A stretch of DNA of 64,000 nt from Zestomonas carbonaria (lineage in GTDB: Bacteria; Pseudomonadota; Gammaproteobacteria; Pseudomonadales; Pseudomonadaceae): contig NZ_CAJFCI010000042.1 in NCBI RefSeq assembly GCF_904061905.1, forward strand, positions 1 to 64,000, given 5' to 3'. The first letter of the stretch is position 1. Each line of letters opens with the position of its first letter. Position numbers and translations under genes: made by a program. Below the pieces are notes generated by a model, which did no database searches, was not told where the DNA came from, and saw only the letters and a list, made by a program, of their open reading frames with translations. This document shows positions 1 to 64,000 of the stretch, piece by piece.

Positions 1-7
1 CCCCCCC

Positions 8-48
8 GTAGCCCGGATGAAATCCGGGAAACCCGCCTCTCGGGCTAC
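8..48. repeat. REP-like palindrome (GTAGCCCGG family)
   Basis: The unit starts GTAGCCCGGAT, ends CGGGCTAC and can fold on itself. The same sequence recurs at 9308-9369 and 12560-12584. The GTAG foot beside a hairpin is the signature of REP elements. It lies just beyond the stop codon of the gene at 52-864, where it could also act as a 3' stem-loop. Confidence 0.75.
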
Positions 49-51
49 CCC

Positions 52-864
52 TCACTGCCGCGCATTGAGCTGTTGCTGAAGGTTCTGCATCTGCGCTTGT
101 AGCGCGCTGATGTTGCGCGTCATCTGCGCGCGGAAGGCGTCGAATTCGGCGGTGTTGTTCTGCGCGCCACGGTTTTCCTGTTCGCTCTTGAGGATCAGCA
201 GGTCCTGCTCCAGGCGGCTGATCGCCACGTTGGGATTGCCCTGCTTCTTCAGCGCCGCGACATCGCCGACGAGCGACTTCACCTGCTCGGCGAGCTTGCC
301 CTGCTCGCCCTGCGCGCTTTTCAGCGCCGCCTGCTCGCTGGCCAGGCCCTGCAGCTTGCTGTCCTGCTTGCCGACAGCATCCTGCTGCGCCTTGAGATCG
401 GCGGTCAGTTGCTCGAAACGCTTGCCGTGGCTGCCCTGCTGGCTGGCCAGGTTCTGCACCTGCCCGCTCAGCTCGGCCAGCTTGCTGTCCAGTTGCTTGA
501 CCTGCAGGCGCAGCGCTTCGCTGCCGCTGGTGACGCTGGATTCGGTGGCCACCACCTTGCCGGAGATGTCCTGGATGCGCCCGGCCGCTTCCTCGCTGAT
601 CCGCGCGAAGCTCTCCTGGGTCGCCACCAGTTGCTGACCCATCAGCTCGATCTGCTGGTGGCTCCACCAGCCGAGCCCGCCGAGGGCGATCACCAGGGCG
701 CCGACCAGCGCCCACAGCGGCCCGGTGCTGGCGCTCTTGACCACCTTGCGCTGGGTGGCCGGCTCGTAGTCGTTCTGGCCGGCGTGACGGCCGAAATCGT
801 GATCCCTCACATCGGTGGTCAGGCTGGGCACGCTGTCCAGCTCATCGAGTGCATCGTTACGCAT
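52..864 (-). CDS. Single-pass membrane protein with long coiled coil
   Basis: This 270-residue protein has a polar N-terminal segment of about 47 residues, one transmembrane segment at about 48-67 (Trp-, Ala- and Gly-rich), and then a heptad-like Gln/Ala/Leu/Lys-rich coiled coil from about 75 to the end. There is no signal peptide, so the N-terminus is probably cytoplasmic and the coiled coil periplasmic. An AAGG sequence lies upstream of the ATG. No enzymatic motif is visible. The layout suggests a scaffold or envelope-spanning tether, but I do not recognise a characterised family. It stands alone, and the neighbouring gene at 1232 is divergent. Confidence 0.8.
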   Translation of the reverse strand: MRNDALDELDSVPSLTTDVRDHDFGRHAGQNDYEPATQRKVVKSASTGPLWALVGALVIALGGLGWWSHQQIELMGQQLVATQESFARISEEAAGRIQDISGKVVATESSVTSGSEALRLQVKQLDSKLAELSGQVQNLASQQGSHGKRFEQLTADLKAQQDAVGKQDSKLQGLASEQAALKSAQGEQGKLAEQVKSLVGDVAALKKQGNPNVAISRLEQDLLILKSEQENRGAQNNTAEFDAFRAQMTRNISALQAQMQNLQQQLNARQ

Positions 865-1231
865 GACAAAACCTTCGGAAGATACGCGCCAGGCGCGAGA
901 TGCCGGCCAGTATACCGGCTCGGGACGTCCCCTTCAGGACCTGTTCCACTATCCGCTTCGCGCCGGCACGGTGCGGGGCGCACTGCCACGGGGCAGTGCC
1001 GGTCCACATCGACAGCCTGGAGGCCGCGAAGTTTCGTCGCCGGAACGTTGGTACGGCATTTGCTGAAGCCTTGGCCTGGGCGTCCGGGGGCGCCTTGCAA
1101 GGAGGCACCCGCGCGGATCGGCCACCAGCCGTCCGCCTCGCCGGTCCAAGGGGGGAGCCTTGGGGCCGGTCTTCTTCGAGCGTTGTACGGACGAACGACT
1201 CGAAGCCTTCTTTCCTGATGTAGAGGGGGCT
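865..1231. other. Gene-free interval between divergent genes
   Basis: About 370 bases lie between the divergent genes at 52-864 and 1232-1510. No reading frame here has both a ribosome-binding site and plausible composition. GC-rich stem-forming stretches occur near 1085-1115, but I recognise no tRNA, riboswitch or repeat. It must hold the promoters of both flanking genes. Confidence 0.5.
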
Positions 1232-1510
1232 ATGCGTATGGAACTGACCAAGGCTGTACTCGACTGCATGCAAGCGCTGCGGCGGCGCTTGCGGGAAGAA
1301 CAGGGCGTGGATATCCGCCTGAGCCAACCCGGCGCGATCAAGGCCATGCTCACCGCCTGCGCCGAGTCGCAGGTCGACGAGACCCGCGCGCTGGGCGAAC
1401 GCCTCGGCGAACTCAGCGGCATCCAGTTGGCCCCACCGCCTCCGCCGGCCCTGAGCGAAGAAGAGCTGATCGCCAAGTACACCCGCTACGCCGGTCCGCT
1501 ACGCGGCTGA
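1232..1510 (+). CDS. Small conserved hypothetical protein
   Basis: This codes for 92 residues. The ATG at 1232 is chosen because a GAGGGGG ribosome-binding site lies just upstream; an ATG two codons further on is also possible. An upstream in-frame extension to 1160 has no such site. The N-terminal half looks helical and basic, and a short Pro-rich stretch lies near residue 70. No signal peptide, membrane segment or catalytic motif is seen. I do not recognise a function. Composition matches the neighbours, so it looks like a real chromosomal gene. Confidence 0.65.
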   Translation: MRMELTKAVLDCMQALRRRLREEQGVDIRLSQPGAIKAMLTACAESQVDETRALGERLGELSGIQLAPPPPPALSEEELIAKYTRYAGPLRG

Positions 1511-1534
1511 GGCCATCGCCCTGGGCGGGGCTCC

Positions 1535-2524
1535 TCAACCGTGCTGGGCGCGCCACCAGTCGCAGAACTCGTCCAGCGCGGTCCACAGGCTGACTCGCGG
1601 CTCGTAGTCGAGGTATTGGCGGGCGCGGCTGATGTCCAGGGAGAAGTCCCGCGCCATCACCGCCATGCCAAGGCGGAACAGCGCCGGCTCGGGACGCCCC
1701 GGCAGCAGCTTGCAGACGCCTTCGTTGAGCGTCGCCAGCCCGTAGGCCAGGCCGAACGGCAGGTGTCGCTCGACCGGCGGCAGCTCGAACTGCCGCAGCA
1801 CGTAGTTGACCACGTCCCACAGCGGCACCGGCGCGCCGTTGCTGATGTTGTAGACCTTGCCGAGTGCCGGTCCGGCCGCCAGCAGGCAACTGAACAGCGC
1901 ATCGTTGAGGTTGTGGATGCTGGTGAAATCGACCTTGTTCAGGCCGTTGCCGATGATCGACAGGCGCCCCTTGCGGTGCATGGCGATCAGTCGCGGGAAG
2001 ATACTGGTGTCGCCGGCACCGGTGACGAAGCGCGGACGCAGGGCGATCACCTCCAGGCCGAACTCGCTGGCGCCGAACACCTTCTGCTCGGCCAGGTACT
2101 TGGTCGCGCCGTAGTGGTCGACGAATTTCCCCGGCACCTGCTCCTCGGTCAGCCCGACATGGGAGCGGCCATCGAAGTACACCGACGGCGACGACAGGTG
2201 CACCAGGCGCCGCACGTCCTGCTTGAGGCAAGCTTCCACCACGTTCTCGGTGACCGTCACGTTGGCCTGGTGGAAATGCTCGTAGGTCCCCCACACGCCG
2301 ACCGCGCCGGCGCAGTGAACCACCATGTCCATCCCCTGGCACAGGCGCTGGACCAGCGCCGGATCGGACAGGTCGCCCTGGATGAATTCGGCGCCGCGCT
2401 TGACCAAGTGCTCGACCGCCTCCCGGCGGCGCCCGTTGACCCGCACCTCCAGCCCCTGCTCCAGGGCGAAACGGGCGAAGCGCCCGCCGATGAACCCGCT
2501 TGCGCCGGTGACCAGGATCTTCAT
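1535..2524 (-). CDS. Extended SDR, NAD(P)-dependent epimerase/dehydratase-like
   Basis: This 329-residue protein has the nucleotide-binding Rossmann motif GASGFIGG near residue 7 and the catalytic YxxxK pair Tyr138 and Lys142, with Ser111/Ser112 in the usual position. The layout matches the NAD-dependent epimerase / 3-beta-hydroxysteroid dehydrogenase-like branch of extended SDRs. Its substrate cannot be read from the sequence; sugar nucleotides or sterol-like alcohols are the known options in this family. It is cytoplasmic, has no signal peptide and is probably transcribed alone. Confidence 0.88.
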   Translation of the reverse strand: MKILVTGASGFIGGRFARFALEQGLEVRVNGRRREAVEHLVKRGAEFIQGDLSDPALVQRLCQGMDMVVHCAGAVGVWGTYEHFHQANVTVTENVVEACLKQDVRRLVHLSSPSVYFDGRSHVGLTEEQVPGKFVDHYGATKYLAEQKVFGASEFGLEVIALRPRFVTGAGDTSIFPRLIAMHRKGRLSIIGNGLNKVDFTSIHNLNDALFSCLLAAGPALGKVYNISNGAPVPLWDVVNYVLRQFELPPVERHLPFGLAYGLATLNEGVCKLLPGRPEPALFRLGMAVMARDFSLDISRARQYLDYEPRVSLWTALDEFCDWWRAQHG

Positions 2525-2683
2525 GGCTGATTCCTTGCTGTTGTTGTGACGCCGATCCTAGCAGCGCCGCCCGGCGACCGCGCTGGCGCAGCGAGCCAAG
2601 CGACTGGCTGTCGCGCGATGGGTATCGTCGCTACGCTCCTCGACCCATCCTGCGGTCGTCTTGCCACGGCGATAACCAAAGCC

Positions 2684-3574
2684 TCACACCTGCACCAGCC
2701 ATCGCCCGGTGTACTTCTCCAGGTGCCGGGTCAGGCTGGCCAGCAGCTCGCCGCCGTTGCGCCAGTGATGCCAGTACAGAGGCACGTCGATCACCCTGCC
2801 CGGCAACAACTCGACCAGTTCGCCGCGTTCCAGCTCGCCCCGCACCTGCTGCTCCGGCACGAGGCCCCAGCCGAAGCCGCCGGAGGTCAGGCGCACGAAG
2901 CCTTCCGAGGACGGGCACAGGTGGTGGATGAAGCCGCCCTCGCCTCCCAGCATGGCGAAGAAACGGTGCTGCAACTGGTCGTCCGGCCCGAACACGATGG
3001 CCGGCGCCCTGGCCAGCGCGGCCGCCGTCACCCCAGCCGCGAAATGCCGGGCGACGAACGCCGGGCTGGCCAGCGCCCGGTAGCGCATCGCCCCCAGCGG
3101 AATGCAGCGCGCGCCGGCCACCGGCTTGTCGCCGGCGCACACGCAACCGGCCACATCGCCGGCGCGCATGCGCTTGAGGCCGACGTCCTGGTCCTCCACC
3201 ACCAGGTCCAGCAGCAGCCCGCGCTCGGCGCAGAAGTCGCCCACCGCGCGCGCCCACCAGGTGGCCAGGCTGTCGGCGTTCAGGGCGATGCGCAGGCGTT
3301 CCGGCAGCCCGCCCTCGTCCAGCGCCGGTACCTGGTCCTGCAGATCGCGTTCGAGCAGGCGCACCTGCTGCACATGGTTGAGCAGGAGGCGGCCGATCTC
3401 GGTCGGCGCCGGCGGCGTGGCACGCAGCAGCACCGGCTGGCCGACCCGCGCCTCGAGCAGCTTGATGCGCTGCGAGACCGCCGATTGCGACAGGCCGAGA
3501 GCCTGCGCGGCACGCTCGAAACCGCCCTGCTCGATCACCGCGGCCAGGGCGGCGAGCAGTTTGTAGTCGAACAT
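2684..3574 (-). CDS. argP: LysR-family regulator ArgP (IciA)
   Basis: This 296-residue LysR-type regulator has an N-terminal winged helix-turn-helix (about residues 1-60, with the typical AAQALGLSQSAVSQ stretch) and a C-terminal effector domain. The ATG at 3574 follows a TAGGAAA ribosome-binding site; the longer in-frame extension upstream has none and is rejected. ArgP controls arginine/lysine export in Escherichia coli by activating argO, with Lys and Arg as opposing effectors. Here a LysE/ArgO exporter gene is two genes away on the other strand, which supports the same role. The 95-base gap to the divergent gene should contain the ArgP-bound region. Confidence 0.88.
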   Translation of the reverse strand: MFDYKLLAALAAVIEQGGFERAAQALGLSQSAVSQRIKLLEARVGQPVLLRATPPAPTEIGRLLLNHVQQVRLLERDLQDQVPALDEGGLPERLRIALNADSLATWWARAVGDFCAERGLLLDLVVEDQDVGLKRMRAGDVAGCVCAGDKPVAGARCIPLGAMRYRALASPAFVARHFAAGVTAAALARAPAIVFGPDDQLQHRFFAMLGGEGGFIHHLCPSSEGFVRLTSGGFGWGLVPEQQVRGELERGELVELLPGRVIDVPLYWHHWRNGGELLASLTRHLEKYTGRWLVQV

Positions 3575-3669
3575 CGATTTTCCTAATGATACATATGGAT
3601 AATTCGTTTTCCTTATACACCTGGCCACCGCAGACTCGCCACATCCCCCGTTCCACAAGGATGGCCACC

Positions 3670-4077
3670 ATGGCTGGCGAAACCTCCCTCTCCCTGCTGC
3701 TGGGCAGCATGTCTCCACGACTGAATCCCGGCGACTACGTGTTCTGCACCCTGGCCGACGCCGCCGCCCTGAATGGCTGCGTCCCCCTGGGCAGCCTTCG
3801 CGAACGCGAAGGGCTGACGGTGATCCTGGACAAGGCCGAGGCCGATCGCCTGGGCCTGGCGTACGACTACATCGCCGCCTGGATCACCCTCGAAGTGCAC
3901 TCCTCGCTCGCGGCGGTCGGCCTCACCGCCGCGTTCGCCAGCGCCCTGGCGCAGGCTGGCGTCAGTTGCAACGTGGTCGCCGGCTACTACCACGACCACC
4001 TGTTCGTCGCCCGCTCCGACGCCGAGCGCGCCCTATCGACACTCCGCGCCCTCGCCGCGCACTCCCGGCCGGAGTGA
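3670..4077 (+). CDS. ACT-domain protein upstream of exporter
   Basis: This 135-residue protein resembles the paired ACT-like small proteins that bind amino acids (DUF2241/ACT_3 type). The ATG at 3670 is preferred because the AAGG at 3657-3660 lies nine bases ahead of it, whereas it directly abuts the ATG at 3661. No membrane segment or catalytic motif is present. It lies five bases upstream of the exporter gene argO and is divergent from argP, so amino-acid sensing or modulation of export is a reasonable inference. That role is not shown by the sequence itself. Confidence 0.8.
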   Translation: MAGETSLSLLLGSMSPRLNPGDYVFCTLADAAALNGCVPLGSLREREGLTVILDKAEADRLGLAYDYIAAWITLEVHSSLAAVGLTAAFASALAQAGVSCNVVAGYYHDHLFVARSDAERALSTLRALAAHSRPE

Positions 4078-4082
4078 CGAGC

Positions 4083-4685
4083 ATGTGGCAGAGCTACCTC
4101 AACGGCCTGCTGGTCGCCGCCGGCCTGATCATCGCCATCGGCGCGCAGAACGCCTTCGTCCTCGCCCAGAGCCTGCGCCGCGAGCACCACCTGCCGGTGG
4201 CCGCGCTGTGCGTGCTGTGCGATGCGCTGCTGGTGACCGCCGGGGTATTCGGCCTGGCCACCCTGCTGACCCAGAGCCCGCTGCTGCTCGGCATCGCCCG
4301 CTGGGGCGGCGCGGCCTTCCTGCTCTGGTATGGCGCCCAGGCGCTGCGTCGCGCCCTGTCCCCGCAGGCCTTGCAGGGCGCGACCGACGCCGGCCCACGC
4401 TCGCGCCGCGCGGTGCTGCTGGCCGCCCTGGCGGTGACCCTGCTCAACCCGCACGTGTACCTGGACACCGTCCTGCTGATCGGCTCCCTCGGCGCCCAGC
4501 AACCGGAGCCCGGCGCCTACGCGCTGGGCGCAGCCAGCGCCTCGGCCCTGTGGTTCTTCGGCCTTGCCCTCGGCACCGCCTGGCTGGCGCCAGTCCTCGC
4601 GCGACCGGCCACCTGGCGCCTGCTCGACCTGGGCGTCGCACTGATGATGTTCAGCGTGGCCTGGCAACTCCTCGGCAAGCCATAG
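4083..4685 (+). CDS. argO: LysE/ArgO-family amino-acid exporter
   Basis: This 200-residue inner-membrane protein has about six hydrophobic segments. The family motif GAQNAFVL sits near residue 20, and a second conserved Asn-Pro-His-Val-Tyr-Leu-Asp patch follows the third segment, as in E. coli ArgO. It exports L-arginine and possibly lysine or canavanine. The start at 4083 follows a GGAG site inside the end of the ACT-domain gene, so the two are co-transcribed. The divergent argP supports ArgO rather than a generic homoserine/threonine (RhtB) exporter. Confidence 0.85.
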   Translation: MWQSYLNGLLVAAGLIIAIGAQNAFVLAQSLRREHHLPVAALCVLCDALLVTAGVFGLATLLTQSPLLLGIARWGGAAFLLWYGAQALRRALSPQALQGATDAGPRSRRAVLLAALAVTLLNPHVYLDTVLLIGSLGAQQPEPGAYALGAASASALWFFGLALGTAWLAPVLARPATWRLLDLGVALMMFSVAWQLLGKP

Positions 4686-4703
4686 CCAGCACGAACGGCC
4701 GTC

Positions 4704-4799
4704 GTAGGGTGCGCCGTGCGCACCGACCCAGTGCCGCGTCACCATTCACTCTGGAACACCGAGCCCCGGTAAGCGGTGCACAATACGGCGCACCCTACG
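4704..4799. repeat. REPIN-like inverted pair (GTAGGGTGCGCC family)
   Basis: The left end reads GTAGGGTGCGCCGTGCGCACC and the right end is its approximate inverse, ending GCGCACCCTAC. About 55 bases of looser sequence lie between. Diverged copies occur at 9189-9290 and around 29442-29502. Two inverted REPs at roughly fixed spacing form a REPIN/BIME, known from Pseudomonas. It sits downstream of argO and may also serve as its 3' structure. Confidence 0.75.
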
Positions 4800-4847
4800 G
4801 GAAAAATCGATGTTTCCCTCGGCTTTTGCAGGATGGGCTATTGCACT

Positions 4848-4911
4848 GGGTCCCCGCGAACGCGGGGACCCAATAAACAAGCCTCGCGAGCAGCGTTCAC
4901 TCCTGCGAGGC
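4848..4911. repeat. Extragenic palindrome plus second stem-loop
   Basis: A perfect palindrome, GGGTCCCCGCGAACGCGGGGACCC, lies at 4848-4871. An imperfect stem, GCCTCGCGAGC...CTGCGAGGC, follows at 4881-4911. The first belongs to the CCCGCG(N)CGCGGG family also found near 27.1, 40.0, 48.4 and 49.5 kb. No T-run follows, so it is not a classical terminator. Confidence 0.65.
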
Positions 4912-4987
4912 CGGTCTTGCCGGATGCTATCCTCGCCCGCTCGTAGCCCCAAGGAAGCCGCCCCTGGACACCCCCGTATTCCTCGCC

Positions 4988-5806
4988 GTGATGGCCGCCG
5001 CCGCCCTGCATGCGGGGTGGAACGCGCTGCTGAAGATCGGCCTCGACCGTTTCCTCACCGCCTCGCTGATCCAGATCGGCGCCGGCCTGCTGGCCCTCGC
5101 CGCCCTCCCCCTGGTGGCCATGCCCAGCGCCGCGGCCTGGCCGTGGATCGTCCTCTCGGCGCTGCTGCACATCGGCTACAACAGCTTCCTCGCCCGCGCC
5201 TACCAGCATGGCGATCTCGGCCAGGCCTACCCGATATCGCGCGGCAGCTCGCCGCTGATCGTCGCCCTGCTGTCGGTCCTGCTGCTGCACGACAGCCTGT
5301 CCGCCGGCCAGCTCGCCGGGCTGCTGATCCTGGTCGCCGGCATCTGGCTGATGGCCCTGCGCGGCGGTCACAGCGGCCGGCTGGAAAATGCGCTGCTGTT
5401 CAACGCGCTGATGACCGCGCTGTTCATCGCCGGCTACACTCTGGCCGACGCCGCCGGCGCGCGGGCCAACCGCGACGCGCTGTCCTATTCGCTGTGGCTG
5501 TTCGCGGTGAACGGCGTGGTGATGGCCTGCGTGATCGCCTTCCAACGCGGCCCCCGGGTGTTCCGCCAGCTCGGCGCGTACTGGCGCAGCGGGCTGGCCG
5601 GCGGGCTGATGTCGATGGCCGCCTACAGCATCGTCATCTGGGCCATGACCCAGGCCCCGGTGGCGCTGGTCTCCGCCCTGCGCGAAAGCAGCGTGGTGTT
5701 CGCCCTGCTGGTCGGCTGGCTGTTCCTCAAGGAGTCGCTACCGGTGATGCGCCTGCTCGCCTGTGCGGTGATCGTCCTCGGCGTGGTGCTGATGAAGCTC
5801 GCCTGA
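4988..5806 (+). CDS. EamA/DMT-superfamily transporter
   Basis: This roughly 272-residue integral membrane protein has about ten hydrophobic segments in two EamA repeats, the layout of drug/metabolite transporters. Substrate unknown. The conventional start is GTG 4988 (or ATG 4991), but neither has a ribosome-binding site. A well-placed AAGGA at 4951-4955 sits eight bases before an in-frame CTG at 4964, which would add eight residues (encoding Asp-Thr-Pro-Val-Phe-Leu-Ala after the initiator). The true start may therefore be the CTG. It appears monocistronic, between repeats and sodB. Confidence 0.82.
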   Translation: MMAAAALHAGWNALLKIGLDRFLTASLIQIGAGLLALAALPLVAMPSAAAWPWIVLSALLHIGYNSFLARAYQHGDLGQAYPISRGSSPLIVALLSVLLLHDSLSAGQLAGLLILVAGIWLMALRGGHSGRLENALLFNALMTALFIAGYTLADAAGARANRDALSYSLWLFAVNGVVMACVIAFQRGPRVFRQLGAYWRSGLAGGLMSMAAYSIVIWAMTQAPVALVSALRESSVVFALLVGWLFLKESLPVMRLLACAVIVLGVVLMKLA

Positions 5807-5865
5807 ACGCGGCCTGCGAGGTCGGGAACAGGCTCTGAGACGGGCTTTCCCACACAGAAGCTGCG

Positions 5866-5894
5866 TGGTTATGACGCAGGTCGGGTGCTATGAT
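5866..5894 (+). promoter_or_regulatory. Putative sodB promoter
   Basis: An extended -10 element, TGCTATGAT (hexamer 5889-5894), lies about 125 bases upstream of the sodB start. The -35 region near 5866 is weak, as is common with extended -10 promoters. The long leader could be a target for iron-responsive small RNA control (PrrF in P. aeruginosa), but I see no specific pairing site. Confidence 0.35.
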
Positions 5895-6018
5895 CGGGGG
5901 CCCGCGGCAACGAGTAGAAAACTACCGCCGCACTTCTGGCCGCCCGTGAACGGCCTCGCAGGTGGCCGGTCGAGCCTGACACGACCGTCCGCCAAGCCCA
6001 GACCTGAGGAGATACACC

Positions 6019-6600
6019 ATGGCTTTTGAATTGCCGCCGCTGCCGTACGAGAAAAACGCTCTCGAGCCGTACATTTCCGCCGAAACCCTGGAATACCACT
6101 ACGGCAAGCACCACAACACCTACGTGGTCAACCTGAACAACCTGGTGCCGGGCACCGAGTTCGAAGGCAAGACCCTGGAAGAAATCGTCAAGACCTCCTC
6201 CGGCGGCATCTTCAACAACGCCGCCCAGGTGTGGAACCACACCTTCTACTGGAACGGCCTGAAGCCCAACGGCGGCGGCCAGCCGACCGGCGCCCTGGCC
6301 GACGCGATCAACGCGGCCTTCGGTTCCTTCGACAAGTTCAAGGAAGAGTTCACCAAGACCGCCATCGGCACCTTCGGCTCCGGCTGGGCCTGGCTGGTCA
6401 AGAAGCAGGACGGCTCCCTGGCCCTGGCCAGCACCATCGGCGCCGGCTGCCCGCTGACCAGCGGCGACACCCCGCTGCTGACCTGCGACGTATGGGAACA
6501 CGCCTACTACATCGACTACCGCAACCTGCGTCCGAAGTACGTCGAGGCGTTCTGGAACCTGGTCAACTGGGACTTCGTCGCAGCCAACTACGCTGCCTGA
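6019..6600 (+). CDS. sodB: Iron superoxide dismutase
   Basis: This 193-residue cytoplasmic enzyme dismutates superoxide. Metal ligands are His27, His74, Asp157 and His161, in the family motifs YHYGKHH, VWNH and DVWEHAYY. The NNAAQ segment with Gln70 is characteristic of the iron rather than the manganese form. A GAGGAG ribosome-binding site precedes the ATG, and a strong terminator follows at 6621. It appears monocistronic. SodB is normally repressed under iron limitation in pseudomonads through small RNAs; this is known for the family and not read from this sequence. Confidence 0.97.
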
Positions 6601-6620
6601 TCCCCGGCCCCAGGGCCATG

Positions 6621-6653
6621 AAGAAACCCGGCAATGCCGGGTTTCTTCGTTTT
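6621..6653 (+). terminator. Rho-independent terminator of sodB
   Basis: The stem GAAACCCGGC / GCCGGGTTTC with an AAT loop is followed by TTCGTTTT. It also overlaps the end of the convergent small gene at 6652-6816. Confidence 0.88.
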
Positions 6654-6816
6654 ACGCGGTCGCACTGCGCAACCGCAGGCGCCCCCAGGCCCAGCCACCG
6701 ACCGCCACGGCACCGATGGAAAGCACCGCCCAGGCGATACCCAGCGCCTCGCCGCCAGCCGCTTCCGCCAGTGGCGCCACACCGGACATTGCGATAAACA
6801 GACATAGCCTCTTCAT
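6652..6816 (-). CDS. Small secreted or membrane protein, hypothetical
   Basis: This codes for 54 residues: a basic start followed by a hydrophobic segment ending in an Ala-Glu-Ala-Ala type cleavage site near residue 19, then a second Gly/Ala/Val-rich hydrophobic stretch and an Arg-rich tail. It could be a two-segment membrane protein or a cleaved precursor with one membrane anchor. A GGGAGGGG ribosome-binding site precedes the ATG at 6816, which supports translation. A longer in-frame start at 6882 has no such site. Convergent with sodB. Function unknown. Confidence 0.5.
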   Translation of the reverse strand: MKRLCLFIAMSGVAPLAEAAGGEALGIAWAVLSIGAVAVGGWAWGRLRLRSATA

Positions 6817-6983
6817 CCCCCATCCCCTCCCAAGGGCGGAGCCACAGCCTTCGCGATGCCTGTGCCAGGTGGAAAGCGGCAAATGGCATTCAAGTCGCCG
6901 CGATTCGCACCGACACAGTGCAAGAGACGATACGGACGTTTGGGCCGTGCGCAGACGGGAGTCGAATGATGGCTAATGGCCCT

Positions 6984-7012
6984 TTGACTGCAACCCGCTG
7001 TTTGCCAATACT
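6984..7012 (+). promoter_or_regulatory. Putative sigma-70 promoter of bifA
   Basis: TTGACT (6984-6989) and AATACT (7007-7012) are separated by 17 bases, about 45 bases upstream of the bifA start. No operator is recognised. Confidence 0.5.
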
Positions 7013-7056
7013 CACAGGCGGTCGCACCCCGCCGGCACCGAACAAGGAATAGGCAT

Positions 7057-9126
7057 TTGAAGCTGGAACCCGGACACAGCTTGTCGCTGAAGTTGCTACG
7101 CGTGGTGCTGCTGTCGGCCCTCGCCGTCGGCGTGGTGCTCAGTTGCGGGCAAATCACCTTCGACGCCTACAAGACCCGCTCGGCGATCGCCAACGATGCC
7201 CAGCGCATCCTCGACATGTTCCGCGACCCCTCGACCCAGGCGGTCTACAGCCTGGACCGCGAAATGGGCATGCAGGTCATCGAGGGCCTGTTCCAGAACG
7301 AAGCGGTGCGCCATGCCGCCATCGGCCATCCCAACGAACCGATGCTGGCGGAGAAGAGCCGCGAACTGTCGTCGCTGCCGACCCGCTGGCTGACCGACCC
7401 GATCCTCGGCCAGGAAAAGACCTTCACCATCCCGCTGATCGGCCGCGCGCCCTACAGCGAGTACTACGGCGACCTCGCCATCACCCTGGACACCGCGCCC
7501 TACGGCGAGGACTTCGTCACCAGTTCGGTGATCATCTTCATCTCCGGCGTGCTGCGCGCGCTGGCCATGGGCCTGGTGCTCTACCTCGTCTACCACTGGA
7601 TGCTGACCCGCCCGCTGTCGAAGATCATCGAGCACCTGACCAGCATCAACCCGGACCGTCCCAGCGAGCACAAGCTGCCGATGCTGCGTGGCCACGAGAG
7701 CAACGAACTGGGCCTGTGGATAAACACCGCCAACCAGTTGCTCGCCTCCATCGAACGCAACACCCACCTGCGCCGCGAGGCGGAAAACAGCCTGCTGCGC
7801 ATGTCGCAGTACGACTTTCTCACCGGCCTGCCCAACCGCCAGCAACTGCAGCAGCAGCTCGACCAGATCCTCACCGACGCCGGCCGCCTGCAACGCCGGG
7901 TGGCGGTGCTGTGCGTCGGCCTCGACGACTTCAAGGGCATCAACGAACAGTTCAGCTACCAGACCGGCGACCAGTTGCTGCTGGCCCTCTCCGACCGCCT
8001 GCGCAGCCACAGCGGCCGCCTCGGCGCCCTGGCGCGCCTGGGAGGCGACCAGTTCGCCCTGGTCCAGGCCGACATCGAGCAGCCCTACGAAGCCGCCGAA
8101 CTGGCGCAGAGCGTGCTCGACAACCTCGAGGAACCGTTCCGGCTCGACCAGCAGGAAGTACGCCTGCGCGCCACCATCGGCATCACCCTGTTCCCCGAGG
8201 ACGGCGACAGCACCGAGAAGCTGTTGCAGAAGGCCGAGCAGACCATGACCCTGGCCAAGAGCCGCTCGCGCAACCGCTACCAGTTCTACATCGCCAGCGT
8301 CGACAGCGAGATGCGCCGCCGCCGCGAGCTGGAGAAGGACCTGCGCGACGCCCTGGCCCAGCAACAACTGCACCTGGTCTACCAGCCGCAGGTCGACTAC
8401 CGCGACCACCGGGTGGTCGGCGTCGAGGCGCTGCTGCGCTGGCAGCACCCGCAGCATGGTTTCGTCGCGCCGGACCTGTTCATCCCGCTGGCCGAGCAGA
8501 ACGGCACCATCATCCCGATCGGCGAATGGATTCTCGACCAGTGCTGCCAGCAACTGCGCGAATGGCACGACCTGGGCTTCAGCGACCTGCGCATGGCGAT
8601 CAACCTGTCCACCGTGCAACTGCACCACTCCGAGCTGCCACGGGTGGTCAACAACCTCATGCAGGTCTACCGTCTGCCACCACGCAGCCTGGAGCTGGAA
8701 GTCACCGAGACCGGCCTGATGGACGACATCACCACCGCCGCCCAGCACCTGCTCAGCCTGCGCCGCTCCGGCGCGCTGATCGCCATCGACGACTTCGGGA
8801 CCGGCTACTCGTCGCTGAGCTACCTGAAGAGCCTGCCGCTGGACAAGATCAAGATCGACAAGAGCTTCGTCCAGGACCTGCTGGAAGACGAGGACGACGC
8901 CACCATCGTTCGCGCCATCATCCAGCTCGGCAAGAGCCTCGGCATGCAGGTGATCGCCGAAGGGGTGGAGACCGCCGAGCAGGAGGCCTACATCATCGCC
9001 CAGGGCTGCAACGAGGGTCAGGGCTACCTGTACAGCAAACCGCTGCCCGCCCGCGACCTGACCCAGTTCCTCAAGCAGTCCCGCCGGCTGAGCAACGCCT
9101 CCAATCCCAATCCGGCAACGCTTTGA
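7057..9126 (+). CDS. bifA: c-di-GMP phosphodiesterase BifA
   Basis: This 689-residue inner-membrane protein starts at TTG 7057, eight bases after AAGGA. It has a transmembrane segment near residues 10-30, a periplasmic loop, a second segment near 156-183, a degenerate GGDEF domain (about 240-430) and an EAL domain (about 440-685). The cyclase signature reads GGDQF at 329-333, so cyclase activity is unlikely. The EAL motif (Glu457-Ala-Leu) and the downstream DDFGTGYSSL and EGVE motifs are intact, which fits phosphodiesterase activity. In P. aeruginosa, BifA lowers c-di-GMP, promoting swarming and limiting biofilm. The degenerate cyclase site matches the known protein. Confidence 0.95.
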   Translation: MKLEPGHSLSLKLLRVVLLSALAVGVVLSCGQITFDAYKTRSAIANDAQRILDMFRDPSTQAVYSLDREMGMQVIEGLFQNEAVRHAAIGHPNEPMLAEKSRELSSLPTRWLTDPILGQEKTFTIPLIGRAPYSEYYGDLAITLDTAPYGEDFVTSSVIIFISGVLRALAMGLVLYLVYHWMLTRPLSKIIEHLTSINPDRPSEHKLPMLRGHESNELGLWINTANQLLASIERNTHLRREAENSLLRMSQYDFLTGLPNRQQLQQQLDQILTDAGRLQRRVAVLCVGLDDFKGINEQFSYQTGDQLLLALSDRLRSHSGRLGALARLGGDQFALVQADIEQPYEAAELAQSVLDNLEEPFRLDQQEVRLRATIGITLFPEDGDSTEKLLQKAEQTMTLAKSRSRNRYQFYIASVDSEMRRRRELEKDLRDALAQQQLHLVYQPQVDYRDHRVVGVEALLRWQHPQHGFVAPDLFIPLAEQNGTIIPIGEWILDQCCQQLREWHDLGFSDLRMAINLSTVQLHHSELPRVVNNLMQVYRLPPRSLELEVTETGLMDDITTAAQHLLSLRRSGALIAIDDFGTGYSSLSYLKSLPLDKIKIDKSFVQDLLEDEDDATIVRAIIQLGKSLGMQVIAEGVETAEQEAYIIAQGCNEGQGYLYSKPLPARDLTQFLKQSRRLSNASNPNPATL

Positions 9127-9188
9127 GCCCTGTAAGCCGATAAAAACGCTGGAGGCGAGAAGGCTGGACGAAAAAGCGGTCCGCTCTG

Positions 9189-9290
9189 GTAGGGTGCGCC
9201 GCGCGCACCGATGAGGAAGCGACACCTGATCCTTCCCGGCGAAACGCCGTGCGGGCTCCCGAGTAAACGGTGCGCGCAGCACACCCTACC
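9189..9290. repeat. REPIN-like inverted pair (GTAGGGTGCGCC family)
   Basis: The left end GTAGGGTGCGCCGCGCGCACC (9189) and the right end, ending AGCACACCCTAC (about 9289), are inverted relative to each other. It is the same element as at 4704-4799 with a diverged centre. It opens a cassette of three adjacent repeat families that fills the 315-base gap between bifA and the GIDE-domain gene. Confidence 0.78.
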
Positions 9291-9307
9291 TGTGTCACCC
9301 CGGCCCT

Positions 9308-9369
9308 GTAGCCCGGATGAAATCCGGGGGTAGCCGGCACCCTCGCCTCCCGGATTGCATCCGGGCTAC
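9308..9369. repeat. REP-like element (GTAGCCCGG family), inverted pair
   Basis: Two half-units, GTAGCCCGGATGAAATCCGG and CCCGGATTGCATCCGGGCTAC, face each other. It follows the preceding REPIN after a 17-base linker that is nearly the same as the one at 12541-12559. Confidence 0.78.
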
Positions 9370-9389
9370 TCCGGCGGGAGATGTTCCGC

Positions 9390-9412
9390 GTAGGGTGGGC
9401 TTCAGCCCACCA
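9390..9412. repeat. REP-like hairpin (GTAGGGTGGGCTTCAGCCC family)
   Basis: This is a single REP, GTAGGGTGGGC, with inverted half GCCCACC around TTCA. Copies in the opposite orientation or in pairs occur at 12519-12540 and 40043-40108. It ends about 30 bases past the stop codon of the convergent gene at 9443. Confidence 0.75.
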
Positions 9413-9442
9413 ATGAGGCGGAACGCCGCCCGGCCCACCCAG

Positions 9443-10342
9443 CTAGAAGTGCCTGATCCCCAGCAGCCAGGCCGTGGCCAGTGCGCCGCAGAGGCACAGC
9501 ACGGCGCCAGCGGCGGCCTGCCAGTAGAGTCCCCGGGCGATCTCGTCCTCGCCGGCGTTGGCGAGGATGAACGGGCGCGACTCGCCCGGCCTGGCCATGC
9601 GGTTCATCGCCGGCTGGGCGCTGACCTGGCGGTGGCGGTCCTCGGCCTCGAGCTGCGCGGCGAGACGCACGCGGTTCCACTCCGTCTCGTCGAGATGGCC
9701 ATTTCCGTCGTTGTCGAAACGCTGCAACAGGCCGGCGAAGTCGCCCTTCCACTCGCGGATCACCGCCCGTTGCGCGGCCTCCAGGTCGAGCCCCTGGCGC
9801 CCGCCGCCGAGCGTGCGGAAGTCGCCGATGGCGTACAGCGGCTGGCCGACATGCAGGCGCTCTTCGACATAGCGATAGCGCTTGCCGCTCGACAGCCAGC
9901 CGAGGAAACCGGTCCGCGCCGGCCCTCGCGGGTGGCGCAGGTTGCCCTCCCAGGCCTCGCGCACCACCGGCCGCACCTCGGCCCCGCGCGGGTCGATCAG
10001 GCACTCGCCGGTGCCGTCGTTGAGCCGCAGCCAGGCCTCGCTGGTGCCACTCTCCACCGGCCGCCAGCGCTTCTTGTTATCGCTGGACTGGTATTCCTCG
10101 ATGCGGAAGCGCCACCACACGCAGGGCTTGCCGGTCAGCGGGCCATGCACCTGAACCTCGGGCAGCTCCTCCAGCACGCCATACAACTCGACGTATCCCT
10201 GGGCCGCCGAACGGATCTTCGAGGTCGGCGTATCCAGCAGATGGCGCGCCTGCGACCAGCGCCGCAGGGTCCACCAGCCGCCACAGAGGCTGGCGCCGAC
10301 GCTGAAGGCCAGGGAAACGGCCAGACCAGCGAAATCTTCCAT
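9443..10342 (-). CDS. GIDE-domain membrane protein with EF-hand
   Basis: This 299-residue protein has transmembrane segments at about 5-24 and 274-295. The intervening region resembles the GIDE domain of eukaryotic MULAN-type E3 ligases (Gly-x-leu start, a TGKPCVWW-like strand near 70-77, Trp-rich strands). Residues 210-221 form a textbook EF-hand loop, DNDGNGHLDETE, with Asp210, Asp212, Asn214, Asp218 and Glu221 at the calcium positions. There is no RING finger, so ligase activity is not implied. The gene starts two bases after the stop codon of lemA, so the two form an operon; LemA and GIDE proteins are often paired in bacteria. Function unknown. Confidence 0.82.
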   Translation of the reverse strand: MEDFAGLAVSLAFSVGASLCGGWWTLRRWSQARHLLDTPTSKIRSAAQGYVELYGVLEELPEVQVHGPLTGKPCVWWRFRIEEYQSSDNKKRWRPVESGTSEAWLRLNDGTGECLIDPRGAEVRPVVREAWEGNLRHPRGPARTGFLGWLSSGKRYRYVEERLHVGQPLYAIGDFRTLGGGRQGLDLEAAQRAVIREWKGDFAGLLQRFDNDGNGHLDETEWNRVRLAAQLEAEDRHRQVSAQPAMNRMARPGESRPFILANAGEDEIARGLYWQAAAGAVLCLCGALATAWLLGIRHF

Positions 10343-10344
10343 GC

Positions 10345-10917
10345 TCAGCCGAACAGCGACTTGAGATCGACGTCAGCCTTCTCCGCCTCGCTGAACTCCA
10401 GCAGTTCGGCCGCCTTGAAGGCGAACAGGCGGGCAATCAGCACGTCGGGGAACTGCTCGACGCGCACGTTGTTGAGGTTGACCGCCTCGTTGTACAGCTC
10501 GCGGCGGTCGGCGATGCCGCTCTCCAGCCCGCTGATGCGCTGCTGTAGGTGGCGGAAGCTGTCGTTGGCCTTCAGCTCGGGATAGTTCTCGGCCAGCGCG
10601 AACAGTTGCCCGAGACCGGCGCGCAGGCCGCTCTCCGCCTTGCCCAGGGCGCCGACGTCATGCTGCTCGCGGGCATTGGCCACGGCGGCGCGGGCGGCGA
10701 TCACCCGCTCCAGGGTGGCCTGCTCGTACTGCATGTACTGCTTGCAGGTCTCCACCAGCTTGGGCAGTTCCTCGTGACGCTGCTTGAGCAGCACGTCGAT
10801 ATTCGCCCAGGCCTTGCTCACCCCGTGCTTGAGGCGCACTAGGCCGTTGTAGAGGGACACCGCATAGGCGGCCAGAAGGACGAGGACGACGAGCAACGCG
10901 ACTCCGGTCAGACTCAT
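10345..10917 (-). CDS. lemA: LemA-family membrane protein
   Basis: This 190-residue protein has one N-terminal transmembrane segment (about residues 5-22) and a mostly helical remainder with the family signatures SKAWANIDVLLKQRHEELP and AENYPELKAN. The ATG at 10917 starts just before the membrane segment. LemA proteins are widespread, and their topology places a short N-terminus outside and the helical domain in the cytoplasm. The biochemical role is unsettled. It is not the sensor kinase that was once also called LemA in P. syringae. It lies first in an operon with the GIDE/EF-hand gene. Confidence 0.9.
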   Translation of the reverse strand: MSLTGVALLVVLVLLAAYAVSLYNGLVRLKHGVSKAWANIDVLLKQRHEELPKLVETCKQYMQYEQATLERVIAARAAVANAREQHDVGALGKAESGLRAGLGQLFALAENYPELKANDSFRHLQQRISGLESGIADRRELYNEAVNLNNVRVEQFPDVLIARLFAFKAAELLEFSEAEKADVDLKSLFG

Positions 10918-11034
10918 GCGGTTTTCTCCATTACGACGGCTATCGGACGCCGGCATTCTACAGGCAACGGGCCAGCAAGCAGCGGATATCGATCACGGCG
11001 CTGCGACATCACAGCCCTTTACACAAAATGCAAA

Positions 11035-11056
11035 TCTTTCGCATTATGTCGCGGTT
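11035..11056 (+). promoter_or_regulatory. Putative Fur box upstream of icmP
   Basis: AAATGCAAATCTTTCGCATTAT is a near-palindrome (ATGC-AAA ... TTT-GCAT) that resembles the AT-rich 19-mer Fur operator. It lies about 50-70 bases upstream of icmP, between it and the divergent lemA. The iron-linked identity of the downstream genes supports the assignment. Confidence 0.5.
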
Positions 11057-11107
11057 TTACGTGCGCCTTCGCGCGCTCACTCATCATCCGACGTAAAGGA
11101 CCTCGCC

Positions 11108-12448
11108 ATGATTCGTATGCCCCTGGCCTCCGCCAGCCTGCTGGCTATCGCCATTTCCCTCGCCGGCTGCGGCGATGACAAAGCCCCGGCCACCCAGGCC
11201 GCCGCGCCAGCCGCTCCGGCTGCCGCCAGCGCCCCGGCCGAAGCGGCCAGCGGCAAGATCGACGAGGCCGCCGCCAAGGCGGTGGTCACTCACTACGCGG
11301 ACCTGGCCCTGGCCGTGTTCAGCGATGCCGCCAGCACCGGCAAGGCCCTCCAGGCCGCGATCGACGCCTTCCTCGCCAACCCCACCGCCGAAACCCATCA
11401 GGCCGCCAAGGATGCCTGGCTGGCCGCCCGCGTGCCCTACATGCAGACCGAAGTGTTCCGCTTCGGCAACGCCGTGGTGGACGACTGGGAAGGTCAACTG
11501 AACGCCTGGCCGCTGGACGAGGGCCTGATCGACTACGTCGCCGAAGGCACCGCCGAGGCCCAGGGCAACCCGGCCGCCAAGGCCAACATCATCGCCAACA
11601 CCGAGATCCAGGTTGGCGAAGACAAGATCGACGTCAGCGAGATCACCGGCGAGAAACTGGCCGAACTGAACGAACTGGGCGGCTCCGAAGCCAACGTCGC
11701 CACTGGCTACCACGCCATCGAATTCCTGCTCTGGGGCCAGGACCTGCACGGCACCGAAGCCGGCGCCGGCGAGCGGCCGTACACCGACTACGTGGTCGGC
11801 GAAGGCGCCACCGGTGGCCACAACGAACGCCGCCGCACCTACCTGAAGGCCGTCACCGACCTGCTGGTCCAGGACCTGGACTGGATGGTCGGCCAGTGGC
11901 AAGCGGGCGTCGCCGACAACTACCGCGCCAAGCTGGAAGCCGAACCGGCGGAAAGCGGCCTGCGCAAGATGCTGTTCGGCATGGGCAGCCTGTCCCTCGG
12001 CGAACTGGCCGGCGAGCGCATGAAGGTCGCCCTGGAGGCCAACTCCACCGAAGACGAGCATGACTGCTTCAGCGACAACACCCACAACTCGCACTTCTAC
12101 AACGGCAAGGGCATCCGCAACGTCTACCTCGGCGAATACAAGCGCGTCGACGGCAGCACCGTGACCGGTCCGAGCCTGTCCTCGCTGGTCGCCAAGGTCG
12201 CGCCGCAGGTCGACGAGACCCTCAAGGCCGACTTCGCCGATACCGAGAAGAAGCTGCAGGCCCTGGTGGACAGCGCCAACAACGGCCAGCACTTCGACCA
12301 ACTGATCGCCCCGGAGAACGAAGCCGGTCAGCAGATCATCCGCGACGCCATCGCCGCACTGGTCAAGCAGACCAGCGCCATCGAACAGGCCGCCAGCGCC
12401 GTCGGCATCACCGACCTGCAGCCGGATACCGCCGATCACGAATTCTGA
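11108..12448 (+). CDS. icmP: Imelysin-family lipoprotein IcmP
   Basis: This 446-residue lipoprotein has a signal sequence ending in the lipobox LAGC (Cys21), an Ala/Pro-rich linker, and an imelysin (peptidase M75) domain. The family GxHxxE motif is present as GYHAIEFLLWG with His202 and Glu205, the likely metal site. The P. aeruginosa homologue was described as an insulin-cleaving metalloproteinase and is also implicated in iron handling; imelysins such as EfeO/EfeM bind iron. The ATG at 11108 follows AAAGGA. A terminator separates it from the three related genes downstream. Confidence 0.93.
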   Translation: MIRMPLASASLLAIAISLAGCGDDKAPATQAAAPAAPAAASAPAEAASGKIDEAAAKAVVTHYADLALAVFSDAASTGKALQAAIDAFLANPTAETHQAAKDAWLAARVPYMQTEVFRFGNAVVDDWEGQLNAWPLDEGLIDYVAEGTAEAQGNPAAKANIIANTEIQVGEDKIDVSEITGEKLAELNELGGSEANVATGYHAIEFLLWGQDLHGTEAGAGERPYTDYVVGEGATGGHNERRRTYLKAVTDLLVQDLDWMVGQWQAGVADNYRAKLEAEPAESGLRKMLFGMGSLSLGELAGERMKVALEANSTEDEHDCFSDNTHNSHFYNGKGIRNVYLGEYKRVDGSTVTGPSLSSLVAKVAPQVDETLKADFADTEKKLQALVDSANNGQHFDQLIAPENEAGQQIIRDAIAALVKQTSAIEQAASAVGITDLQPDTADHEF

Positions 12449-12466
12449 TCGACGTCCGCGCCATCC

Positions 12467-12507
12467 AGCCGGCGCGACCCACGAGGTCGCGCCGGCTTTT
12501 TCTTTTG
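12467..12507 (+). terminator. Rho-independent terminator after icmP
   Basis: A 13-base-pair stem, AGCCGGCGCGACC / GGTCGCGCCGGCT, is followed by TTTTTCTTTT. It makes icmP largely independent of the next three genes unless read-through occurs. Confidence 0.9.
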
Positions 12508-12518
12508 CGAGTTTTCAT

Positions 12519-12584
12519 TGGTGGGCTGAAGCCCATCCTACCCGTGTCGACCCAGCCCTGTAGCCCGGATGCAATCCGGGCTAC
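12519..12584. repeat. Composite REP cassette
   Basis: A GTAGGGTGGGC-family unit in reverse orientation (TGGTGGGCTGAAGCCCATCCTA, 12519-12540) is followed by a linker and a GTAGCCCGG-family unit (12560-12584). The linker CCCGTGTCGACCCAGCCCT nearly matches the linker before 9308, so the junction itself is conserved. Confidence 0.75.
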
Positions 12585-12697
12585 CCCAACAAGCGTGGCA
12601 GCCGCGACCTTTTGCCACCTGGGCCAACGCGAATTCATCTTATTTAAAACACGTTAGCCTGCTAAGCTTGCCCGCCCATACCTTCTGGATCGTCCCG

Positions 12698-14116
12698 ATG
12701 CGCACCCCGCTCCGCCGCCTTTCGCTCCTGCTGCTGACCCTGGGTCTGGCGGCTTGCGACCAGGCGCCGCGTTTCGACCGGGCCGAACCCGGCGAGGCCC
12801 TGTCGGCCGGAGCTGCCAGCGTCCGCCAGTACGACCAGAATGCGTTTTCCCAGCCTTCGGCCAACCTGTCCGGCGAGCGGCGCCTGGACTTCGCCGTGGG
12901 CAACAGCTTCTTCCGCAATCCCTGGGTCATCGCGCCGTCCACCACCACGGCGCGCGACGGCCTCGGCCCGCTGTTCAACACCAACGCCTGCCAGAACTGC
13001 CACGTGCGCGACGGCCGCGGCCACCCGCCGAAGCCCGGCGCCAGCAACGCGGTGTCGATGCTGGTGCGCCTGTCGATTCCCGCCACCAGCGCCGAACAGG
13101 AACGCCTGATCGAACGCCTCGGCGTGGTGCCCGAGCCGGTCTACGGCAGCCAGTTACAGGACATGGCCAACCCCGGTTTCGCCCCCGAAGGCAGGGTCCG
13201 CGTCGATTACGAGACCCAACAAGTGCGCTTCGCCGACGGCCACGAAGTGGAGCTGCGCAAACCGATCCTGCGCATCGACCGGCTCGGCTATGGCCCTCTC
13301 CACCCGCAAACCCTGTTCTCCGCGCGCGTCGCCCCGCCGATGATCGGCCTCGGCCTGCTCGAAGCGATTCCCGATGAGGCCATCCTCGCCAACGCCGAGG
13401 CCCAGCGGCGCAGCGGCAGCGGCGTCGCCGGCCAGCCCAACCGGGTCTGGGACGACGCCAGCGGGCGGACCGTGCTCGGCCGCTTCGGCTGGAAGGCCGG
13501 CCAACCGAGCCTCGACCAGCAGAACGCCCACGCCTTCTCCGCCGACATGGGCCTGACCACCAGCCGGTTGCCCCACGACGAATGCACGGAGGCGCAAGCC
13601 ACCTGTCGCGCAGCGCTCAACGGCGGCGTGCCGGAAGTCAGCGACAACATCATGCGCCTGGTGCTGTTCTACACCCGCAACCTCGGCGTACCGGCCCGCC
13701 GCACCGTGGACGATCCCCAGGTGCTGCGCGGCAAGGGCCTGTTCCACCAGGCCGGCTGCGCGCAGTGCCACACCCCGCAGTTCACCACCGCCGCCGATGC
13801 CGCCGAGCCGGAACTGGCGGGACAGGTGATCCGCCCCTACACCGACCTGCTGCTGCACGACATGGGCGAAGGACTGGCCGACGGCCGCCCCGAGTTCCAG
13901 GCCAGCGGCCGCCAATGGCGCACCCCACCGCTGTGGGGCATCGGCCTGACCGAGACGGTCACCGGCCATACCCAGTTCCTCCACGACGGCCGCGCCCGCA
14001 ACCTGCTGGAAGCCATCCTCTGGCACGGCGGCGAGGCGGAGGCGGCCAGGCAACAGGTCCTCCAGTTCGACGCCGGGCAGCGCAGCGCGCTACTGGCCTT
14101 CCTGAATTCCCTATAA
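12698..14116 (+). CDS. Di-heme DUF1111 lipoprotein (thiol oxidoreductase-like)
   Basis: This 472-residue lipoprotein has the lipobox LAAC (Cys20) and two c-type heme attachment sites, Cys98-Gln-Asn-Cys101-His102 and Cys354-Ala-Gln-Cys357-His358. The layout matches DUF1111, related to di-heme cytochrome c peroxidases and often labelled thiol oxidoreductase. It would sit on the periplasmic face of a membrane and carry electrons. Ten bases separate it from a second imelysin gene, and a DUF1513 gene follows. A periplasmic iron redox or uptake role with imelysins is a reasonable inference; the substrate is unknown. No strong ribosome-binding site precedes the chosen ATG. Confidence 0.88.
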   Translation: MRTPLRRLSLLLLTLGLAACDQAPRFDRAEPGEALSAGAASVRQYDQNAFSQPSANLSGERRLDFAVGNSFFRNPWVIAPSTTTARDGLGPLFNTNACQNCHVRDGRGHPPKPGASNAVSMLVRLSIPATSAEQERLIERLGVVPEPVYGSQLQDMANPGFAPEGRVRVDYETQQVRFADGHEVELRKPILRIDRLGYGPLHPQTLFSARVAPPMIGLGLLEAIPDEAILANAEAQRRSGSGVAGQPNRVWDDASGRTVLGRFGWKAGQPSLDQQNAHAFSADMGLTTSRLPHDECTEAQATCRAALNGGVPEVSDNIMRLVLFYTRNLGVPARRTVDDPQVLRGKGLFHQAGCAQCHTPQFTTAADAAEPELAGQVIRPYTDLLLHDMGEGLADGRPEFQASGRQWRTPPLWGIGLTETVTGHTQFLHDGRARNLLEAILWHGGEAEAARQQVLQFDAGQRSALLAFLNSL

Positions 14117-14126
14117 GGAGCCGCGC

Positions 14127-15191
14127 ATGTTCCGACCGAAACTGCTGTTCACCAGCCTCGCCGCCCTCGCCCTCGGTGCCTGCTCGCCCCAGGACCAGCA
14201 GGCCCAGACCTCCGCCGCTCTGGCCCAGCAGGTGATCCTGCCGACCTACAGCCGCTGGGTCGAGGCCGACCGCCAGTTGGCCCGGAGCGCCCTGGCCTAC
14301 TGCTCCGGCAAGCTCGACCTGGCCCAGGCACGCGCCGACTTCTACGCTGCGCAGAAGGCCTGGGCCGAGCTGCAGCCGCTGATGGTCGGGCCGCTGGCCG
14401 AAGGCAACCGCGCCTGGCAGGTGCAGTTCTGGCCGGACAAGAAGAACCTGGTCGCCCGCCAGGTCGAGCAACTGCTCAAGAGCAAGCCGCAGATCGACGT
14501 CGACGTGCTGACCAAGAGCAGCGTGGTGGTGCAGGGCCTGACCGCCTACGAATACATCCTGTTCGACAGCAACATCGACCTCGCCGACGACGCCACCAAG
14601 GCCCGCTACTGCCCGTTGCTGGAAGCCATCGGCGAACGCCAGCAGCGCCTGGCCGAGGAAATCCTCGCCAGTTGGAACAGCAAGGACGGCATGCTCGAAC
14701 AACTCAGCAAGTTCCCCAACCCGCGCTACGCCGACGCCCAGGAAGCGATCGCCGAACTGCTGCGCGTGCAGGTCACCGCCATCGACACCCTGAAGAAGAA
14801 GCTCGGCACCCCGCTCGGCCGCCTCAGCAAGGGCATTCCGCAGCCGTTGCAGGCCGAGGCCTGGCGCAGCGAGGCGTCGCTCTCCAACATCGGCGCCGCC
14901 CTGGGCAGCGCCGAGGCGCTGTGGCGCGGGGCCGACAAGCATGGCATCCGCGACCTGCTGGGCAGCGACCAGAAGGAACTGGTCCAGCGCATCGACGCCG
15001 CCTACGTCGAAGCCCGCCAGAAGCTCGACGCGCTGCAGCCGCCGCTGTCCGAGCTGCTCGCCAGCGAAGCCGGCCGCCAGCAGGTGAGCGACTTCTACGA
15101 CAGCCTCAACCGCGTGCATCGCCTGCAGGAAAGCGATCTGGCCAAGGCGCTGGGCGTGCAACTCGGCTTCAACGCCAACGATGGCGACTGA
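14127..15191 (+). CDS. Second imelysin-family lipoprotein
   Basis: This 354-residue lipoprotein has the lipobox LGAC (Cys19). Its body matches the imelysin fold, but the metal motif is altered: the equivalent segment reads GLTAYEYILFD, with Tyr where the GxHxxE family has His and with Glu retained. It may bind iron differently from IcmP or act as a partner. TAAGGAG precedes the ATG, ten bases after the DUF1111 stop codon, so co-transcription is near certain. Confidence 0.86.
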   Translation: MFRPKLLFTSLAALALGACSPQDQQAQTSAALAQQVILPTYSRWVEADRQLARSALAYCSGKLDLAQARADFYAAQKAWAELQPLMVGPLAEGNRAWQVQFWPDKKNLVARQVEQLLKSKPQIDVDVLTKSSVVVQGLTAYEYILFDSNIDLADDATKARYCPLLEAIGERQQRLAEEILASWNSKDGMLEQLSKFPNPRYADAQEAIAELLRVQVTAIDTLKKKLGTPLGRLSKGIPQPLQAEAWRSEASLSNIGAALGSAEALWRGADKHGIRDLLGSDQKELVQRIDAAYVEARQKLDALQPPLSELLASEAGRQQVSDFYDSLNRVHRLQESDLAKALGVQLGFNANDGD

Positions 15192-15204
15192 GAGGTAAAC
15201 CAAC

Positions 15205-16299
15205 ATGCTGCGCCGTCACGTCTTGACCCTCGGCAGCGCCCTGTTGGGCGCACTCAGCCTCGGCGGCTGGACGCTCAGCCGCCGGGCCAAGACGCCGCTG
15301 CTGCTGTCCGCCCGTGACGACGCGGACGGCGGCCACTACGCGGTGGGCTATCGCCTGGACGGCAAGTGCGTGTTCGCCACCCCGGTCGCCCAGCGCTGCC
15401 ACGATATCGTCGAGCACCCGCACCAGCCCGTCGCCCTGTTCGTGGCCCGCCGCCCCGGCACCGAGAGCTACCTGATCGACCTGCGCGACGGCCGCCTGTT
15501 GCAGACCGTCGCCTCGCAGCCGAACCGCCATTTCTATGGCCACGCGGTGTTCCACCGGGACGGCGAATGGCTGTACGCCACCGAGAACGACACCCGCGAC
15601 CCGGGCCGTGGCGTGCTCGGCACCTATCGCTTCGACGGCGAAAGGCTCGTCCACGAAGGCGAACGGTCCACCCATGGCCTCGGCCCGCACCAGGTCAGTT
15701 GGCTGCCGGATGGCGAGACCCTGGTGGTGGCCAACGGCGGCATCCGCACCGAGGCGGAAAGCCGGGTGGAGATGAACCTCGACGCCATGGAGCCCAGCCT
15801 GGTACTGATGCGCCGCGACGGCAGCCTGCTCTCCAAGGAAACCCTGGCGCAGCAGATGAACAGCATCCGCCACCTGGCGGTCGCCGCCGATGGCACCGTG
15901 GTCGCCAGCCAGCAATACATGGGCGAGGCCCACGACCACTCCGACCTGCTGGCGATCAAGCGCCCCGGCCAGCCGTTCCAGCCCTTCCCGCTGGGCGAGG
16001 AGCAGCGCCTGGCGATGAACCAGTACACCGCCAGCGTGGCGATCCACGACGAACTGCGCCTGGTCGCCCTCACCGCGCCGCGCGGCAACCGCTTCTTCAT
16101 CTGGGACCTGGACAGCGGCGCCGTGCGCCTGGACGCGCCCTTGCCCGACTGCGCCGGCGTCGGCGCGGTCAAGGACGGCTTCGTGGTCACTTCCGGCCAG
16201 GGTCGCTGCCGCCTCTACGACTGCCGCGGCGAACGCATCGCCGTCCAGCCGCTGGAGCTGCCACCGGGGCTCTGGGACAACCACCTGCACCTGGCCTGA
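15205..16299 (+). CDS. DUF1513 periplasmic beta-propeller protein
   Basis: This 364-residue protein begins with MLRRHVLTLGSALLGALS, a twin-arginine-like start (a hydrophobic stretch preceded by Arg-Arg) that suggests export. The rest consists of WD-like or YVTN-like blades typical of DUF1513, including LIDLRDGRLL and YATENDTRDPGRG. It is the last gene of the DUF1111-imelysin-DUF1513 set, 13 bases after the previous stop codon and preceded by GAGAGG. A role in the same periplasmic iron pathway is inferred from context only. Confidence 0.85.
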   Translation: MLRRHVLTLGSALLGALSLGGWTLSRRAKTPLLLSARDDADGGHYAVGYRLDGKCVFATPVAQRCHDIVEHPHQPVALFVARRPGTESYLIDLRDGRLLQTVASQPNRHFYGHAVFHRDGEWLYATENDTRDPGRGVLGTYRFDGERLVHEGERSTHGLGPHQVSWLPDGETLVVANGGIRTEAESRVEMNLDAMEPSLVLMRRDGSLLSKETLAQQMNSIRHLAVAADGTVVASQQYMGEAHDHSDLLAIKRPGQPFQPFPLGEEQRLAMNQYTASVAIHDELRLVALTAPRGNRFFIWDLDSGAVRLDAPLPDCAGVGAVKDGFVVTSGQGRCRLYDCRGERIAVQPLELPPGLWDNHLHLA

Positions 16300-16440
16300 A
16301 CGCCGCGCGCCTTACCGGGTCGAAACAGGAAGGTGCCCATGAAGCATTGAGATCCTGTCGTCATTTTCAGCGAATGACGGCAAACATGCCTGGTTCCATA
16401 CCCAGGAAATGTACTGTGCAAATTTTTACCAACTGTACCT

Positions 16441-16469
16441 TTGACTTGCCCAAAAAGTGGGACTATGGT
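16441..16469 (+). promoter_or_regulatory. Putative promoter of mexVW
   Basis: TTGACT (16441-16446) and TATGGT (16464-16469) have 17-base spacing and lie about 50 bases before the mexV start. The region just upstream is locally AT-rich and holds a short inverted repeat, CGTCATT/AATGACG (16359-16379). No dedicated regulator gene is adjacent. Confidence 0.5.
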
Positions 16470-16519
16470 GCTCCCCTCGCCTATTCCCAGGCCTTTTCTC
16501 CCCGCCAAGGAACCGGAAT

Positions 16520-17674
16520 ATGTTGCTCCGCCGCATGCTCGTCATGCTGGGGGTCGTACTCGCCGTGGTGCTACTCCTCGCTGGCTACAAAGCCTTCTCG
16601 ATCTACCAGCAGATCCAAGCATTCTCCGCCCCGCGCCCGGCCATCAGCGTGTCGGCCGCCGTCGCCGAGGCACAACCCTGGCAGGAACGCCTGCCGGCCA
16701 TCGGCACCCTGACCGCCTTCCAGGGCGTCGACCTGACCGTGGAAGTCGCTGGTACCGTGCGTGACGTGCTGTTCCGCTCCGGCGAGAAGGTCACCCTGAA
16801 CCAGCCGCTGATCCAGATGGATGGCGCCGTCGAGCAGGCCACCCTGGAAGCGGCCGAGGCCGACCTCACCCTGGCCCGCGTCGAGTTCGAGCGCGGTCGC
16901 AGCCTGGTCAGCCGGCAGATGATCTCCAAGAGTGACTTCGACCGCCTCGCCGCACAGTTGCAGAAGAACACCGGTACCGTTTCCCAGTTGAAGGCACTGC
17001 TGGGCAAGAAACGCATCCTCGCACCGTTCGCCGGCACCATCGGCATCCGCCAGGTGGACGTCGGCGACTACCTGGCCTCCGGCACCGTGATCGCCACCCT
17101 GCAGGACCTGTCGACCCTCTACGTCGACTTCCACCTGCCCGAGCAGGCGGTGCCCAAGCTCGCGGTCGGCCAGAAGGTGCAGGTGAGCGTGGCGGCCTAT
17201 CCCGGCGAGTTCTTCACCGGCGAGATCGGCGCGCTGAACCCCAAGGTCGACGAGGCCACCCGCAACGTACAAGTGCGCGCCATGCTGCCCAACCCAGACG
17301 ACAAGCTGCTGCCGGGCATGTTCGCCAGCCTCGAGGTACTGCTGCCCGACGCCCCGCCTCGCGTGGTGGTGCCGGAGACCTCGATCACCTACACCTTGTA
17401 CGGCAACTCGGTGTACGTGATCGAACCGAAGACCGGCGAGGACGGCCAGGTGGAGAAGGACGACAAGGGCGAGCCGCAACTGCAGGTACAGCGCCGCTAT
17501 GTCGAAACCGGCCCGCGCCGTGGCGGCAAGGTGGTGGTCCTCAAGGGGCTCACCGCCGGCGAGCAGGTGGTCACCGCCGGACAGCTCAAGCTGGACAACG
17601 GCGCCCATGTGGCGATCGTCGCCGACCAGGCGCTGCAACTCGAATCGGATAAACAAGCGGGCAACTCGCGCTAG
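16520..17674 (+). CDS. mexV: RND efflux periplasmic adaptor MexV
   Basis: This 384-residue membrane-fusion protein has an N-terminal hydrophobic anchor (about residues 6-26), a lipoyl/barrel-sandwich region, an alpha-hairpin and a beta-barrel, matching the HlyD/AcrA family. The ATG at 16520 follows AAGGA with good spacing; a longer frame from 16457 lacks this. MexV links the inner-membrane pump MexW to an outer-membrane channel. No oprM-type gene is present here, consistent with known MexVW systems that borrow OprM. A repeat separates mexV from mexW. Confidence 0.93.
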   Translation: MLLRRMLVMLGVVLAVVLLLAGYKAFSIYQQIQAFSAPRPAISVSAAVAEAQPWQERLPAIGTLTAFQGVDLTVEVAGTVRDVLFRSGEKVTLNQPLIQMDGAVEQATLEAAEADLTLARVEFERGRSLVSRQMISKSDFDRLAAQLQKNTGTVSQLKALLGKKRILAPFAGTIGIRQVDVGDYLASGTVIATLQDLSTLYVDFHLPEQAVPKLAVGQKVQVSVAAYPGEFFTGEIGALNPKVDEATRNVQVRAMLPNPDDKLLPGMFASLEVLLPDAPPRVVVPETSITYTLYGNSVYVIEPKTGEDGQVEKDDKGEPQLQVQRRYVETGPRRGGKVVVLKGLTAGEQVVTAGQLKLDNGAHVAIVADQALQLESDKQAGNSR

Positions 17675-17681
17675 AACCTTC

Positions 17682-17747
17682 GTAGGAGCGAGCTCCGCTC
17701 GCGAAGCCCTTGGGCCACCGTGTTCGCGAGCGGCGTTCGCTCCTACA
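17682..17747. repeat. REP-like inverted pair inside the mexVW operon
   Basis: The halves GTAGGAGCGAGCTCCGCTCGCGAAGC and GTTCGCGAGCGGCGTTCGCTCCTAC face each other, giving GTAG/CTAC ends. It occupies most of the 99 bases between the mexV stop codon and the mexW start, and would fold into a strong stem-loop in the operon mRNA. Confidence 0.8.
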
Positions 17748-17773
17748 GATATGCCGCAGCCAAGGAAATCGTC

Positions 17774-20700
17774 ATGGCATTTACCGATCCCTTCATCCGT
17801 CGCCCGGTACTGGCGACCGTGGTCAGCCTGCTGATCGTACTGCTCGGCATGCAGGCCTTCGGCAAGCTGGTGATCCGCCAGTACCCGCAGATGGAAAACG
17901 CCCTGATCACGGTGACCACCGCCTACCCGGGCGCCAACGCCGAGACCATCCAGGGCTACATCACCCAGCCGCTGCAACAGAGCCTGGCCAGCGCCGAAGG
18001 CATCGACTACATGACCTCGGCCAGCCAGCAGAACGTCTCGATCATCCAGATCTACGCACGCATCGGCGCCAACACCGACCGCCTGTTCACCGAGCTGCTG
18101 GCCAAGGCCAACGAGGTGAAGAACCAGTTGCCCCAGGACGCCGAGGATCCGGTGCTGTCCAAGGAGGCGGCCGACGCCTCGGCGCTGATGTACATCAGCT
18201 TCCACAGCGACGAGCTGTCCAACCCGCAGATCACCGACTACCTGTCGCGGGTCATCCAGCCCAAGCTGGCCACCCTGCCGGGCATGGCCGAGGCGGAAAT
18301 CCTCGGCAACCAGGTGTTCGCCATGCGCCTGTGGCTGGACCCGGTCCGCATGGCCGCCTACGGGGTGACCGCCAGCGACGTCGGCGAAGCGGTGCGCAAG
18401 TACAACTTCCTCTCCGCCGCCGGCGAGGTGAAGGGCGAGTACGTGGTGACCAGCATCAACGCCAGTACCGACCTCAAGTCGCCGGAAGCCTTCGCCGCCA
18501 TCCCGGTGAAGACCGAGGGCGACCGCCGCGTGCTGGTACGCGATATCGCCCGCGTGGAGATGGGCGCGGAGAGCTATGACTCGATCAGCTCGTTCGACGG
18601 CATTCCCTCGGTATACATCGCCATCAAGGGCACGCCGACCTCCAACCCGCTGGACGTCATCAAGGAAGTGCGCGGCATCATGCCGGAGCTGGAGGCGCAG
18701 CTACCGCCCAACCTCAACGTCGCCATCGCCTATGACGCCACCGAGTTCATCCAGGCTTCCATCGACGAAGTGGTGCAGACCCTGATCGAAGCGGTGCTGA
18801 TCGTCATCGTGGTGGTCTTCCTGTTCCTCGGCGCGCTCCGTTCGGTGTTGATCCCGGTGATCACCATCCCGCTGTCGATGATCGGCGTACTGTTCTTCAT
18901 GCAGATGATGGGCTACTCGATCAACCTGCTGACGCTGCTGGCCATGGTGCTGGCCATCGGCCTGGTGGTGGACGACGCCATCGTGGTGGTGGAGAACATC
19001 CACCGCCACATCGAGGAAGGCAAGACGCCGTTCGACGCCGCCATCGAGGGCGCCCGCGAGATCGCCGTACCGGTGATCTCGATGACCATCACACTGGCCG
19101 CCGTGTATGCGCCGATCGGCTTCCTCGAAGGCCTCACCGGCGCGCTGTTCAAGGAATTCGCCCTGACCCTGGCCGGCGCGGTGATCATCTCCGGCATCGT
19201 CGCCCTGACCCTGTCGCCGATGATGTGCGCCAAGCTGCTGCGCCACGAGGAGAACCCCTCGGGCCTCGCGCACCGCCTGGACCTGATCTTCGAGGGCCTG
19301 AAGAACCGCTACCAGCGCGCCCTGCACGGCACCCTGGAAACCCGCCCGGTAGTGCTGGTCTTCGCCCTGATCGTGCTGCTGCTGATCCCGGTGCTGCTCA
19401 AGTTCACCCAGAGCGAGCTGGCCCCCGAGGAAGACCAGGGCATCGTGTTCCTGATGGCCAAGGCGCCGCAGCCGACCAACCTCGACTACCTGAACGCCTA
19501 CACCAACCAGTTCATCGACATCTTCAAGAGCTTCCCCGAGTACTACTCGTCGTTCCAGATCAATGGCTTCGACGGCGTGCAGTCGGGGATCGGCGGCTTC
19601 CTGCTCAAGCCCTGGGACGAGCGCGACCGCACCCAGATGGAACTGCTCCACGAGGTGCAGGGCAAGCTCGACCGGATTCCCGGCCTGCAGATCTTCGGCT
19701 TCAACCTGCCGTCGCTGCCGGGCACCGGCGAGGGCCTGCCCTTCCAGTTCGTGATCAACACGCCGAACGACTACGAGTCGCTGCTGCAGGTTGCCGAGCG
19801 GGTCAAGGCGCGCGCCGAGGAATCCGGCAAGTTCGCCTTCCTCAACGTCGACCTGGCCTTCGACAAGCCCGAGGTGGTGGTCGACATCGACCGCGAGAAG
19901 GCCGCGCAGATGGGCGTGTCGATGCAGGACCTGGGCGCCACCCTGGCGATCCTGCTCGGCGAGGGCGAGATCAACCGCTTCACCATCGAGGGCCGCAGCT
20001 ACAAGGTGATCGCCCAGGTGGAGCGTCCCTACCGCGACAACCCGGGCTGGCTGAGCAACTACTACGTGAAGAGCGAGAGCGGCGCCATGGTGCCGCTGGC
20101 CACCCTGATCAACGTCCGCGACACCGCGCGGCCGACCAGGCTCAAGCAGTTCCAGCAGCTCAACTCGGCGATCATCGAGGGTTTCCCGATCGTCAGCATG
20201 GGCGAAGCCATCGATACCGTGACGCAGATCGCCCGCGAGGAGGCGCCACGCGGCTTCGCCTTCGACTATGCCGGCGCCTCGCGCCAGTACGTGCAGGAAG
20301 GCAGCGCGCTGTACGTCACCTTCGCCCTGGCCCTGGCGATCATCTTCCTGGTGCTCGCCGCCCAGTTCGAGAGCTTCCGCGACCCGCTGGTGATCCTGGT
20401 CACCGTGCCGCTGTCGGTATGCGGCGCGCTGGTGCCGCTGTTCCTCGGTGCCTCGAGCATGAACATCTACACCCAGGTGGGCCTGGTGACGCTGATCGGC
20501 CTGATCAGCAAGCACGGCATCCTCATCGTCGAGTTCGCCAACCAGTTGCGCCGCCAGGGCCGCAGCCTGCGCGAGGCGATCGAGGAAGCCGCGGCGATCC
20601 GCCTGCGCCCGGTGCTGATGACCACCGCGGCGATGGTGTTCGGCATGGTGCCGCTGATCATCGCCACCGGCGCCGGCGCGGTCAGCCGCTTCGACATCGG

Positions 20701-20839
20701 CCTGGTGATCGCCACCGGCATGTCGGTGGGCACCCTGTTCACCCTGTTCGTGCTGCCCTGCGTGTATACCCTGCTGGCCCACCCGGACAAGACGCCGGAA
20801 CCAACCACGGAAAACAGGCTGGCGCCACAGCGGTCCTGA
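17774..20839 (+). CDS. mexW: RND efflux pump MexW
   Basis: This 1021-residue inner-membrane proton/drug antiporter starts with MAFTDPFIRRPVLATVVSLL after an AAGGAA site; an in-frame extension to 17720 runs into the repeat and is rejected. It has the RND layout of twelve membrane segments with two large periplasmic loops. The proton-relay residues Asp400-Asp401 (motif DDAIVVVENI) and Lys913 (LISKHGILIVEF) are present. Homology is to the P. aeruginosa MexVW pump for fluoroquinolones, tetracycline, chloramphenicol and dyes. It ends at a strong terminator. Confidence 0.95.
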   Translation: MAFTDPFIRRPVLATVVSLLIVLLGMQAFGKLVIRQYPQMENALITVTTAYPGANAETIQGYITQPLQQSLASAEGIDYMTSASQQNVSIIQIYARIGANTDRLFTELLAKANEVKNQLPQDAEDPVLSKEAADASALMYISFHSDELSNPQITDYLSRVIQPKLATLPGMAEAEILGNQVFAMRLWLDPVRMAAYGVTASDVGEAVRKYNFLSAAGEVKGEYVVTSINASTDLKSPEAFAAIPVKTEGDRRVLVRDIARVEMGAESYDSISSFDGIPSVYIAIKGTPTSNPLDVIKEVRGIMPELEAQLPPNLNVAIAYDATEFIQASIDEVVQTLIEAVLIVIVVVFLFLGALRSVLIPVITIPLSMIGVLFFMQMMGYSINLLTLLAMVLAIGLVVDDAIVVVENIHRHIEEGKTPFDAAIEGAREIAVPVISMTITLAAVYAPIGFLEGLTGALFKEFALTLAGAVIISGIVALTLSPMMCAKLLRHEENPSGLAHRLDLIFEGLKNRYQRALHGTLETRPVVLVFALIVLLLIPVLLKFTQSELAPEEDQGIVFLMAKAPQPTNLDYLNAYTNQFIDIFKSFPEYYSSFQINGFDGVQSGIGGFLLKPWDERDRTQMELLHEVQGKLDRIPGLQIFGFNLPSLPGTGEGLPFQFVINTPNDYESLLQVAERVKARAEESGKFAFLNVDLAFDKPEVVVDIDREKAAQMGVSMQDLGATLAILLGEGEINRFTIEGRSYKVIAQVERPYRDNPGWLSNYYVKSESGAMVPLATLINVRDTARPTRLKQFQQLNSAIIEGFPIVSMGEAIDTVTQIAREEAPRGFAFDYAGASRQYVQEGSALYVTFALALAIIFLVLAAQFESFRDPLVILVTVPLSVCGALVPLFLGASSMNIYTQVGLVTLIGLISKHGILIVEFANQLRRQGRSLREAIEEAAAIRLRPVLMTTAAMVFGMVPLIIATGAGAVSRFDIGLVIATGMSVGTLFTLFVLPCVYTLLAHPDKTPEPTTENRLAPQRS

Positions 20840-20843
20840 ACAC

Positions 20844-20875
20844 GAAGAAGCCCCGCCTCGGCGGGGCTTCTTTTT
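20844..20875 (+). terminator. Rho-independent terminator of mexVW
   Basis: The stem GAAGCCCCGCC / GGCGGGGCTTC with a short loop is followed by TTTTT. Confidence 0.92.
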
Positions 20876-20944
20876 GGACGCTGTTCCGATCGCCCGTGGC
20901 GAGTCAGGTCCACGTCCCTGTGGAAGCAACTCGGAAGAATGGCT

Positions 20945-21175
20945 TCAGCGCTGCGGACCGACCACGCCCTGGGACAGCCCGAACATCAGCAACAGCAGGT
21001 TGCCATCCGCCCTGACCACCGGCATGCCCCGCGACTGTGGAGGCAATGGACAATGCTGCTTCAGGCCAGCGCTGCTCAGCACCTGCGGCCCCGGCTCGTG
21101 CCAGGCGGCTGCCGCCAGGGAGGCGACGCCGAGCGCCCCCACCAGGAACAGACCTCGAGCGATTTCTAGCTTCAT
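20945..21175 (-). CDS. Small exported protein, hypothetical
   Basis: This 76-residue protein has a clear signal peptide: basic MKLEIARG, a hydrophobic core, and an Ala-rich cleavage region near residue 23. The mature part is about 53 residues, with one Cys and a hydrophobic LLLLMFGL stretch. An AAAGGG site precedes ATG 21175. The start lies two bases after the stop codon of inaA, so it is the last gene of the methyltransferase-inaA operon. Function unknown. Confidence 0.7.
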   Translation of the reverse strand: MKLEIARGLFLVGALGVASLAAAAWHEPGPQVLSSAGLKQHCPLPPQSRGMPVVRADGNLLLLMFGLSQGVVGPQR

Positions 21176-21177
21176 TG

Positions 21178-21894
21178 TTATAACCCTTTGATAGCGCTGC
21201 CAAACGCCGTCTGGTAACCGTAGACCAACTGCTGCCAGTCCACATCGTTCCACGACGAATGGCGCCTGAATTGCCGCAGGTCATGCAGGGCTGCGCGCCG
21301 GCGACTGAGCCGGCGGCGGCTCTTCTCCAGGTCGAGCAGCGCGGTTTCCACCCGGGGCCGGCCGTCCTCCCCCTCCCCGACCCGGACGAACACATGCTTG
21401 GCGTACAGGCATCCGTGCTGCCAGCGCGCCCGATGCAGGCGCGCCAGCATGGCTCCCAGGCAGTGCAGCAGCCGCGTGTGCAGCACTTCGCCACAACGCT
21501 CCCGGCCGCCGCCGGCATACCAGTCCTCGATGCACTGGAATCCGGCCAGGTCCTCGGTGACCAGCACGGTCCGCCAACGGCGATCCGGGTCGAGCCGGGC
21601 GGCGCAGTAGACCGGCCTCGGCACCGTCACCCCGAGCGCTTGCAAGGCCAGCAGTGCCTCACGCTCGCGCAGCCCCGTGGGCCTGCCGAACGGGTATCGC
21701 CAGGAGCGGTGCAGGTGATTGGCCTGCCGTTTGACGTACAACAAGCGACCGGCAGCATCCATCACCCGCTTGACCCCGCTTTCACCGCCGCGCCGCTGGT
21801 TCGGCTCCTCGACCCACTCGCCACGCACCCGCCACCAATGCTCGAAATCTTCCGCGGGGGAAACCCCGAGTCCTCGGCCCAGTACCTGTCCCAT
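21178..21894 (-). CDS. inaA: InaA, Kdo/WaaP-like kinase-family protein
   Basis: This 238-residue cytoplasmic protein has a small-kinase fold related to LPS core kinases (Kdo/WaaP family). A Lys in the YVKRQ segment matches the nucleotide-binding strand; the catalytic-loop-like HGCLYAKHVFV and the DFG-like ALLDLEKSRRR occur in order. E. coli InaA is weak-acid inducible, and LPS phosphorylation is a plausible but unproven role. It lies downstream of a methyltransferase and colRS; in P. putida the equivalent genes belong to the ColR regulon. Confidence 0.88.
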   Translation of the reverse strand: MGQVLGRGLGVSPAEDFEHWWRVRGEWVEEPNQRRGGESGVKRVMDAAGRLLYVKRQANHLHRSWRYPFGRPTGLREREALLALQALGVTVPRPVYCAARLDPDRRWRTVLVTEDLAGFQCIEDWYAGGGRERCGEVLHTRLLHCLGAMLARLHRARWQHGCLYAKHVFVRVGEGEDGRPRVETALLDLEKSRRRLSRRRAALHDLRQFRRHSSWNDVDWQQLVYGYQTAFGSAIKGL

Positions 21895-21900
21895 GTCAGT

Positions 21901-22578
21901 TCACCCCTTGCGCAGCACGTAGACCCGCCACATCGCGTAGAGCGGCAGGAAGTTCAGATGTCGCTGCACGCGGAAGCCCGCCTGGGCGAATTCGGCTTCG
22001 ATCCGTGCGGCCGGCACCACGAAGCGGTTCCGATAACCGTCCTCGCCGCGCTGCCCTCGCTTGCGCTCCAGGTGGCGGCGCTTCCAGGCCTTGAAATTAC
22101 CGTCGACCCACAGCGAGACGATCAGGCTGTCGCGCGTCACCCGCGCGCATTCGCGCAGCAACGCCACACGGTGCTCCGCGTTGCCGATGTGGTGCAACAG
22201 GCGCATGCAGAAGATGCTGTCCACCGCATTGTCCGGCAGGTCAATGGCGAACGCCGAGGTCTGTAGCGTCCTGACCCGCGCCACCACCTCGGGCGGCTGG
22301 GCGACACAGGCCACTTCGAGCATGTGCGCCGAATTGTCGGCGGCGATGATCACCCGGCTGGACTTTTCCGCCAGCATCGGCCAGAAGCGCCCGGCCCCGC
22401 AGGGCAGGTCCAGCACCAGCCCCGGCTCGCCGGCCAGGGCCAGCGCACGCCGGGCCAACTGCAGGTCGCGCCGGTGGGACAGGCGCCGCCAGAAGCCGTC
22501 CTGATGCTTGCGCAGGTACGCCTGGGCATGCGTATCGTCGTACTTGGCGGAAAATTCGAGTTCGATGGGCTCGCCCAT
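21901..22578 (-). CDS. Class I SAM-dependent methyltransferase
   Basis: This 225-residue protein has the SAM-binding motif I LVLDLPCGAGRF at about 54-65 and the downstream acidic loop AADNSAHML. No transmembrane segment. A GGAGG-type site precedes ATG 22578. The stop codon lies six bases before inaA, and colS ends 45 bases upstream, so it may be transcribed from its own ColR-dependent promoter or by read-through. The target is unknown; the company of InaA and ColRS suggests the cell envelope or LPS. Confidence 0.85.
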   Translation of the reverse strand: MGEPIELEFSAKYDDTHAQAYLRKHQDGFWRRLSHRRDLQLARRALALAGEPGLVLDLPCGAGRFWPMLAEKSSRVIIAADNSAHMLEVACVAQPPEVVARVRTLQTSAFAIDLPDNAVDSIFCMRLLHHIGNAEHRVALLRECARVTRDSLIVSLWVDGNFKAWKRRHLERKRGQRGEDGYRNRFVVPAARIEAEFAQAGFRVQRHLNFLPLYAMWRVYVLRKG

Positions 22579-22623
22579 GGCTACCTCCTCAAGAGCTATG
22601 CCATGACCCTATGCGATGCCCCG

Positions 22624-23940
22624 TCAATGTCCGGTCAACGGCAGGTGAAAATTCCGTTGAGGCGTACCGACGGCGGGGTTCAGGGTGACGCGGAAACGGC
22701 AACCGGTGGGTTCGACCGCCGACAGTTGCACGCCCCAGCCCTGCGATTCGCATATTCGCTGCACCAGCGACAAGCCGAGGCCAAGGCCATCGCCGCGCTG
22801 TTCGCCGCCGCGCACGAAGGGCTGGAACATGGCCTCGCGCTCGTTCTCGGGAATGCCGACACCGGAGTCCTCGACGATGAAGCCGTCGTCCTGCAGCAAC
22901 AGGCGAATCCGCCCCTGCTCGGTGTAGTGCCAGGCGTTGCGCAGCAGGTTGCCCATCACGGTGCGCAGCAAGGTGGGGTTGAACGGCCCACGCAGCGACG
23001 AGGCGGGATCGTAGTCGAGGCTGAGCCCCTTGCTCTCGATCGGCTCGCGCCACTGCTCGACCAGGTCGTCGGCGATCTCGCCCAACGCGACGTCGGTCGG
23101 CATGCCCTTGTCCTGCTCGGCCCGCGCCAGGGTCAGGAAGGTCTGCACCAGCTCGCGCATCTCCCCGGTGGCGCGGGCGATGCGCAGCACCTGCTTGCGC
23201 GCGCGCGGGTCGAGGGCCGGGTTCTCCAGCAGCAGCTCACTGGAGCTGGCCAGGACCATCAGCGGAGTGCGCAACTCATGGCTGACGTCGCTGGTGAACA
23301 TCCGCTCGCGGGTCAGCGCGCTGCGCAACAGGCCGAGGGTGGTATCGAAGGCCGCAGCCAGCTCGCCGACCTCGTCGGCGGCATAGTCCGGCGCCAGCGG
23401 CGGCGCCAGGGCCAGCAACTGGTCGCGATGGCGCACTTGGCGGGACAGCCGCACCACTGGCTCGATCACCTTGCGCGCCAGCAGCCAGCCGAGCACCATG
23501 GCCAGGGCCAGGCTGAACAGGAAGCCGACCCAGACCACGGCGAACAGCAGTTGCTCGCGCTTCTCGAACTCGCTCTGGTCCTGCAGCAGCACATAGGTCC
23601 GGCCATCCACCACGCGTACGAAGGCATGGTAGGACAAGTCGCCACGGAACAGCTCGTGGAAGCCCGGGCCGAAGTCCTTGAGGTCATCGGGCAGGGCGAA
23701 GTCGTTCTGGCCGTCGGAGAAGTAGAACAGTTGGTCGGGCTCCGGGCGCAGGCGCCACTCGTCCATGGTCTCCATCCGCAGCAAGCGGTCGAGATCACCG
23801 CCCAGCTCGCGGGAGATCAGGCGCTCCTCGACCACATGCACCGCCTCGACGATGCCCAGGGCGAAGGTTCCCGCCACCAGCGCACTCATCAACACGAAGG
23901 CGATGACGATGCGCCGCGACAGGCTGAGCTTAAACTCCAT
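22624..23940 (-). CDS. colS: ColS sensor histidine kinase
   Basis: This 438-residue inner-membrane kinase has two transmembrane segments (about 10-30 and 130-155), a periplasmic domain of about 100 residues, a HAMP region, the H-box SHELRTPL with His221, and a C-terminal ATPase (NLLRNAWHYTEQG, DSGVGI). The periplasmic residues His35, Glu38, Glu126 and Glu129 are all present; the last two form the ExxE motif EKRE. These are the positions reported for zinc/ferric-ion sensing in P. putida ColS. The start overlaps the colR stop codon by 11 bases, so translation is coupled. Confidence 0.95.
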   Translation of the reverse strand: MEFKLSLSRRIVIAFVLMSALVAGTFALGIVEAVHVVEERLISRELGGDLDRLLRMETMDEWRLRPEPDQLFYFSDGQNDFALPDDLKDFGPGFHELFRGDLSYHAFVRVVDGRTYVLLQDQSEFEKREQLLFAVVWVGFLFSLALAMVLGWLLARKVIEPVVRLSRQVRHRDQLLALAPPLAPDYAADEVGELAAAFDTTLGLLRSALTRERMFTSDVSHELRTPLMVLASSSELLLENPALDPRARKQVLRIARATGEMRELVQTFLTLARAEQDKGMPTDVALGEIADDLVEQWREPIESKGLSLDYDPASSLRGPFNPTLLRTVMGNLLRNAWHYTEQGRIRLLLQDDGFIVEDSGVGIPENEREAMFQPFVRGGEQRGDGLGLGLSLVQRICESQGWGVQLSAVEPTGCRFRVTLNPAVGTPQRNFHLPLTGH

Positions 23941-24613
23941 CGTCAGCCTCGGCCAGGCGATAACCGACGCCATGCACGGTGTGCAGCAGCGGGGTGTCGA
24001 ACGGTTTGTCGATCACCTGGCGCAGTTGGTGGATGTGGCTGCGCAGGCTGTCGCTGTCCGGGCAATCGTCGCCCCACAACGTCTCCTCCAGCACCTCGCG
24101 GCGCAGCACGTGGGGGCTCTTCTGCATCAGCACGGCAAGCAGCTTGAGGCCCACCGGGTTGAGCTTGAGCGGCCGCCCGGCGCGGCAGACCTGCAGGGTG
24201 TCGAGGTCGTACTCGAGGTCCGCCACCTGCAATTGACGGCGGCCGCCGCCCTGGCTGCGGCGCAGCACCGCTTCGATGCGTGCCGCCAGTTCGGACAGCG
24301 CGAACGGCTTGACCAGGTAATCGTCAGCCCCCGAGCGGAAGCCTTGCAGGCGGTCATCCAACTGGTCCCGGGCAGTCAGCATGATCACCGGAGTGTCGCG
24401 CCGCGCGTCCTCGCGCAGGCGCTTGCACAGGGTGTAGCCGTCCAGCCCCGGCAGCATGATGTCGAGGACGATCAGGTCGTAGTGCTCGGTAGCGGCCAGG
24501 TGCAGGCCGGACAGGCCGTCCTGGGCGCAGTCCACCCCGTAGCCCTTGATCTCCAGGTAGTCGGCCATGTTGGCCAGGATGTCGCGATTGTCTTCCACCA
24601 GCAGGATGCGCAT
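23930..24613 (-). CDS. colR: ColR response regulator
   Basis: This 227-residue OmpR/PhoB-type regulator has a receiver domain with Asp51 (LIVLDIMLPG), Thr (MLTARD) and Lys (VKPFALSEL) in place, followed by a winged-helix DNA-binding domain. The start at 24613 follows a GAGGA site; the longer frame is rejected. Together with ColS it controls envelope integrity, LPS modification and tolerance of zinc and excess iron in pseudomonads. First gene of the colRS operon. Confidence 0.95.
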   Translation of the reverse strand: MRILLVEDNRDILANMADYLEIKGYGVDCAQDGLSGLHLAATEHYDLIVLDIMLPGLDGYTLCKRLREDARRDTPVIMLTARDQLDDRLQGFRSGADDYLVKPFALSELAARIEAVLRRSQGGGRRQLQVADLEYDLDTLQVCRAGRPLKLNPVGLKLLAVLMQKSPHVLRREVLEETLWGDDCPDSDSLRSHIHQLRQVIDKPFDTPLLHTVHGVGYRLAEADDGV

Positions 24614-24735
24614 TGCCGATTCCTCATGGGCGCGAGCCCGATAGCGGCGAACGATAACCGAAGCCGCTCGGGGGATGGATGCTTTTGACGGATTTTTCAC
24701 CAGGCGCGCAGCCCGCCCACCTACAGGCGCCCATG

Positions 24736-24762
24736 AAAAAGCCCCGCACGAGACGGGGCTTC
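24736..24762 (-). terminator. Rho-independent terminator of groESL
   Basis: Read on the minus strand, the stem AAGCCCCG / CGGGGCTT is followed by TTTTTC, about 30 bases past the groEL stop codon. Confidence 0.9.
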
Positions 24763-24790
24763 TTCGTTACAGCTCAGGGAGCGGGTCGGC

Positions 24791-26443
<1,653 letters not shown>

Positions 26444-26478
26444 TCAATTCTTATGGTGGAAACGGAGATTCGCGTTGA

Positions 26479-26772
26479 TCACTCTTCGACGACGGCGAGG
26501 ATTTCGTTCTCGCCCATCACCAGCAGGTCTTCACCGTCGACCTTGACGGTGTTGCTGCCCGAGTAGGGGCCGAACACCACCTTGTCACCGACCTTGACGG
26601 CCAGCGGACGCACTTCGCCGTTGTCCAGCACGCGACCGGTGCCGACGGCGACCACTTCGCCACGATTCGGCTTCTCGGCAGCGGAACCCGGCAGCACGAT
26701 GCCGCCCGCGGTCTTGGTCTCTTCCTCGCTGCGACGGATGACAACGCGGTCATGCAGAGGACGAAGCTTCAT
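26479..26772 (-). CDS. groES: Co-chaperonin GroES
   Basis: This 97-residue 10-kDa co-chaperonin caps GroEL. It starts [14 protein letters not shown] and has the mobile loop [13 protein letters not shown] and the GKVL-like roof region. A GGAGAG site precedes the ATG. A sigma-32-like promoter lies about 150 bases upstream. Confidence 0.98.
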
Positions 26773-26923
26773 TGTCGATCTCTCCTAACAAATGTGTGGT
26801 TTCCATCAACCGGTGCCTTCACCGGCGGTTTCAGTGATTTCCGGCTACGCCGGATGCGACCCGCCGGAGGCAGGCCGCAGAAGACGGACTGTCGTTGCCG
26901 ACATCGACCTTGCGGTGACTGGT

Positions 26924-26951
26924 AAATAGGGACAGCCGAAGGGATTTCAAG
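26924..26951 (-). promoter_or_regulatory. Sigma-32 heat-shock promoter of groESL
   Basis: On the minus strand, CTTGAAA (complement of 26945-26951) is followed after 13 bases by CCCTATTT (complement of 26924-26931). This fits the RpoH consensus CTTGAAA-(12-14)-CCCATNT well. It gives a leader of about 145 bases. No CIRCE element is seen. The rest of the 428-base interval to fxsA holds extragenic palindromes (27109-27181). Confidence 0.75.
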
Positions 26952-27108
26952 GGCCGAGACGAAAAATCTTTGCCGAATCGTCGCGGAGACGGCGCACCTG
27001 CTGGAGAGACCCACGGTCGTGATTGGTCGGCGGCCGCTCCGGTACTGTTTGTTGGGTTACTCGCCTCGCTCTTCGGGCCGCCCTGAAGGACGTTCGGTGC
27101 AAGCACCG

Positions 27109-27181
27109 TCCCGCGTTCGCGGGAATGACGTGGTAGAAACTCCGATGCTTGACCGTCATTCCCGCGAACGCGGGAACCCAG
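27109..27181. repeat. Inverted pair of CCCGCG-N-CGCGGG palindromes
   Basis: TCCCGCGTTCGCGGGAATGACG at 27109-27130 and its inverse, CGTCATTCCCGCGAACGCGGGA, at 27154-27175 face each other. They lie just beyond the fxsA stop codon and can fold both individually and as one long stem. Confidence 0.75.
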
Positions 27182-27201
27182 AAAAACCACTCCCGCAGAC
27201 C

Positions 27202-27654
27202 TCAACGATCACGGCGCTCGTACTCGCCCTCGATCACGTTCGGCCGGGTCTGCCCCGAGCGCGCCTGCAGGTCGTCGGCGAACGCGCGCTGGCGCAGCGC
27301 CTGCTCCTCGGCCTTGCGACGCAGGACGCCGACCAGCAGGCGGCGGGTCGGCGGCAGCAGGCAGAACAGGCCGATCACGTCGCTGATGAAGCCCGGCAAC
27401 AGCAGCAGGCCGCCGCCCACCGCGATCAGCAGGCCTTCGAGCATTTCCTGTTCCGGCAACTCGCCGCGCGCCAGGCGCTCACGTGCCCGCCAGGCGGTGG
27501 CCACCCCGGCGACGCGCAGCAGCACGCTGCCGAGCACGGCCGTGGCGATTATCAGCAACAGGGTGGGCAGCACGCCGATGGCGCCGCCGACCTTGATCAG
27601 CACCGCCAGTTCGAGCAGCGGGAACAGCAGAAACAGGAAAAAGAATGCGCGCAT
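27202..27654 (-). CDS. fxsA: FxsA-family membrane protein
   Basis: This 150-residue inner-membrane protein has hydrophobic segments near 3-20, 26-48 and 74-100, and a basic cytoplasmic tail. In E. coli, FxsA (suppressor of F exclusion of phage T7) counters the PifA exclusion system when overproduced; the chromosomal role is unknown. It lies upstream of groESL on the same strand but is separated from it by repeats and the heat-shock promoter. Confidence 0.88.
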   Translation of the reverse strand: MRAFFFLFLLFPLLELAVLIKVGGAIGVLPTLLLIIATAVLGSVLLRVAGVATAWRARERLARGELPEQEMLEGLLIAVGGGLLLLPGFISDVIGLFCLLPPTRRLLVGVLRRKAEEQALRQRAFADDLQARSGQTRPNVIEGEYERRDR

Positions 27655-27719
27655 CTATCGGGTCCTTTGCGGCAGAACACCTGCCAATGACCAGCAGATG
27701 GCGCCGCCGGGGGATTAAT

Positions 27720-28457
27720 TCAAGCCTCGCTCGCCTCAGCCCGCGGCCAGACCTCGGCGCGAGCCAGCAGAACCAGGGCCTGGCGCACCGCGCCGGGGTT
27801 GTTACAAGGTGTTGGGAAGGCCAGCCAGTGCAGCGTCTGGCCGATACGCAGGTGGAAGCCTTCGCTGTCGATACCGGCCATTTCCGCCGCCGGCTCGCCC
27901 GGCAGACCGCTCAGTTCGACGTAGTGGGCGATGGCGTTGGCGTGGTCACTGTTCATGTGCTCGATCATGCTGCGCTCCGCCTCGCCGGCGAAGGGATTGG
28001 CCAGCAGCAGGTCGTCGACGCCGAGCCAGTGGATCGCGCCGAAACCGCCGATGTAGCGGGCGCGCACCGGCTCCAGGCGCCAGAAATCGAAATCGTGGGT
28101 GCGGTGATAGTCGCGCGCCTGGGGGAAATAGCGGTAGTAACGCTCGGCGGCCGCGGCGATCTCGGCCTCGTCGTTCAACTGCCGGGCCTCGGCCAGCAGG
28201 GTCAGGCGACCGGCGGCCTGCACGTCCTCGGCGCCGCGCTCGCCGATCAGCAACGAGCACTTGGGGTCTTTCTGCAAGTTGTGGGTGTGCTGGGCGATAC
28301 GGCTGATCAGGATCAGCGGCCAGCCCTTGGCATCCAGGCAATAGGGCACCACCGAGCCGAACGGAAAGCCCGCCATGGCCTTGGAATGGGTGGAGAGCAC
28401 GCCGCGGTATTCCTTGAGCAGCAATTCTCGGGCATTCTTGCCGGCTTTCACGCTCAC
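27720..28457 (-). CDS. HugZ-family FMN-barrel / heme-related protein
   Basis: This 245-residue protein starts at GTG 28457, preceded by GAGGAG with good spacing; the open frame continues far upstream but only as a shadow of the opposite-strand SDR gene. The N-terminal pyridoxamine-phosphate-oxidase-like split barrel (about 10-150) is followed by a DUF2470 domain containing the SMIEHMNSDHANAIAHYVE signature. This is the architecture of HugZ/HutZ, which help use or degrade heme. No heme uptake genes are adjacent, so the substrate is uncertain. Confidence 0.85.
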   Translation of the reverse strand: MSVKAGKNARELLLKEYRGVLSTHSKAMAGFPFGSVVPYCLDAKGWPLILISRIAQHTHNLQKDPKCSLLIGERGAEDVQAAGRLTLLAEARQLNDEAEIAAAAERYYRYFPQARDYHRTHDFDFWRLEPVRARYIGGFGAIHWLGVDDLLLANPFAGEAERSMIEHMNSDHANAIAHYVELSGLPGEPAAEMAGIDSEGFHLRIGQTLHWLAFPTPCNNPGAVRQALVLLARAEVWPRAEASEA

Positions 28458-28559
28458 AATATGACTCCTCGCTAAGAATTCGTCAGAAACGGACAGGCGC
28501 CCAGCATACCGACTCAGGGCTCCAGCGGGGCTAACCACCACCATTCGAGGGGCAAACGC

Positions 28560-29318
28560 ATGCAACTGCAAGACAAAGTCATCGTCATCACCGGCGGCGG
28601 CCAGGGCCTCGGCCGCGCCATGGCCGAGTATCTCGCCGCCAGGGGGGCCAAGCTGGCGCTGGTAGACCTCAACCAGGAACGCCTCGACGACACCGTCGCC
28701 GCCTGCAAGGCCGCCGGCGTCGAAGCCCGCGCCTACCTGTGCAACGTCGCCAACGAAGAGCAGGTGGTGCACACCGTGACGCAGATCTCCGACGATTTCG
28801 GCGCGATCAACGGTCTGGTCAACAACGCCGGGATCATCCGCGACGGCCTGACCATCAAGGTCAAGGAAGGCGAGCTCTCCAAGATGAGCCTGGCCCAGTG
28901 GCAATCGGTGATCGACGTCAACCTGACCGGCGTGTTCCTGTGCACCCGCGAAGTGGCGGCGAAGATGATCGAACTGAAGAACGAGGGCGCGATCATCAAT
29001 ATCTCCTCGATCTCCCGCGCCGGCAACATGGGCCAGGCCAACTACTCCGCGGCCAAGGCCGGCGTCGCCGCCGACACCGTGGTGTGGGCCAAGGAGCTGG
29101 CACGCTACGGCATCCGCGTCGGCTGCGTGGCGCCGGGCTTCATCGAGACCGAGATCCTCGCCGGCATGAAGCCGGAGGCCCTGGAGAAGATGACCGCCGG
29201 CATCCCGCTCAGGCGCCTGGGCAAGCCGCAGGAAATCGCCCACTCGGTGGCCTACATCCTCGAGAACGATTACTTCACCGGTCGCGTGCTGGAGCTGGAC
29301 GGCGGCCTGCGCCTGTAA
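28560..29318 (+). CDS. Short-chain dehydrogenase/reductase (FabG-like)
   Basis: This 252-residue classical SDR has the cofactor motif TGGGQGLG at 11-18, the NNAG motif, and the catalytic Tyr162-x-x-x-Lys166 with an upstream Ser in ISSISRAGN. The oxidoreductase substrate cannot be read; FabG-type 3-oxoacyl reductases are the nearest pattern. A good intrinsic terminator follows, so it appears monocistronic. The promoter must lie in the roughly 100 bases shared with the divergent HugZ-like gene. Confidence 0.9.
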   Translation: MQLQDKVIVITGGGQGLGRAMAEYLAARGAKLALVDLNQERLDDTVAACKAAGVEARAYLCNVANEEQVVHTVTQISDDFGAINGLVNNAGIIRDGLTIKVKEGELSKMSLAQWQSVIDVNLTGVFLCTREVAAKMIELKNEGAIINISSISRAGNMGQANYSAAKAGVAADTVVWAKELARYGIRVGCVAPGFIETEILAGMKPEALEKMTAGIPLRRLGKPQEIAHSVAYILENDYFTGRVLELDGGLRL

Positions 29319-29334
29319 CCTCTCCACCCCAGCG

Positions 29335-29370
29335 AAAACGCCGCCTACCTCCCGGTACGCGGCGTTTTTT
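29335..29370 (+). terminator. Rho-independent terminator of the SDR gene
   Basis: The stem AAAACGCCGC / GCGGCGTTTT is followed by a T-run. Confidence 0.9.
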
Positions 29371-29441
29371 CATGCCGATGCATTTCCCATGGTGGCCGAT
29401 CGCAAGGTGTTCGCCGGCCACTTTCATTCGGGACCCTGATC

Positions 29442-29502
29442 GGTGCGCACGGTGTTCCCTACAAGAGCCTCCCCCCGTAGGGTGCGCCGTGCGCACCGAT
29501 GA
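29442..29502. repeat. Two diverged REPIN-like copies in tandem
   Basis: A right-end unit, GGTGCGCACGGTGTTCCCTAC (29442-29462), is followed by a left-end unit, GTAGGGTGCGCCGTGCGCACC (29477-29497). The flanks at 29395-29420 (GATCGCAAGGTGTTCGCCGG) and 29525-29545 (GATCACAAGACGTTCGTCGG) are themselves similar, so two copies of the GTAGGGTGCGCC element lie head to tail, with the outer ends decayed. Confidence 0.6.
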
Positions 29503-29574
29503 AGGAGCGGCCCGGTACCTCGCTCGATCACAAGACGTTCGTCGGCAGCTTCCTACCGGTTCACGGTACGCCGC

Positions 29575-30603
29575 TTACCAACCCACGCCGAAGCCCAGGC
29601 TGTAGCGGGTCTCGTCGATGTCGCCGTCGGAGCCGCTGACGATGTCCTTCTCGGCCTTGATGTTCAGAGAAGCCCAGTCGGTGACCTTGTAGCGCAGGCC
29701 CGCCTCGGCATCCAGCGCGTAGTCCGCCACGTTGCCCAGAGGCTTGCCGACCTCGCCGCTGGTGAACAGCTCGACGGTCTTGCCGACCAGGTAGCGGTTG
29801 TAGTCCCAGCGCGCCGTCAGGGCGTAGAAGTTGTCCTTGTCGCCATTGGCGTATTCGTAGTCGCGGCGGTTGATCAGGCCGGCCAGGGAGAAGGCGCCAA
29901 GTTCGTCGTCCCAGAACTGGTAGCCGGGACCGGTACCGATAGTGCGCTGGCGGGCGAGATCCTCGATATAGTCACGCTTGTAGCCCAGGCGCCCCTGCCA
30001 GAACCACTTCTCGTCGAGGAAGCGGTCGAGGGCGTAGTCGGCACTCCAGTTATCGGTGGTCTCCACCTCGTTCTGCTTCTCGCGGTTGTATTCCGCTTCC
30101 GCGTTGTGCCGCCAGCGGCCGTGGCGCGCCTGGGTCTTGAGATCGATGTCGTAGTCGTCGGTGTCCTTCTCGGCACGCTTGTAGTCGACACCGACGTCGA
30201 TGTTGCCCTTCCAACTGAAATCCTCGATCAGCGGCTTGGGCTTCATGATCTGTTCGATGCTGGCCAGTTCGACGGTCTTCGGCGCCGTGTCGTTGGCCAG
30301 GGTCACCTTACCCGGCTCGGCCGGCACCAGCGCCTTGGCGTGCTCGCCGGTGACATCGTCCTGCTTGACCAGCAGGTGCTGCTCGCTCTCCAGGGTGGCC
30401 ACCTGCTTCCAGTCGATGGCGATGGTGCCGCCGTAGCCGGTCTCCAGCACCAGCTTGTTGCCGTCGAAGACGCGGATCGTGCCGCTCAGGCGGTCACCGT
30501 TCTTCAGCCACACGGTATCCGCCAGCACGGGCGTGGAAGCGCTGGCGACGGCGAGGCACAACAGGATTCGGGACAGGGGGGAAAATGCTTTGATGGACGA
30601 CAT
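29575..30603 (-). CDS. DUF481-type outer-membrane beta-barrel protein
   Basis: This 342-residue protein has a signal peptide ending near residue 28 (Pro-Val-Leu-Ala, then Asp-Thr). A periplasmic N-terminal part of about 110 residues is rich in short beta-strands (VWLKNGDRLSGTI). A C-terminal barrel of about 200 residues of alternating aromatic strands ends in a terminal aromatic residue (GFGVGW), as the outer-membrane insertion machinery requires. It matches DUF481 (YdiY-like). The start at 30603 is the first ATG that gives a proper signal peptide; the ribosome-binding site is weak. Function unknown. Confidence 0.86.
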   Translation of the reverse strand: MSSIKAFSPLSRILLCLAVASASTPVLADTVWLKNGDRLSGTIRVFDGNKLVLETGYGGTIAIDWKQVATLESEQHLLVKQDDVTGEHAKALVPAEPGKVTLANDTAPKTVELASIEQIMKPKPLIEDFSWKGNIDVGVDYKRAEKDTDDYDIDLKTQARHGRWRHNAEAEYNREKQNEVETTDNWSADYALDRFLDEKWFWQGRLGYKRDYIEDLARQRTIGTGPGYQFWDDELGAFSLAGLINRRDYEYANGDKDNFYALTARWDYNRYLVGKTVELFTSGEVGKPLGNVADYALDAEAGLRYKVTDWASLNIKAEKDIVSGSDGDIDETRYSLGFGVGW

Positions 30604-30828
30604 GATGAACGGAGAAACGGCTCGAATGCGAAGGAAACCGGGCATTATCCGTAAGCTCGGCGCGTGAGCAAGGACTGACCGGCACAAACCACTCGAGTTC
30701 AATCCAATCGACCGGCGAACCCCGCGTCGCCGGCACTGTCGATAGCCAGGACACGGCGGCATACTGGGCAAGAGCGCCGTCCGTCGGAGCGCGAGAACCC
30801 ACGTGCCGGGTCACAGTCAGGTAGCCCC

Positions 30829-31176
30829 ATGCAAGCACCCCAGGAAGATTCACCCGCCGAGATACGCCGCGCGGCGCTGTACCTGACCCTCCAGCAGGTA
30901 CCCGCCGGCAAGGTCGTCAGCTATGGCGAACTGGCCGCCCTGGCCGGGCTGGGCCGCGCCGCGCGCTGGGTCGGGCGCACGCTCAGCCAGTTACCGAACG
31001 ACACCCGCCTGCCCTGGCACCGGGTGATCGGTGCCGGCGGTCGCCTGAGCCTGCCCGCCGGAAGCCCGTCCGGCGCCGAACAACGCGCCCGTCTGCGGGC
31101 CGAGGGCGTGACCATCCATAACGAACGGGTGGACATGCGTCGGCACGGCTGGCGCCCGATGGAAGACAACGGTTAG
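30829..31176 (+). CDS. Alkyltransferase-like protein (ATL, cysteine-less MGMT)
   Basis: This 115-residue protein resembles the C-terminal DNA-binding domain of O6-methylguanine-DNA methyltransferase. The active-site motif, normally PCHRV, reads Pro62-Trp63-His64-Arg65-Val66, so the acceptor Cys is replaced by Trp. That substitution defines ATL proteins, which bind alkylated guanine and hand it to nucleotide excision repair. Tyr32 and the arginine-finger region GRAARWVGR are kept. A nearby ampG starts 43 bases downstream, so co-transcription is possible. Confidence 0.9.
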   Translation: MQAPQEDSPAEIRRAALYLTLQQVPAGKVVSYGELAALAGLGRAARWVGRTLSQLPNDTRLPWHRVIGAGGRLSLPAGSPSGAEQRARLRAEGVTIHNERVDMRRHGWRPMEDNG

Positions 31177-31219
31177 AGTGCGCCCTTTGTTTCGAAGCCC
31201 CCAGGCAGATTCACGCCCA

Positions 31220-32770
31220 ATGTCCACGCAGTCCACGCAAACCTGGCGTGCCGCGCTCGCCGCCTACGCCACCCCGGCCACTCTGGCCCTGCTGCTGCTG
31301 GGATTCGCCGCCGGCCTGCCCTACATGCTGGTGTTCTCCACTCTCTCGGTCTGGCTGCGCGAAGCCGGCGTGGCCCGCGAGACCATCGGCTTCGCCAGCC
31401 TGATCGGCCTGGCCTATGCCTTCAAGTGGGTATGGTCGCCGCTGCTCGACCAGTGGCGCCTGCCGCTGCTCGGCGTGCTCGGCCGGCGCCGCTCCTGGCT
31501 GGTGCTGTCGCAGTCGCTGGTGGCCATCGGCCTGACCGGCATGGCCCTGAGCGATCCGCAGCAGCACCTGTCCTGGCTGATCGCCCTGGCCGTGCTGGTG
31601 GCCTTCGCCTCGGCCACCCAGGACATCGCGGTGGACGCCTATCGCCTGGAAATCGCCGAGGACAACCGCCAGGCGACGCTGGCCGCCAGCTACATGGCCG
31701 GCTATCGGGTCGCCGCCCTGCTCGCCACGGCCGGCGCGCTGTACTTCGCCGAATGGTTCGGCTCCACCGGGCACAGCTACAGCGCCAGCGCCTGGAGCGG
31801 CACCTACCTGGTGTTCGCCCTGCTGATGGTCCCGGCCCTGGTCACCAGCCTGCTGATCCGCGAACCACCGGTGGCGCTGCGCACCCAACTGGCCGCCGCC
31901 CGCTACGGGCTGACCCACCAACTGGTCTCGGTGCTGGTGCTGATCGTCCTGCTGGTCTCGGTGCCGGCGCTGTTCACCCAGCTCTACAACACCGATTTCC
32001 ACAGCGTGCTGTTCGAAGGCGCCAGCCTGCTCGACCTGCTCAAGGAAGATCGCGCCTTCCTGCGCGCCCTGCTCTACCTGATCCTCACCGCGCTGTGCCT
32101 GTCGTCCATGGGCCGCCGCGGCCTGGCGCCGGTGCTCACCCCGGTCAACGACTTCGTCGTGCGCTACCGCTGGCAGGCCCTGCTGCTGCTCGGGCTGATC
32201 GCCACCTACCGGCTGTCGGACACCGTGCTGGGCGTAATGGCCAACGTGTTCTACATCGACCAGGGCTTCACCAAGGACCAGATCGCCAGCGTCAGCAAGC
32301 TGTTCGGCCTGGTCATGACCCTGCTCGGCGCCGGCTTCGGCGGCCTGCTGATCATCCGCTTCGGCATCCTGCCGATCCTGTTCATCGGCGGCGCCGCCTC
32401 GGCGGCCACCAACCTGCTGTTCCTCATGCTGGCGAGCATGGGGCCGAACCTGCAAATGCTGGTGGTGACCATCTCCTGCGACAACTTCAGCGCCGGCCTC
32501 GCCACCGCGGCCTTCGTCGCCTACCTGTCGAGCCTGACCAACCTGAAGTTCTCCGCCACCCAGTACGCCCTGCTCAGCTCGATCATGCTGCTGCTGCCGC
32601 GCCTGATCGGCGGCTATTCCGGGGTCATGGTGGAGAAGTTCGGCTACGCGCAGTTCTTCCTGATCACCGCCCTGCTCGGCGTGCCGACGCTGATCATGAT
32701 CCTCTGGCAATGGCGCAGCCCGCCCGAGCCACAGCCCAACCACGTGGCGACCAGCCCGCCGGGCGAATAG
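31220..32770 (+). CDS. ampG: AmpG muropeptide permease
   Basis: This 516-residue MFS-type inner-membrane protein has about 14 hydrophobic segments. It imports GlcNAc-anhydroMurNAc peptides for cell-wall recycling, which also feed the AmpR-ampC beta-lactamase switch. The family segment QDIAVDAYRLE is present. The start at 31220 gives MSTQSTQTWRAALAAY; a GTG at 31178 would add 14 residues. Ribosome-binding sites are weak for both. The convergent neighbour is yajG, the same pairing partner seen beside ampG in E. coli, where however both read in the same direction. Confidence 0.9.
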   Translation: MSTQSTQTWRAALAAYATPATLALLLLGFAAGLPYMLVFSTLSVWLREAGVARETIGFASLIGLAYAFKWVWSPLLDQWRLPLLGVLGRRRSWLVLSQSLVAIGLTGMALSDPQQHLSWLIALAVLVAFASATQDIAVDAYRLEIAEDNRQATLAASYMAGYRVAALLATAGALYFAEWFGSTGHSYSASAWSGTYLVFALLMVPALVTSLLIREPPVALRTQLAAARYGLTHQLVSVLVLIVLLVSVPALFTQLYNTDFHSVLFEGASLLDLLKEDRAFLRALLYLILTALCLSSMGRRGLAPVLTPVNDFVVRYRWQALLLLGLIATYRLSDTVLGVMANVFYIDQGFTKDQIASVSKLFGLVMTLLGAGFGGLLIIRFGILPILFIGGAASAATNLLFLMLASMGPNLQMLVVTISCDNFSAGLATAAFVAYLSSLTNLKFSATQYALLSSIMLLLPRLIGGYSGVMVEKFGYAQFFLITALLGVPTLIMILWQWRSPPEPQPNHVATSPPGE

Positions 32771-32778
32771 CGGAAACG

Positions 32779-32808
32779 AAAAAGGCCGGTCAGTCGACCG
32801 GCCTTTTT
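32779..32808. terminator. Bidirectional terminator between ampG and yajG
   Basis: The stem AAAAAGGCCGGT / ACCGGCCTTTTT is symmetrical, with A-runs on one side and T-runs on the other, so it serves both converging genes. Confidence 0.93.
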
Positions 32809-32823
32809 CATTTCATCCGAAAC

Positions 32824-33414
32824 TCACTGCGCCAGCATCTGCGCGATGGTCGGGTCCTTGAAGGTGCGGGTCAGGGCATCGCTGAGCACGTCGCTGACCA
32901 GCTTGGTGTTGGTCTGCTGGTTCGGCGCGGTGCCGAAGCGCTGGTTCAACGAGGCGCCGTAGCGGCCGCTGTAGCGGCGGGAAGCGTTCTGCACGTCGGC
33001 ACGGAAAGTGGCGCTGATGTCCGCCTCGGTGACGTACAGGCTGTCCTTCGGCGACTGGTACTTCAGCTCGGCCAGGGTGATGGTCAGTTGCGGCGCGTTG
33101 TAGGCGTTCGGCGTCGGGGTGAAGCCGAGCAGGCGCACCGCCGCCTCGGCCTGGGCCTGCAGCTTGGGCACGATGTCGGCGCTGGCGACGCTCAGGTTGC
33201 TGGTTTCGGCGTACAGCCCGCCACGGGTGCCAAGCACCGGCGAAGGGCGGCCATCGACCACGCGAACCACCACCGGCTGGCCCTGGCCGACGGCGGTGAA
33301 GGAAGTGTTCAGCTTGGGTTGCGGACTCAGTTGTTGCGGGCTGAGGGCACAACCGCCCAGGGTCAGGCTGGTGACGGCGACCAGACCAAGCAACAGACGA
33401 TGCAGCATGTTCAT
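32824..33414 (-). CDS. yajG: YajG-family lipoprotein
   Basis: This roughly 196-residue lipoprotein has a signal sequence with the lipobox LGGC (Cys22), a mature domain of mixed strands, and an Ala/Gln-rich helical end. It matches YajG. ATG 33414 follows GGAG but with tight spacing; ATG 33408 two codons later has better spacing, so the true start is one of these. Longer upstream extensions are out. Role unknown; the association with ampG hints at the cell wall or envelope. Residue +2 after Cys is Ala, favouring outer-membrane sorting. Confidence 0.84.
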   Translation of the reverse strand: MNMLHRLLLGLVAVTSLTLGGCALSPQQLSPQPKLNTSFTAVGQGQPVVVRVVDGRPSPVLGTRGGLYAETSNLSVASADIVPKLQAQAEAAVRLLGFTPTPNAYNAPQLTITLAELKYQSPKDSLYVTEADISATFRADVQNASRRYSGRYGASLNQRFGTAPNQQTNTKLVSDVLSDALTRTFKDPTIAQMLAQ

Positions 33415-33631
33415 GCTCTCCAGACAGGGGTAAGCGCAAAAGTGGCGGCAGTATAACCACCCGCATCGGCGCCCGACAGGCCGGGGCCTGCCAACGCTCC
33501 AGCGAGATCGTGAATAAATGTTGACAGGCCCTGGATTCGATCCGCCGCGTGCTACGGAGGTTCCTGTCACGCGGTTGTCACGCGGCCGTGGGATAAACCG
33601 TTGCGACTCCCTCTCCGCGACGACGACCACC

Positions 33632-33862
33632 ATGCCCCTGCTCGGTCTCCTGCTGTTCTGGCGCCGCCCCTGGCGCGACTACGCGCTGCTGGACGGACAA
33701 GGCGTGTGCCGCGCCTTGCGCCGGTCGCGCTCAGCCCCGCAGGGCCAGGGCTGGGTGGCGGTCCGCGAGTGCCGCCTCGCCTGGCTGCACCACCCCCTGC
33801 CGGCCAGCGCCCGCCTGGAATCCAGCCCCCCTTCCCGGCCGCGCCAGGCCCTCGCCAACTGA
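33632..33862 (+). CDS. Small hypothetical protein
   Basis: This codes for 76 residues: a short hydrophobic start (MPLLGLLLFWRRPW), then a polar Arg/Ser/Pro-rich body. It has no recognisable domain. The ribosome-binding site is poor, so the gene is a tentative call. It is in a typical position for a small gene ahead of mqo, and its composition fits the genome. It may be soluble despite the hydrophobic start. Confidence 0.45.
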   Translation: MPLLGLLLFWRRPWRDYALLDGQGVCRALRRSRSAPQGQGWVAVRECRLAWLHHPLPASARLESSPPSRPRQALAN

Positions 33863-34304
33863 GCACGGCATTAGCCAAAAGAATCGCCCCACAGGCGCCA
33901 TTCGCCGTTATAATCGCGCCCCGATTATAAGGACGTCTCCTGATCGGGCCCCGCATCCGTTCTGATGAGCTCAGCATCAGCCACGCCCCCCGCCCTCAGA
34001 GAGCCGCCCACTTCGTGCCGCCTCCGCGCTGCCGCCTGTCCCCTCTCCGGCGCACAACGCCTCTCGAGTTCTCGACAGCCGCATCGCCCGAGCACGATTT
34101 TTTGAGGTTCACGTCTCCAAAAGAGCGTGAAAAAACGGGTTTGTACAACTTCACAAGAGTGTGGCGAAAAAATGAACAGTTTTGCGTCTGAACAGTGCGC
34201 TATCGATAACCCTCCCCCGGATTCCCGGCACCTTCATCGATCCACGCCCCGGTCCTGACCGCGCGTGTCATCCACCTAGTGCTGCAATTCCTGGAGAAGC
34301 GTTA
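33863..34304 (+). other. Long AT-richer leader upstream of mqo
   Basis: This is about 440 bases without a supported gene. A TATAAT hexamer at 33909-33914 is followed by a second, TATAAG-like run at about 33925. Between 34095 and 34195 the sequence is clearly AT-richer than the genome, with A-runs (GAAAAAACGGG, GCGAAAAAATGAAC). It probably holds the promoter region of mqo. I see no riboswitch or repeat that I can name. Confidence 0.5.
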
Positions 34305-35804
34305 ATGGCGCAGAACATCGAAACCGTGGATGCCCTGCTGGTCGGCGCGGGCATCATGAGTGCCACCCTGGCCGTCCTGCTCAAGGAGCTCGACCCCGGC
34401 ATGAAGCTGGAGATCGTCGAGCTGCAGGAGTCCGGAGCCGTGGAAAGCTCCAACCCCTGGAACAACGCCGGCACCGGTCACGCCGGCCTGTGCGAGCTGA
34501 ACTACACGCCGCAAGCCGCCGACGGCTCGGTAGACATCAAGAAGGCCGTGCTCATCAACAGCCAGTTCGAGGTGTCCAAGCAGTTCTGGTCCCACCTGAT
34601 CGCCAAGGGTTCGTTCGGTTCGCCGAAGAACTTCATCAACCCGATCCCGCACCTGAGCTTCGTACGCGGCGACAAGGACATCGAGTTCCTCAAGACCCGC
34701 TTCGAGGCGCTGCGCCAGCACCACGCCTTCGCCTCGATGGAATACGCCGAGGACCACGCCACCATGGCCGAGTGGATGCCGCTGATGATGCAGGGCCGCG
34801 ACGACGGCGAACGCATCGCCGCGACACGCGTGCTCGGCGGCACCGACGTCAACTTCGGCGCGCTGACCGCGCAGTTGCTGGCCTACCTTGCCAAGCAGGG
34901 CGGCGCCACCGTCACCTGCAACCAGAAGGTCACCGACCTGAAGCGCAACGAAGACGGCTGGCGCGTCACCATCAAGGACACCCGGAACGGCGAGGCCCGC
35001 GAAGTACAGGCGCGCTTCGTGTTCCTCGGCGCCGGCGGCGGCGCCCTGCCGCTGCTGCAACTGTCCGGCATCCCGGAAGGCAAGGGCTTCGGCGGCTTCC
35101 CGGTGAGCGGCCAGTGGCTGCGCTGCGACAACCCGGAAGTGGTCGAGCTGCACCAGGCCAAGGTCTACAGCCAGGCCGAGGTCGGCGCTCCGCCGATGTC
35201 CGTACCGCACCTCGACACCCGCGTGGTGGATGGCAAGAAATCCCTGCTGTTCGGCCCCTACGCCGGCTTCAGCACCAAGTTCCTCAAGCACGGCTCGTTC
35301 CTCGACCTGCCGCTGTCGGTACGCCCGAGCAACCTCGGCCCGATGCTCGCCGTGGCGCGCGACAACATGGACCTGACCCGCTACCTGATCAAGGAAGTGA
35401 TGCAGTCCCAGGAACAGCGACTGGACACCCTGCGCAGGTTCTACCCGACCCTGAAGGCCGAGGACTGGCGCCTGGAGATCGCCGGCCAGCGCGTGCAGAT
35501 CATCAAGAAGGACCCGAAGAAAGGCGGCATCCTGCAGTTCGGCACCGAACTGGTGGCCGCCGGCGACGGCTCCATCGCCGCCCTGCTCGGCGCCTCTCCG
35601 GGCGCCTCGGTGACCGTGTCGATCATGCTCGACCTGATCGAACGCTGCTTCGCCGACCGCGCCGGCGAGTGGAGCGGCAAGCTGGCGGAGATCTTCCCCG
35701 CCCGCGAGAAAGTCCTGCAGACCGACGCTGCCGTGTACAACGAAGTCAGCACCCGCAGCGACCAACTGCTGGAACTGACCAGCAAGAGCCCGGTAGCGGC
35801 CTGA
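34305..35804 (+). CDS. mqo: Malate:quinone oxidoreductase
   Basis: This 499-residue FAD-dependent, membrane-associated enzyme oxidises malate to oxaloacetate and passes electrons to quinone in the TCA cycle. The N-terminal dinucleotide-binding motif [10 protein letters not shown] sits at residue 14, and the family motifs [17 protein letters not shown] and [12 protein letters not shown] are present. The ATG at 34305 is preceded by GGAG with good spacing. P. aeruginosa has two mqo paralogues; the context matches the one called mqoB. Terminator downstream. Confidence 0.95.
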
Positions 35805-35819
35805 TCGCTGCCCACCACG

Positions 35820-35850
35820 AAAAACCGCCCTCCGGGGCGGTTTTTTAATT
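35820..35850 (+). terminator. Rho-independent terminator of mqo
   Basis: The stem AAAACCGCCC / GGGGCGGTTTT with loop TCC is followed by TT and AATTT. Confidence 0.92.
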
Positions 35851-35879
35851 TCACGCATACGCTCCGATAGGGTGCGCCA

Positions 35880-36290
35880 TTATCGCTCGCAATTGACCAT
35901 CCAGCTCACCCCGAACTTGTCGGTCAGCATGCCGAAAGCCCTGGCCCAGAAGGTCTCCTGCACGGGCATGGTGGCCTGGCCGCCTTCGGCGAGCGCGGCA
36001 TAGACGCGGGCGGCTTCCTCCGGCGAGTCCACGGCGACCGCCAGGCTGAAGCCGTTGAAGGCCGAATTCGGCTCGGCGCCATCGGACACCATGACCTGGG
36101 TCGGACCGACCTGCATGTTGGCGTGCATGATGTGCTCCGGCGAATAGTTGCCGCACTCCTCGCTCGGCGGCTGTTCCGGGGCATCCTTGAAGCGCATCAG
36201 GAAGGTGGTCTCGGCACCGATGGCCTTGGCGTAGAACGCCAGCGCCTCTTCGGCGCGGCCATTGAAGAACAGGTAGGGTTGGACTTGCAT
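35880..36290 (-). CDS. PhnB-like VOC-family protein
   Basis: This 136-residue protein has two paired beta-alpha-beta-beta-beta modules of the vicinal-oxygen-chelate superfamily. The PhnB subtype features are MQVQPYLFFNGRAEEALAFY at the start, the conserved Met-rich ANMQVG strand, and the C-terminal FGVSWMVNCE. These proteins are usually small cytoplasmic dimers of unknown substrate. It is convergent with mqo. The stop codon is immediately followed by a fragment (TAGGGTGCGCC) of the REPIN family. Confidence 0.85.
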   Translation of the reverse strand: MQVQPYLFFNGRAEEALAFYAKAIGAETTFLMRFKDAPEQPPSEECGNYSPEHIMHANMQVGPTQVMVSDGAEPNSAFNGFSLAVAVDSPEEAARVYAALAEGGQATMPVQETFWARAFGMLTDKFGVSWMVNCER

Positions 36291-36346
36291 GGGAAGTCTC
36301 CGGACAGGCAGTGAGTCAAAGGCTCCAGTCTAGAAGACCGAAAACG

Positions 36347-36373
36347 AAAAGCCCGCGACGAGCGCGGGCTTTC
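36347..36373 (-). terminator. Terminator of the gene at 36391
   Basis: Read on the minus strand, the stem AAGCCCGCG / CGCGGGCTT is followed by TTCGTTTTC. Confidence 0.85.
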
Positions 36374-36390
36374 TTGTATCGATTGGGACC

Positions 36391-36678
36391 TTAACGCCGG
36401 GCCGCCTCGATTACCTCGATATAAGGCTCGGCCTGGCGCTGGTCGCGGATCAGGGCGGTGAAGTCATTGCCCTTCCCGTCCTTGGCGTTCAGGTCGTAGC
36501 CGGCCTCGACGAAGAAGCCGACGAAACGCTCGAAGTCGTCGACGCGCAGGCCGCGATAGGCCTTGATCAGCTTGTGCAGCGAAGGCGGCGTGGCGTCCGC
36601 CGGCTCGACCGCGAGGAACAGCTTGATCTGCTCGTCGGCGATCTCTTCGCCGATCACCTGTTTCTTGTCTTTACGCAT
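36391..36678 (-). CDS. PA4642-family protein
   Basis: This 95-residue protein is charged and mostly helical, with no signal peptide. It matches the conserved pseudomonad family named after P. aeruginosa PA4642 (start MRKDKKQVIGEEI, centre YRGLRVDDFERFVGFF). No function is known. Its place between the cupin/purine salvage genes and mqo is typical. It has its own terminator. Confidence 0.8.
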   Translation of the reverse strand: MRKDKKQVIGEEIADEQIKLFLAVEPADATPPSLHKLIKAYRGLRVDDFERFVGFFVEAGYDLNAKDGKGNDFTALIRDQRQAEPYIEVIEAARR

Positions 36679-36760
36679 CGCTCACTCCGGCCGGAATTCT
36701 CACAGGGGCGGCAGTTTACCCCCGCCCAGCCCCGGCGCTCAACGCACCCGGCGCGAGCGC

Positions 36761-37234
36761 TCATGCGAACCGCGCGCGCATCCAGGCGAGATAGGCCGCG
36801 ACGCCTTCTTCACCCTCGCGTGGCGCCCAAGGGGCCTGTTCGCCTTCGCCGAGCGGGCGATAGGGCCCTGCCTTGCATTCGAACAGCACGCTATCCGCTT
36901 CCAGCACCACCAGGGCATGGAACACACCGGGCGGCAGGTCGACACCGACGCACTCGCCGCCGGCCGCCAGTTCGCGCGTGCCGGTGAGATTGCCCTGCTC
37001 GTCGAAGGTCAGCAGCCCCAGGCGCCCCTTGAGCACCAGCAGGCTCTCCGCCTTGTCTTCCGACAGGTGCCGGTGCGGCGCGATGTAGGTGTGCGGCTGC
37101 AGCCCCACCGCCAGTCGGTGGCAGGGCTCCTCCATGGCGTGGAAGTTGTGGTGCTGGCGGCCGCGCGGATTGCTCCGGGCCTGGTCGGCCAGCGTGGCGA
37201 ACAACGCCTGGTCGAGGAAGCGCGGCGCGCTCAT
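36761..37234 (-). CDS. WbuC-family cupin metalloprotein
   Basis: This 157-residue protein has a cupin fold. The metal-site motif is visible as PHRHLSEDKAESLLVLKG, and the second motif includes GVDLPPGVFHALVVLE. It matches the WbuC group, named from O-antigen clusters but found alone here. The gene starts three bases after the phosphoribosyltransferase stop codon, so the two are co-transcribed. Substrate unknown. Confidence 0.86.
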   Translation of the reverse strand: MSAPRFLDQALFATLADQARSNPRGRQHHNFHAMEEPCHRLAVGLQPHTYIAPHRHLSEDKAESLLVLKGRLGLLTFDEQGNLTGTRELAAGGECVGVDLPPGVFHALVVLEADSVLFECKAGPYRPLGEGEQAPWAPREGEEGVAAYLAWMRARFA

Positions 37235-37237
37235 GGC

Positions 37238-37795
37238 CTACAGCCCTTTCACCGCATAGATGCCCGGCGCGTTGCGCCAGTAGCCCTTGTAGTCCATGCC
37301 GTAGCCGAAGATGTAGCGATCGACGCACGACAGGCCCACGTAGTCGGCCTTGAGGTCCGGGCGCGCCTTGCGGTCGTGGTCCTTGTCGATCAGCACGGCG
37401 ACGTGCACGTTGGCAGCGCCGGCATGCCGGCAGAAGTCGACGATGGCGCCCAGCGTGTAGCCCTCGTCGAGGATGTCGTCGATGATCAGCACGTCGCGGT
37501 CGATGAACGACAGTTCCGGCTTGGCCTTCCAGAACAACTCGCCGCCGGTGACCTCGCTGCGGTAGCGGGTGGCGTGCAGGTAGGACAGTTCGAGCGGGAA
37601 GTTCAGCTTCGGCAGCAGCTTGCCGGCGAAGATCAGGCCGCCGTTCATCACGCAGAACACCACCGGGTTGCGCTCGGCCAGTTCGTCGTTGATCGCTGCG
37701 GCGATGCGGTCGATGGCCGCCTCGACCTGCGCTTCGGGATACAGACAGTCGGCTTCCGCCATCACCTGGCGGATGTGGTCGAGATCGACGGGCAT
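37238..37795 (-). CDS. hpt: Hypoxanthine-guanine phosphoribosyltransferase-like
   Basis: This 185-residue type I phosphoribosyltransferase has the PRPP-binding loop VLIIDDILDEGYTLG at about 102-116 and ends in the purine-recognition region YVGLSCVDRYIFGYGMDYKGYWRN. It salvages hypoxanthine and guanine. GAGGAAATGCC precedes ATG 37795. It is divergent from upp, so purine and pyrimidine salvage genes share one intergenic region. Hypoxanthine preference is inferred from the family. Confidence 0.86.
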   Translation of the reverse strand: MPVDLDHIRQVMAEADCLYPEAQVEAAIDRIAAAINDELAERNPVVFCVMNGGLIFAGKLLPKLNFPLELSYLHATRYRSEVTGGELFWKAKPELSFIDRDVLIIDDILDEGYTLGAIVDFCRHAGAANVHVAVLIDKDHDRKARPDLKADYVGLSCVDRYIFGYGMDYKGYWRNAPGIYAVKGL

Positions 37796-37873
37796 GGCAT
37801 TTCCTCTCTTGCGGCGGGAGCGGCGCTGCCGGCTTCCGGGGCGTTCGATAAAGGTCGGCAAAGGTACTGATCC

Positions 37874-37930
37874 GACCGGGTGCGGGCAAGCCCACCGGTC
37901 AATTCCCTGTCCCGATGGACAGGATTTTTT
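37874..37930 (+). terminator. Tandem hairpins with intrinsic terminator ahead of upp
   Basis: A first stem, GACCGG...CCGGTC (37874-37900), is followed by a second, CCTGTCC-CGAT-GGACAGG (37906-37923), and ATTTTTT. The second is a canonical intrinsic terminator oriented towards upp, about 85 bases before its start codon. It could be an attenuator in the upp leader, or it could end a short transcript. Confidence 0.7.
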
Positions 37931-38014
37931 CGTGACCAGCCGGTCGACGCGGCATCTGGCATGGCCAATGCTTTACTCTATGGCAATTTTTGCCCGCCCG
38001 CCGGAGACCCCGCC

Positions 38015-38653
38015 ATGCCCATCCGAGAGATTCGTCACCCGCTGATCCGCCACAAGCTCGGCCTGATGCGCCGTGCCGACATCAGCACGAAGAATTTCCG
38101 CGAACTCGCCCAGGAAGTGGGCGCCCTGCTCACCTACGAGGCGACCAACGACCTGCCCCTGGAGCACTACGAGATCCAGGGCTGGGCCGGCCCGGTGCAG
38201 GTGGAGAAGATCGCCGGCAAGAAGATCACCGTGGTGCCCATCCTGCGCGCCGGCATCGGCATGCTCGACGGCGTGCTCAGCCTGATCCCCGGGGCCAAGG
38301 TCAGTGCCGTGGGCGTGGCGCGCAACGAGGAAACCCTCGAGGCGCACACCTACCTGGAGAAGCTGGCGCCGGAAATCGACGAGCGCCTGGCGCTGATCAT
38401 CGACCCGATGCTGGCCACCGGCGGCTCGATGGTCGCCACCATCGACCTGCTGAAGAAGGCCGGCTGCAAGGAAATCCGCGCGATGGTGCTGGTCGCCGCG
38501 CCAGAGGGCATCCAGGCGGTCGAAAAGGCGCATCCGGACGTGACCATCTTCACCGCCTCGATCGACCAGCGCCTGAACGAACACGGCTACATCATTCCCG
38601 GCCTCGGCGACGCCGGCGACAAGATCTTTGGCACCAAGCAGAAGGACACCTGA
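38015..38653 (+). CDS. upp: Uracil phosphoribosyltransferase
   Basis: This 212-residue enzyme converts uracil and PRPP to UMP in pyrimidine salvage. The PRPP motif [10 protein letters not shown] is at 130-139, and the C-terminal uracil-binding segment [11 protein letters not shown] is intact. GGAG precedes ATG 38015. The gene ends three bases before uraA, making an upp-uraA operon as in E. coli. A terminator-like structure lies in the leader. Confidence 0.97.
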
Positions 38654-38656
38654 TCC

Positions 38657-39931
38657 ATGGACGAATTCAAGGACCCGCTCTGGCGGCAGGTGGTCGCCGG
38701 CGCGCAGATGCTCTTCGTCGCCTTCGGCGCCCTGGTACTGATGCCGCTGATCACCGGCCTCGACCCCAACGTCGCGCTGTTCACCGCCGGTCTCGGCACC
38801 CTGCTGTTCCAGATGGTCACCGGCCGCCAGGTTCCTGTGTTCCTGGCCTCGTCGTTCGCCTTCATCACCCCGATCATCCTCGCCAAGGGCCAGTTCGGCC
38901 TGGCCGCGACCATGGGCGGGGTGGTCGCCGCGGGCTTCGTCTACACCTTCCTGGGCCTGGCGGTGAAGATCAAGGGCACCGGCTTCATCGACCGTCTGCT
39001 GCCACCGGTGGTGATCGGCCCGGTGATCATCTCCATCGGCCTGGCCATGGCGCCGATCGCCGCCAACATGGCGATGGGCAAGGCCGGCGACGGCACCGAG
39101 CTGATCCCCTACGACACCGCCATGTGGATCTCCATGCCGGCGCTGCTCATCACCCTGATCGTCGCGGTGTTCGGCAAGGGCTTCTTCCGCCTGGTGCCGA
39201 TCATCAGCGGGGTGCTGGTGGGCTTCGCCCTGTCGTTCTATTTCGGCGTGGTGGACACCGCCAAGATCGCCGCCGCGCCGTGGATCGAGCTGCCGAAGTT
39301 CACCGCTCCGGAGTTCAACTGGCAGGCGATCCTGTTCATCGTCCCGGTGGCCCTGGCGCCGGCCATCGAGCACATCGGCGGGGTGATCGCGGTAGGCAGC
39401 GTGACCGGTCGCAACTACCTGAAGAAGCCCGGCCTGCACCGCACCCTGCTCGGCGACGGCCTGGCCACCTCTTCTGCCGGCCTGTTCGGCGGCCCGCCGA
39501 ACACCACCTACGCGGAAGTCACCGGCGCGGTGATGCTGACCAAGAACTACAACCCGAAGATCATGACCTGGGCGGCGATCTTCGCCATCGGCCTGGCGTT
39601 CATCGGCAAGTTCGGCGCCATCCTGCAGAGCATCCCGGTGCCGGTGATGGGCGGCATCCTCTGCCTGCTGTTCGGCTCCATCGCCGCAGTGGGCATGAAC
39701 ACCATGATCCGCCACCAGGTGGACCTGGCCGAGGCACGCAACCTGGTGATCGTCTCGGTGACCCTGGTGTTCGGCATCGGCGGCATGCTGGTCGGCACCG
39801 GCACCGGCCAGGACGATTTCGGCCTCAAGGGCATCGCTCTGTGCGCCATCGTCGCCATCGCCCTCAACCTGCTGCTGCCGGGCCACCAGACCTGGAAGCA
39901 CAAGGCGCCGGACGAAGCGCCGGATATCTGA
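38657..39931 (+). CDS. uraA: Uracil permease UraA
   Basis: This 424-residue inner-membrane NAT/NCS2 carrier has about 14 membrane segments and brings uracil into the cell with protons. The family motifs are PAIEHIGGVIAVG and GGPPNTTYAEVTGAVMLTKNY. Co-transcribed with upp. A terminator follows. Confidence 0.95.
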   Translation: MDEFKDPLWRQVVAGAQMLFVAFGALVLMPLITGLDPNVALFTAGLGTLLFQMVTGRQVPVFLASSFAFITPIILAKGQFGLAATMGGVVAAGFVYTFLGLAVKIKGTGFIDRLLPPVVIGPVIISIGLAMAPIAANMAMGKAGDGTELIPYDTAMWISMPALLITLIVAVFGKGFFRLVPIISGVLVGFALSFYFGVVDTAKIAAAPWIELPKFTAPEFNWQAILFIVPVALAPAIEHIGGVIAVGSVTGRNYLKKPGLHRTLLGDGLATSSAGLFGGPPNTTYAEVTGAVMLTKNYNPKIMTWAAIFAIGLAFIGKFGAILQSIPVPVMGGILCLLFGSIAAVGMNTMIRHQVDLAEARNLVIVSVTLVFGIGGMLVGTGTGQDDFGLKGIALCAIVAIALNLLLPGHQTWKHKAPDEAPDI

Positions 39932-39937
39932 TCCTGC

Positions 39938-39967
39938 AGGGGCTCTTTTCTGGGGCCCCGCGTTTTT
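39938..39967 (+). terminator. Terminator of upp-uraA
   Basis: A GGGGC / GCCCC stem with a long loop is followed by CGTTTTT. Confidence 0.55.
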
Positions 39968-39969
39968 AC

Positions 39970-40108
39970 TGGGTCCCCGCGTTCGCGGGGATGACACTCC
40001 AATTCCAACCGTCATTCCCGCGAACGCGGGAATCCAGCAAAGGTAGGGTGGGCTTCAGCCCACCAAGCTCCTGTCCAGACCCCTCTGGTGGGCTGAAGCC
40101 CACCCTAT
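39970..40108. repeat. Composite of two palindromic repeat families
   Basis: An inverted pair of CCCGCG-N-CGCGGG palindromes (39970-39996 and 40011-40037) is followed by an inverted pair of GTAGGGTGGGCTTCAGCCC units (40043-40064 and 40086-40108). Together they fill the gap between uraA and the convergent MFS gene. Confidence 0.8.
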
Positions 40109-40132
40109 ATTGCGGTTCACCACCTCGCGGAC

Positions 40133-41506
40133 TCAGCCCTGGCTGCCCACGACCGCGCTCCGCAACGCGGCCGAACCACCGTCGCCCACGCTCCACTGCT
40201 GCAAGCGCACCACGCTCTCCCGATAGGGCTTCAGGCCCTTGGCCAGCAGCACGATCGAACAACCCACCGCCAGCGTGGTGACGATCAGCAGCGAATAGCG
40301 CAGCGCATCGTCGTAGCCGAACACGTAGTCGGTGACCAGCGCCACCGCCGTCGGGCCGATGCCCAGGCCGATCAGGGTGATGACGAACAGGTAGATGGCC
40401 GAAGCCTGGCCGCGCATGGAGTTGGGCATGATCTCCTGGATCGCCGCCGGCGCCACGCCGAACGGCATGCTGAGGAAGAAGGTCGCCGGCGCCAGCATCA
40501 CGGCGGCCGCGATGGCGTTGTCCGCCAGGGGGAACAGCAGCACCGAGGGCAAGGCGCCGATGGCGGCATACAGGCCGACGCGCATATTGGCGTCGCTACG
40601 CCCGCGCTTGGCCATCCAGTCTGCCAGGCGGCCGCCGCAGACGATGCCGAGGCAGCCGAACACCGCGACGATGCTGCCGTAGACCACGCCGACGTGGCCG
40701 GCGTCCCAGCCATAGGTGCGGATGAAGAAGGTCGGCACCCAGGCCGCGCTGCCGTAGCCGGCGAAGGCCAGGCCGGCGAAACCGAGGTTGTGGCAGACCA
40801 CGGTGCGGCGGTTGCTGCGGATATAGCGGCCGACCTCGGCCAGCGGCACCGCGACACCGGCACCGACGCCACGGCGCTTCGGTTCGTGCACGGCCAGCAG
40901 CAGCAGGGTGAACAGTATTCCGGCGGCGCCGAGAATCAGGAAGATCAACTGCCACGGGCGCACTTCGCCGAGCAGCGGCAGCACCACGTCACCCTGCGCC
41001 GAAGCGAACTTGATCACCAGCCCGCCGAGCAGGAAGGCGATGCCCGAGCCCAGGTAGACGCCCATCCCGTACACCGCCATCGCCGTGGCACGGCGCTCGC
41101 TGGGGAAGCTGTCGGCGATCAGCGAGTAGGCCGCCGGCGACAGCGCCGCTTCGCCGACGCCGACACCGATGCGGCAGAACAGGAACTGCCAGTATTGCTT
41201 GGCCATGCCGCAGGCCGCGGTGGCGGCGCTCCAGAACAGCACGCCGATGGCGATCAGCCCGCGCCGGCTCCTGGTGTCGGCCAGGCGGCCGAGGGGAATA
41301 CCGCAAACGGTGTAGAACAGGGCGAAGGACAAGCCCATCAGCAGGCTCATCTGGGTGTCGCTGATCACCAGGTCGCGGCGGATGGGGCCGACCAGCAGGT
41401 TGAGGATCTGCCGGTCGATGAAGCTGAGGATGTAGGCGACCATCAGGATGGTCACGGTGGTCCACGCGGATAGGCTCGAGGGGTAGGCGCTATTGTTATT
41501 GTTCAC
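40133..41506 (-). CDS. MFS transporter (spinster-like)
   Basis: This 457-residue inner-membrane carrier has 12 hydrophobic segments. The first segment ends in FIDRQILNLLVGPIRRDL and the MFS signature GRLADTRSRR follows, typical of the spinster-like group. The start is GTG 41506, preceded by AGGAG; the ATG further upstream lacks a site. Asn-rich start (MNNNNSAYPSS). Substrate unknown; organic acids or lipids are options in this group. Stands alone between uraA and hemH. Confidence 0.86.
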   Translation of the reverse strand: MNNNNSAYPSSLSAWTTVTILMVAYILSFIDRQILNLLVGPIRRDLVISDTQMSLLMGLSFALFYTVCGIPLGRLADTRSRRGLIAIGVLFWSAATAACGMAKQYWQFLFCRIGVGVGEAALSPAAYSLIADSFPSERRATAMAVYGMGVYLGSGIAFLLGGLVIKFASAQGDVVLPLLGEVRPWQLIFLILGAAGILFTLLLLAVHEPKRRGVGAGVAVPLAEVGRYIRSNRRTVVCHNLGFAGLAFAGYGSAAWVPTFFIRTYGWDAGHVGVVYGSIVAVFGCLGIVCGGRLADWMAKRGRSDANMRVGLYAAIGALPSVLLFPLADNAIAAAVMLAPATFFLSMPFGVAPAAIQEIMPNSMRGQASAIYLFVITLIGLGIGPTAVALVTDYVFGYDDALRYSLLIVTTLAVGCSIVLLAKGLKPYRESVVRLQQWSVGDGGSAALRSAVVGSQG

Positions 41507-41651
41507 TGGCACTCTCCTCGCCCCGCTTGCACGAGGCGTAGCGGTTAAAAGTGGTACCAGCTTAGGCCGATATAAGCCCCGTTTAGCATTCCGCTCGGCA
41601 ACTATCAGCAACCTGAATCGACAGGCTAGCCTTCCACGAATGACCGAAAGG

Positions 41652-42680
41652 TCACAGTTCCCCGTCGGCCCTCTCGGCCAGCCGGGCCAGCGCGCTCACC
41701 CACCCTGCCTGGCTGTTCAGGCAGGGGATCAACTGCAACTGCTCTCCACCGGCTTCCTCGAACTGCTCGCGGCCGCGCATGCCGATCTCCTCGAGCGTCT
41801 CGATGCAGTCGGCGACGAACGCCGGGCACATCACCAGCACCTTCTTCGCCCCCTGCCGGGCCAGTTCGTCGAGACGCGCCTCGGTGTAGGGCTCGATCCA
41901 CTTGTCTCGGCCCAGGCGCGACTGGAAGGACACCGACCACTGCTCCGGACGCAAGCCGACGCGCTCGGCGAACAGTTCCGCGGTGCGCAGGCACTGGCTG
42001 CGGTAACAGAGCGCCAGCACCTCCGGCCGCACGCCGTGACTGCTGGCCGAGCGCAGATCGTGGTGCGCGTCCAGAGGCTTGACCAGCTTGCGGATATGCC
42101 GTTCCGGCAGGCCGTGGAAGCTCAGCAGCAAGTGATCGAAGTCTTCCGCCAAGTAGGTACGGGCGCTGGCCGCCAGGGCATCGAGGTATTCCGGCTGGTC
42201 GTAGAACGGCGGCAGCACGCTGACCTCCAGCGGCAGGCTCCGCGCCTCGATCACCCGTCGCACCTCGGCGATGGCCGTGGTGGTGGTGCTCTCGGCGAAC
42301 TGGGGATAGAGCGGCGCCAGGGTCACCCGCTTGACGCCTTGCCCGGCCAGCCCGAGCAGCGCCCGCTCGATGGATGGTTCACCGTAGCGCATCGCCAGCT
42401 CCACCGGCCCATGCGGCCAGTGCGAGCGCATCGCCTCCTGCAACTGGCGGCTGATGACGATCAGCGGCGAACCCTCGGGCCACCAGATCGACGCATAGGC
42501 ATGCGCCGACTGCGCGGGACGCTTGAGCAGGATCAGCGACACCAGCAGGCGACGCAGCGGCCAGGGCAGGTCGACCACGTAGGGGTCCATGAGGAACTGG
42601 TCGAGATAGCGGCGCACGTCGGCGACGTCGGTGGAAGCAGGCGAACCCAGGTTGACGAGCAGCAGGGCGTGATCGGTCAT
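41652..42680 (-). CDS. hemH: Ferrochelatase
   Basis: This 342-residue enzyme inserts ferrous iron into protoporphyrin IX, the last step of heme synthesis, at the inner face of the cytoplasmic membrane. The proposed catalytic His189 sits in [11 protein letters not shown]. Length is as usual for bacterial ferrochelatases. It lies just downstream of a YfcH-type SDR, 12 bases away, and is probably co-transcribed with it. hemA lies about 8 kb away. Confidence 0.95.
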
Positions 42681-42692
42681 GCGCAGTCCTAG

Positions 42693-43595
42693 TCAATGCG
42701 GGCCCACTATGCTGGCCAGGGCCCGGTCCAAATCGCTGTAGTGAAAGATGAAACCAGCCGCCTCGAGGCGCGACGGCACCGCACGTTGGCCCCCCAGCAG
42801 CAGGCCGGACAACTCGCCCAACGCCACCTTCAGGACCAGCGCCGGCACCGGCAGCAACGCCGGGCGATGCAGCGCGCGGCCGAGCTCGCGGGCGAACGCC
42901 TTGTTGCGAACCGGCTGCGGCGCGCAGGCATTATAGGGACCCTCGGCCTCTTCATGGCGCAGGAGAAAATCTATCGCAGCGATTTCATCGTCCAGGTGGA
43001 TCCACGGCATCCACTGCCGGCCGTTGCCGATCGGCCCGCCCAGGCCCAGGCGGAACGGCGGCAGCAGGCGCTTGAGGAACCCGCCGTCACGCGCCAGCAC
43101 CAGACCGGTGCGCAACAGCACCACGCGGATGCCCAGCTCGCCCGCTCTTTGTGCACTCTCCTCCCAGGCCACGCACAATTGGCTGGCAAAATCCTCGCTG
43201 ACCGGCGGCATGTCCTCTTTCAGTTCACGCTCGCCGCCATCGCCGTACCAACCCACCGCCGAACCGGAAATCAGCACCGCCGGCCGCTGCCCACGGCTGC
43301 CCAGCCAGGCCACCAGTTGCTCGGTGAGCGTGATCCGGCTGGCCCACAACGTGCTCTTGCGCTTGTGCGTCCAGGGCCGGTCGGCGATCGGCGCACCGGC
43401 CAGGTTGACCACCGCGTCCAGCGGCTCGTCGCCCAGCTCCTCCAGGCGCCCGATGCCACGCACCGCCGCCCCGCAGAGGCTGGCCACCTGCTGCGGCCGG
43501 CGGCTCCAGACCGTCAGCCGATGCCCCTGGGCCAGCCAGTGCCGGCACAGCCCCCGGCCGATCAGGCCCGTTCCACCCGTCAACAAGATATGCAT
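42693..43595 (-). CDS. YfcH/TIGR01777-family SDR epimerase-like protein
   Basis: This 300-residue extended SDR of the cell-division-inhibitor SulA-like (YfcH) family has the cofactor motif GGTGLIGRGL at about 7-16. An active-site-like GSAVGWYGDGG and the C-terminal domain of unknown role (DUF1731) follow. The family name comes from a misleading similarity; no role in division is established. It precedes hemH on the same strand. Confidence 0.9.
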   Translation of the reverse strand: MHILLTGGTGLIGRGLCRHWLAQGHRLTVWSRRPQQVASLCGAAVRGIGRLEELGDEPLDAVVNLAGAPIADRPWTHKRKSTLWASRITLTEQLVAWLGSRGQRPAVLISGSAVGWYGDGGERELKEDMPPVSEDFASQLCVAWEESAQRAGELGIRVVLLRTGLVLARDGGFLKRLLPPFRLGLGGPIGNGRQWMPWIHLDDEIAAIDFLLRHEEAEGPYNACAPQPVRNKAFARELGRALHRPALLPVPALVLKVALGELSGLLLGGQRAVPSRLEAAGFIFHYSDLDRALASIVGPH

Positions 43596-43788
43596 GGCAT
43601 CCTCCTCGCATGGCCTAGGCTGAATAAAGAAAAGCGTGGTTCATGAAGCCATCGCGTGCCTTTTTTCGGACGATCCAACGTCCAGAATGGTAGAGGTGCG
43701 AAATAAAGCCGAATCGGCACCGAGCTCCACAACACGCACCCAGGGAACCTGTCTAAAACGTAGCCGGATGCATGAGGTAACGAGGTAG

Positions 43789-44778
<990 letters not shown>

Positions 44779-44807
44779 GCCGAGTCACAGCGGATGCGCG
44801 GGGGATG

Positions 44808-44837
44808 AAAAAACCGGGCGCGAAGCCCGGTTTTTTT
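44808..44837 (+). terminator. Rho-independent terminator of the renalase gene
   Basis: The stem AAAAAACCGGGC / GCCCGGTTTTTTT has a GCGAA loop and a T-run. Confidence 0.95.
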
Positions 44838-45162
44838 GGCGCGGGGCTTGAGAGGTCTTCCAGCCGGTCGTTTCAACGAGCGGGGGTAGGCAGAACGTTA
44901 TCCAGCCTATGACCTGGCCACTTGCCGTTCGGCGCAGTCCCGCACCGGCCGGGCATCTGGAAAGCCAGATACGGGCAGCATGTACTGGCCTGTCGCTGGA
45001 CGATCCCTAGCCGGAAATGCCGCTTTCTCCCCCACTCATCGCACGCGGACCTGCAAATAGTTGGAACTTGAAGCATCCTGTCCCGTCTGTGGAGAGTTGC
45101 CGCCAAGCGGCAACCCGCAAATCGAACGGAGGGCCCCACGGCCCATTGACTCAAGGACTCCC
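44838..45162. other. Gene-free interval upstream of ecotin
   Basis: About 325 bases. A minus-strand frame (44873-45154) is open but lacks a ribosome-binding site, has unusual composition (many Cys, Arg and Pro), and shows no domain, so I do not call it. The interval presumably holds the ecotin promoter. It may also be a remnant of an earlier gene. Confidence 0.45.
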
Positions 45163-45639
45163 ATGAAAAACACCAAACCGACCCTGGCCATCCTCGCCTG
45201 CCTCCTGCCCCTGAGCGCCTGCGCCGCGACGCCGGAAGCGCTCAAGCCCTACCCATCGGCCCCCGAAGGCTACAACCGCCACGTGATCGACCTGCCGGCC
45301 AAGCCCAACGAAGCCGACCACAAGGTCGAAATCATCGCCGGCAAGACCCTGGAAGTGGACTGCAACACCCACCGGCTGGGCGGCGAATGGCAGGAAAAGA
45401 CCGTCCAGGGCTGGGGCTACAACTACTACGAACTGAGCAAGGTCGGCCCCGCCGCCAGCACCCTGATGGCCTGCCCGGACAACAGCCGCCGACAAGCCTT
45501 CGTGCCGGTAGGCGGCGAAACCTTCCTGGTTCGCTACAACAGCAAGCTGCCAGTGGTGATCTACGCGCCCGAGGATGTGGAAGTGCGCTATCGGGTCTGG
45601 TCTGCGCCGGAAACCAGCGAAACCGCCCAGCGCCAATAA
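45163..45639 (+). CDS. eco: Ecotin, serine protease inhibitor, with lipobox
   Basis: This 158-residue protein matches ecotin along its length: [25 protein letters not shown], the reactive loop STLMACP with P1 Met, [23 protein letters not shown]. The two Cys of the loop-bracing disulfide are present. Ecotin inhibits trypsin-fold proteases such as neutrophil elastase. The signal peptide contains LSAC at 17-20, so Cys20 may be lipidated. Most known ecotins are soluble periplasmic dimers. ATG 45163 follows AAGGA. In P. aeruginosa I recall eco at another locus. Confidence 0.92.
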
Positions 45640-45940
45640 GGCGCTGGCCAGAGCTGAACAAAGTTTCACCACCATCGGTTCTTCCACGGTGGTGTGGCGG
45701 TGCTCCTCGGGCATCTCGCCGGCCAACGCGACGAAGCTATGCCGCGGCCGGCGATGATCCAGCCCAAGGTGTTGAGAATGCCGTTGCAGGTCAGCACCGA
45801 GGATGGTCGAGCAAAGCACCTTGCCTTATTGACTGATCACATTCTTGAAGGGCGGCAGGTAAGCAGAGTGTCATCTGCCGCCACTTGCTGAATCAGATCA
45901 ACATGGTGAGGCATCGAGCCTTGCCTGGAACCTCTTCCCT
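45640..45940. other. Degenerate interval downstream of ecotin
   Basis: Some 300 bases without a supported gene. All six frames are either interrupted or have implausible composition; one plus frame from 45694 to 45891 is open but has no start site. It borders a MITE-like element, so it is probably a scar of past insertion or a decayed gene rather than regulatory DNA. I cannot name its source. Confidence 0.45.
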
Positions 45941-45945
45941 GGTTC

Positions 45946-46075
45946 TGTACGAAAAGTCGTCGAGCGAAGGTCGGGCAAGGCGAAAAGAGGCGAGGAGGCG
46001 GAGTTTACGGCTGTAAATGAGCACTCCGAGCCTCTTTTTAACGCAGCATCACCGAGCGCAGGCACTTTTCGTACA
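45946..46075. mobile_element. MITE-like element with 12-bp terminal inverted repeats
   Basis: The ends TGTACGAAAAGT (45946-45957) and ACTTTTCGTACA (46064-46075) are perfect 12-base inverted repeats around about 105 bases with no reading frame. An internal stem, GAGGCGGAG...CTCCGAGCCTC, can form. This is the size and structure of a non-autonomous miniature element. The TGTACGAAAAGT end resembles those of some IS5-group insertion sequences as I recall them. The right end lies two bases from the pagL stop codon. Confidence 0.75.
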
Positions 46076-46077
46076 CA

Positions 46078-46590
46078 CTAGAAGCTCACCCGGTAATGCA
46101 GGGTATAGGTCTCCACACCGTCGTTCGGCTGCTTGAGGCCGGCGTTGGAGTAGTGGATGGCGCGCAGGCCGACTTCCTGGCCGGAAAAGCGCAGGCCCAG
46201 GCCGATGCGGTCCTCGAACTGGAAGGAAGAGCCGAGGTCGTTGTCTTCCAGTTCGGTGCTGGAGAACAACGCCACGCCGATACCCGCCTCGATGTAGGGA
46301 CGCACTGTCTCGCCGGCGAATTCGTAGACGAACACCGGAGAGAAGGAAATGCTGTGGTTGCTGGCGGTCTCGTCGCCTTCCCAGTAGGTGTAGCCGGCGT
46401 CCCAGTAACCGGTCAGGCGGCCGACGTCGCTCTGCCACCAACTGGTGCCGAAGTCGAACTGGGTACCGAGGCGATACACCATGGTCGAATCGCCGCTCTG
46501 CCCGATAGCGACGGTCACGTCAGCAGCCTGTGCCGGAATCGCAAAGCCCAGGGACAATACTGCAAGTGCAGTCAATGAGCGTAATTGCAT
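46078..46590 (-). CDS. pagL: Lipid A 3-O-deacylase PagL
   Basis: This 170-residue outer-membrane enzyme has a signal peptide to about residue 22 and an eight-stranded barrel ending in a terminal Phe. The catalytic residues His146, Ser148 and Glu160 have the spacing known for P. aeruginosa PagL (HxS-N...E in IHYSNAG and VETY). It removes the 3-position acyl chain from lipid A. A MITE-like element abuts its 3' end, so the last codons and the stop codon are right at an insertion boundary; the protein is intact. Confidence 0.93.
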   Translation of the reverse strand: MQLRSLTALAVLSLGFAIPAQAADVTVAIGQSGDSTMVYRLGTQFDFGTSWWQSDVGRLTGYWDAGYTYWEGDETASNHSISFSPVFVYEFAGETVRPYIEAGIGVALFSSTELEDNDLGSSFQFEDRIGLGLRFSGQEVGLRAIHYSNAGLKQPNDGVETYTLHYRVSF

Positions 46591-46756
46591 GGAAACTTCC
46601 TTCTTCGTGAAGTGGAGGACTAATTACGGAGACACTGAAAGCAATTATAGAAGAGCGCTCTAAGAGAGGGCGCTTTTGCGCCCAAGCTGTCTCAGAAAAA
46701 CAGTTTTCCAATTTCCGAACATCAGGCCGAGGTTTCGCCACGACCGCGACGAAACC

Positions 46757-47551
46757 TCAACAGGCCAGCGCCTCGACCGGCAGCGCCTTGCCCCACAGGC
46801 GTGGCAGCACGGTTTCCAGTCGTTGCGGCACGCCGGTCGACCAGAAGCGAACCGTCCCCTCCTCGCCTTCGGCCAGCAGGTCGCGTTCGGCCAGCAGACG
46901 CTGCAAATGCCGAGCCACCGCGGCACCGGTATCGATCAGGCTGACCGAGGCCGGCACCAGTTCACGCAGCAACGGTTTGATGAAGGGATAGTGGGTGCAG
47001 CCGAGGATCAGCGTGTCGCAGCCTTCGGCGAGCAGCGGCTCGACCCAGCCGAGCAGCAGTTCGCGGGTGCCGGTGCCGTTCAGTTCGCCGGCCTCGATGC
47101 GCTCGACCAGCCCCGGGCATGGCTGGGTGATGACCCGCACATCGCTGGCGAAGCGATCGAGCAAGGCGGCGAACTTGGCGCTCTTCAGCGTGCCGGTGGT
47201 GGCCAGCACGCCGACCACGCCGCTGCGGGTGGCCGCTGCCGCCGGCTTGACCGCCGGCTCCATGCCGACGATCGGCAACTCGGGATAGTGCGTGCGCAGC
47301 TCTGCCACCGCCGCCGCTGTCGCCGTGTTGCAGGCCAGCACCAGGGCCTTGGCGCCCTGTTCGAGAAGAAACCCGGCAAGGCGATGGCTTCTTTCGCGGA
47401 TGAACTCCGGGGATTTCTCGCCGTAGGGCACATGGCCGCTGTCGGCGACGTAGAGCAGCGATTCGGCAGGCAACAACTGGCGGATCTCGCGCAGCACCGA
47501 AAGGCCGCCGACCCCGGAATCGAACACGCCGACCGGCGCGTCACTCGCCAT
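46757..47551 (-). CDS. murI: Glutamate racemase
   Basis: This 264-residue enzyme makes D-glutamate for peptidoglycan. The two catalytic cysteines, Cys74 (VLACNTATA) and Cys185 (LILGCTHYP), are present, with Asp11-Ser12 in FDSGVGG. The start overlaps the moeB stop codon by 11 bases. A perfect nine-base inverted repeat, GAGGTTTCG/CGAAACCTC, covers the stop codon (46729-46758). Last gene of the hemA-prfA-prmC-moeB-murI set. Confidence 0.95.
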
Positions 47552-48299
47552 GGGCGCTCCCGCATACCGCGCAGGCCGGGTCGCGCTTGACCCGCAGTTC
47601 GCGGAAACGGCTGCCCAGCGCGTCGATCAGCAACAGGCGGCCGACCAGGGGCTCGCCGAAACCGGCCAGCAGCTTGAGTGCTTCCAGCGCTTGCAGGCTG
47701 CCAACCAGGCCAACCAGCGGGCCGACCACGCCGGCTTCGCTGCAGGTCAGTTCGGCCTCGCTGCCATGACCGTACAGGCAGTGGTAGCAAGGGCTGTCGG
47801 CACGGCGCGGGTCGAACACCGAGAGCTGGCCTTCCAGGCGGATCGCCGCGCCGCTGACCAATGGCTTGCGAGCGGCGACGCAAGCGGCGTTGACCGCCTC
47901 GCGGGTGGTGAAGTTGTCCGTGCAGTCGAGCACCAGGTCGACCGCCGCCACCGCCGCGCCCAGAGAATCCTCGTCCAGGGCGGCGCGGTGCGGCACCAGC
48001 GCCACCAGCGGGTTGAGCGCCGCCAGACGCGCCATCGCCGAGTCGACCTTGGCCTGGCCGATGCTCTGGCTGTCGTGGGCGATCTGCCGTTGCAGGTTGG
48101 TCAGGTCGACATGGTCGAAGTCGGCCAGGTGCAGTTCGCCGACTCCCGCCGCGGCCAGGTACAGGGCCACCGGCGAGCCCAGCCCGCCGAGACCGACGAT
48201 CAGCACGCGGCTCGCCTTGAGGCGTGCCTGGCCGTCGATGTCGATCTGCGCCAGCAGGATCTGTCGGCTGTAGCGCAGCAATTCTTCGTCAGTCAGCAT
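47541..48299 (-). CDS. moeB: Molybdopterin-synthase adenylyltransferase MoeB
   Basis: This 252-residue E1-like enzyme of the HesA/MoeB/ThiF family has the ATP-binding [17 protein letters not shown] and the Arg-rich loop. Zinc ligands lie in Cys-Tyr-His-Cys and Cys-Ala-Val-Cys. It adenylates the C-terminus of MoaD. The start at 48299 follows GAGGTG. No moaD is nearby, and ThiF function cannot be ruled out; the place between prmC and murI is the usual one for this gene in pseudomonads. Confidence 0.92.
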
Positions 48300-48342
48300 C
48301 GTCACCTCACGCATTCGGGAGCGCCCACAGACCGGTGCTCAA

Positions 48343-48481
48343 TGGATTCCCGCGTGCGCGGGAATGACGGGGCATCACGCAGTGCAGGTGCCGGAACGCT
48401 GCCTGGATTCCCGCGCGCACGGGCATGACTGACGGCGGCGCCGCTCGTCACTTCGTCACGCCCGCGCACGCGGGAGTCCAG
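48343..48481. repeat. Three extragenic palindromes between moeB and prmC
   Basis: Three units of TGGATTCCCGCG-N-CGCGGGAATGACG type occur at 48343-48369, 48402-48428 and (inverted) 48454-48481. They account for most of the 217 bases between prmC and moeB, inside an operon transcribed on the minus strand. Confidence 0.8.
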
Positions 48482-48516
48482 ATGTCGGGACAGGATCGTT
48501 ACGCCTGCGAAGGGCA

Positions 48517-49344
48517 TCATGACCAGCGCCCCAGGCTGATCCGCTCGTGGCCGCCAAGGTCGCGGCGGCTTTCCACCGACTGGAAGCCAGCCGCGACGAG
48601 CAGTCCACGCACCGCCTCGTCCTGATCGTAGCCGTGTTCGAGCAACAGCCAGCCGCCGGCTTCCAGGTGCTGCGGCGCCGCGTGGATGATCGCGCGGATA
48701 TCGTCGAGCCCGTCATGGCCGGAAACCAGTGCGCTGGCCGGCTCGAAGCGGACGTCGCCCTCCCCCAGGTGGCGATCGGTGGAGGCGATATAGGGCGGGT
48801 TGCTGACGATCGCCGTATAGCGCTCGCCGGCCAGCGCGGAGAACCACTGGCTGAGCCGAAAATCGGCATTGCCCAGTCCCAGGCGCAGACGATTGCGCTC
48901 GGCCAGCGCCACAACCTCGGTGACACGATCCACGCCAGTGATCTGCCAGGCCGGCCGCTCGCTGGCCAGGGCCAGGGCGATGGCACCGGTGCCGGTGCCG
49001 AGGTCGAGCACCTTGGCCGGGGTGCCTGGCAGCAGGGCCAGGGTAGTTTCCACCAGCAGCTCGGTATCCGGACGCGGGATCAGGGTGTGTTCGCTGACCT
49101 CCAGATCGAGGCTCCAGAAACCCTGGCGACCGAGGATATAAGCCACCGGCTCACCAGCTCTGCGACGCTCCAGAGCTGCGGCGAAACGCTCGGCCACGAC
49201 TGCTTCCACTTCCTTTTCCGGCCAGGTGCGCAGATAGCTACGCGGCTTGCCGAGCGCGGCGGCCAGCAGCAGCTCGGCATCCAGCCTCGGCGTGGGCGAG
49301 TCGGGCAGTTCGGCGGCGCTGAGCAGGGATTCGATGGTGGCCAT
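48517..49344 (-). CDS. prmC: Release-factor glutamine methyltransferase PrmC
   Basis: This 275-residue SAM enzyme methylates the Gln of the GGQ motif in release factors. SAM motif I is DLGTGTG (114-120) and the substrate Gln-binding motif is NPPY (182-185). ATG 49344 follows GAGAG. It lies one gene after its substrate gene prfA, the classical pairing, though here the two are separated by palindromic repeats. Confidence 0.95.
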   Translation of the reverse strand: MATIESLLSAAELPDSPTPRLDAELLLAAALGKPRSYLRTWPEKEVEAVVAERFAAALERRRAGEPVAYILGRQGFWSLDLEVSEHTLIPRPDTELLVETTLALLPGTPAKVLDLGTGTGAIALALASERPAWQITGVDRVTEVVALAERNRLRLGLGNADFRLSQWFSALAGERYTAIVSNPPYIASTDRHLGEGDVRFEPASALVSGHDGLDDIRAIIHAAPQHLEAGGWLLLEHGYDQDEAVRGLLVAAGFQSVESRRDLGGHERISLGRWS

Positions 49345-49353
49345 GTTTCTCTC

Positions 49354-49514
49354 GTAGGGTGGATCGCGCTTCACCGATCCACCGTGCAGGCTTCCGGTGG
49401 ATGAAAAAGCGTCATCCACCCTTGCGGACTGGATTCCCGCATTCGCGGGAATGACGGAGTCTGAACACGCTTCGTCTCTTCCACCCCGTCCACCCCGCGC
49501 ACGCGGGGTTCCAG
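49354..49514. repeat. Composite palindromes between prmC and prfA
   Basis: An inverted GTAGGGTGGATCG...ATCCACCC unit (49354-49423) is followed by two CCCGCG-N-CGCGGG palindromes (49429-49457 and 49489-49514). They occupy almost all of the prfA-prmC gap. Confidence 0.8.
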
Positions 49515-49524
49515 AGAACCGATG

Positions 49525-50607
49525 TCAATCGCCCAGCGCCGCCAACTGGTCGGCCTGGTATTCGCTGAGCAACGGCTCGATCACCGCGTCGACCCCGCCG
49601 GACAACACGTCGTCGAGGCTGTACAGGGTCAGGTTGATGCGGTGGTCGGTGACCCGCCCCTGCGGATAGTTGTAGGTGCGGATGCGCTCGGAGCGGTCAC
49701 CGGAGCCCACCAGCAGGCGGCGGGTCTCGGAGATTTCCTTGTGGGCGGCGGCATCCTGCTGGTCCTGCAACTTGGCCGCCAGCCAGGCCATGGCCTTGGC
49801 GCGGTTCTTGTGCTGCGAACGCTCTTCCTGGCACTCGACCACGATGCCGGTGGGCAGGTGGGTGATGCGGATCGCCGAGTCGGTCTTGTTGACGTGCTGG
49901 CCGCCGGCGCCGGAGGAACGATAGGTATCGACGCGCAGATCGGCCGGGTTGATCTCGATGGCCTGTTGCTCGTCCGGTTCCGGCAGCACCGCCACGGTGC
50001 AGGCGGAGGTATGGATGCGCCCCTGCGACTCGGTTTCCGGTACGCGCTGCACGCGGTGCGCGCCGGATTCGAACTTGAGCTTGGCGTAGACATTGTCGCC
50101 CTCGACCCGGGCAATCACCTCCTTGTAGCCGCCGTGCTCGCCCTCGCTCTCGGAGAGGATCTCGACCCGCCAGCCCTGCCGCTCGGCGTAACGCGAGTAC
50201 ATGCGGAACAGGTCGCCGGAGAAGATCGCCGCCTCGTCGCCGCCGGTGCCGGCGCGGATTTCGAGGAACACGTTGCGGCCGTCGTTGGGATCCTTGGGCA
50301 GCAGCATGCGTTGCAGACGGCTCTCCAGCTCGACCAGTTGCTCCTTGGCCTGGGCGACTTCCTCCTCGGCCATCTCGCGCAGGTCCGGGTCGCTGTCCTT
50401 GAGCAGCGCCTGGGCGCCCTGCAAGTCATCCTGCACCTTGCGGTAGGCGCGGAACGCCTCGACCACCGGCTCGACCTCGGCGTATTCCTTGGAATAGGCG
50501 CGGAAGCGGCTCTGGTCGCTGATCACCTCGGCATCGCCGAGCAGCGCGGTGAGTTCCTCGAAACGGTCCTGGAGGGTGTCCAGCTTGTTCAGCAAAGAGG
50601 CTTTCAT
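49525..50607 (-). CDS. prfA: Peptide chain release factor 1
   Basis: This 360-residue factor ends translation at UAA and UAG. The peptidyl-hydrolysis GGQ is at 235-237 and the codon-recognition PxT is present as Pro190-Glu-Thr192. Four-base ATGA overlap with hemA, so the two are translationally coupled. Its methyltransferase prmC is next. Confidence 0.97.
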
Positions 50608-51872
50608 GGTTTCGCGTCGCCTTCGTCGAGGCTAAACAGTTCCTGGGCTACGGCCAGCGCGTCGATGCGGCCGTCGGCGGAGAGTTTCTTCAACTGCACG
50701 CTGGGCGCGTGCAACAGCTTGTTGGTCAGCCCGCGCGCCAGTTGCGCCAGTACCTCGTCGGCGGAGCTGCCATTGGCCAGCAGTCGCTGGGCCTTGGCCA
50801 GTTCCTCGTCGCGCAGGCGCTCGGCCTGCTGGCGGTAGGACTTGAGCACGTCCACCGCGGCCAGCTCGCGCAGGCGCTGCATGAAGTCTTCGGTGCCGGC
50901 GGCGACCAGTTCCTCGGCCGCCTGCGCGGCGCCCTGGCGGCTCTTGAGATTCTCGGCGATGACTTCGTGGAGATCGTCGACGGTATAGAGGTAGACGTCG
51001 TCCAGCTCGCCGACCTCGGCCTCGATGTCGCGCGGCACGGCGATGTCGACCATGAAGATCGGCTTGTGCTTGCGCTGCTTCAGCGCGCTTTCCACCGCGC
51101 CCTTGCCGAGGATCGGCAACTGGCTGGCGGTGGAGCTGATGACGATGTCGCTGCTCACCAGCTCGTGGGGAATGTCGGAGAGCAGCACGGCATGGGCGCC
51201 GAACTGCTCGGCCAGCAGGCTGGCGCGTTCGAGGGTGCGGTTGGCGACGACGATGCGCCGGACCCCCTGGTCGTGCAGGTGGCGGGCGACCAGGCTGATG
51301 GTCTCGCCGGCGCCGATCAGCAATGCCTGGCTGCGGTGCAGGTCGCTGAAGATCTGCTTGGCCAGGCTCACCGCGGCGAAGGCCACGGACACCGGGTTCT
51401 CGCCGATCGCGGTGTCGGTACGCACCAGCTTGGCGGTACTGAAGGTGGCCTGGAACAGCCGTCCGAGCAACGGGCCGATGGTGCCGGCCTCGCGCGCCAC
51501 GGCGAAGGCGGACTTCATCTGGCCGAGGATCTGCGGTTCGCCGAGCACCATGGAGTCGAGCCCGGAAGCCACGCGCATCATGTGGCGCACCGCCGAGTCG
51601 TCCTCATGCACGTAGGCGCAGGCGCGCAGGTCATCGAGGTTGAGCTGGTGGTACTCGGCCAGCCAGGCCAGCACGCGCTCGGCAGCCGCTCCGTCCTGCT
51701 CGAGGTACAGCTCGCTGCGGTTGCAGGTCGAGAGGATCGCTGCCTCGCGGCTGGCGGTGCACAGGCAGAGCTGCTGCAGGGCATCGACCAATTGCTCGGG
51801 GGTGAAAGCCACGCGTTCGCGGATTTCCACCGGGGCAGTCTTGTGGTTGATACCGAGGGCGAGGAAGGCCAT
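50604..51872 (-). CDS. hemA: Glutamyl-tRNA reductase
   Basis: This 422-residue enzyme makes glutamate-1-semialdehyde, the first committed step of heme synthesis in bacteria. The catalytic Cys50 lies in [10 protein letters not shown], followed by the NADPH and dimerisation domains. The start at 51872 gives the standard [19 protein letters not shown]; a longer frame is rejected. First gene of the hemA-prfA-prmC-moeB-murI operon, divergent from lbcA. Confidence 0.96.
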
Positions 51873-52054
51873 GCAGGGTCGCTGACGAAAACGGGAAGCC
51901 GCTAATTGTCCTACGTCGCCCCATCGAGAACAACCACTGCGACTTATTGTCCTAACCTTCAGGTCAGACCGCACACGCACTCGTCCCATGGGTTTGCCCA
52001 ACGGCTTGTGTCATCATGCGCAAACCGCAGGCTAGTCGCCCTCTCTTTATTCAT

Positions 52055-53785
52055 ATGAACAAATCGCTCGCGTTGCTCGCCGCCCTGGCCTTCCTCGGCG
52101 GCTGCCAATCACTCAGCACTCCATCGCCCGACGGCAGTCCGCCGGTCGAGGATGCCGGCCCGGCGCAGGCCGAAGCCAAGCCGGAAGTGTACGGCTCGTT
52201 CAGCGCGGAAACCCTGTACGCCCTGCTCACCGCCGAACTGGCCGGGCAGCGCAACCGCTTCGATATCGCCCTCGGCAACTATGTCGAGCAGGCCAAGGCC
52301 ACCCAGGATGCCGGCATCGCCGAGCGCGGCTTCCGCATCGCCGAGTACCTCGGTGCCGACCAGGCGGCCCTGGACACCGCGCTGATCTGGGCGAAGAACG
52401 CCCCGGACACCATCGACGCCCAGCGCGCCGCCGCCATCCAGTTGGCCCGCGCCGGTCGCTACGACGAATCCATGGACTACATGGAGCGCGTGCTCAAGGG
52501 CCAGGGCGACACCCATTTCGACTTTCTCGCCCTGTCCGCTGCGGAAACCGACCCGGATACCCGCGCCGGCCTGCTGCAGAGCTTCGACCACCTGCTGGCC
52601 AAGCACCCGGACAACGGCCAGTTGCTGTTCGGCAAGGCCCTGCTGCTGCAACAGGACGGCCGCCCGGAAGAAGCCCTGGAACTGCTCGAAGACCAGCCTG
52701 CAGCCACCCACGATGTCGCCCCGTTGCTGCTACGTGCCCGCCTGCTGCAAGGCATGCAGCGCAGCAACGAAGCCATCGACCTGCTCAAGAAAGGCATCAA
52801 ACAGCATCCGGAAGAACGCCGCCTGCGCCTGACCTACGCCCGCCTGCTGGTCGAACAGGACCGATTGGACGAAGCCCAGGAAGAATTCACCACCCTGCTG
52901 CAGCAATCGCCGGATGACGACGACCTGCGCTTCTCGCTGGCACTGGTCTGCCTGGAAGCCAAGGCCTGGAAGGAAGCCATCGTCTACCTGGAAGAACTGG
53001 TCGAGCGGCAAAGCCATGTCGACGCCGCCCACTTCAACCTCGGCCGCGCCTACGAGGAACTGGGCGACAAGGAAAGCGCGCTGATCGAATACAACCTGGT
53101 CGGCGCCGGCAACGACTACCTGCCGGCACAACTGCGCCAGACCGACCTGCTGTTCAAGCAGGGACGCGGCGCCGAAGCCTCGCAGCGCCTGGCCAAGGCT
53201 CGCGACAACCAACCCGACTACGCCATCCAGTTGTACCTGATCGAAGCCGAGGCGCTCTCCAACCACGAGCAGTACGAAGCCGCCTGGCGCACCATCCAGC
53301 AGGCCCTGGAACAGTTCCCGGACGATCTAAACCTGCTCTACACCCGCTCGATGCTGGCCGAGAAGCGCGACGACCTCAGCCAACTGGAAAAGGACCTGCG
53401 CTTCATCATCGAGCGCGAGCCGGACAACGCCATGGCGCTCAATGCCCTCGGCTACACCCTGGTCGACCGCACCACCCGCTACAGCGAAGGCAAGGAGCTG
53501 ATCGAGCAGGCCTACCAGATAGACCCCGAAGATCCGGCGATCCTCGACAGCCTCGGCTGGGCCCATTACCGCCTGGGCAATCTCGACGAAGCCGAGCGCC
53601 TGCTGCGCCAGGCCGCCGAGCGCTACCCCGACCCCGAAGTCATCGCCCACCTGGGCGAAGTGCTCTGGGTCTCCGGCAAACAGAGCGAGGCCCGCAAGGT
53701 CTGGGCCGACGCCCTGGAAAAACAGCCCGACAACAGCATCCTGCGCAAGACCCTGCTGCGCCTGACCGGTTCCGAGACGCCCTGA
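52055..53785 (+). CDS. lbcA: TPR lipoprotein LbcA (CtpA partner)
   Basis: This 576-residue outer-membrane lipoprotein has the lipobox LGGC (Cys17) and an extended array of TPR-like helix pairs to the end. In P. aeruginosa LbcA binds the C-terminal-processing protease CtpA and helps it degrade peptidoglycan hydrolases. The ATG at 52055 gives a correct lipoprotein signal but has no clear ribosome-binding site. It ends three bases before lolB and is divergent from hemA. Confidence 0.9.
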   Translation: MNKSLALLAALAFLGGCQSLSTPSPDGSPPVEDAGPAQAEAKPEVYGSFSAETLYALLTAELAGQRNRFDIALGNYVEQAKATQDAGIAERGFRIAEYLGADQAALDTALIWAKNAPDTIDAQRAAAIQLARAGRYDESMDYMERVLKGQGDTHFDFLALSAAETDPDTRAGLLQSFDHLLAKHPDNGQLLFGKALLLQQDGRPEEALELLEDQPAATHDVAPLLLRARLLQGMQRSNEAIDLLKKGIKQHPEERRLRLTYARLLVEQDRLDEAQEEFTTLLQQSPDDDDLRFSLALVCLEAKAWKEAIVYLEELVERQSHVDAAHFNLGRAYEELGDKESALIEYNLVGAGNDYLPAQLRQTDLLFKQGRGAEASQRLAKARDNQPDYAIQLYLIEAEALSNHEQYEAAWRTIQQALEQFPDDLNLLYTRSMLAEKRDDLSQLEKDLRFIIEREPDNAMALNALGYTLVDRTTRYSEGKELIEQAYQIDPEDPAILDSLGWAHYRLGNLDEAERLLRQAAERYPDPEVIAHLGEVLWVSGKQSEARKVWADALEKQPDNSILRKTLLRLTGSETP

Positions 53786-53788
53786 TCC

Positions 53789-54406
53789 ATGTACCTACGC
53801 CATTTTCTCGCCCTTGGCCTGCTCGCCCTGCTGAGCGGCTGCGCCGCCCTCGCCCCCCAGGAAGCCCTGCAAGGCCAGGGCGACCCGGCCCGCTGGCAGA
53901 CCCACAAGCAACAGACCGAAGACCTCGACGCCTGGCAGATCAGCGGCAAGGTCGGCATCCGTGCGCCCAAGGACTCCGGTAGCGGCACCCTGTTCTGGCT
54001 GCAGCGCCAGGACTACTTCGACATCCGCCTGTCCGGCCCGCTCGGCCGTGGCGCCACGCGCCTGACCGGACACAGTGGCGAAGTGGTGCTGGAAGTGGCC
54101 AACCAGGGCCGCTACCAGGCCGCCTCGCCGGAAGCCCTGCTGGAACAGCAACTCGGCTGGCGCCTGCCGGTCTCCCACCTGGTCTGGTGGGTACGCGGCC
54201 TGCCCGCGCCGGACAGCCGGAGCCGCCTGACCCTCGACAACGACAGCCGCCTGGCGCGCTTGGAACAGGACGACTGGAAGGTCGACTATCTCAGCTATGC
54301 CGAGCAAAACGGCTACTGGCTGCCGGAACGCATCAAGCTGTATGGCCGCGACATCGACGTCACCCTGGTCATCAAGGACTGGCAACCACGCCGCCTCGGC
54401 CTGTGA
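53789..54406 (+). CDS. lolB: Outer-membrane lipoprotein receptor LolB
   Basis: This 205-residue lipoprotein has the lipobox LSGC (Cys18) and the LolB beta-barrel pocket ([31 protein letters not shown]). It accepts lipoproteins from LolA and inserts them in the outer membrane. It lies between lbcA and ispE, as in P. aeruginosa, and is coupled to lbcA. Confidence 0.95.
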
Positions 54407-54504
54407 ACGGAGACAGGTATTCCCACGCCTGACGCTTTCGCAGGGTGCGCCGATAATCTGCCGGCACCGTGCTCCACCACCAATCTGCATTTACGACCGC
54501 CCAG

Positions 54505-55374
54505 ATGACCGCCAGCCCGATCCCCGCCAGCGCCGAACTGATCCTTCCAGCCCCGGCCAAGCTCAACCTGATGCTGCACATCCTCGGCAGGCGGGACGAC
54601 GGCTACCATGAGCTGCAGACCCTGTTCCAGTTCCTCGACCACGGCGACGAACTCGGCTTCGCGCTGCGCGACGATGGAGAAATCCGCCTGCACACGGCAA
54701 TCGACGGCGTGCCCCACGACGGCAACCTGATCGTCCGAGCCGCCCGTCAGTTGCAGCGGCAATCCGGCTGCCGGCTCGGCGCCGACATCTGGCTGGACAA
54801 GCGCCTGCCCATGGGCGGCGGTATCGGCGGCGGCAGCTCGGATGCGGCGACCACCCTGCTCGGCCTCAACCACCTGTGGCGCCTGGGCTGGGACGAAGAC
54901 CGCCTGGCCGCCCTGGGCCTCGGCCTGGGCGCCGACGTGCCGGTCTTCGTGCGCGGCCGAGCGGCCTTCGCCGAGGGCGTCGGCGAGAAGCTCCAGCCGG
55001 TCGAACTGGCGGAACCCTGGTTCCTCGTCGCCGTGCCGCAAGTCCTTGTCAGCACAGCGGAAGTTTTCAACGACCCCGAGTTGACACGGGATACTCCGGC
55101 CAGTACAGTTCGCAGCCTTCTCGAGGGGGGTGGTCGAAACGACTGCCAGCCGGTCGTCGAGAAGCGTTACCCAGAAGTTCGTAACGCTTTGATCTTGTTG
55201 AACAAGTTCGTTTCAGCTAGATTGACCGGCACTGGAGCTTGTGTGTTCGGGAGCTTCCCAACACGGGGCGATGCTGATAAAGTCGCCCGCCAACTTCCAG
55301 CCACTCTGCCGAGCTTTGTCGCTCAAGGTCGCAACATCTCGATGCTGCACCGACGGCTCAAAGAATTGGCCTGA
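54505..55374 (+). CDS. ispE: 4-diphosphocytidyl-2-C-methyl-D-erythritol kinase
   Basis: This 289-residue GHMP kinase carries out the phosphorylation step of the MEP isoprenoid pathway. The ATP motif [14 protein letters not shown] is intact, as are [14 protein letters not shown] and the C-terminal GTGACVFG loop. ATG 54505 is preferred on family length, since no clear ribosome-binding site precedes either it or the GTG at 54469. It ends 26 bases before the tRNA-Gln pair. Confidence 0.94.
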
Positions 55375-55400
55375 AGTTCGTTGTTTCGGCAGCTCGATAC

Positions 55401-55475
55401 AGGGGCGTCGCCAAGCGGTAAGGCAGCAGGTTTTGATCCTGCCATGCGTTGGTTCGAATCCAGCCGCCCCTGCCA
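55401..55475 (+). tRNA. tRNA-Gln (TTG)
   Basis: The 75-base cloverleaf has acceptor stem AGGGGCG/CGCCCCT, anticodon TTG in the loop TTTTGAT, the TTCGAAT T-loop, and an encoded CCA end. First of two identical copies. Confidence 0.97.
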
Positions 55476-55522
55476 TTTCCCTTCGGGGAAGCGCAGCCGA
55501 AAAACAACGGGTTATACGATAC

Positions 55523-55597
55523 AGGGGCGTCGCCAAGCGGTAAGGCAGCAGGTTTTGATCCTGCCATGCGTTGGTTCGAATCCAGCCGCCCCTGCCA
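55523..55597 (+). tRNA. tRNA-Gln (TTG), second copy
   Basis: Identical in sequence to the copy at 55401 and repeated with a period of 122 bases, including six bases of upstream flank (CGATAC). Probably processed from the same transcript. Confidence 0.97.
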
Positions 55598-55644
55598 TTT
55601 TCTAGACTCGTCCAGGTCTGACCTCAGCCGACAGGTACTCCGCT

Positions 55645-56586
55645 GTGTCCAAGATGATGGTCTTTACGGGGAACGCCAACCCCGATCTGGCGCGGCGCAT
55701 CGTTCGTCAGTTGCACATTCCCCTCGGTGATGCTTCCGTCGGTAAATTCTCCGACGGCGAAGTCAGCGTCGAGATCAACGAGAATGTTCGCGGCAAGGAC
55801 GTATTTCTGATCCAGCCGACCTGCGCCCCCACCAATGACAACCTGATGGAACTGGTAGTGATGGCCGACGCCTTCCGCCGTTCCTCGGCCACCCGCATCA
55901 CCGCGGTGATCCCCTACTTCGGCTATGCCCGCCAGGACCGCCGCCCGCGTTCCGCCCGCGTGGCGATCAGCGCCAAGGTAGTGGCCGACATGCTCACCGT
56001 GGTGGGCATCGACCGGGTCCTCACCGTCGACCTGCACGCCGACCAGATCCAGGGTTTCTTCGACATCCCCGTGGACAACATCTACGGCTCGCCGGTCCTG
56101 GTCGACGACATCGAAGACCAGCGCTTCGAGAACCTGATGATCGTTTCCCCGGACATCGGCGGTGTGGTTCGCGCCCGTGCCGTGGCGAAATCCCTGGGCG
56201 TCGACCTGGCGATCATCGACAAGCGTCGCGAGAAGGCCAACCAGTCCGAAGTGATGCACATCATCGGTGACGTCGAAGGCCGTACCTGCATCCTCGTCGA
56301 TGACATGGTCGACACCGCCGGCACCCTGTGCAACGCCGCCAAGGCCCTGAAAGAGCATGGCGCCGCCAAGGTGTTCGCCTACTGCACCCACCCTGTGCTG
56401 TCCGGCCGCGCCATCGAGAACATCGAGAATTCCATGCTGGACGAACTGGTGGTGACCAATACCGTCCCGCTGTCCGCCGCTGCCCAGACCTGCAACCGTA
56501 TCCGCCAACTGGATATCGCGCCGGTCGTCGCCGAGGCCGTACGCCGTATCAGCAACGAAGAATCGATCAGCGCGATGTTCCGCTAA
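55645..56586 (+). CDS. prs: Ribose-phosphate pyrophosphokinase
   Basis: This 313-residue enzyme makes PRPP from ribose 5-phosphate and ATP. It has the family motifs [19 protein letters not shown] and the PRPP loop [11 protein letters not shown]. The start is GTG 55645. Its product feeds Upp and Hpt elsewhere in this window as well as nucleotide, His and Trp synthesis. It follows the tRNA-Gln pair and has its own terminator. Confidence 0.97.
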
Positions 56587-56610
56587 GGCGGACATCCCTG
56601 AACGACAACT

Positions 56611-56635
56611 GCCCCGCCGCGTGCGGGGCTTTTTG
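56611..56635 (+). terminator. Rho-independent terminator of prs
   Basis: The stem GCCCCGC / GCGGGGC with loop CGCGT or close is followed by TTTTTG. Confidence 0.9.
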
Positions 56636-56697
56636 CCCAACCGTCCGAACGCTGGTCGCAAGCGTGCAGGACGGTTTGGTTATTTTGGAGAAATGCA

Positions 56698-57306
56698 ATG
56701 ACTGAGTTTGCCCTGAATGCCGAAGTGCGTTCCGACCTGGGGAAAGGTGCGAGCCGCCGCCTGCGTCGTAACGCCAACCTGGTGCCTGCCGTGATCTACG
56801 GCGGCGAAAAAGCCCCGCAATCCATCAGCCTGCTGGCCAAAGAGCTGACCAAGCTGCTGGAAAACGAAGCCGCGTTCAGCCACGTGCTGTCCTTGAACGT
56901 CGCTGGCACCACCGAAACCGTGCTGATCAAAGCCCTTCAGCGCCACCCGGCGAAAGGCTTCGTCATGCACGCCGACTTCCTGCGTGTGGTTGCCGGCCAG
57001 AAGCTGACCGCTCACGTTCCGCTGCACTTCATCAACGAGTCCACCTCCGTTGGCGTCAAGCAGCAAGGCGGCGAAGTCTCCCACACCATCGCCGAAGTCG
57101 AAGTTTCCTGCCTGCCGAAAGACCTGCCGGAATTCATCGAAGTGGACCTGGCCAAGGTCGAAGTCGGCCAGACCATCCACCTGTCCGACCTGAAGCTGCA
57201 GAAAGGCGTCGAGCTGGTGGCCCTGGCCCACGGCAACGACCTGGCAGTAGCCAACATTCACGCTTCCCGCGTGAAGGGCGAAGAAGAAGAAGGCGCTGCC
57301 GAGTAA
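56698..57306 (+). CDS. rplY: Ribosomal protein L25 / general stress protein Ctc
   Basis: This 202-residue protein is of the long, two-domain L25 (Ctc/TL5) type: an N-terminal 5S rRNA-binding domain of about 95 residues followed by a C-terminal extension. E. coli has only the short form. It ends in an acidic tail (GEEEEGAAE). GGAG precedes the ATG. It lies just upstream of pth in the usual prs-rplY-pth-ychF order. Confidence 0.94.
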
Positions 57307-57334
57307 TACTCGTCCGCCTGAGGGGGCCCCTGTC

Positions 57335-57919
57335 GTGACTGCCGTACAACTGATCGTCGGCCTGGGAAATCCAGGCCCGGAATACGACCAGACCCGGCAC
57401 AACGCAGGGGCCCTTTTCGTTGAGCGCCTGGCCGACCAGCAACGGGTCAACCTCAGCCTCGACAAGAAGTATTTCGGCCTGGTGGGCAAGTTCAGCCATC
57501 AGGGCCGCGACGTTCGTCTGCTCATCCCGACCACCTACATGAACCGCAGCGGCCAGGCCGTGGCGGCACTGGCGAACTTCTTCCGCATCCCCGCGGACGC
57601 CATCCTGGTGGCCCACGACGAACTCGACCTGCCGCCCGGCGTCGCCAAGCTCAAGCAAGGCGGCGGACATGGCGGACACAACGGCCTGCGTGACATCATC
57701 GCGCAGCTCGGCAACCTGAACGGCTTCCATCGCCTGCGTCTCGGCATCGGCCACCCCGGCCACGCCAGCCAGGTCACCGGCTTCGTCCTCGGCCGCGCCC
57801 CGCGCAGCGAGCAGGAAAAGCTGGACGCGAGCATCGATTTCGCCCTCGGCGTGCTGCCGGACATCCTCGCCGGTGAATGGCACCGGGCGATGCAGACCCT
57901 GCACAGCCAGAAGGCCTGA
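57335..57919 (+). CDS. pth: Peptidyl-tRNA hydrolase
   Basis: This 194-residue enzyme releases tRNA from stalled peptidyl-tRNA. The catalytic His22 lies in [15 protein letters not shown]; Asn70 and Asp95 are also in place. The start is GTG 57335, preceded by a GAGGGGG-type site. Between rplY and ychF, probably in one operon. Confidence 0.96.
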
Positions 57920-57940
57920 CCCCATTCCGAGGGACATACC

Positions 57941-59041
57941 ATGGGATTCAACTGCGGCATCGTCGGCCTGCCCAACGTCGGCAAATCCACCCTGTTCAAC
58001 GCCCTGACCAAATCCGGCATCGCGGCGGAGAACTTCCCGTTCTGCACCATCGAGCCGAACGCCGGCGTGGTGCCGATGCCCGACAACCGTCTCGACGCCC
58101 TGGCCGCGATCGTCAAGCCCGAGCGGGTGCTCCCCACCACCATGGAATTCGTCGACATCGCCGGTCTGGTCGCCGGCGCCTCCAAGGGCGAAGGCCTGGG
58201 CAACAAGTTCCTCGCCAACATCCGTGAGACCGACGCCATCGCCCACGTGGTGCGTTGCTTCGAGGACGACAACGTAATCCACGTGTCCAACTCGGTCGAT
58301 CCCAAGCGCGACATCGAGATCATCGACCTCGAACTGATCTTCGCCGACCTCGACAGCGTCGAGAAGCAACTACAGAAGGTCGCCCGCAACGCCAAGGGCG
58401 GCGACAAGGAAGCCATCGCCCAGAAGGCCCTGCTGGAGAAACTCCAGGCGCACTTCACCGAAGGCAAGCCGGCACGCAGCCTGATGAAGGACATGGACGA
58501 CGAACAGAAGCGCCTGGTCCGTGGCTTCCACCTGCTCACCAGCAAGCCGGTGATGTACATCGCCAACGTCGCCGAGGACGGCTTCGAGAACAACCCCCAC
58601 CTCGACGTGGTCAAGGCCATCGCCGAGGAAGAAGGCGCCATCGTGGTGCCGGTGTGCAACAAGATCGAGGCGGAGATCGCCGAGCTGGACGACGGCGATG
58701 AGAAGGACATGTTCCTCGAATCCCTCGGCCTCGAAGAGCCTGGCCTGAACCGCGTGATCCGCGCCGGCTACCAGCTCCTCAACCTGCAGACCTACTTCAC
58801 CGCAGGGGTCAAGGAAGTCCGCGCCTGGACCGTCAAGGTCGGCGCCACCGCCCCGCAGGCCGCCGCCGTGATCCACACCGATTTCGAGAAAGGCTTCATC
58901 CGCGCCGAAGTCATCGCCTACGACGACTTCATCCAGTACAAGGGCGAAGCCGGCGCCAAGGAAGCCGGCAAATGGCGCCTGGAAGGCAAGGACTACATCG
59001 TCAAGGACGGCGACGTCATGCACTTCCGCTTCAACGTCTGA
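57941..59041 (+). CDS. ychF: Redox-regulated ATPase YchF (OLA1 family)
   Basis: This 366-residue Obg-family P-loop NTPase has the G1 motif GLPNVGKS at 9-16, the G3 motif DIAGL, and a changed G4 (CNKIE instead of NKxD), which underlies its preference for ATP over GTP. A TGS domain closes the protein. In E. coli YchF is linked to ribosomes and to oxidative stress. Directly follows pth with a clear GAGGG site. Confidence 0.96.
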
Positions 59042-59112
59042 GCCAATTCGGACGAAAGCGGAGGCAACCTGTAAGCATTTGATCGCGCGCGAAAATTTTC
59101 CAAAGCCAAGGC

Positions 59113-59141
59113 TTGACAGCCCGCCCGCTCCCGAGAATAAT
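59113..59141 (+). promoter_or_regulatory. Promoter of tRNA-Met
   Basis: TTGACA (59113-59118) and AATAAT (59136-59141) have 17-base spacing, 14 bases before the tRNA. A GC-rich stretch (GCGCGCC) between the -10 and the gene resembles a stringent discriminator. Confidence 0.75.
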
Positions 59142-59154
59142 GCGCGCCTCGAAT

Positions 59155-59231
59155 GGCTACGTAGCTCAGCTGGTTAGAGCACGGCATTCATAATGCTGGG
59201 GTCCGGGGTTCAAGTCCCTGCGTAGCCACCA
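59155..59231 (+). tRNA. tRNA-Met (CAT), elongator type
   Basis: The 77-base cloverleaf has acceptor stem GGCTACG/CGTAGCC, anticodon CAT (loop TTCATAA), TTCAAGT and an encoded CCA. The first pair is G-C, so it is not an initiator tRNA; whether the anticodon C is modified to lysidine (tRNA-Ile2) cannot be read, though the elongator Met identity is more likely. Confidence 0.93.
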
Positions 59232-59236
59232 AATTG

Positions 59237-59270
59237 AAAAAGGGTCTAGCGCGAGCTAGACCCTTTTTTC
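59237..59270 (+). terminator. Terminator of tRNA-Met
   Basis: The stem AAGGGTCTAGC / GCTAGACCCTT is followed by TTTTC. Confidence 0.95.
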
Positions 59271-59302
59271 TTGCCTGAAGAAATGCTGCTGGAGCTACGA
59301 AT

Positions 59303-59461
59303 TCAGGCTGCGGTATGGCCGATCAACATGCCGTGGCGCACGCGGTAGAGGTGACCGCTGACCTGCAAGGTAAGTGGTTCGCGGCTGACGATTCGGGCTC
59401 CTTCCTTGAGTAGTTGATCGATGTGCGCGCGCAGCGCATGGAATGTCCGTTGTTCCTTCAT
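59303..59461 (-). CDS. Small basic hypothetical protein
   Basis: This 52-residue cytoplasmic protein has a strong AAGGAGG site nine bases before ATG 59461, so it is probably translated. The first half is helical and basic and the second half forms strands (LTLQVSGHLYRVRHG). No named domain. It lies convergent with the tRNA-Met gene. Function unknown. Confidence 0.65.
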   Translation of the reverse strand: MKEQRTFHALRAHIDQLLKEGARIVSREPLTLQVSGHLYRVRHGMLIGHTAA

Positions 59462-59680
59462 CGGATGACGCCTCCTTGTTTTGCGGCCGAGCTTAGCAGT
59501 AAACGTGATGGACTCGACGCCTATAGCCGTGAACCTGTTCACACTTCTATCATGGCAAAGCAACATCACCCGGTTCGGCGGCCGTGAGGCTGGACCTTCC
59601 TGTCGGGCGCTCGGCGGCGAACCACGATTCGAGCCGGACAGTCCAAACTGACAGTCAGCCGAAACGCATGGGACATCGAG

Positions 59681-60010
59681 ATGGAACGGGACAGGCACAC
59701 ACGATTAGAGAGTTTCAGCGCTCGCGAAGGTGAGCCGGTGGAGTTGGATGATCTGGACGACTACCGCCAGCCGGTATCCCGCAAGCTGGAGAAGCAGCGC
59801 AGTCTGGCCTTTCAGATCGCGCTGGGCATCTGGCTCGGCGGGGTGGCGTTGATGATCACCGGGTTCCTGTTCCACCTGTTGCTCATCAGCTTTGCCGGGA
59901 AACTGATGAGCGGGGAATTCTCGATCCGGTTCGACGCTCCCCGGCCACAAAGCGAGCAGTTCCAGGGCCATGGCCCGGAGCAGCCCGCGCAGGGTCCGCG
60001 CCGGAACTGA
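59681..60010 (+). CDS. Single-pass membrane protein, hypothetical
   Basis: This 109-residue protein has an acidic and basic N-terminus of about 43 residues, one hydrophobic segment at about 44-72, and a Pro/Gln-rich tail. No signal peptide and no domain recognised. The ribosome-binding site is weak. It occupies the region between tRNA-Met and the EamA gene. Function unknown. Confidence 0.6.
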   Translation: MERDRHTRLESFSAREGEPVELDDLDDYRQPVSRKLEKQRSLAFQIALGIWLGGVALMITGFLFHLLLISFAGKLMSGEFSIRFDAPRPQSEQFQGHGPEQPAQGPRRN

Positions 60011-60035
60011 TGCCTTTCCGCTCCCCTCAGGCCAG

Positions 60036-60947
60036 TCAGCTCCGAGCCGGTCGGCTGGCCAGCAGCAGGCCGGCGAAGATCAGCGCGCCGCCACTCCAGT
60101 GATAGGGCTGCAGCCCTTCTCCGAGCAGCAGCCAGCCAAGCAATGCGGTGAACACCGGCATCAGGTAGTTGCTCAGCGCCGCGCGGGCGGCGCCGACCAC
60201 GCGGGTGCCGTGGTTCCAGAGGAAATAGGCGACCAGCGAAGCGCACAGCGCGGTGTAGCCGATGGCAACGAGGTTTTCCGGGCTGGGCGCGAAACGGGCG
60301 CCGCCGGCCAGTTCCAGCAGGTAGAGCGGTAGCAGCAGCGGCACGCCGAGCAGGATCAACGCCCCCAGTTGCACCAGCCCGGGCACGCCCTGAAGCAGGC
60401 CGGACCAGCGCCGCAGCAGCAATGTGTAGAGCGCCCAGTCGAACACCGCCAGGAGCATCAGCAGGTCGCCGGGGTTGAACGACAGCCCGGCCAGCACCCG
60501 CCAGTCGCCACGGCCGATCAGCCACAACAGGCCAAGGGTCGCCACGCCGATGCCGAGCCAGGCGCGGCGGCCCGGCCATTCGCCGAGCAGCAGGCCGGAG
60601 CCGAGGAACAGCGCCAGCGGCAGGCAGGTATTGACCAGGGTGAGGTTGAGCGCCACGGTGCTGTGCGCGGCGCTGTAGAGGAAGCAGTTGTAGCCGGAGA
60701 TACCCAGCGCGGCGAGCAGCCACAGGCGCCAGCCGGCACGGCGCAGTTGCTCCCGGTGGCGCCACAACGGCACCGCGACGAAGGGCATGAGCAGCGCCAG
60801 GGCCACGCTCCAGCGCCAGAAGGCCAGGCTGAACGGCGGGATGGCGTCACTGAAGGCGCGCGCCACCAGGGCGTTGCCGGCCCAGAACAGGCAAGCCAGC
60901 ACCAGGCCCGCCCATGCCAGCACGGGCGATTCCTTCCATGCAGGCAT
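60036..60947 (-). CDS. EamA/DMT-superfamily transporter
   Basis: This 303-residue inner-membrane protein has ten hydrophobic segments in two EamA repeats (family motifs FWAGNALVARAF and YLMPVFTALLGWLLLGE). Its ATG shares one base with the stop codon of the upstream carbonic anhydrase gene (TGATG), so translation is coupled. Substrate unknown. A second member of the family lies at 4988. Confidence 0.85.
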   Translation of the reverse strand: MPAWKESPVLAWAGLVLACLFWAGNALVARAFSDAIPPFSLAFWRWSVALALLMPFVAVPLWRHREQLRRAGWRLWLLAALGISGYNCFLYSAAHSTVALNLTLVNTCLPLALFLGSGLLLGEWPGRRAWLGIGVATLGLLWLIGRGDWRVLAGLSFNPGDLLMLLAVFDWALYTLLLRRWSGLLQGVPGLVQLGALILLGVPLLLPLYLLELAGGARFAPSPENLVAIGYTALCASLVAYFLWNHGTRVVGAARAALSNYLMPVFTALLGWLLLGEGLQPYHWSGGALIFAGLLLASRPARS

Positions 60948-61591
60948 CAGCGCTGGCCGAGCGGACGCAGGCGATACTGCGGCGGCAGTTGTTCGATGCC
61001 GCTGACGGTGACGTTGAGGTTCTTCCAACGGCCGTCCTTGATGCCGTAGATGCAGCCGTGCACCGAGAGGCTCTGGCCACGGTGCCAGGCGTTCTGCACG
61101 ATGGTGGTGTGGCTGACGTTGGCGACCTGCTGGATCACATTGAGCTCGCACAGGCGGTCGACCTGTTCTTCTTCCGTGGCGAACTGGGCGAGGTGTTCGC
61201 GGTGCTCGTAGTAGAGATCGCGGATGGTGCGCAGCCAGCCATCGATCAGGCCGAACTGGCTATCCTGCATGGATGCGCGGACGCCACCACAGCCGTAGTG
61301 GCCGGTGACCAGGATATGTTTGACCTTGAGCACGTCGACCGCGTACTGGATCACCGACAGGCAGTTGAGGTCGGTGTGCAGCACCACGTTGGCCACGTTG
61401 CGGTGGACGAACAGGTCTCCGGGCAGCAGGCCGACGATCTCGTTGGCCGGGACCCGCGCGTCCGAGCAGCCGATCCACAGGTATTCGGGCACCTGTTGCT
61501 TTGCCAGCTTCTCGAAGAACTGCGGGTCTCGCTGCTTGATGGATTCAGCCCAGCGCTCGTTGTTGTCGAACAGCTCTTGCAGATCACTCAT
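60947..61591 (-). CDS. can: Beta-class carbonic anhydrase
   Basis: This 214-residue zinc enzyme hydrates CO2. Zinc ligands Cys42, His98 and Cys101 and the catalytic dyad Asp44-Arg46 are at the same positions as in E. coli Can. The context suggests the P. aeruginosa enzyme called psCA3. ATG 61591 follows GAGGAG; a longer frame is a shadow. Translationally coupled to an EamA transporter gene downstream. Confidence 0.95.
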   Translation of the reverse strand: MSDLQELFDNNERWAESIKQRDPQFFEKLAKQQVPEYLWIGCSDARVPANEIVGLLPGDLFVHRNVANVVLHTDLNCLSVIQYAVDVLKVKHILVTGHYGCGGVRASMQDSQFGLIDGWLRTIRDLYYEHREHLAQFATEEEQVDRLCELNVIQQVANVSHTTIVQNAWHRGQSLSVHGCIYGIKDGRWKNLNVTVSGIEQLPPQYRLRPLGQR

Positions 61592-61620
61592 CGCAGCACT
61601 CCTCTTTCGGCTGGCGCACC

Positions 61621-63573
61621 TTACGAAGGGTGCGCCACTTTGGCAAGCCGCCGTTCGCCCCCGCGCGGACGCAGACCACGCCACATCAACCAGGCAATCA
61701 GCAGCAGGCCCGCCCCGACCAGCACGCTGGCGCCCCACTGCAAGCGACCGGCGTTGCGGTACAGCTCCACCGGCGACAGGCTCGCCACCCGGTGCATGCG
61801 CGACTCGGCCGCCGCGCCCTGGGTGGGGATATCGGCCAGCCCGTCGCCGTCCTGGTCCGGCAGGACGCGGACATGGTCGAGCAGCGCCTGCCACTCCTTG
61901 TACTCCTGCACGCCCGGGGTCTCCGGGTCGGTATCGATCACCGTGTCCCGGATCTCGGCGTAGGGGCGCCCCTCGGCATCCTTGGGCACTACCTCCAGCA
62001 GGCCCTTGGTCAATTCCGGAATCAACCAGGTGAAGCTGCCGACGTAGCTGCTGGCACCGACGCTGTACAGACGCGAATCATCGAGATCGAGCTCCTGGTA
62101 GCCGCGCTGCTCGTCGCCGATCTCGATGCGACTGACCCGGTCGAACGGCACCCGATAAGGGTTATAGCTGAAGCGCACGCCGGATACCCGCGGGTAGTAG
62201 CTGTCGCTGTCTCGCAACTGATAGGCGAGCAGCAGCACTTCGAGGATGCTCTTGATCTCGCGACCGGTGAAATAGACCTTGATCAGCGGATAGCCCGGCG
62301 CGTCGTCGTATTCGCCAATGCCCAGCGGGGCGATGCGGAACAGGTCGGAAACCGCCTGTACGCCGCTGCGTCCATGGATCATGTCGTCGCGGATGGTGCC
62401 GTTGCCGGTGAAGGCCAGGTCACTGCCGGTAGCCCGGCGCAGGGCGTCGGTGACCAGGTTGGCGAGGACCGGGTCCTCGTAGGCGCGGGTCAGGCGGCGG
62501 TCGACTTTGGCCAGCGGCTGGTCGAAACGGTAACCGAGCGGTTCGAGCATGCGTTCGGTGACCGCCTGCTGGAAGTCTGCCACGTCACGGCTGATCGTCG
62601 CGTCGCCGGGAATGCGGTCGTCGATCGGATGCAGTCGATAATCGAGCATGCGCAGCTTGCCGTCGTCGCCCAGGGCCATGCGCAGTTCGCCGAGGTGCTG
62701 GATTTCCGATCCGGCCTGGACCACCGGCACCCGGCCGCCCACCAGCACCGGCTGCGCCAGCGCGGTATGCGAATGGCCGCCGACGATGATGTCGATGCCC
62801 GGCACCTGCTCGGCCATCTCCACTTCCTCGCCGCGCCAGGAACCGTCGGCCTGCTGGTTGACGCCCATGTGCGAAAGCAGGATCACCACGTCGACCCGCT
62901 CCTCCTCGCGCAGCGTCCTGACCATCTCCCTGGCGGTCTCCAGCGGATCGGCGAAGGTCACCGGGCGGGTCATCGGCGCCACGTCGATGGCGTTGTAGCC
63001 GAGCAGGCCGAACAGCCCGAAACGGATGCCGCCGCGCTCGATCACCTTGTAGGGCTGGATGCGCCCGGCCTCCTGGTGCGCCTGCAGGGTATCGTCCTCG
63101 GGACGCTCCGGGTCGAAGCGGATATTGCTGGACAGCACCGGCACCAGCTTGTCGCCCAGCGCCTTGTGCGCCACAGACAGCATGGCGGCCAATCCTTGCG
63201 GGCGGAAATCGAACTCGTGGTTGCCGAGGGTCGTGGCGTCGTAGCCCAGCTCGCTCATCAGGCGCAGTTCGCCACCGATCTCGCGGGCCACGGTATGGAA
63301 CAGCGTGCCCATGGTGAAGTCGCCGGCATCCAGCAACAGCAGCGGCTGGCCGGCGGCGGCCGCGCGGCGCTGGTCGATCAGCGTGGCGAGCCGGGCAACG
63401 CCGCCGACGGTCCCGTCGTCCCCGGTGGTCGCCGGGGTGTACTCGTTGTTCGGGCCGAAGCCGAGCAGGCGCGATTGCCAGTCGTTGGTGTGCAGCAGGG
63501 TGAATTCGCGCTCGGCAGCGCCGGCCAGGCTGGCGGCGAACAGGCAGGTGGCGGTGATCAGGGTACGGAACAT
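61621..63573 (-). CDS. Exported 5'-nucleotidase-like metallophosphatase, membrane-anchored
   Basis: This 650-residue protein has a signal peptide ending near residue 20 (Gly-Ala-Ala), a calcineurin-like metallophosphatase domain with LLHTND, LDAGD (Asp82, Asp85), GNHE (117-120) and GGHSH, then a 5'-nucleotidase C-terminal substrate domain. Near the end lies a DxDxDG motif, PDQDGDGLADIP, of calcium-binding type, then a transmembrane segment and a basic tail. UshA-like enzymes hydrolyse nucleotides in the periplasm. ATG 63573 has the better spacing from AAGG than ATG 63579. An inverted repeat (61613-61636) covers its stop codon. Confidence 0.88.
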   Translation of the reverse strand: MFRTLITATCLFAASLAGAAEREFTLLHTNDWQSRLLGFGPNNEYTPATTGDDGTVGGVARLATLIDQRRAAAAGQPLLLLDAGDFTMGTLFHTVAREIGGELRLMSELGYDATTLGNHEFDFRPQGLAAMLSVAHKALGDKLVPVLSSNIRFDPERPEDDTLQAHQEAGRIQPYKVIERGGIRFGLFGLLGYNAIDVAPMTRPVTFADPLETAREMVRTLREEERVDVVILLSHMGVNQQADGSWRGEEVEMAEQVPGIDIIVGGHSHTALAQPVLVGGRVPVVQAGSEIQHLGELRMALGDDGKLRMLDYRLHPIDDRIPGDATISRDVADFQQAVTERMLEPLGYRFDQPLAKVDRRLTRAYEDPVLANLVTDALRRATGSDLAFTGNGTIRDDMIHGRSGVQAVSDLFRIAPLGIGEYDDAPGYPLIKVYFTGREIKSILEVLLLAYQLRDSDSYYPRVSGVRFSYNPYRVPFDRVSRIEIGDEQRGYQELDLDDSRLYSVGASSYVGSFTWLIPELTKGLLEVVPKDAEGRPYAEIRDTVIDTDPETPGVQEYKEWQALLDHVRVLPDQDGDGLADIPTQGAAAESRMHRVASLSPVELYRNAGRLQWGASVLVGAGLLLIAWLMWRGLRPRGGERRLAKVAHPS

Positions 63574-63636
63574 GGTCATCCTTGGTCGCGTGAGGTGCGC
63601 CGGGCGCATCGGAATCTGTACGGGGATAAGCTCATT

Positions 63637-64000
63637 TCAGGCAAGTCGTTGCAGCACTTCGCAGGCGGCGCGTTCGCCGGCTTCCACGGCGCCGTCGAAA
63701 TAGCCCATCCAGCGGGTGGCGGTCTCGGTGCCGGCGAAATGCAGGCGGCCGCACGGTTCGCGCAGCCGCGCCGCGCCGCCGCTCCACAACCCCGGAGGAA
63801 ACAGCGCGGCATAGCAGCCACGGGCAAAGGGTTCGTCGGCCCAGCATTTGTCGACGTACTCCAGCGGCCGCAACGCCGCATCGCCGAAGTAGCGGGCAAA
63901 GCACTCCAGCACCGCCGCGCGGCGCTCATCGACCGGCACAGCGCTCCACTGGCGCGCTTCGTCGCCCTCGATGAAGCCCATCAGCACGCCCCTGGACGAA
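63637..64000 (-). CDS. Flavin amine oxidase, 3' end only
   Basis: The reading frame is open to the right edge of the window, so this is the C-terminal 120 or so residues of a larger gene whose start lies outside. It contains the flavin monoamine-oxidase closing signature, LHFAGTETATRWMGYFDGAV and AGERAA, in which the FAD is normally held (here without the Cys of covalent linkage). The substrate cannot be told from this part. The nucleotidase gene at 61621-63573 is next on the same strand, 63 bases away. Confidence 0.85.
   Translation of the reverse strand, partial: SSRGVLMGFIEGDEARQWSAVPVDERRAAVLECFARYFGDAALRPLEYVDKCWADEPFARGCYAALFPPGLWSGGAARLREPCGRLHFAGTETATRWMGYFDGAVEAGERAACEVLQRLA

Follow-up and report, generated by a model that had tools for sequence, protein, structure and literature searches.

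An iron-linked cluster of two imelysins, a di-haem protein and a DUF1513 propeller in Zestomonas carbonaria

Four genes of Zestomonas carbonaria form a cluster that is a member of the known PA4370-PA4373 kind of iron-regulated imelysin cluster. They lie at positions 11108-16299, on the + strand, of the window (the whole stretch of 64,000 nucleotides that was analysed). A role in iron handling is well supported, because PA4370-PA4373 of P. aeruginosa is a Fur-regulated imelysin operon according to the available part of PMC3143127, and because iron-related genes adjoin the cluster in other genera. The chances are about even that the cluster is a periplasmic and membrane-anchored iron-handling module that works by the relay set out below.

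The gene cluster and its distribution

The four-gene locus of the first-pass annotation consists of real genes throughout. Their order is imelysin 1, DUF1111/DHOR, imelysin 2 and DUF1513 (Table 1). Pfam matches the proteins to M75 imelysin twice (E 1e-91 and 1e-57), to DHOR (7e-97) and to DUF1513 (2e-114). The annotation had also described two imelysin lipoproteins, a lipoprotein with two CxxCH haem sites that resembles di-haem peroxidases, and a twin-arginine-like beta-propeller. All of these descriptions stand, the peroxidase likeness at the level of the fold.

The order is kept in 78 of 80 near relatives (79 of 81 loci when the window is counted), and P. aeruginosa PA7 (L050) shares it. Beyond these relatives, the module is found repeatedly across the phylum. 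A survey of 98 loci was keyed on DUF1513, which is hence present in 98/98; it found DHOR in 92, imelysin 1 in 89 and imelysin-2 types in 92 (84 + 8). One 950-aa open reading frame that resembles a fusion (L159) is a frame artefact and lacks CxxCH.

Table 1. Coordinates of genes and sequence elements in the window.
Feature	Position	Strand	Description
Promoter-like site TTTACA-18-CATTAT	11018..11047	+	sigma-70 scan
15-bp operator dyad TGCAAAT-C-TTTCGCA	11029..11043	.	sits between two promoter hexamers
Imelysin 1 (ICMP/PA4370 type)	11108..12448	+	lipobox-like LAGC; GYHAIE (GxHxxE) at residue 200
Terminator-like hairpin after imelysin 1	12467..12497	+	13 pairs
Second promoter-like block GCGAATTCATCTTATT ... 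TGCTAAGCT upstream of DUF1111 gene	12629..12668	+	
DUF1111/DHOR di-haem c-type protein	12698..14116	+	lipobox-like LAAC; CxxCH at residues 98 and 354; CCP/MauG fold
Imelysin 2 (IPPA/PA4372 type)	14127..15191	+	lipobox-like LGAC; GLTAYE (GxxxxE); C-terminal GFNANDGD
Codons of conserved imelysin 2 tail GFNANDGD	15165..15188	+	
DUF1513	15205..16299	+	twin-arginine signal (RR at residues 3-4); seven-bladed beta-propeller; five invariant His; Arg/Gln/Tyr/Asp shell

Operator and transcription units

The operator upstream of imelysin 1 is solidly conserved. Its dyad core is present, in either orientation, in 79/79 upstream regions across Pseudomonas: 32 have the orientation of the window (25 exact, 7 with one mismatch) and 47 have the exact inverted form. 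The control, the reversed string of the forward 15-mer, always showed at least 5 mismatches. In 69/79 loci a TTTACA-like hexamer precedes the dyad by at most 16 nt, and a sigma-70 scan of the region found 2 promoter-like sites against a mean of 0.3 in shuffles.

The first-pass annotation called this element a Fur-like box. A conserved element is indeed there, but the 19-bp Fur consensus has no match within 3 mismatches anywhere in the window, and ahead of imelysin 1 the closest stretch reaches 12/19, a score that 43 of 790 mononucleotide shuffles also attained. The name "Fur box" is hence unproven here and goes back to PMC3143127. Outside this locus, the genome has the 17-mer operator at 5 places, all with 3 mismatches, so no operator regulon can be defined.

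It is doubtful that the locus is one transcription unit. The cluster in Pseudomonas looks like two predicted units, imelysin 1 and the remaining three genes, because a strong terminator-like hairpin and a second conserved promoter-like block separate them. A hairpin ahead of a T run occurs in 58 of the 73 gaps after imelysin 1; terminator-like sites in the region as a whole number 4, against a shuffle mean of 4.1. The second block was not picked up by the sigma-70 scan. Its TCTTATT element is present in 59/73 gaps before the DUF1111 gene, and in 0/73 of the reversed strings.

The two imelysins

M75 is the only domain that the search found in either imelysin. The GxHxxE motif is present in 88 of 89 imelysin 1 homologues, the remaining one being gapped. 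Four tryptophans of this protein (W104, W134, W209 and W264) are kept at 98-99%. Imelysin 2 lacks the metal-binding His of the motif, and its sole PDB match is 3pf0 (E 1.5e-14). Lipobox-like motifs, counted with a crude pattern on uncurated ORF starts, appear in 22/89 imelysin 1, 21/95 DHOR and 22/81 imelysin 2 homologues, which makes lipidation of these proteins outside Pseudomonas putative.

Imelysin 2 ends exactly in DGD in 93/95 homologues, and in GF[NS]xxDGD in 78/95. The tail region is disordered in the crystal 3PF0. Neither the tail nor the DUF1513 histidines had been mentioned in the earlier reading of the locus.

The di-haem protein

The Cys and His residues of both CxxCH motifs are invariant in an alignment of 67 DHOR sequences. 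Among profiles, the protein matches only DHOR and cytochrome c models. Its structural model matches CCP/MauG structures in 38 rows (Z 11.7-16.1, 217-264 aligned residues). Foldseek with the same model gave nothing at E 0.001, and a PDB profile search gave weak matches only. The two CxxCH motifs and the fold (best rows Z about 15-16) are shared with the di-haem CCP, MauG and MbnH enzymes. In contrast to these, the DUF1111 protein is longer (472 aa), has its own Pfam family, and has no match to the MauG and MbnH (TIGR04039) models at E 0.01. Oxidation of Fe(II) by this protein is what we infer as its part in the cluster.

The DUF1513 propeller

DUF1513 is a predicted Tat substrate, with R3 present in 97/98 and R4 in 96/98 loci. 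Five histidines (H66, H113, H162, H223 and H360) are kept in 98/98 loci and share one register on five inner strands of the modelled propeller. This set is a possible metal site. On the same face lies a shell of R64, R82, Q237, Y274 and D358, each in 97/98 loci, with R222 in 95 and R83 in 90. The shell is disrupted in some orphan copies.

Carotenoid oxygenases and the CuZ-bearing N2O reductase are seven-bladed propellers in which His residues on the axis bind a metal, and like DUF1513 they carry His on the inner strands of more than one blade. The fold matches of the model include N2O reductase (Z 29), together with many unrelated propellers. The likeness to DUF1513 is at the level of the fold, and the metal site of DUF1513 is putative. 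The match of DUF1513 to hydrazine synthase or amine dehydrogenase is generic to propellers and is not counted as a sign of kinship.

The literature searched has no paper that mentions DUF1513, and no earlier description of the five-His set, the shell or, in a narrower search, the DGD tail was found. The text of PMC3143127 has 0 occurrences each of "propeller", "tail" and "DGD".

Neighbouring genes and possible importers

No transporter is among the four proteins of the window, as the first-pass annotation had said, yet FbpA+FbpB-type genes stand beside or inside the cluster in 5 of the 98 surveyed loci. Counted in the same way, over loci that are not phylogenetically independent and with no random-window control, a bacterioferritin gene occurs in 8/98 (in five of these it is co-directional and lies between imelysin 1 and DHOR), a multicopper oxidase gene in 6/98 (in three between imelysin 1 and DHOR) and MauG-type CCP genes in 17/98.

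In two loci (L031, L034) the FbpA+FbpB-type genes are co-directional, in or straight after the cluster. The binding protein of L034 matches iron-binding proteins of solved structure, among them 2pt1 (E 5e-103), entitled "Iron transport protein", and 7li0 (4e-88), entitled "Fe(3+) ABC transporter substrate-binding protein"; its strongest match, 6g7n (5e-108), has no more specific name than extracellular solute-binding protein. For the ABC genes, the NCBIfam names fall under cut-off and disagree on the substrate (phosphonate, polyamine, sulfate, ferric).

Of the 80 other genomes with DUF1513, just 12 have an FTR1 permease (11 over cut-off). This rules out FTR1 as a general hidden importer and leaves the cluster with no known common one. 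The genome of the window has two FTR1 genes on other contigs, one adjoining a PF10634 Fe2+ transport protein and one fused to a cytochrome c. A TonB receptor was rejected as a standing partner: one lies near a single locus (L029), and the recurrent neighbour clusters that were typed yielded none.

Relation to known systems

Like PA4370-PA4373 (icmP and its neighbours), the window has imelysins of two types together with a DUF1111 gene, and the di-haem gene sits between the two imelysins, as in clusters of that kind. The species differs, and PMC3143127 treats PA4370-PA4373 as one operon. According to the same source, VC1264-VC1266 of Vibrio cholerae is likewise an operon under Fur control that contains imelysins of both types.

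The ferrous iron transporter EfeUOB/EfeUOB-M has in common with the cluster an imelysin-fold iron protein of M75 and a haem peroxidase; EfeB is even termed a DUF1111 member in the part of PMC3143127 available. The cluster differs in having no FTR1 permease, cupredoxin domain or DyP peroxidase, which rules out EfeUOB membership, and its DUF1111 protein has the di-haem CCP/MauG fold. The iron-linked module of the first-pass annotation is upheld in part. The link to iron stands, through PMC3143127 (as available) and the ferric-type ABC, bacterioferritin and multicopper oxidase neighbours. The EfeO/EfeM typing gives way to one ICMP type (GxHxxE) and one IPPA type (His lost).

Proposed mechanism

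The proposal builds on what can be read from the sequences: the four proteins, their signals and order, the operator, and iron-related neighbours in some relatives. At low iron the cluster would be derepressed. The GxHxxE cleft of imelysin 1 would bind iron. The di-haem protein DUF1111 would draw electrons from Fe(II) and pass them to peroxide or cytochrome c, keeping the iron as Fe(III). Imelysin 2, with its metal-binding His lost, would serve as an adaptor or carrier, and its acidic, flexible tail with DGD-COO(-) at the end could dock on DUF1513, the Tat-exported propeller, at its Arg-rich face. The five His of DUF1513 may hold a metal, either iron or copper as a redox partner. Fe(III) would then reach an inner-membrane importer. 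In most genomes this importer would be encoded away from the cluster; for a few relatives it could be the FbpABC/Fut-type ABC transporter that adjoins or lies inside the cluster.

More tentative is the idea that DUF1513 is an unrecognised metalloprotein with an axial five-His ring, and that the acidic tail of imelysin 2 plugs the Arg-rich rim above it; we consider this possible but somewhat unlikely. Covariation of shell and tail draws on about three clades, and there are counter-cases. In G010 imelysin 1 ends in GDGD though its DUF1513 lacks the shell, and L221 is a DGD-tailed imelysin from a fragmentary genome with no DUF1513 match.

Alternative explanations

The DUF1111 protein could instead be a MauG/MbnH-like modifying enzyme that acts not on iron but on residues of a partner, imelysin or DUF1513, oxidising them to build a metal site. 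The DUF1513 model matches hydrazine synthase chain B and the heavy chains of amine dehydrogenases, which likewise work with di-haem proteins. The fold of DUF1111 resembles hydrazine synthase chain C and MauG/pre-MADH complexes. The conserved tryptophans of imelysin 1 would suit such an enzyme, as would a di-haem CCP beside one locus (L024) whose nearest model is the MbnH family, below cut-off. This explanation is unlikely. At E 0.01 the DUF1111 protein of the window matches neither the MauG nor the MbnH models, the propeller matches are generic, and the modified residue is putative. Defence of the envelope against peroxide, linked to iron in that DUF1111 would remove peroxide while the imelysins merely hold loose iron, has a still smaller chance. 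It agrees with the CCP-like fold and with the extra CCP and bacterioferritin genes, but a few loci have ferric-type ABC genes by the cluster, a sign of uptake, and PMC3143127 reports that expression is controlled by Fur and hence by low iron.

It is improbable that the imelysins serve another metal or ligand, such as molybdate via ModA. A review names IcmP as a ModA partner in molybdate acquisition by P. aeruginosa (PMC8602904, as available in part). Among the recurrent neighbour clusters typed by Pfam, however, no molybdenum gene was recognised, and iron-related genes recur. In addition EfeM, of the same superfamily as the imelysins, binds iron, with 1.3-1.4 Fe per protein after incubation (PMC9174327, available part). 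Hardly any weight falls on imelysin 1 being an insulin-cleaving protease of family M75. That was the first assignment of PA4370, as recounted in PMC3143127, whose authors, in the part available, argue from their 2011 structures against a metallopeptidase.

Significance

The 2011 structures linked imelysins to iron uptake and left the mechanism open, according to the available part of PMC3143127. The tail, the histidines and the shell turn that open mechanism into questions about single residues. The neighbour survey names a ferric-type ABC importer as a candidate inward route and excludes FTR1 as a general partner. If DUF1513 is a metalloprotein and the tail plugs its rim, imelysin and propeller would pass iron or electrons to one another by way of a tail-in-funnel joint beside a MauG-like di-haem enzyme, which would be a new kind of iron relay.

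Gene Content and Setting

The cluster in the window is of a known kind, the imelysin operon PA4370-PA4373. It consists of four co-directional genes, encoding imelysin 1, a di-haem DUF1111/DHOR protein, imelysin 2, and a DUF1513 protein. PMC3143127 describes PA4370-PA4373 as a Fur-regulated imelysin operon of P. aeruginosa, names equivalents in V. cholerae, and divides imelysins into the ICMP (GxHxxE) and IPPA (GxxxxE) families, a division that the window's two imelysins fit. In PDB searches imelysin 1 matched 7xrx (E 1.5e-197) and imelysin 2 matched 3pf0 (E 1.5e-14).

Upstream of the cluster lie a LemA gene, on the opposite strand, and a GGDEF-EAL gene. Downstream is a membrane-fusion and RND pump gene pair, MexVW in P. 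aeruginosa. A whole-genome search of G000, the window's own genome, found no further imelysin and no further DHOR protein outside the cluster. Two FTR1 loci of this genome are included in the table; L043 is a ferrous uptake system separate from the imelysin cluster.

Positions of further features in the window and in its genome (L numbers are loci)
Feature	Location	Position	Strand	Content
Region between imelysin 1 and DUF1111 genes	window	12467-12668		terminator-like hairpin; palindromic GTAGCCCGGATGCAATCCGGGCTAC (12560); second conserved promoter-like block
Imperfect palindrome upstream of RND efflux pair	window	16411-16438		GTACTGTGCAAATTTTTACCAACTGTAC; possibly a regulator site
FTR1-type permease (L042)	G000:C17	3231-5129	+	fused N-terminal cytochrome c domain
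FTR1 permease (L043)	G000:C20	6078-7838	-	adjoins PF10634 Fe2+ transport protein

Regulation in Near Relatives

Among the 80 nearest DUF1513 loci (79 from Pseudomonas, one from a Paucimonas MAG; top identity 87%), 78 keep the window's four-gene order. L101, one of the two without it, has its contig start 0.2 kb ahead of the DHOR match; the contig of L058 starts 1.3 kb ahead of that match, and imelysin 1 was not found on that stretch.

A 15-bp dyad, at 11029-11043 in the window, is present in 79 of 79 upstream regions (relatives L044-L123). It has the window's orientation in 32 loci (25 exact, seven with one mismatch) and is the exact reverse complement in 47, where flanks and promoter stay similar. 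As a control, the forward string reversed gave at least five mismatches everywhere; 23 upstream examples were also inspected directly. Because an asymmetric core is inverted at one fixed place, which in the window lies between two promoter hexamers, the sequences point to an operator that would be read by a symmetric dimer. The dyad resembles a Fur box, whose consensus is TGATAAT-N-ATTATCA. By manual count against this consensus, it agrees at 10 of 14 fixed positions; a scan did not find the strict 19-mer Fur consensus.

A terminator-like hairpin lies 3' of imelysin 1 in the window and, when a crude folding rule is applied, in 58 of 73 gaps (the script did not locate the DHOR gene in the other six of the 79 loci, which were excluded). 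Beyond it, a second promoter-like block occurs in 59 of the 73 gaps and in none of 73 reversed strings, with patterns picked after the sequences had been viewed; a consensus promoter scan did not list this block. Since hairpin and block both follow imelysin 1, the Pseudomonas cluster probably forms two units, one being icmP and the second comprising the remaining three genes.

DUF1513 Histidines and Their Shell

The DUF1513 model is a seven-bladed propeller (pLDDT 93.3), and fold matches agree. H66, H113, H162, H223, and H360 are invariant in all 98 DUF1513 loci. By manual reading of the model's strand list, they share one register on the inner strand of blades 1, 2, 3, 4, and 7, with residues S277 and G318 there in blades 5 and 6. 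From propeller geometry, this register would line the axis. Strand positions suggest that a conserved shell occupies the same face: R64, R82, Q237, Y274, and D358 (each 97/98), R222 (95/98), and R83 and N359 (90/98).

The sole exception to each 97/98 is L038, which keeps the five histidines and has lost all those shell residues. The same pattern is seen in three loci related to it, L237, L240, and L241, which are readable in part and include one internal stop. The four genomes are 94-99% complete (G833 is 6% contaminated), and imelysin 2 was not found in them; two are without imelysin and two have one imelysin 1 adjoining DHOR. In one of the four, G010, imelysin 1 ends GDGD, which counts against an association between the shell and an imelysin with a C-terminal DGD tail.

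A second divergent clade (L252-L254) retains the five histidines and R222 and has lost most other shell residues; its genomes carry the full cluster at another place. Second DUF1513 copies in genomes G677 and G852 adjoin a convergent imelysin ending DGD; they keep R64, R82, R222, Q237, and Y274, have lost R83, and carry E for D358. Genome G796 has an imelysin pair with SFNANDGD about 70 kb from its DUF1513, whose shell is kept. On these clade comparisons, the five histidines are general to the DUF1513 family, and the shell tends to accompany a tailed imelysin, across few (about three) independent clades.

Orphan DUF1513 relatives (L038, L255-L257) keep the five histidines where readable and have lost the Arg shell; imelysin 2 was not found in their genomes. 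A low-scoring match in genome G318 (L258, 28 bits), which has histidine at all but one of the five positions, is probably another propeller.

The Imelysin 2 Tail

An exact DGD end is found in 93 of 95 imelysin-2 proteins, the others ending DGDF and DGDGS; 78 of the 93 have GF[NS]xxDGD and 65 GFNxxDGD. D352, G353, and D354 are invariant in an 81-sequence alignment, where 18 further positions reach at least 85% and none 100%. The 98 loci contain 6266 ORFs, of which 94 have a DGD end, 93 of them being imelysin 2. The other (L037; 199 aa, no Pfam match) directly precedes DUF1513 and ends GSGFNSDDGD. In 3PF0 the last six residues (384-389) are disordered, according to PMC3143127.

In 80 control genomes of the class without a DUF1513 match, nine imelysins occur in six genomes. 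One of them, L221, from a genome that is 81% complete, ends GFNADDGD; another two have a DND or DSD end, and the remaining six are without such an end. From the counts and the controls, the tail characterises imelysin 2 and types related to it, which usually, not always, adjoin DUF1513. More imelysins with a DGD, DND, or DSD end that lack the GFN part occur at L031, L218, L220, L267, and L274.

Wider Survey

DUF1513 exceeds its cut-off in 17/274 class, 98/397 phylum, and 159/391 order genomes (overlapping sets). The 98 surveyed loci comprise 95 hand-chosen ones, the window, and two Pseudomonas loci, several being cut by contig ends. Profiles built from the clusters gave 98 loci with DUF1513 (the search key), 92 with DHOR, 89 with imelysin 1, and 84 with imelysin 2; eight more have a sister type of imelysin 2.

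Raw counts of extra genes are 17 for MauG-type CCP, eight each for bacterioferritin (an additional match in L139 was removed by the overlap filter) and porin, six for multicopper oxidase, five for FbpA, and six for FbpB (in L185 only 28 bits). In L144-L147 and L163 a bacterioferritin gene stands between the imelysin 1 and DUF1111 genes on the same strand; that of L163 exceeds its NCBIfam equivalog cut-off.

FbpABC-type genes follow DUF1513 co-directionally in L034 and lie within the cluster in L031; in L137, L166, and L169 the opposite strand carries at least the gene for the binding protein. In the PDB, the binding protein of L034 has matches to solved structures of iron-binding proteins (2pt1, 5e-103; 7li0, 4e-88), its top match being the neutrally named 6g7n (5e-108). 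NCBIfam names for the survey's ABC genes are mixed and below cut-off, which argues against a certain iron reading.

Possible Mechanism

The term "DUF1513" was absent from the open-licence PMC papers searched, as were "DGD", "tail", and "propeller" from the 2011 imelysin paper (PMC3143127). That the imelysin 2 tail docks on the DUF1513 funnel is a bold reading, and one less likely than not. Another paper (PMC8602904) reports a ModA-IcmP link in molybdate uptake.

PMC3143127 equates EfeB with DUF1111. In a Pfam search the window's DUF1111 protein matched only DHOR and cytochrome c models. Its structure model (pLDDT 95.6) shares the fold of MauG and the di-haem cytochrome c peroxidases (38 rows of this kind in a structure comparison, Z 11.7-16.1); Foldseek gave zero matches at E 0.001. 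The main rival explanation makes DUF1111 a MauG/MbnH-like modifier of a partner protein. FTR1 was rejected as a general importer because, of the 80 other genomes with DUF1513, 12 have it.

An iron-handling role for the cluster is likely. In the best single mechanism, DUF1111 would oxidise Fe(II), and the Fe(III) would be passed to an importer encoded away from the cluster; role and mechanism together are given about an even chance.
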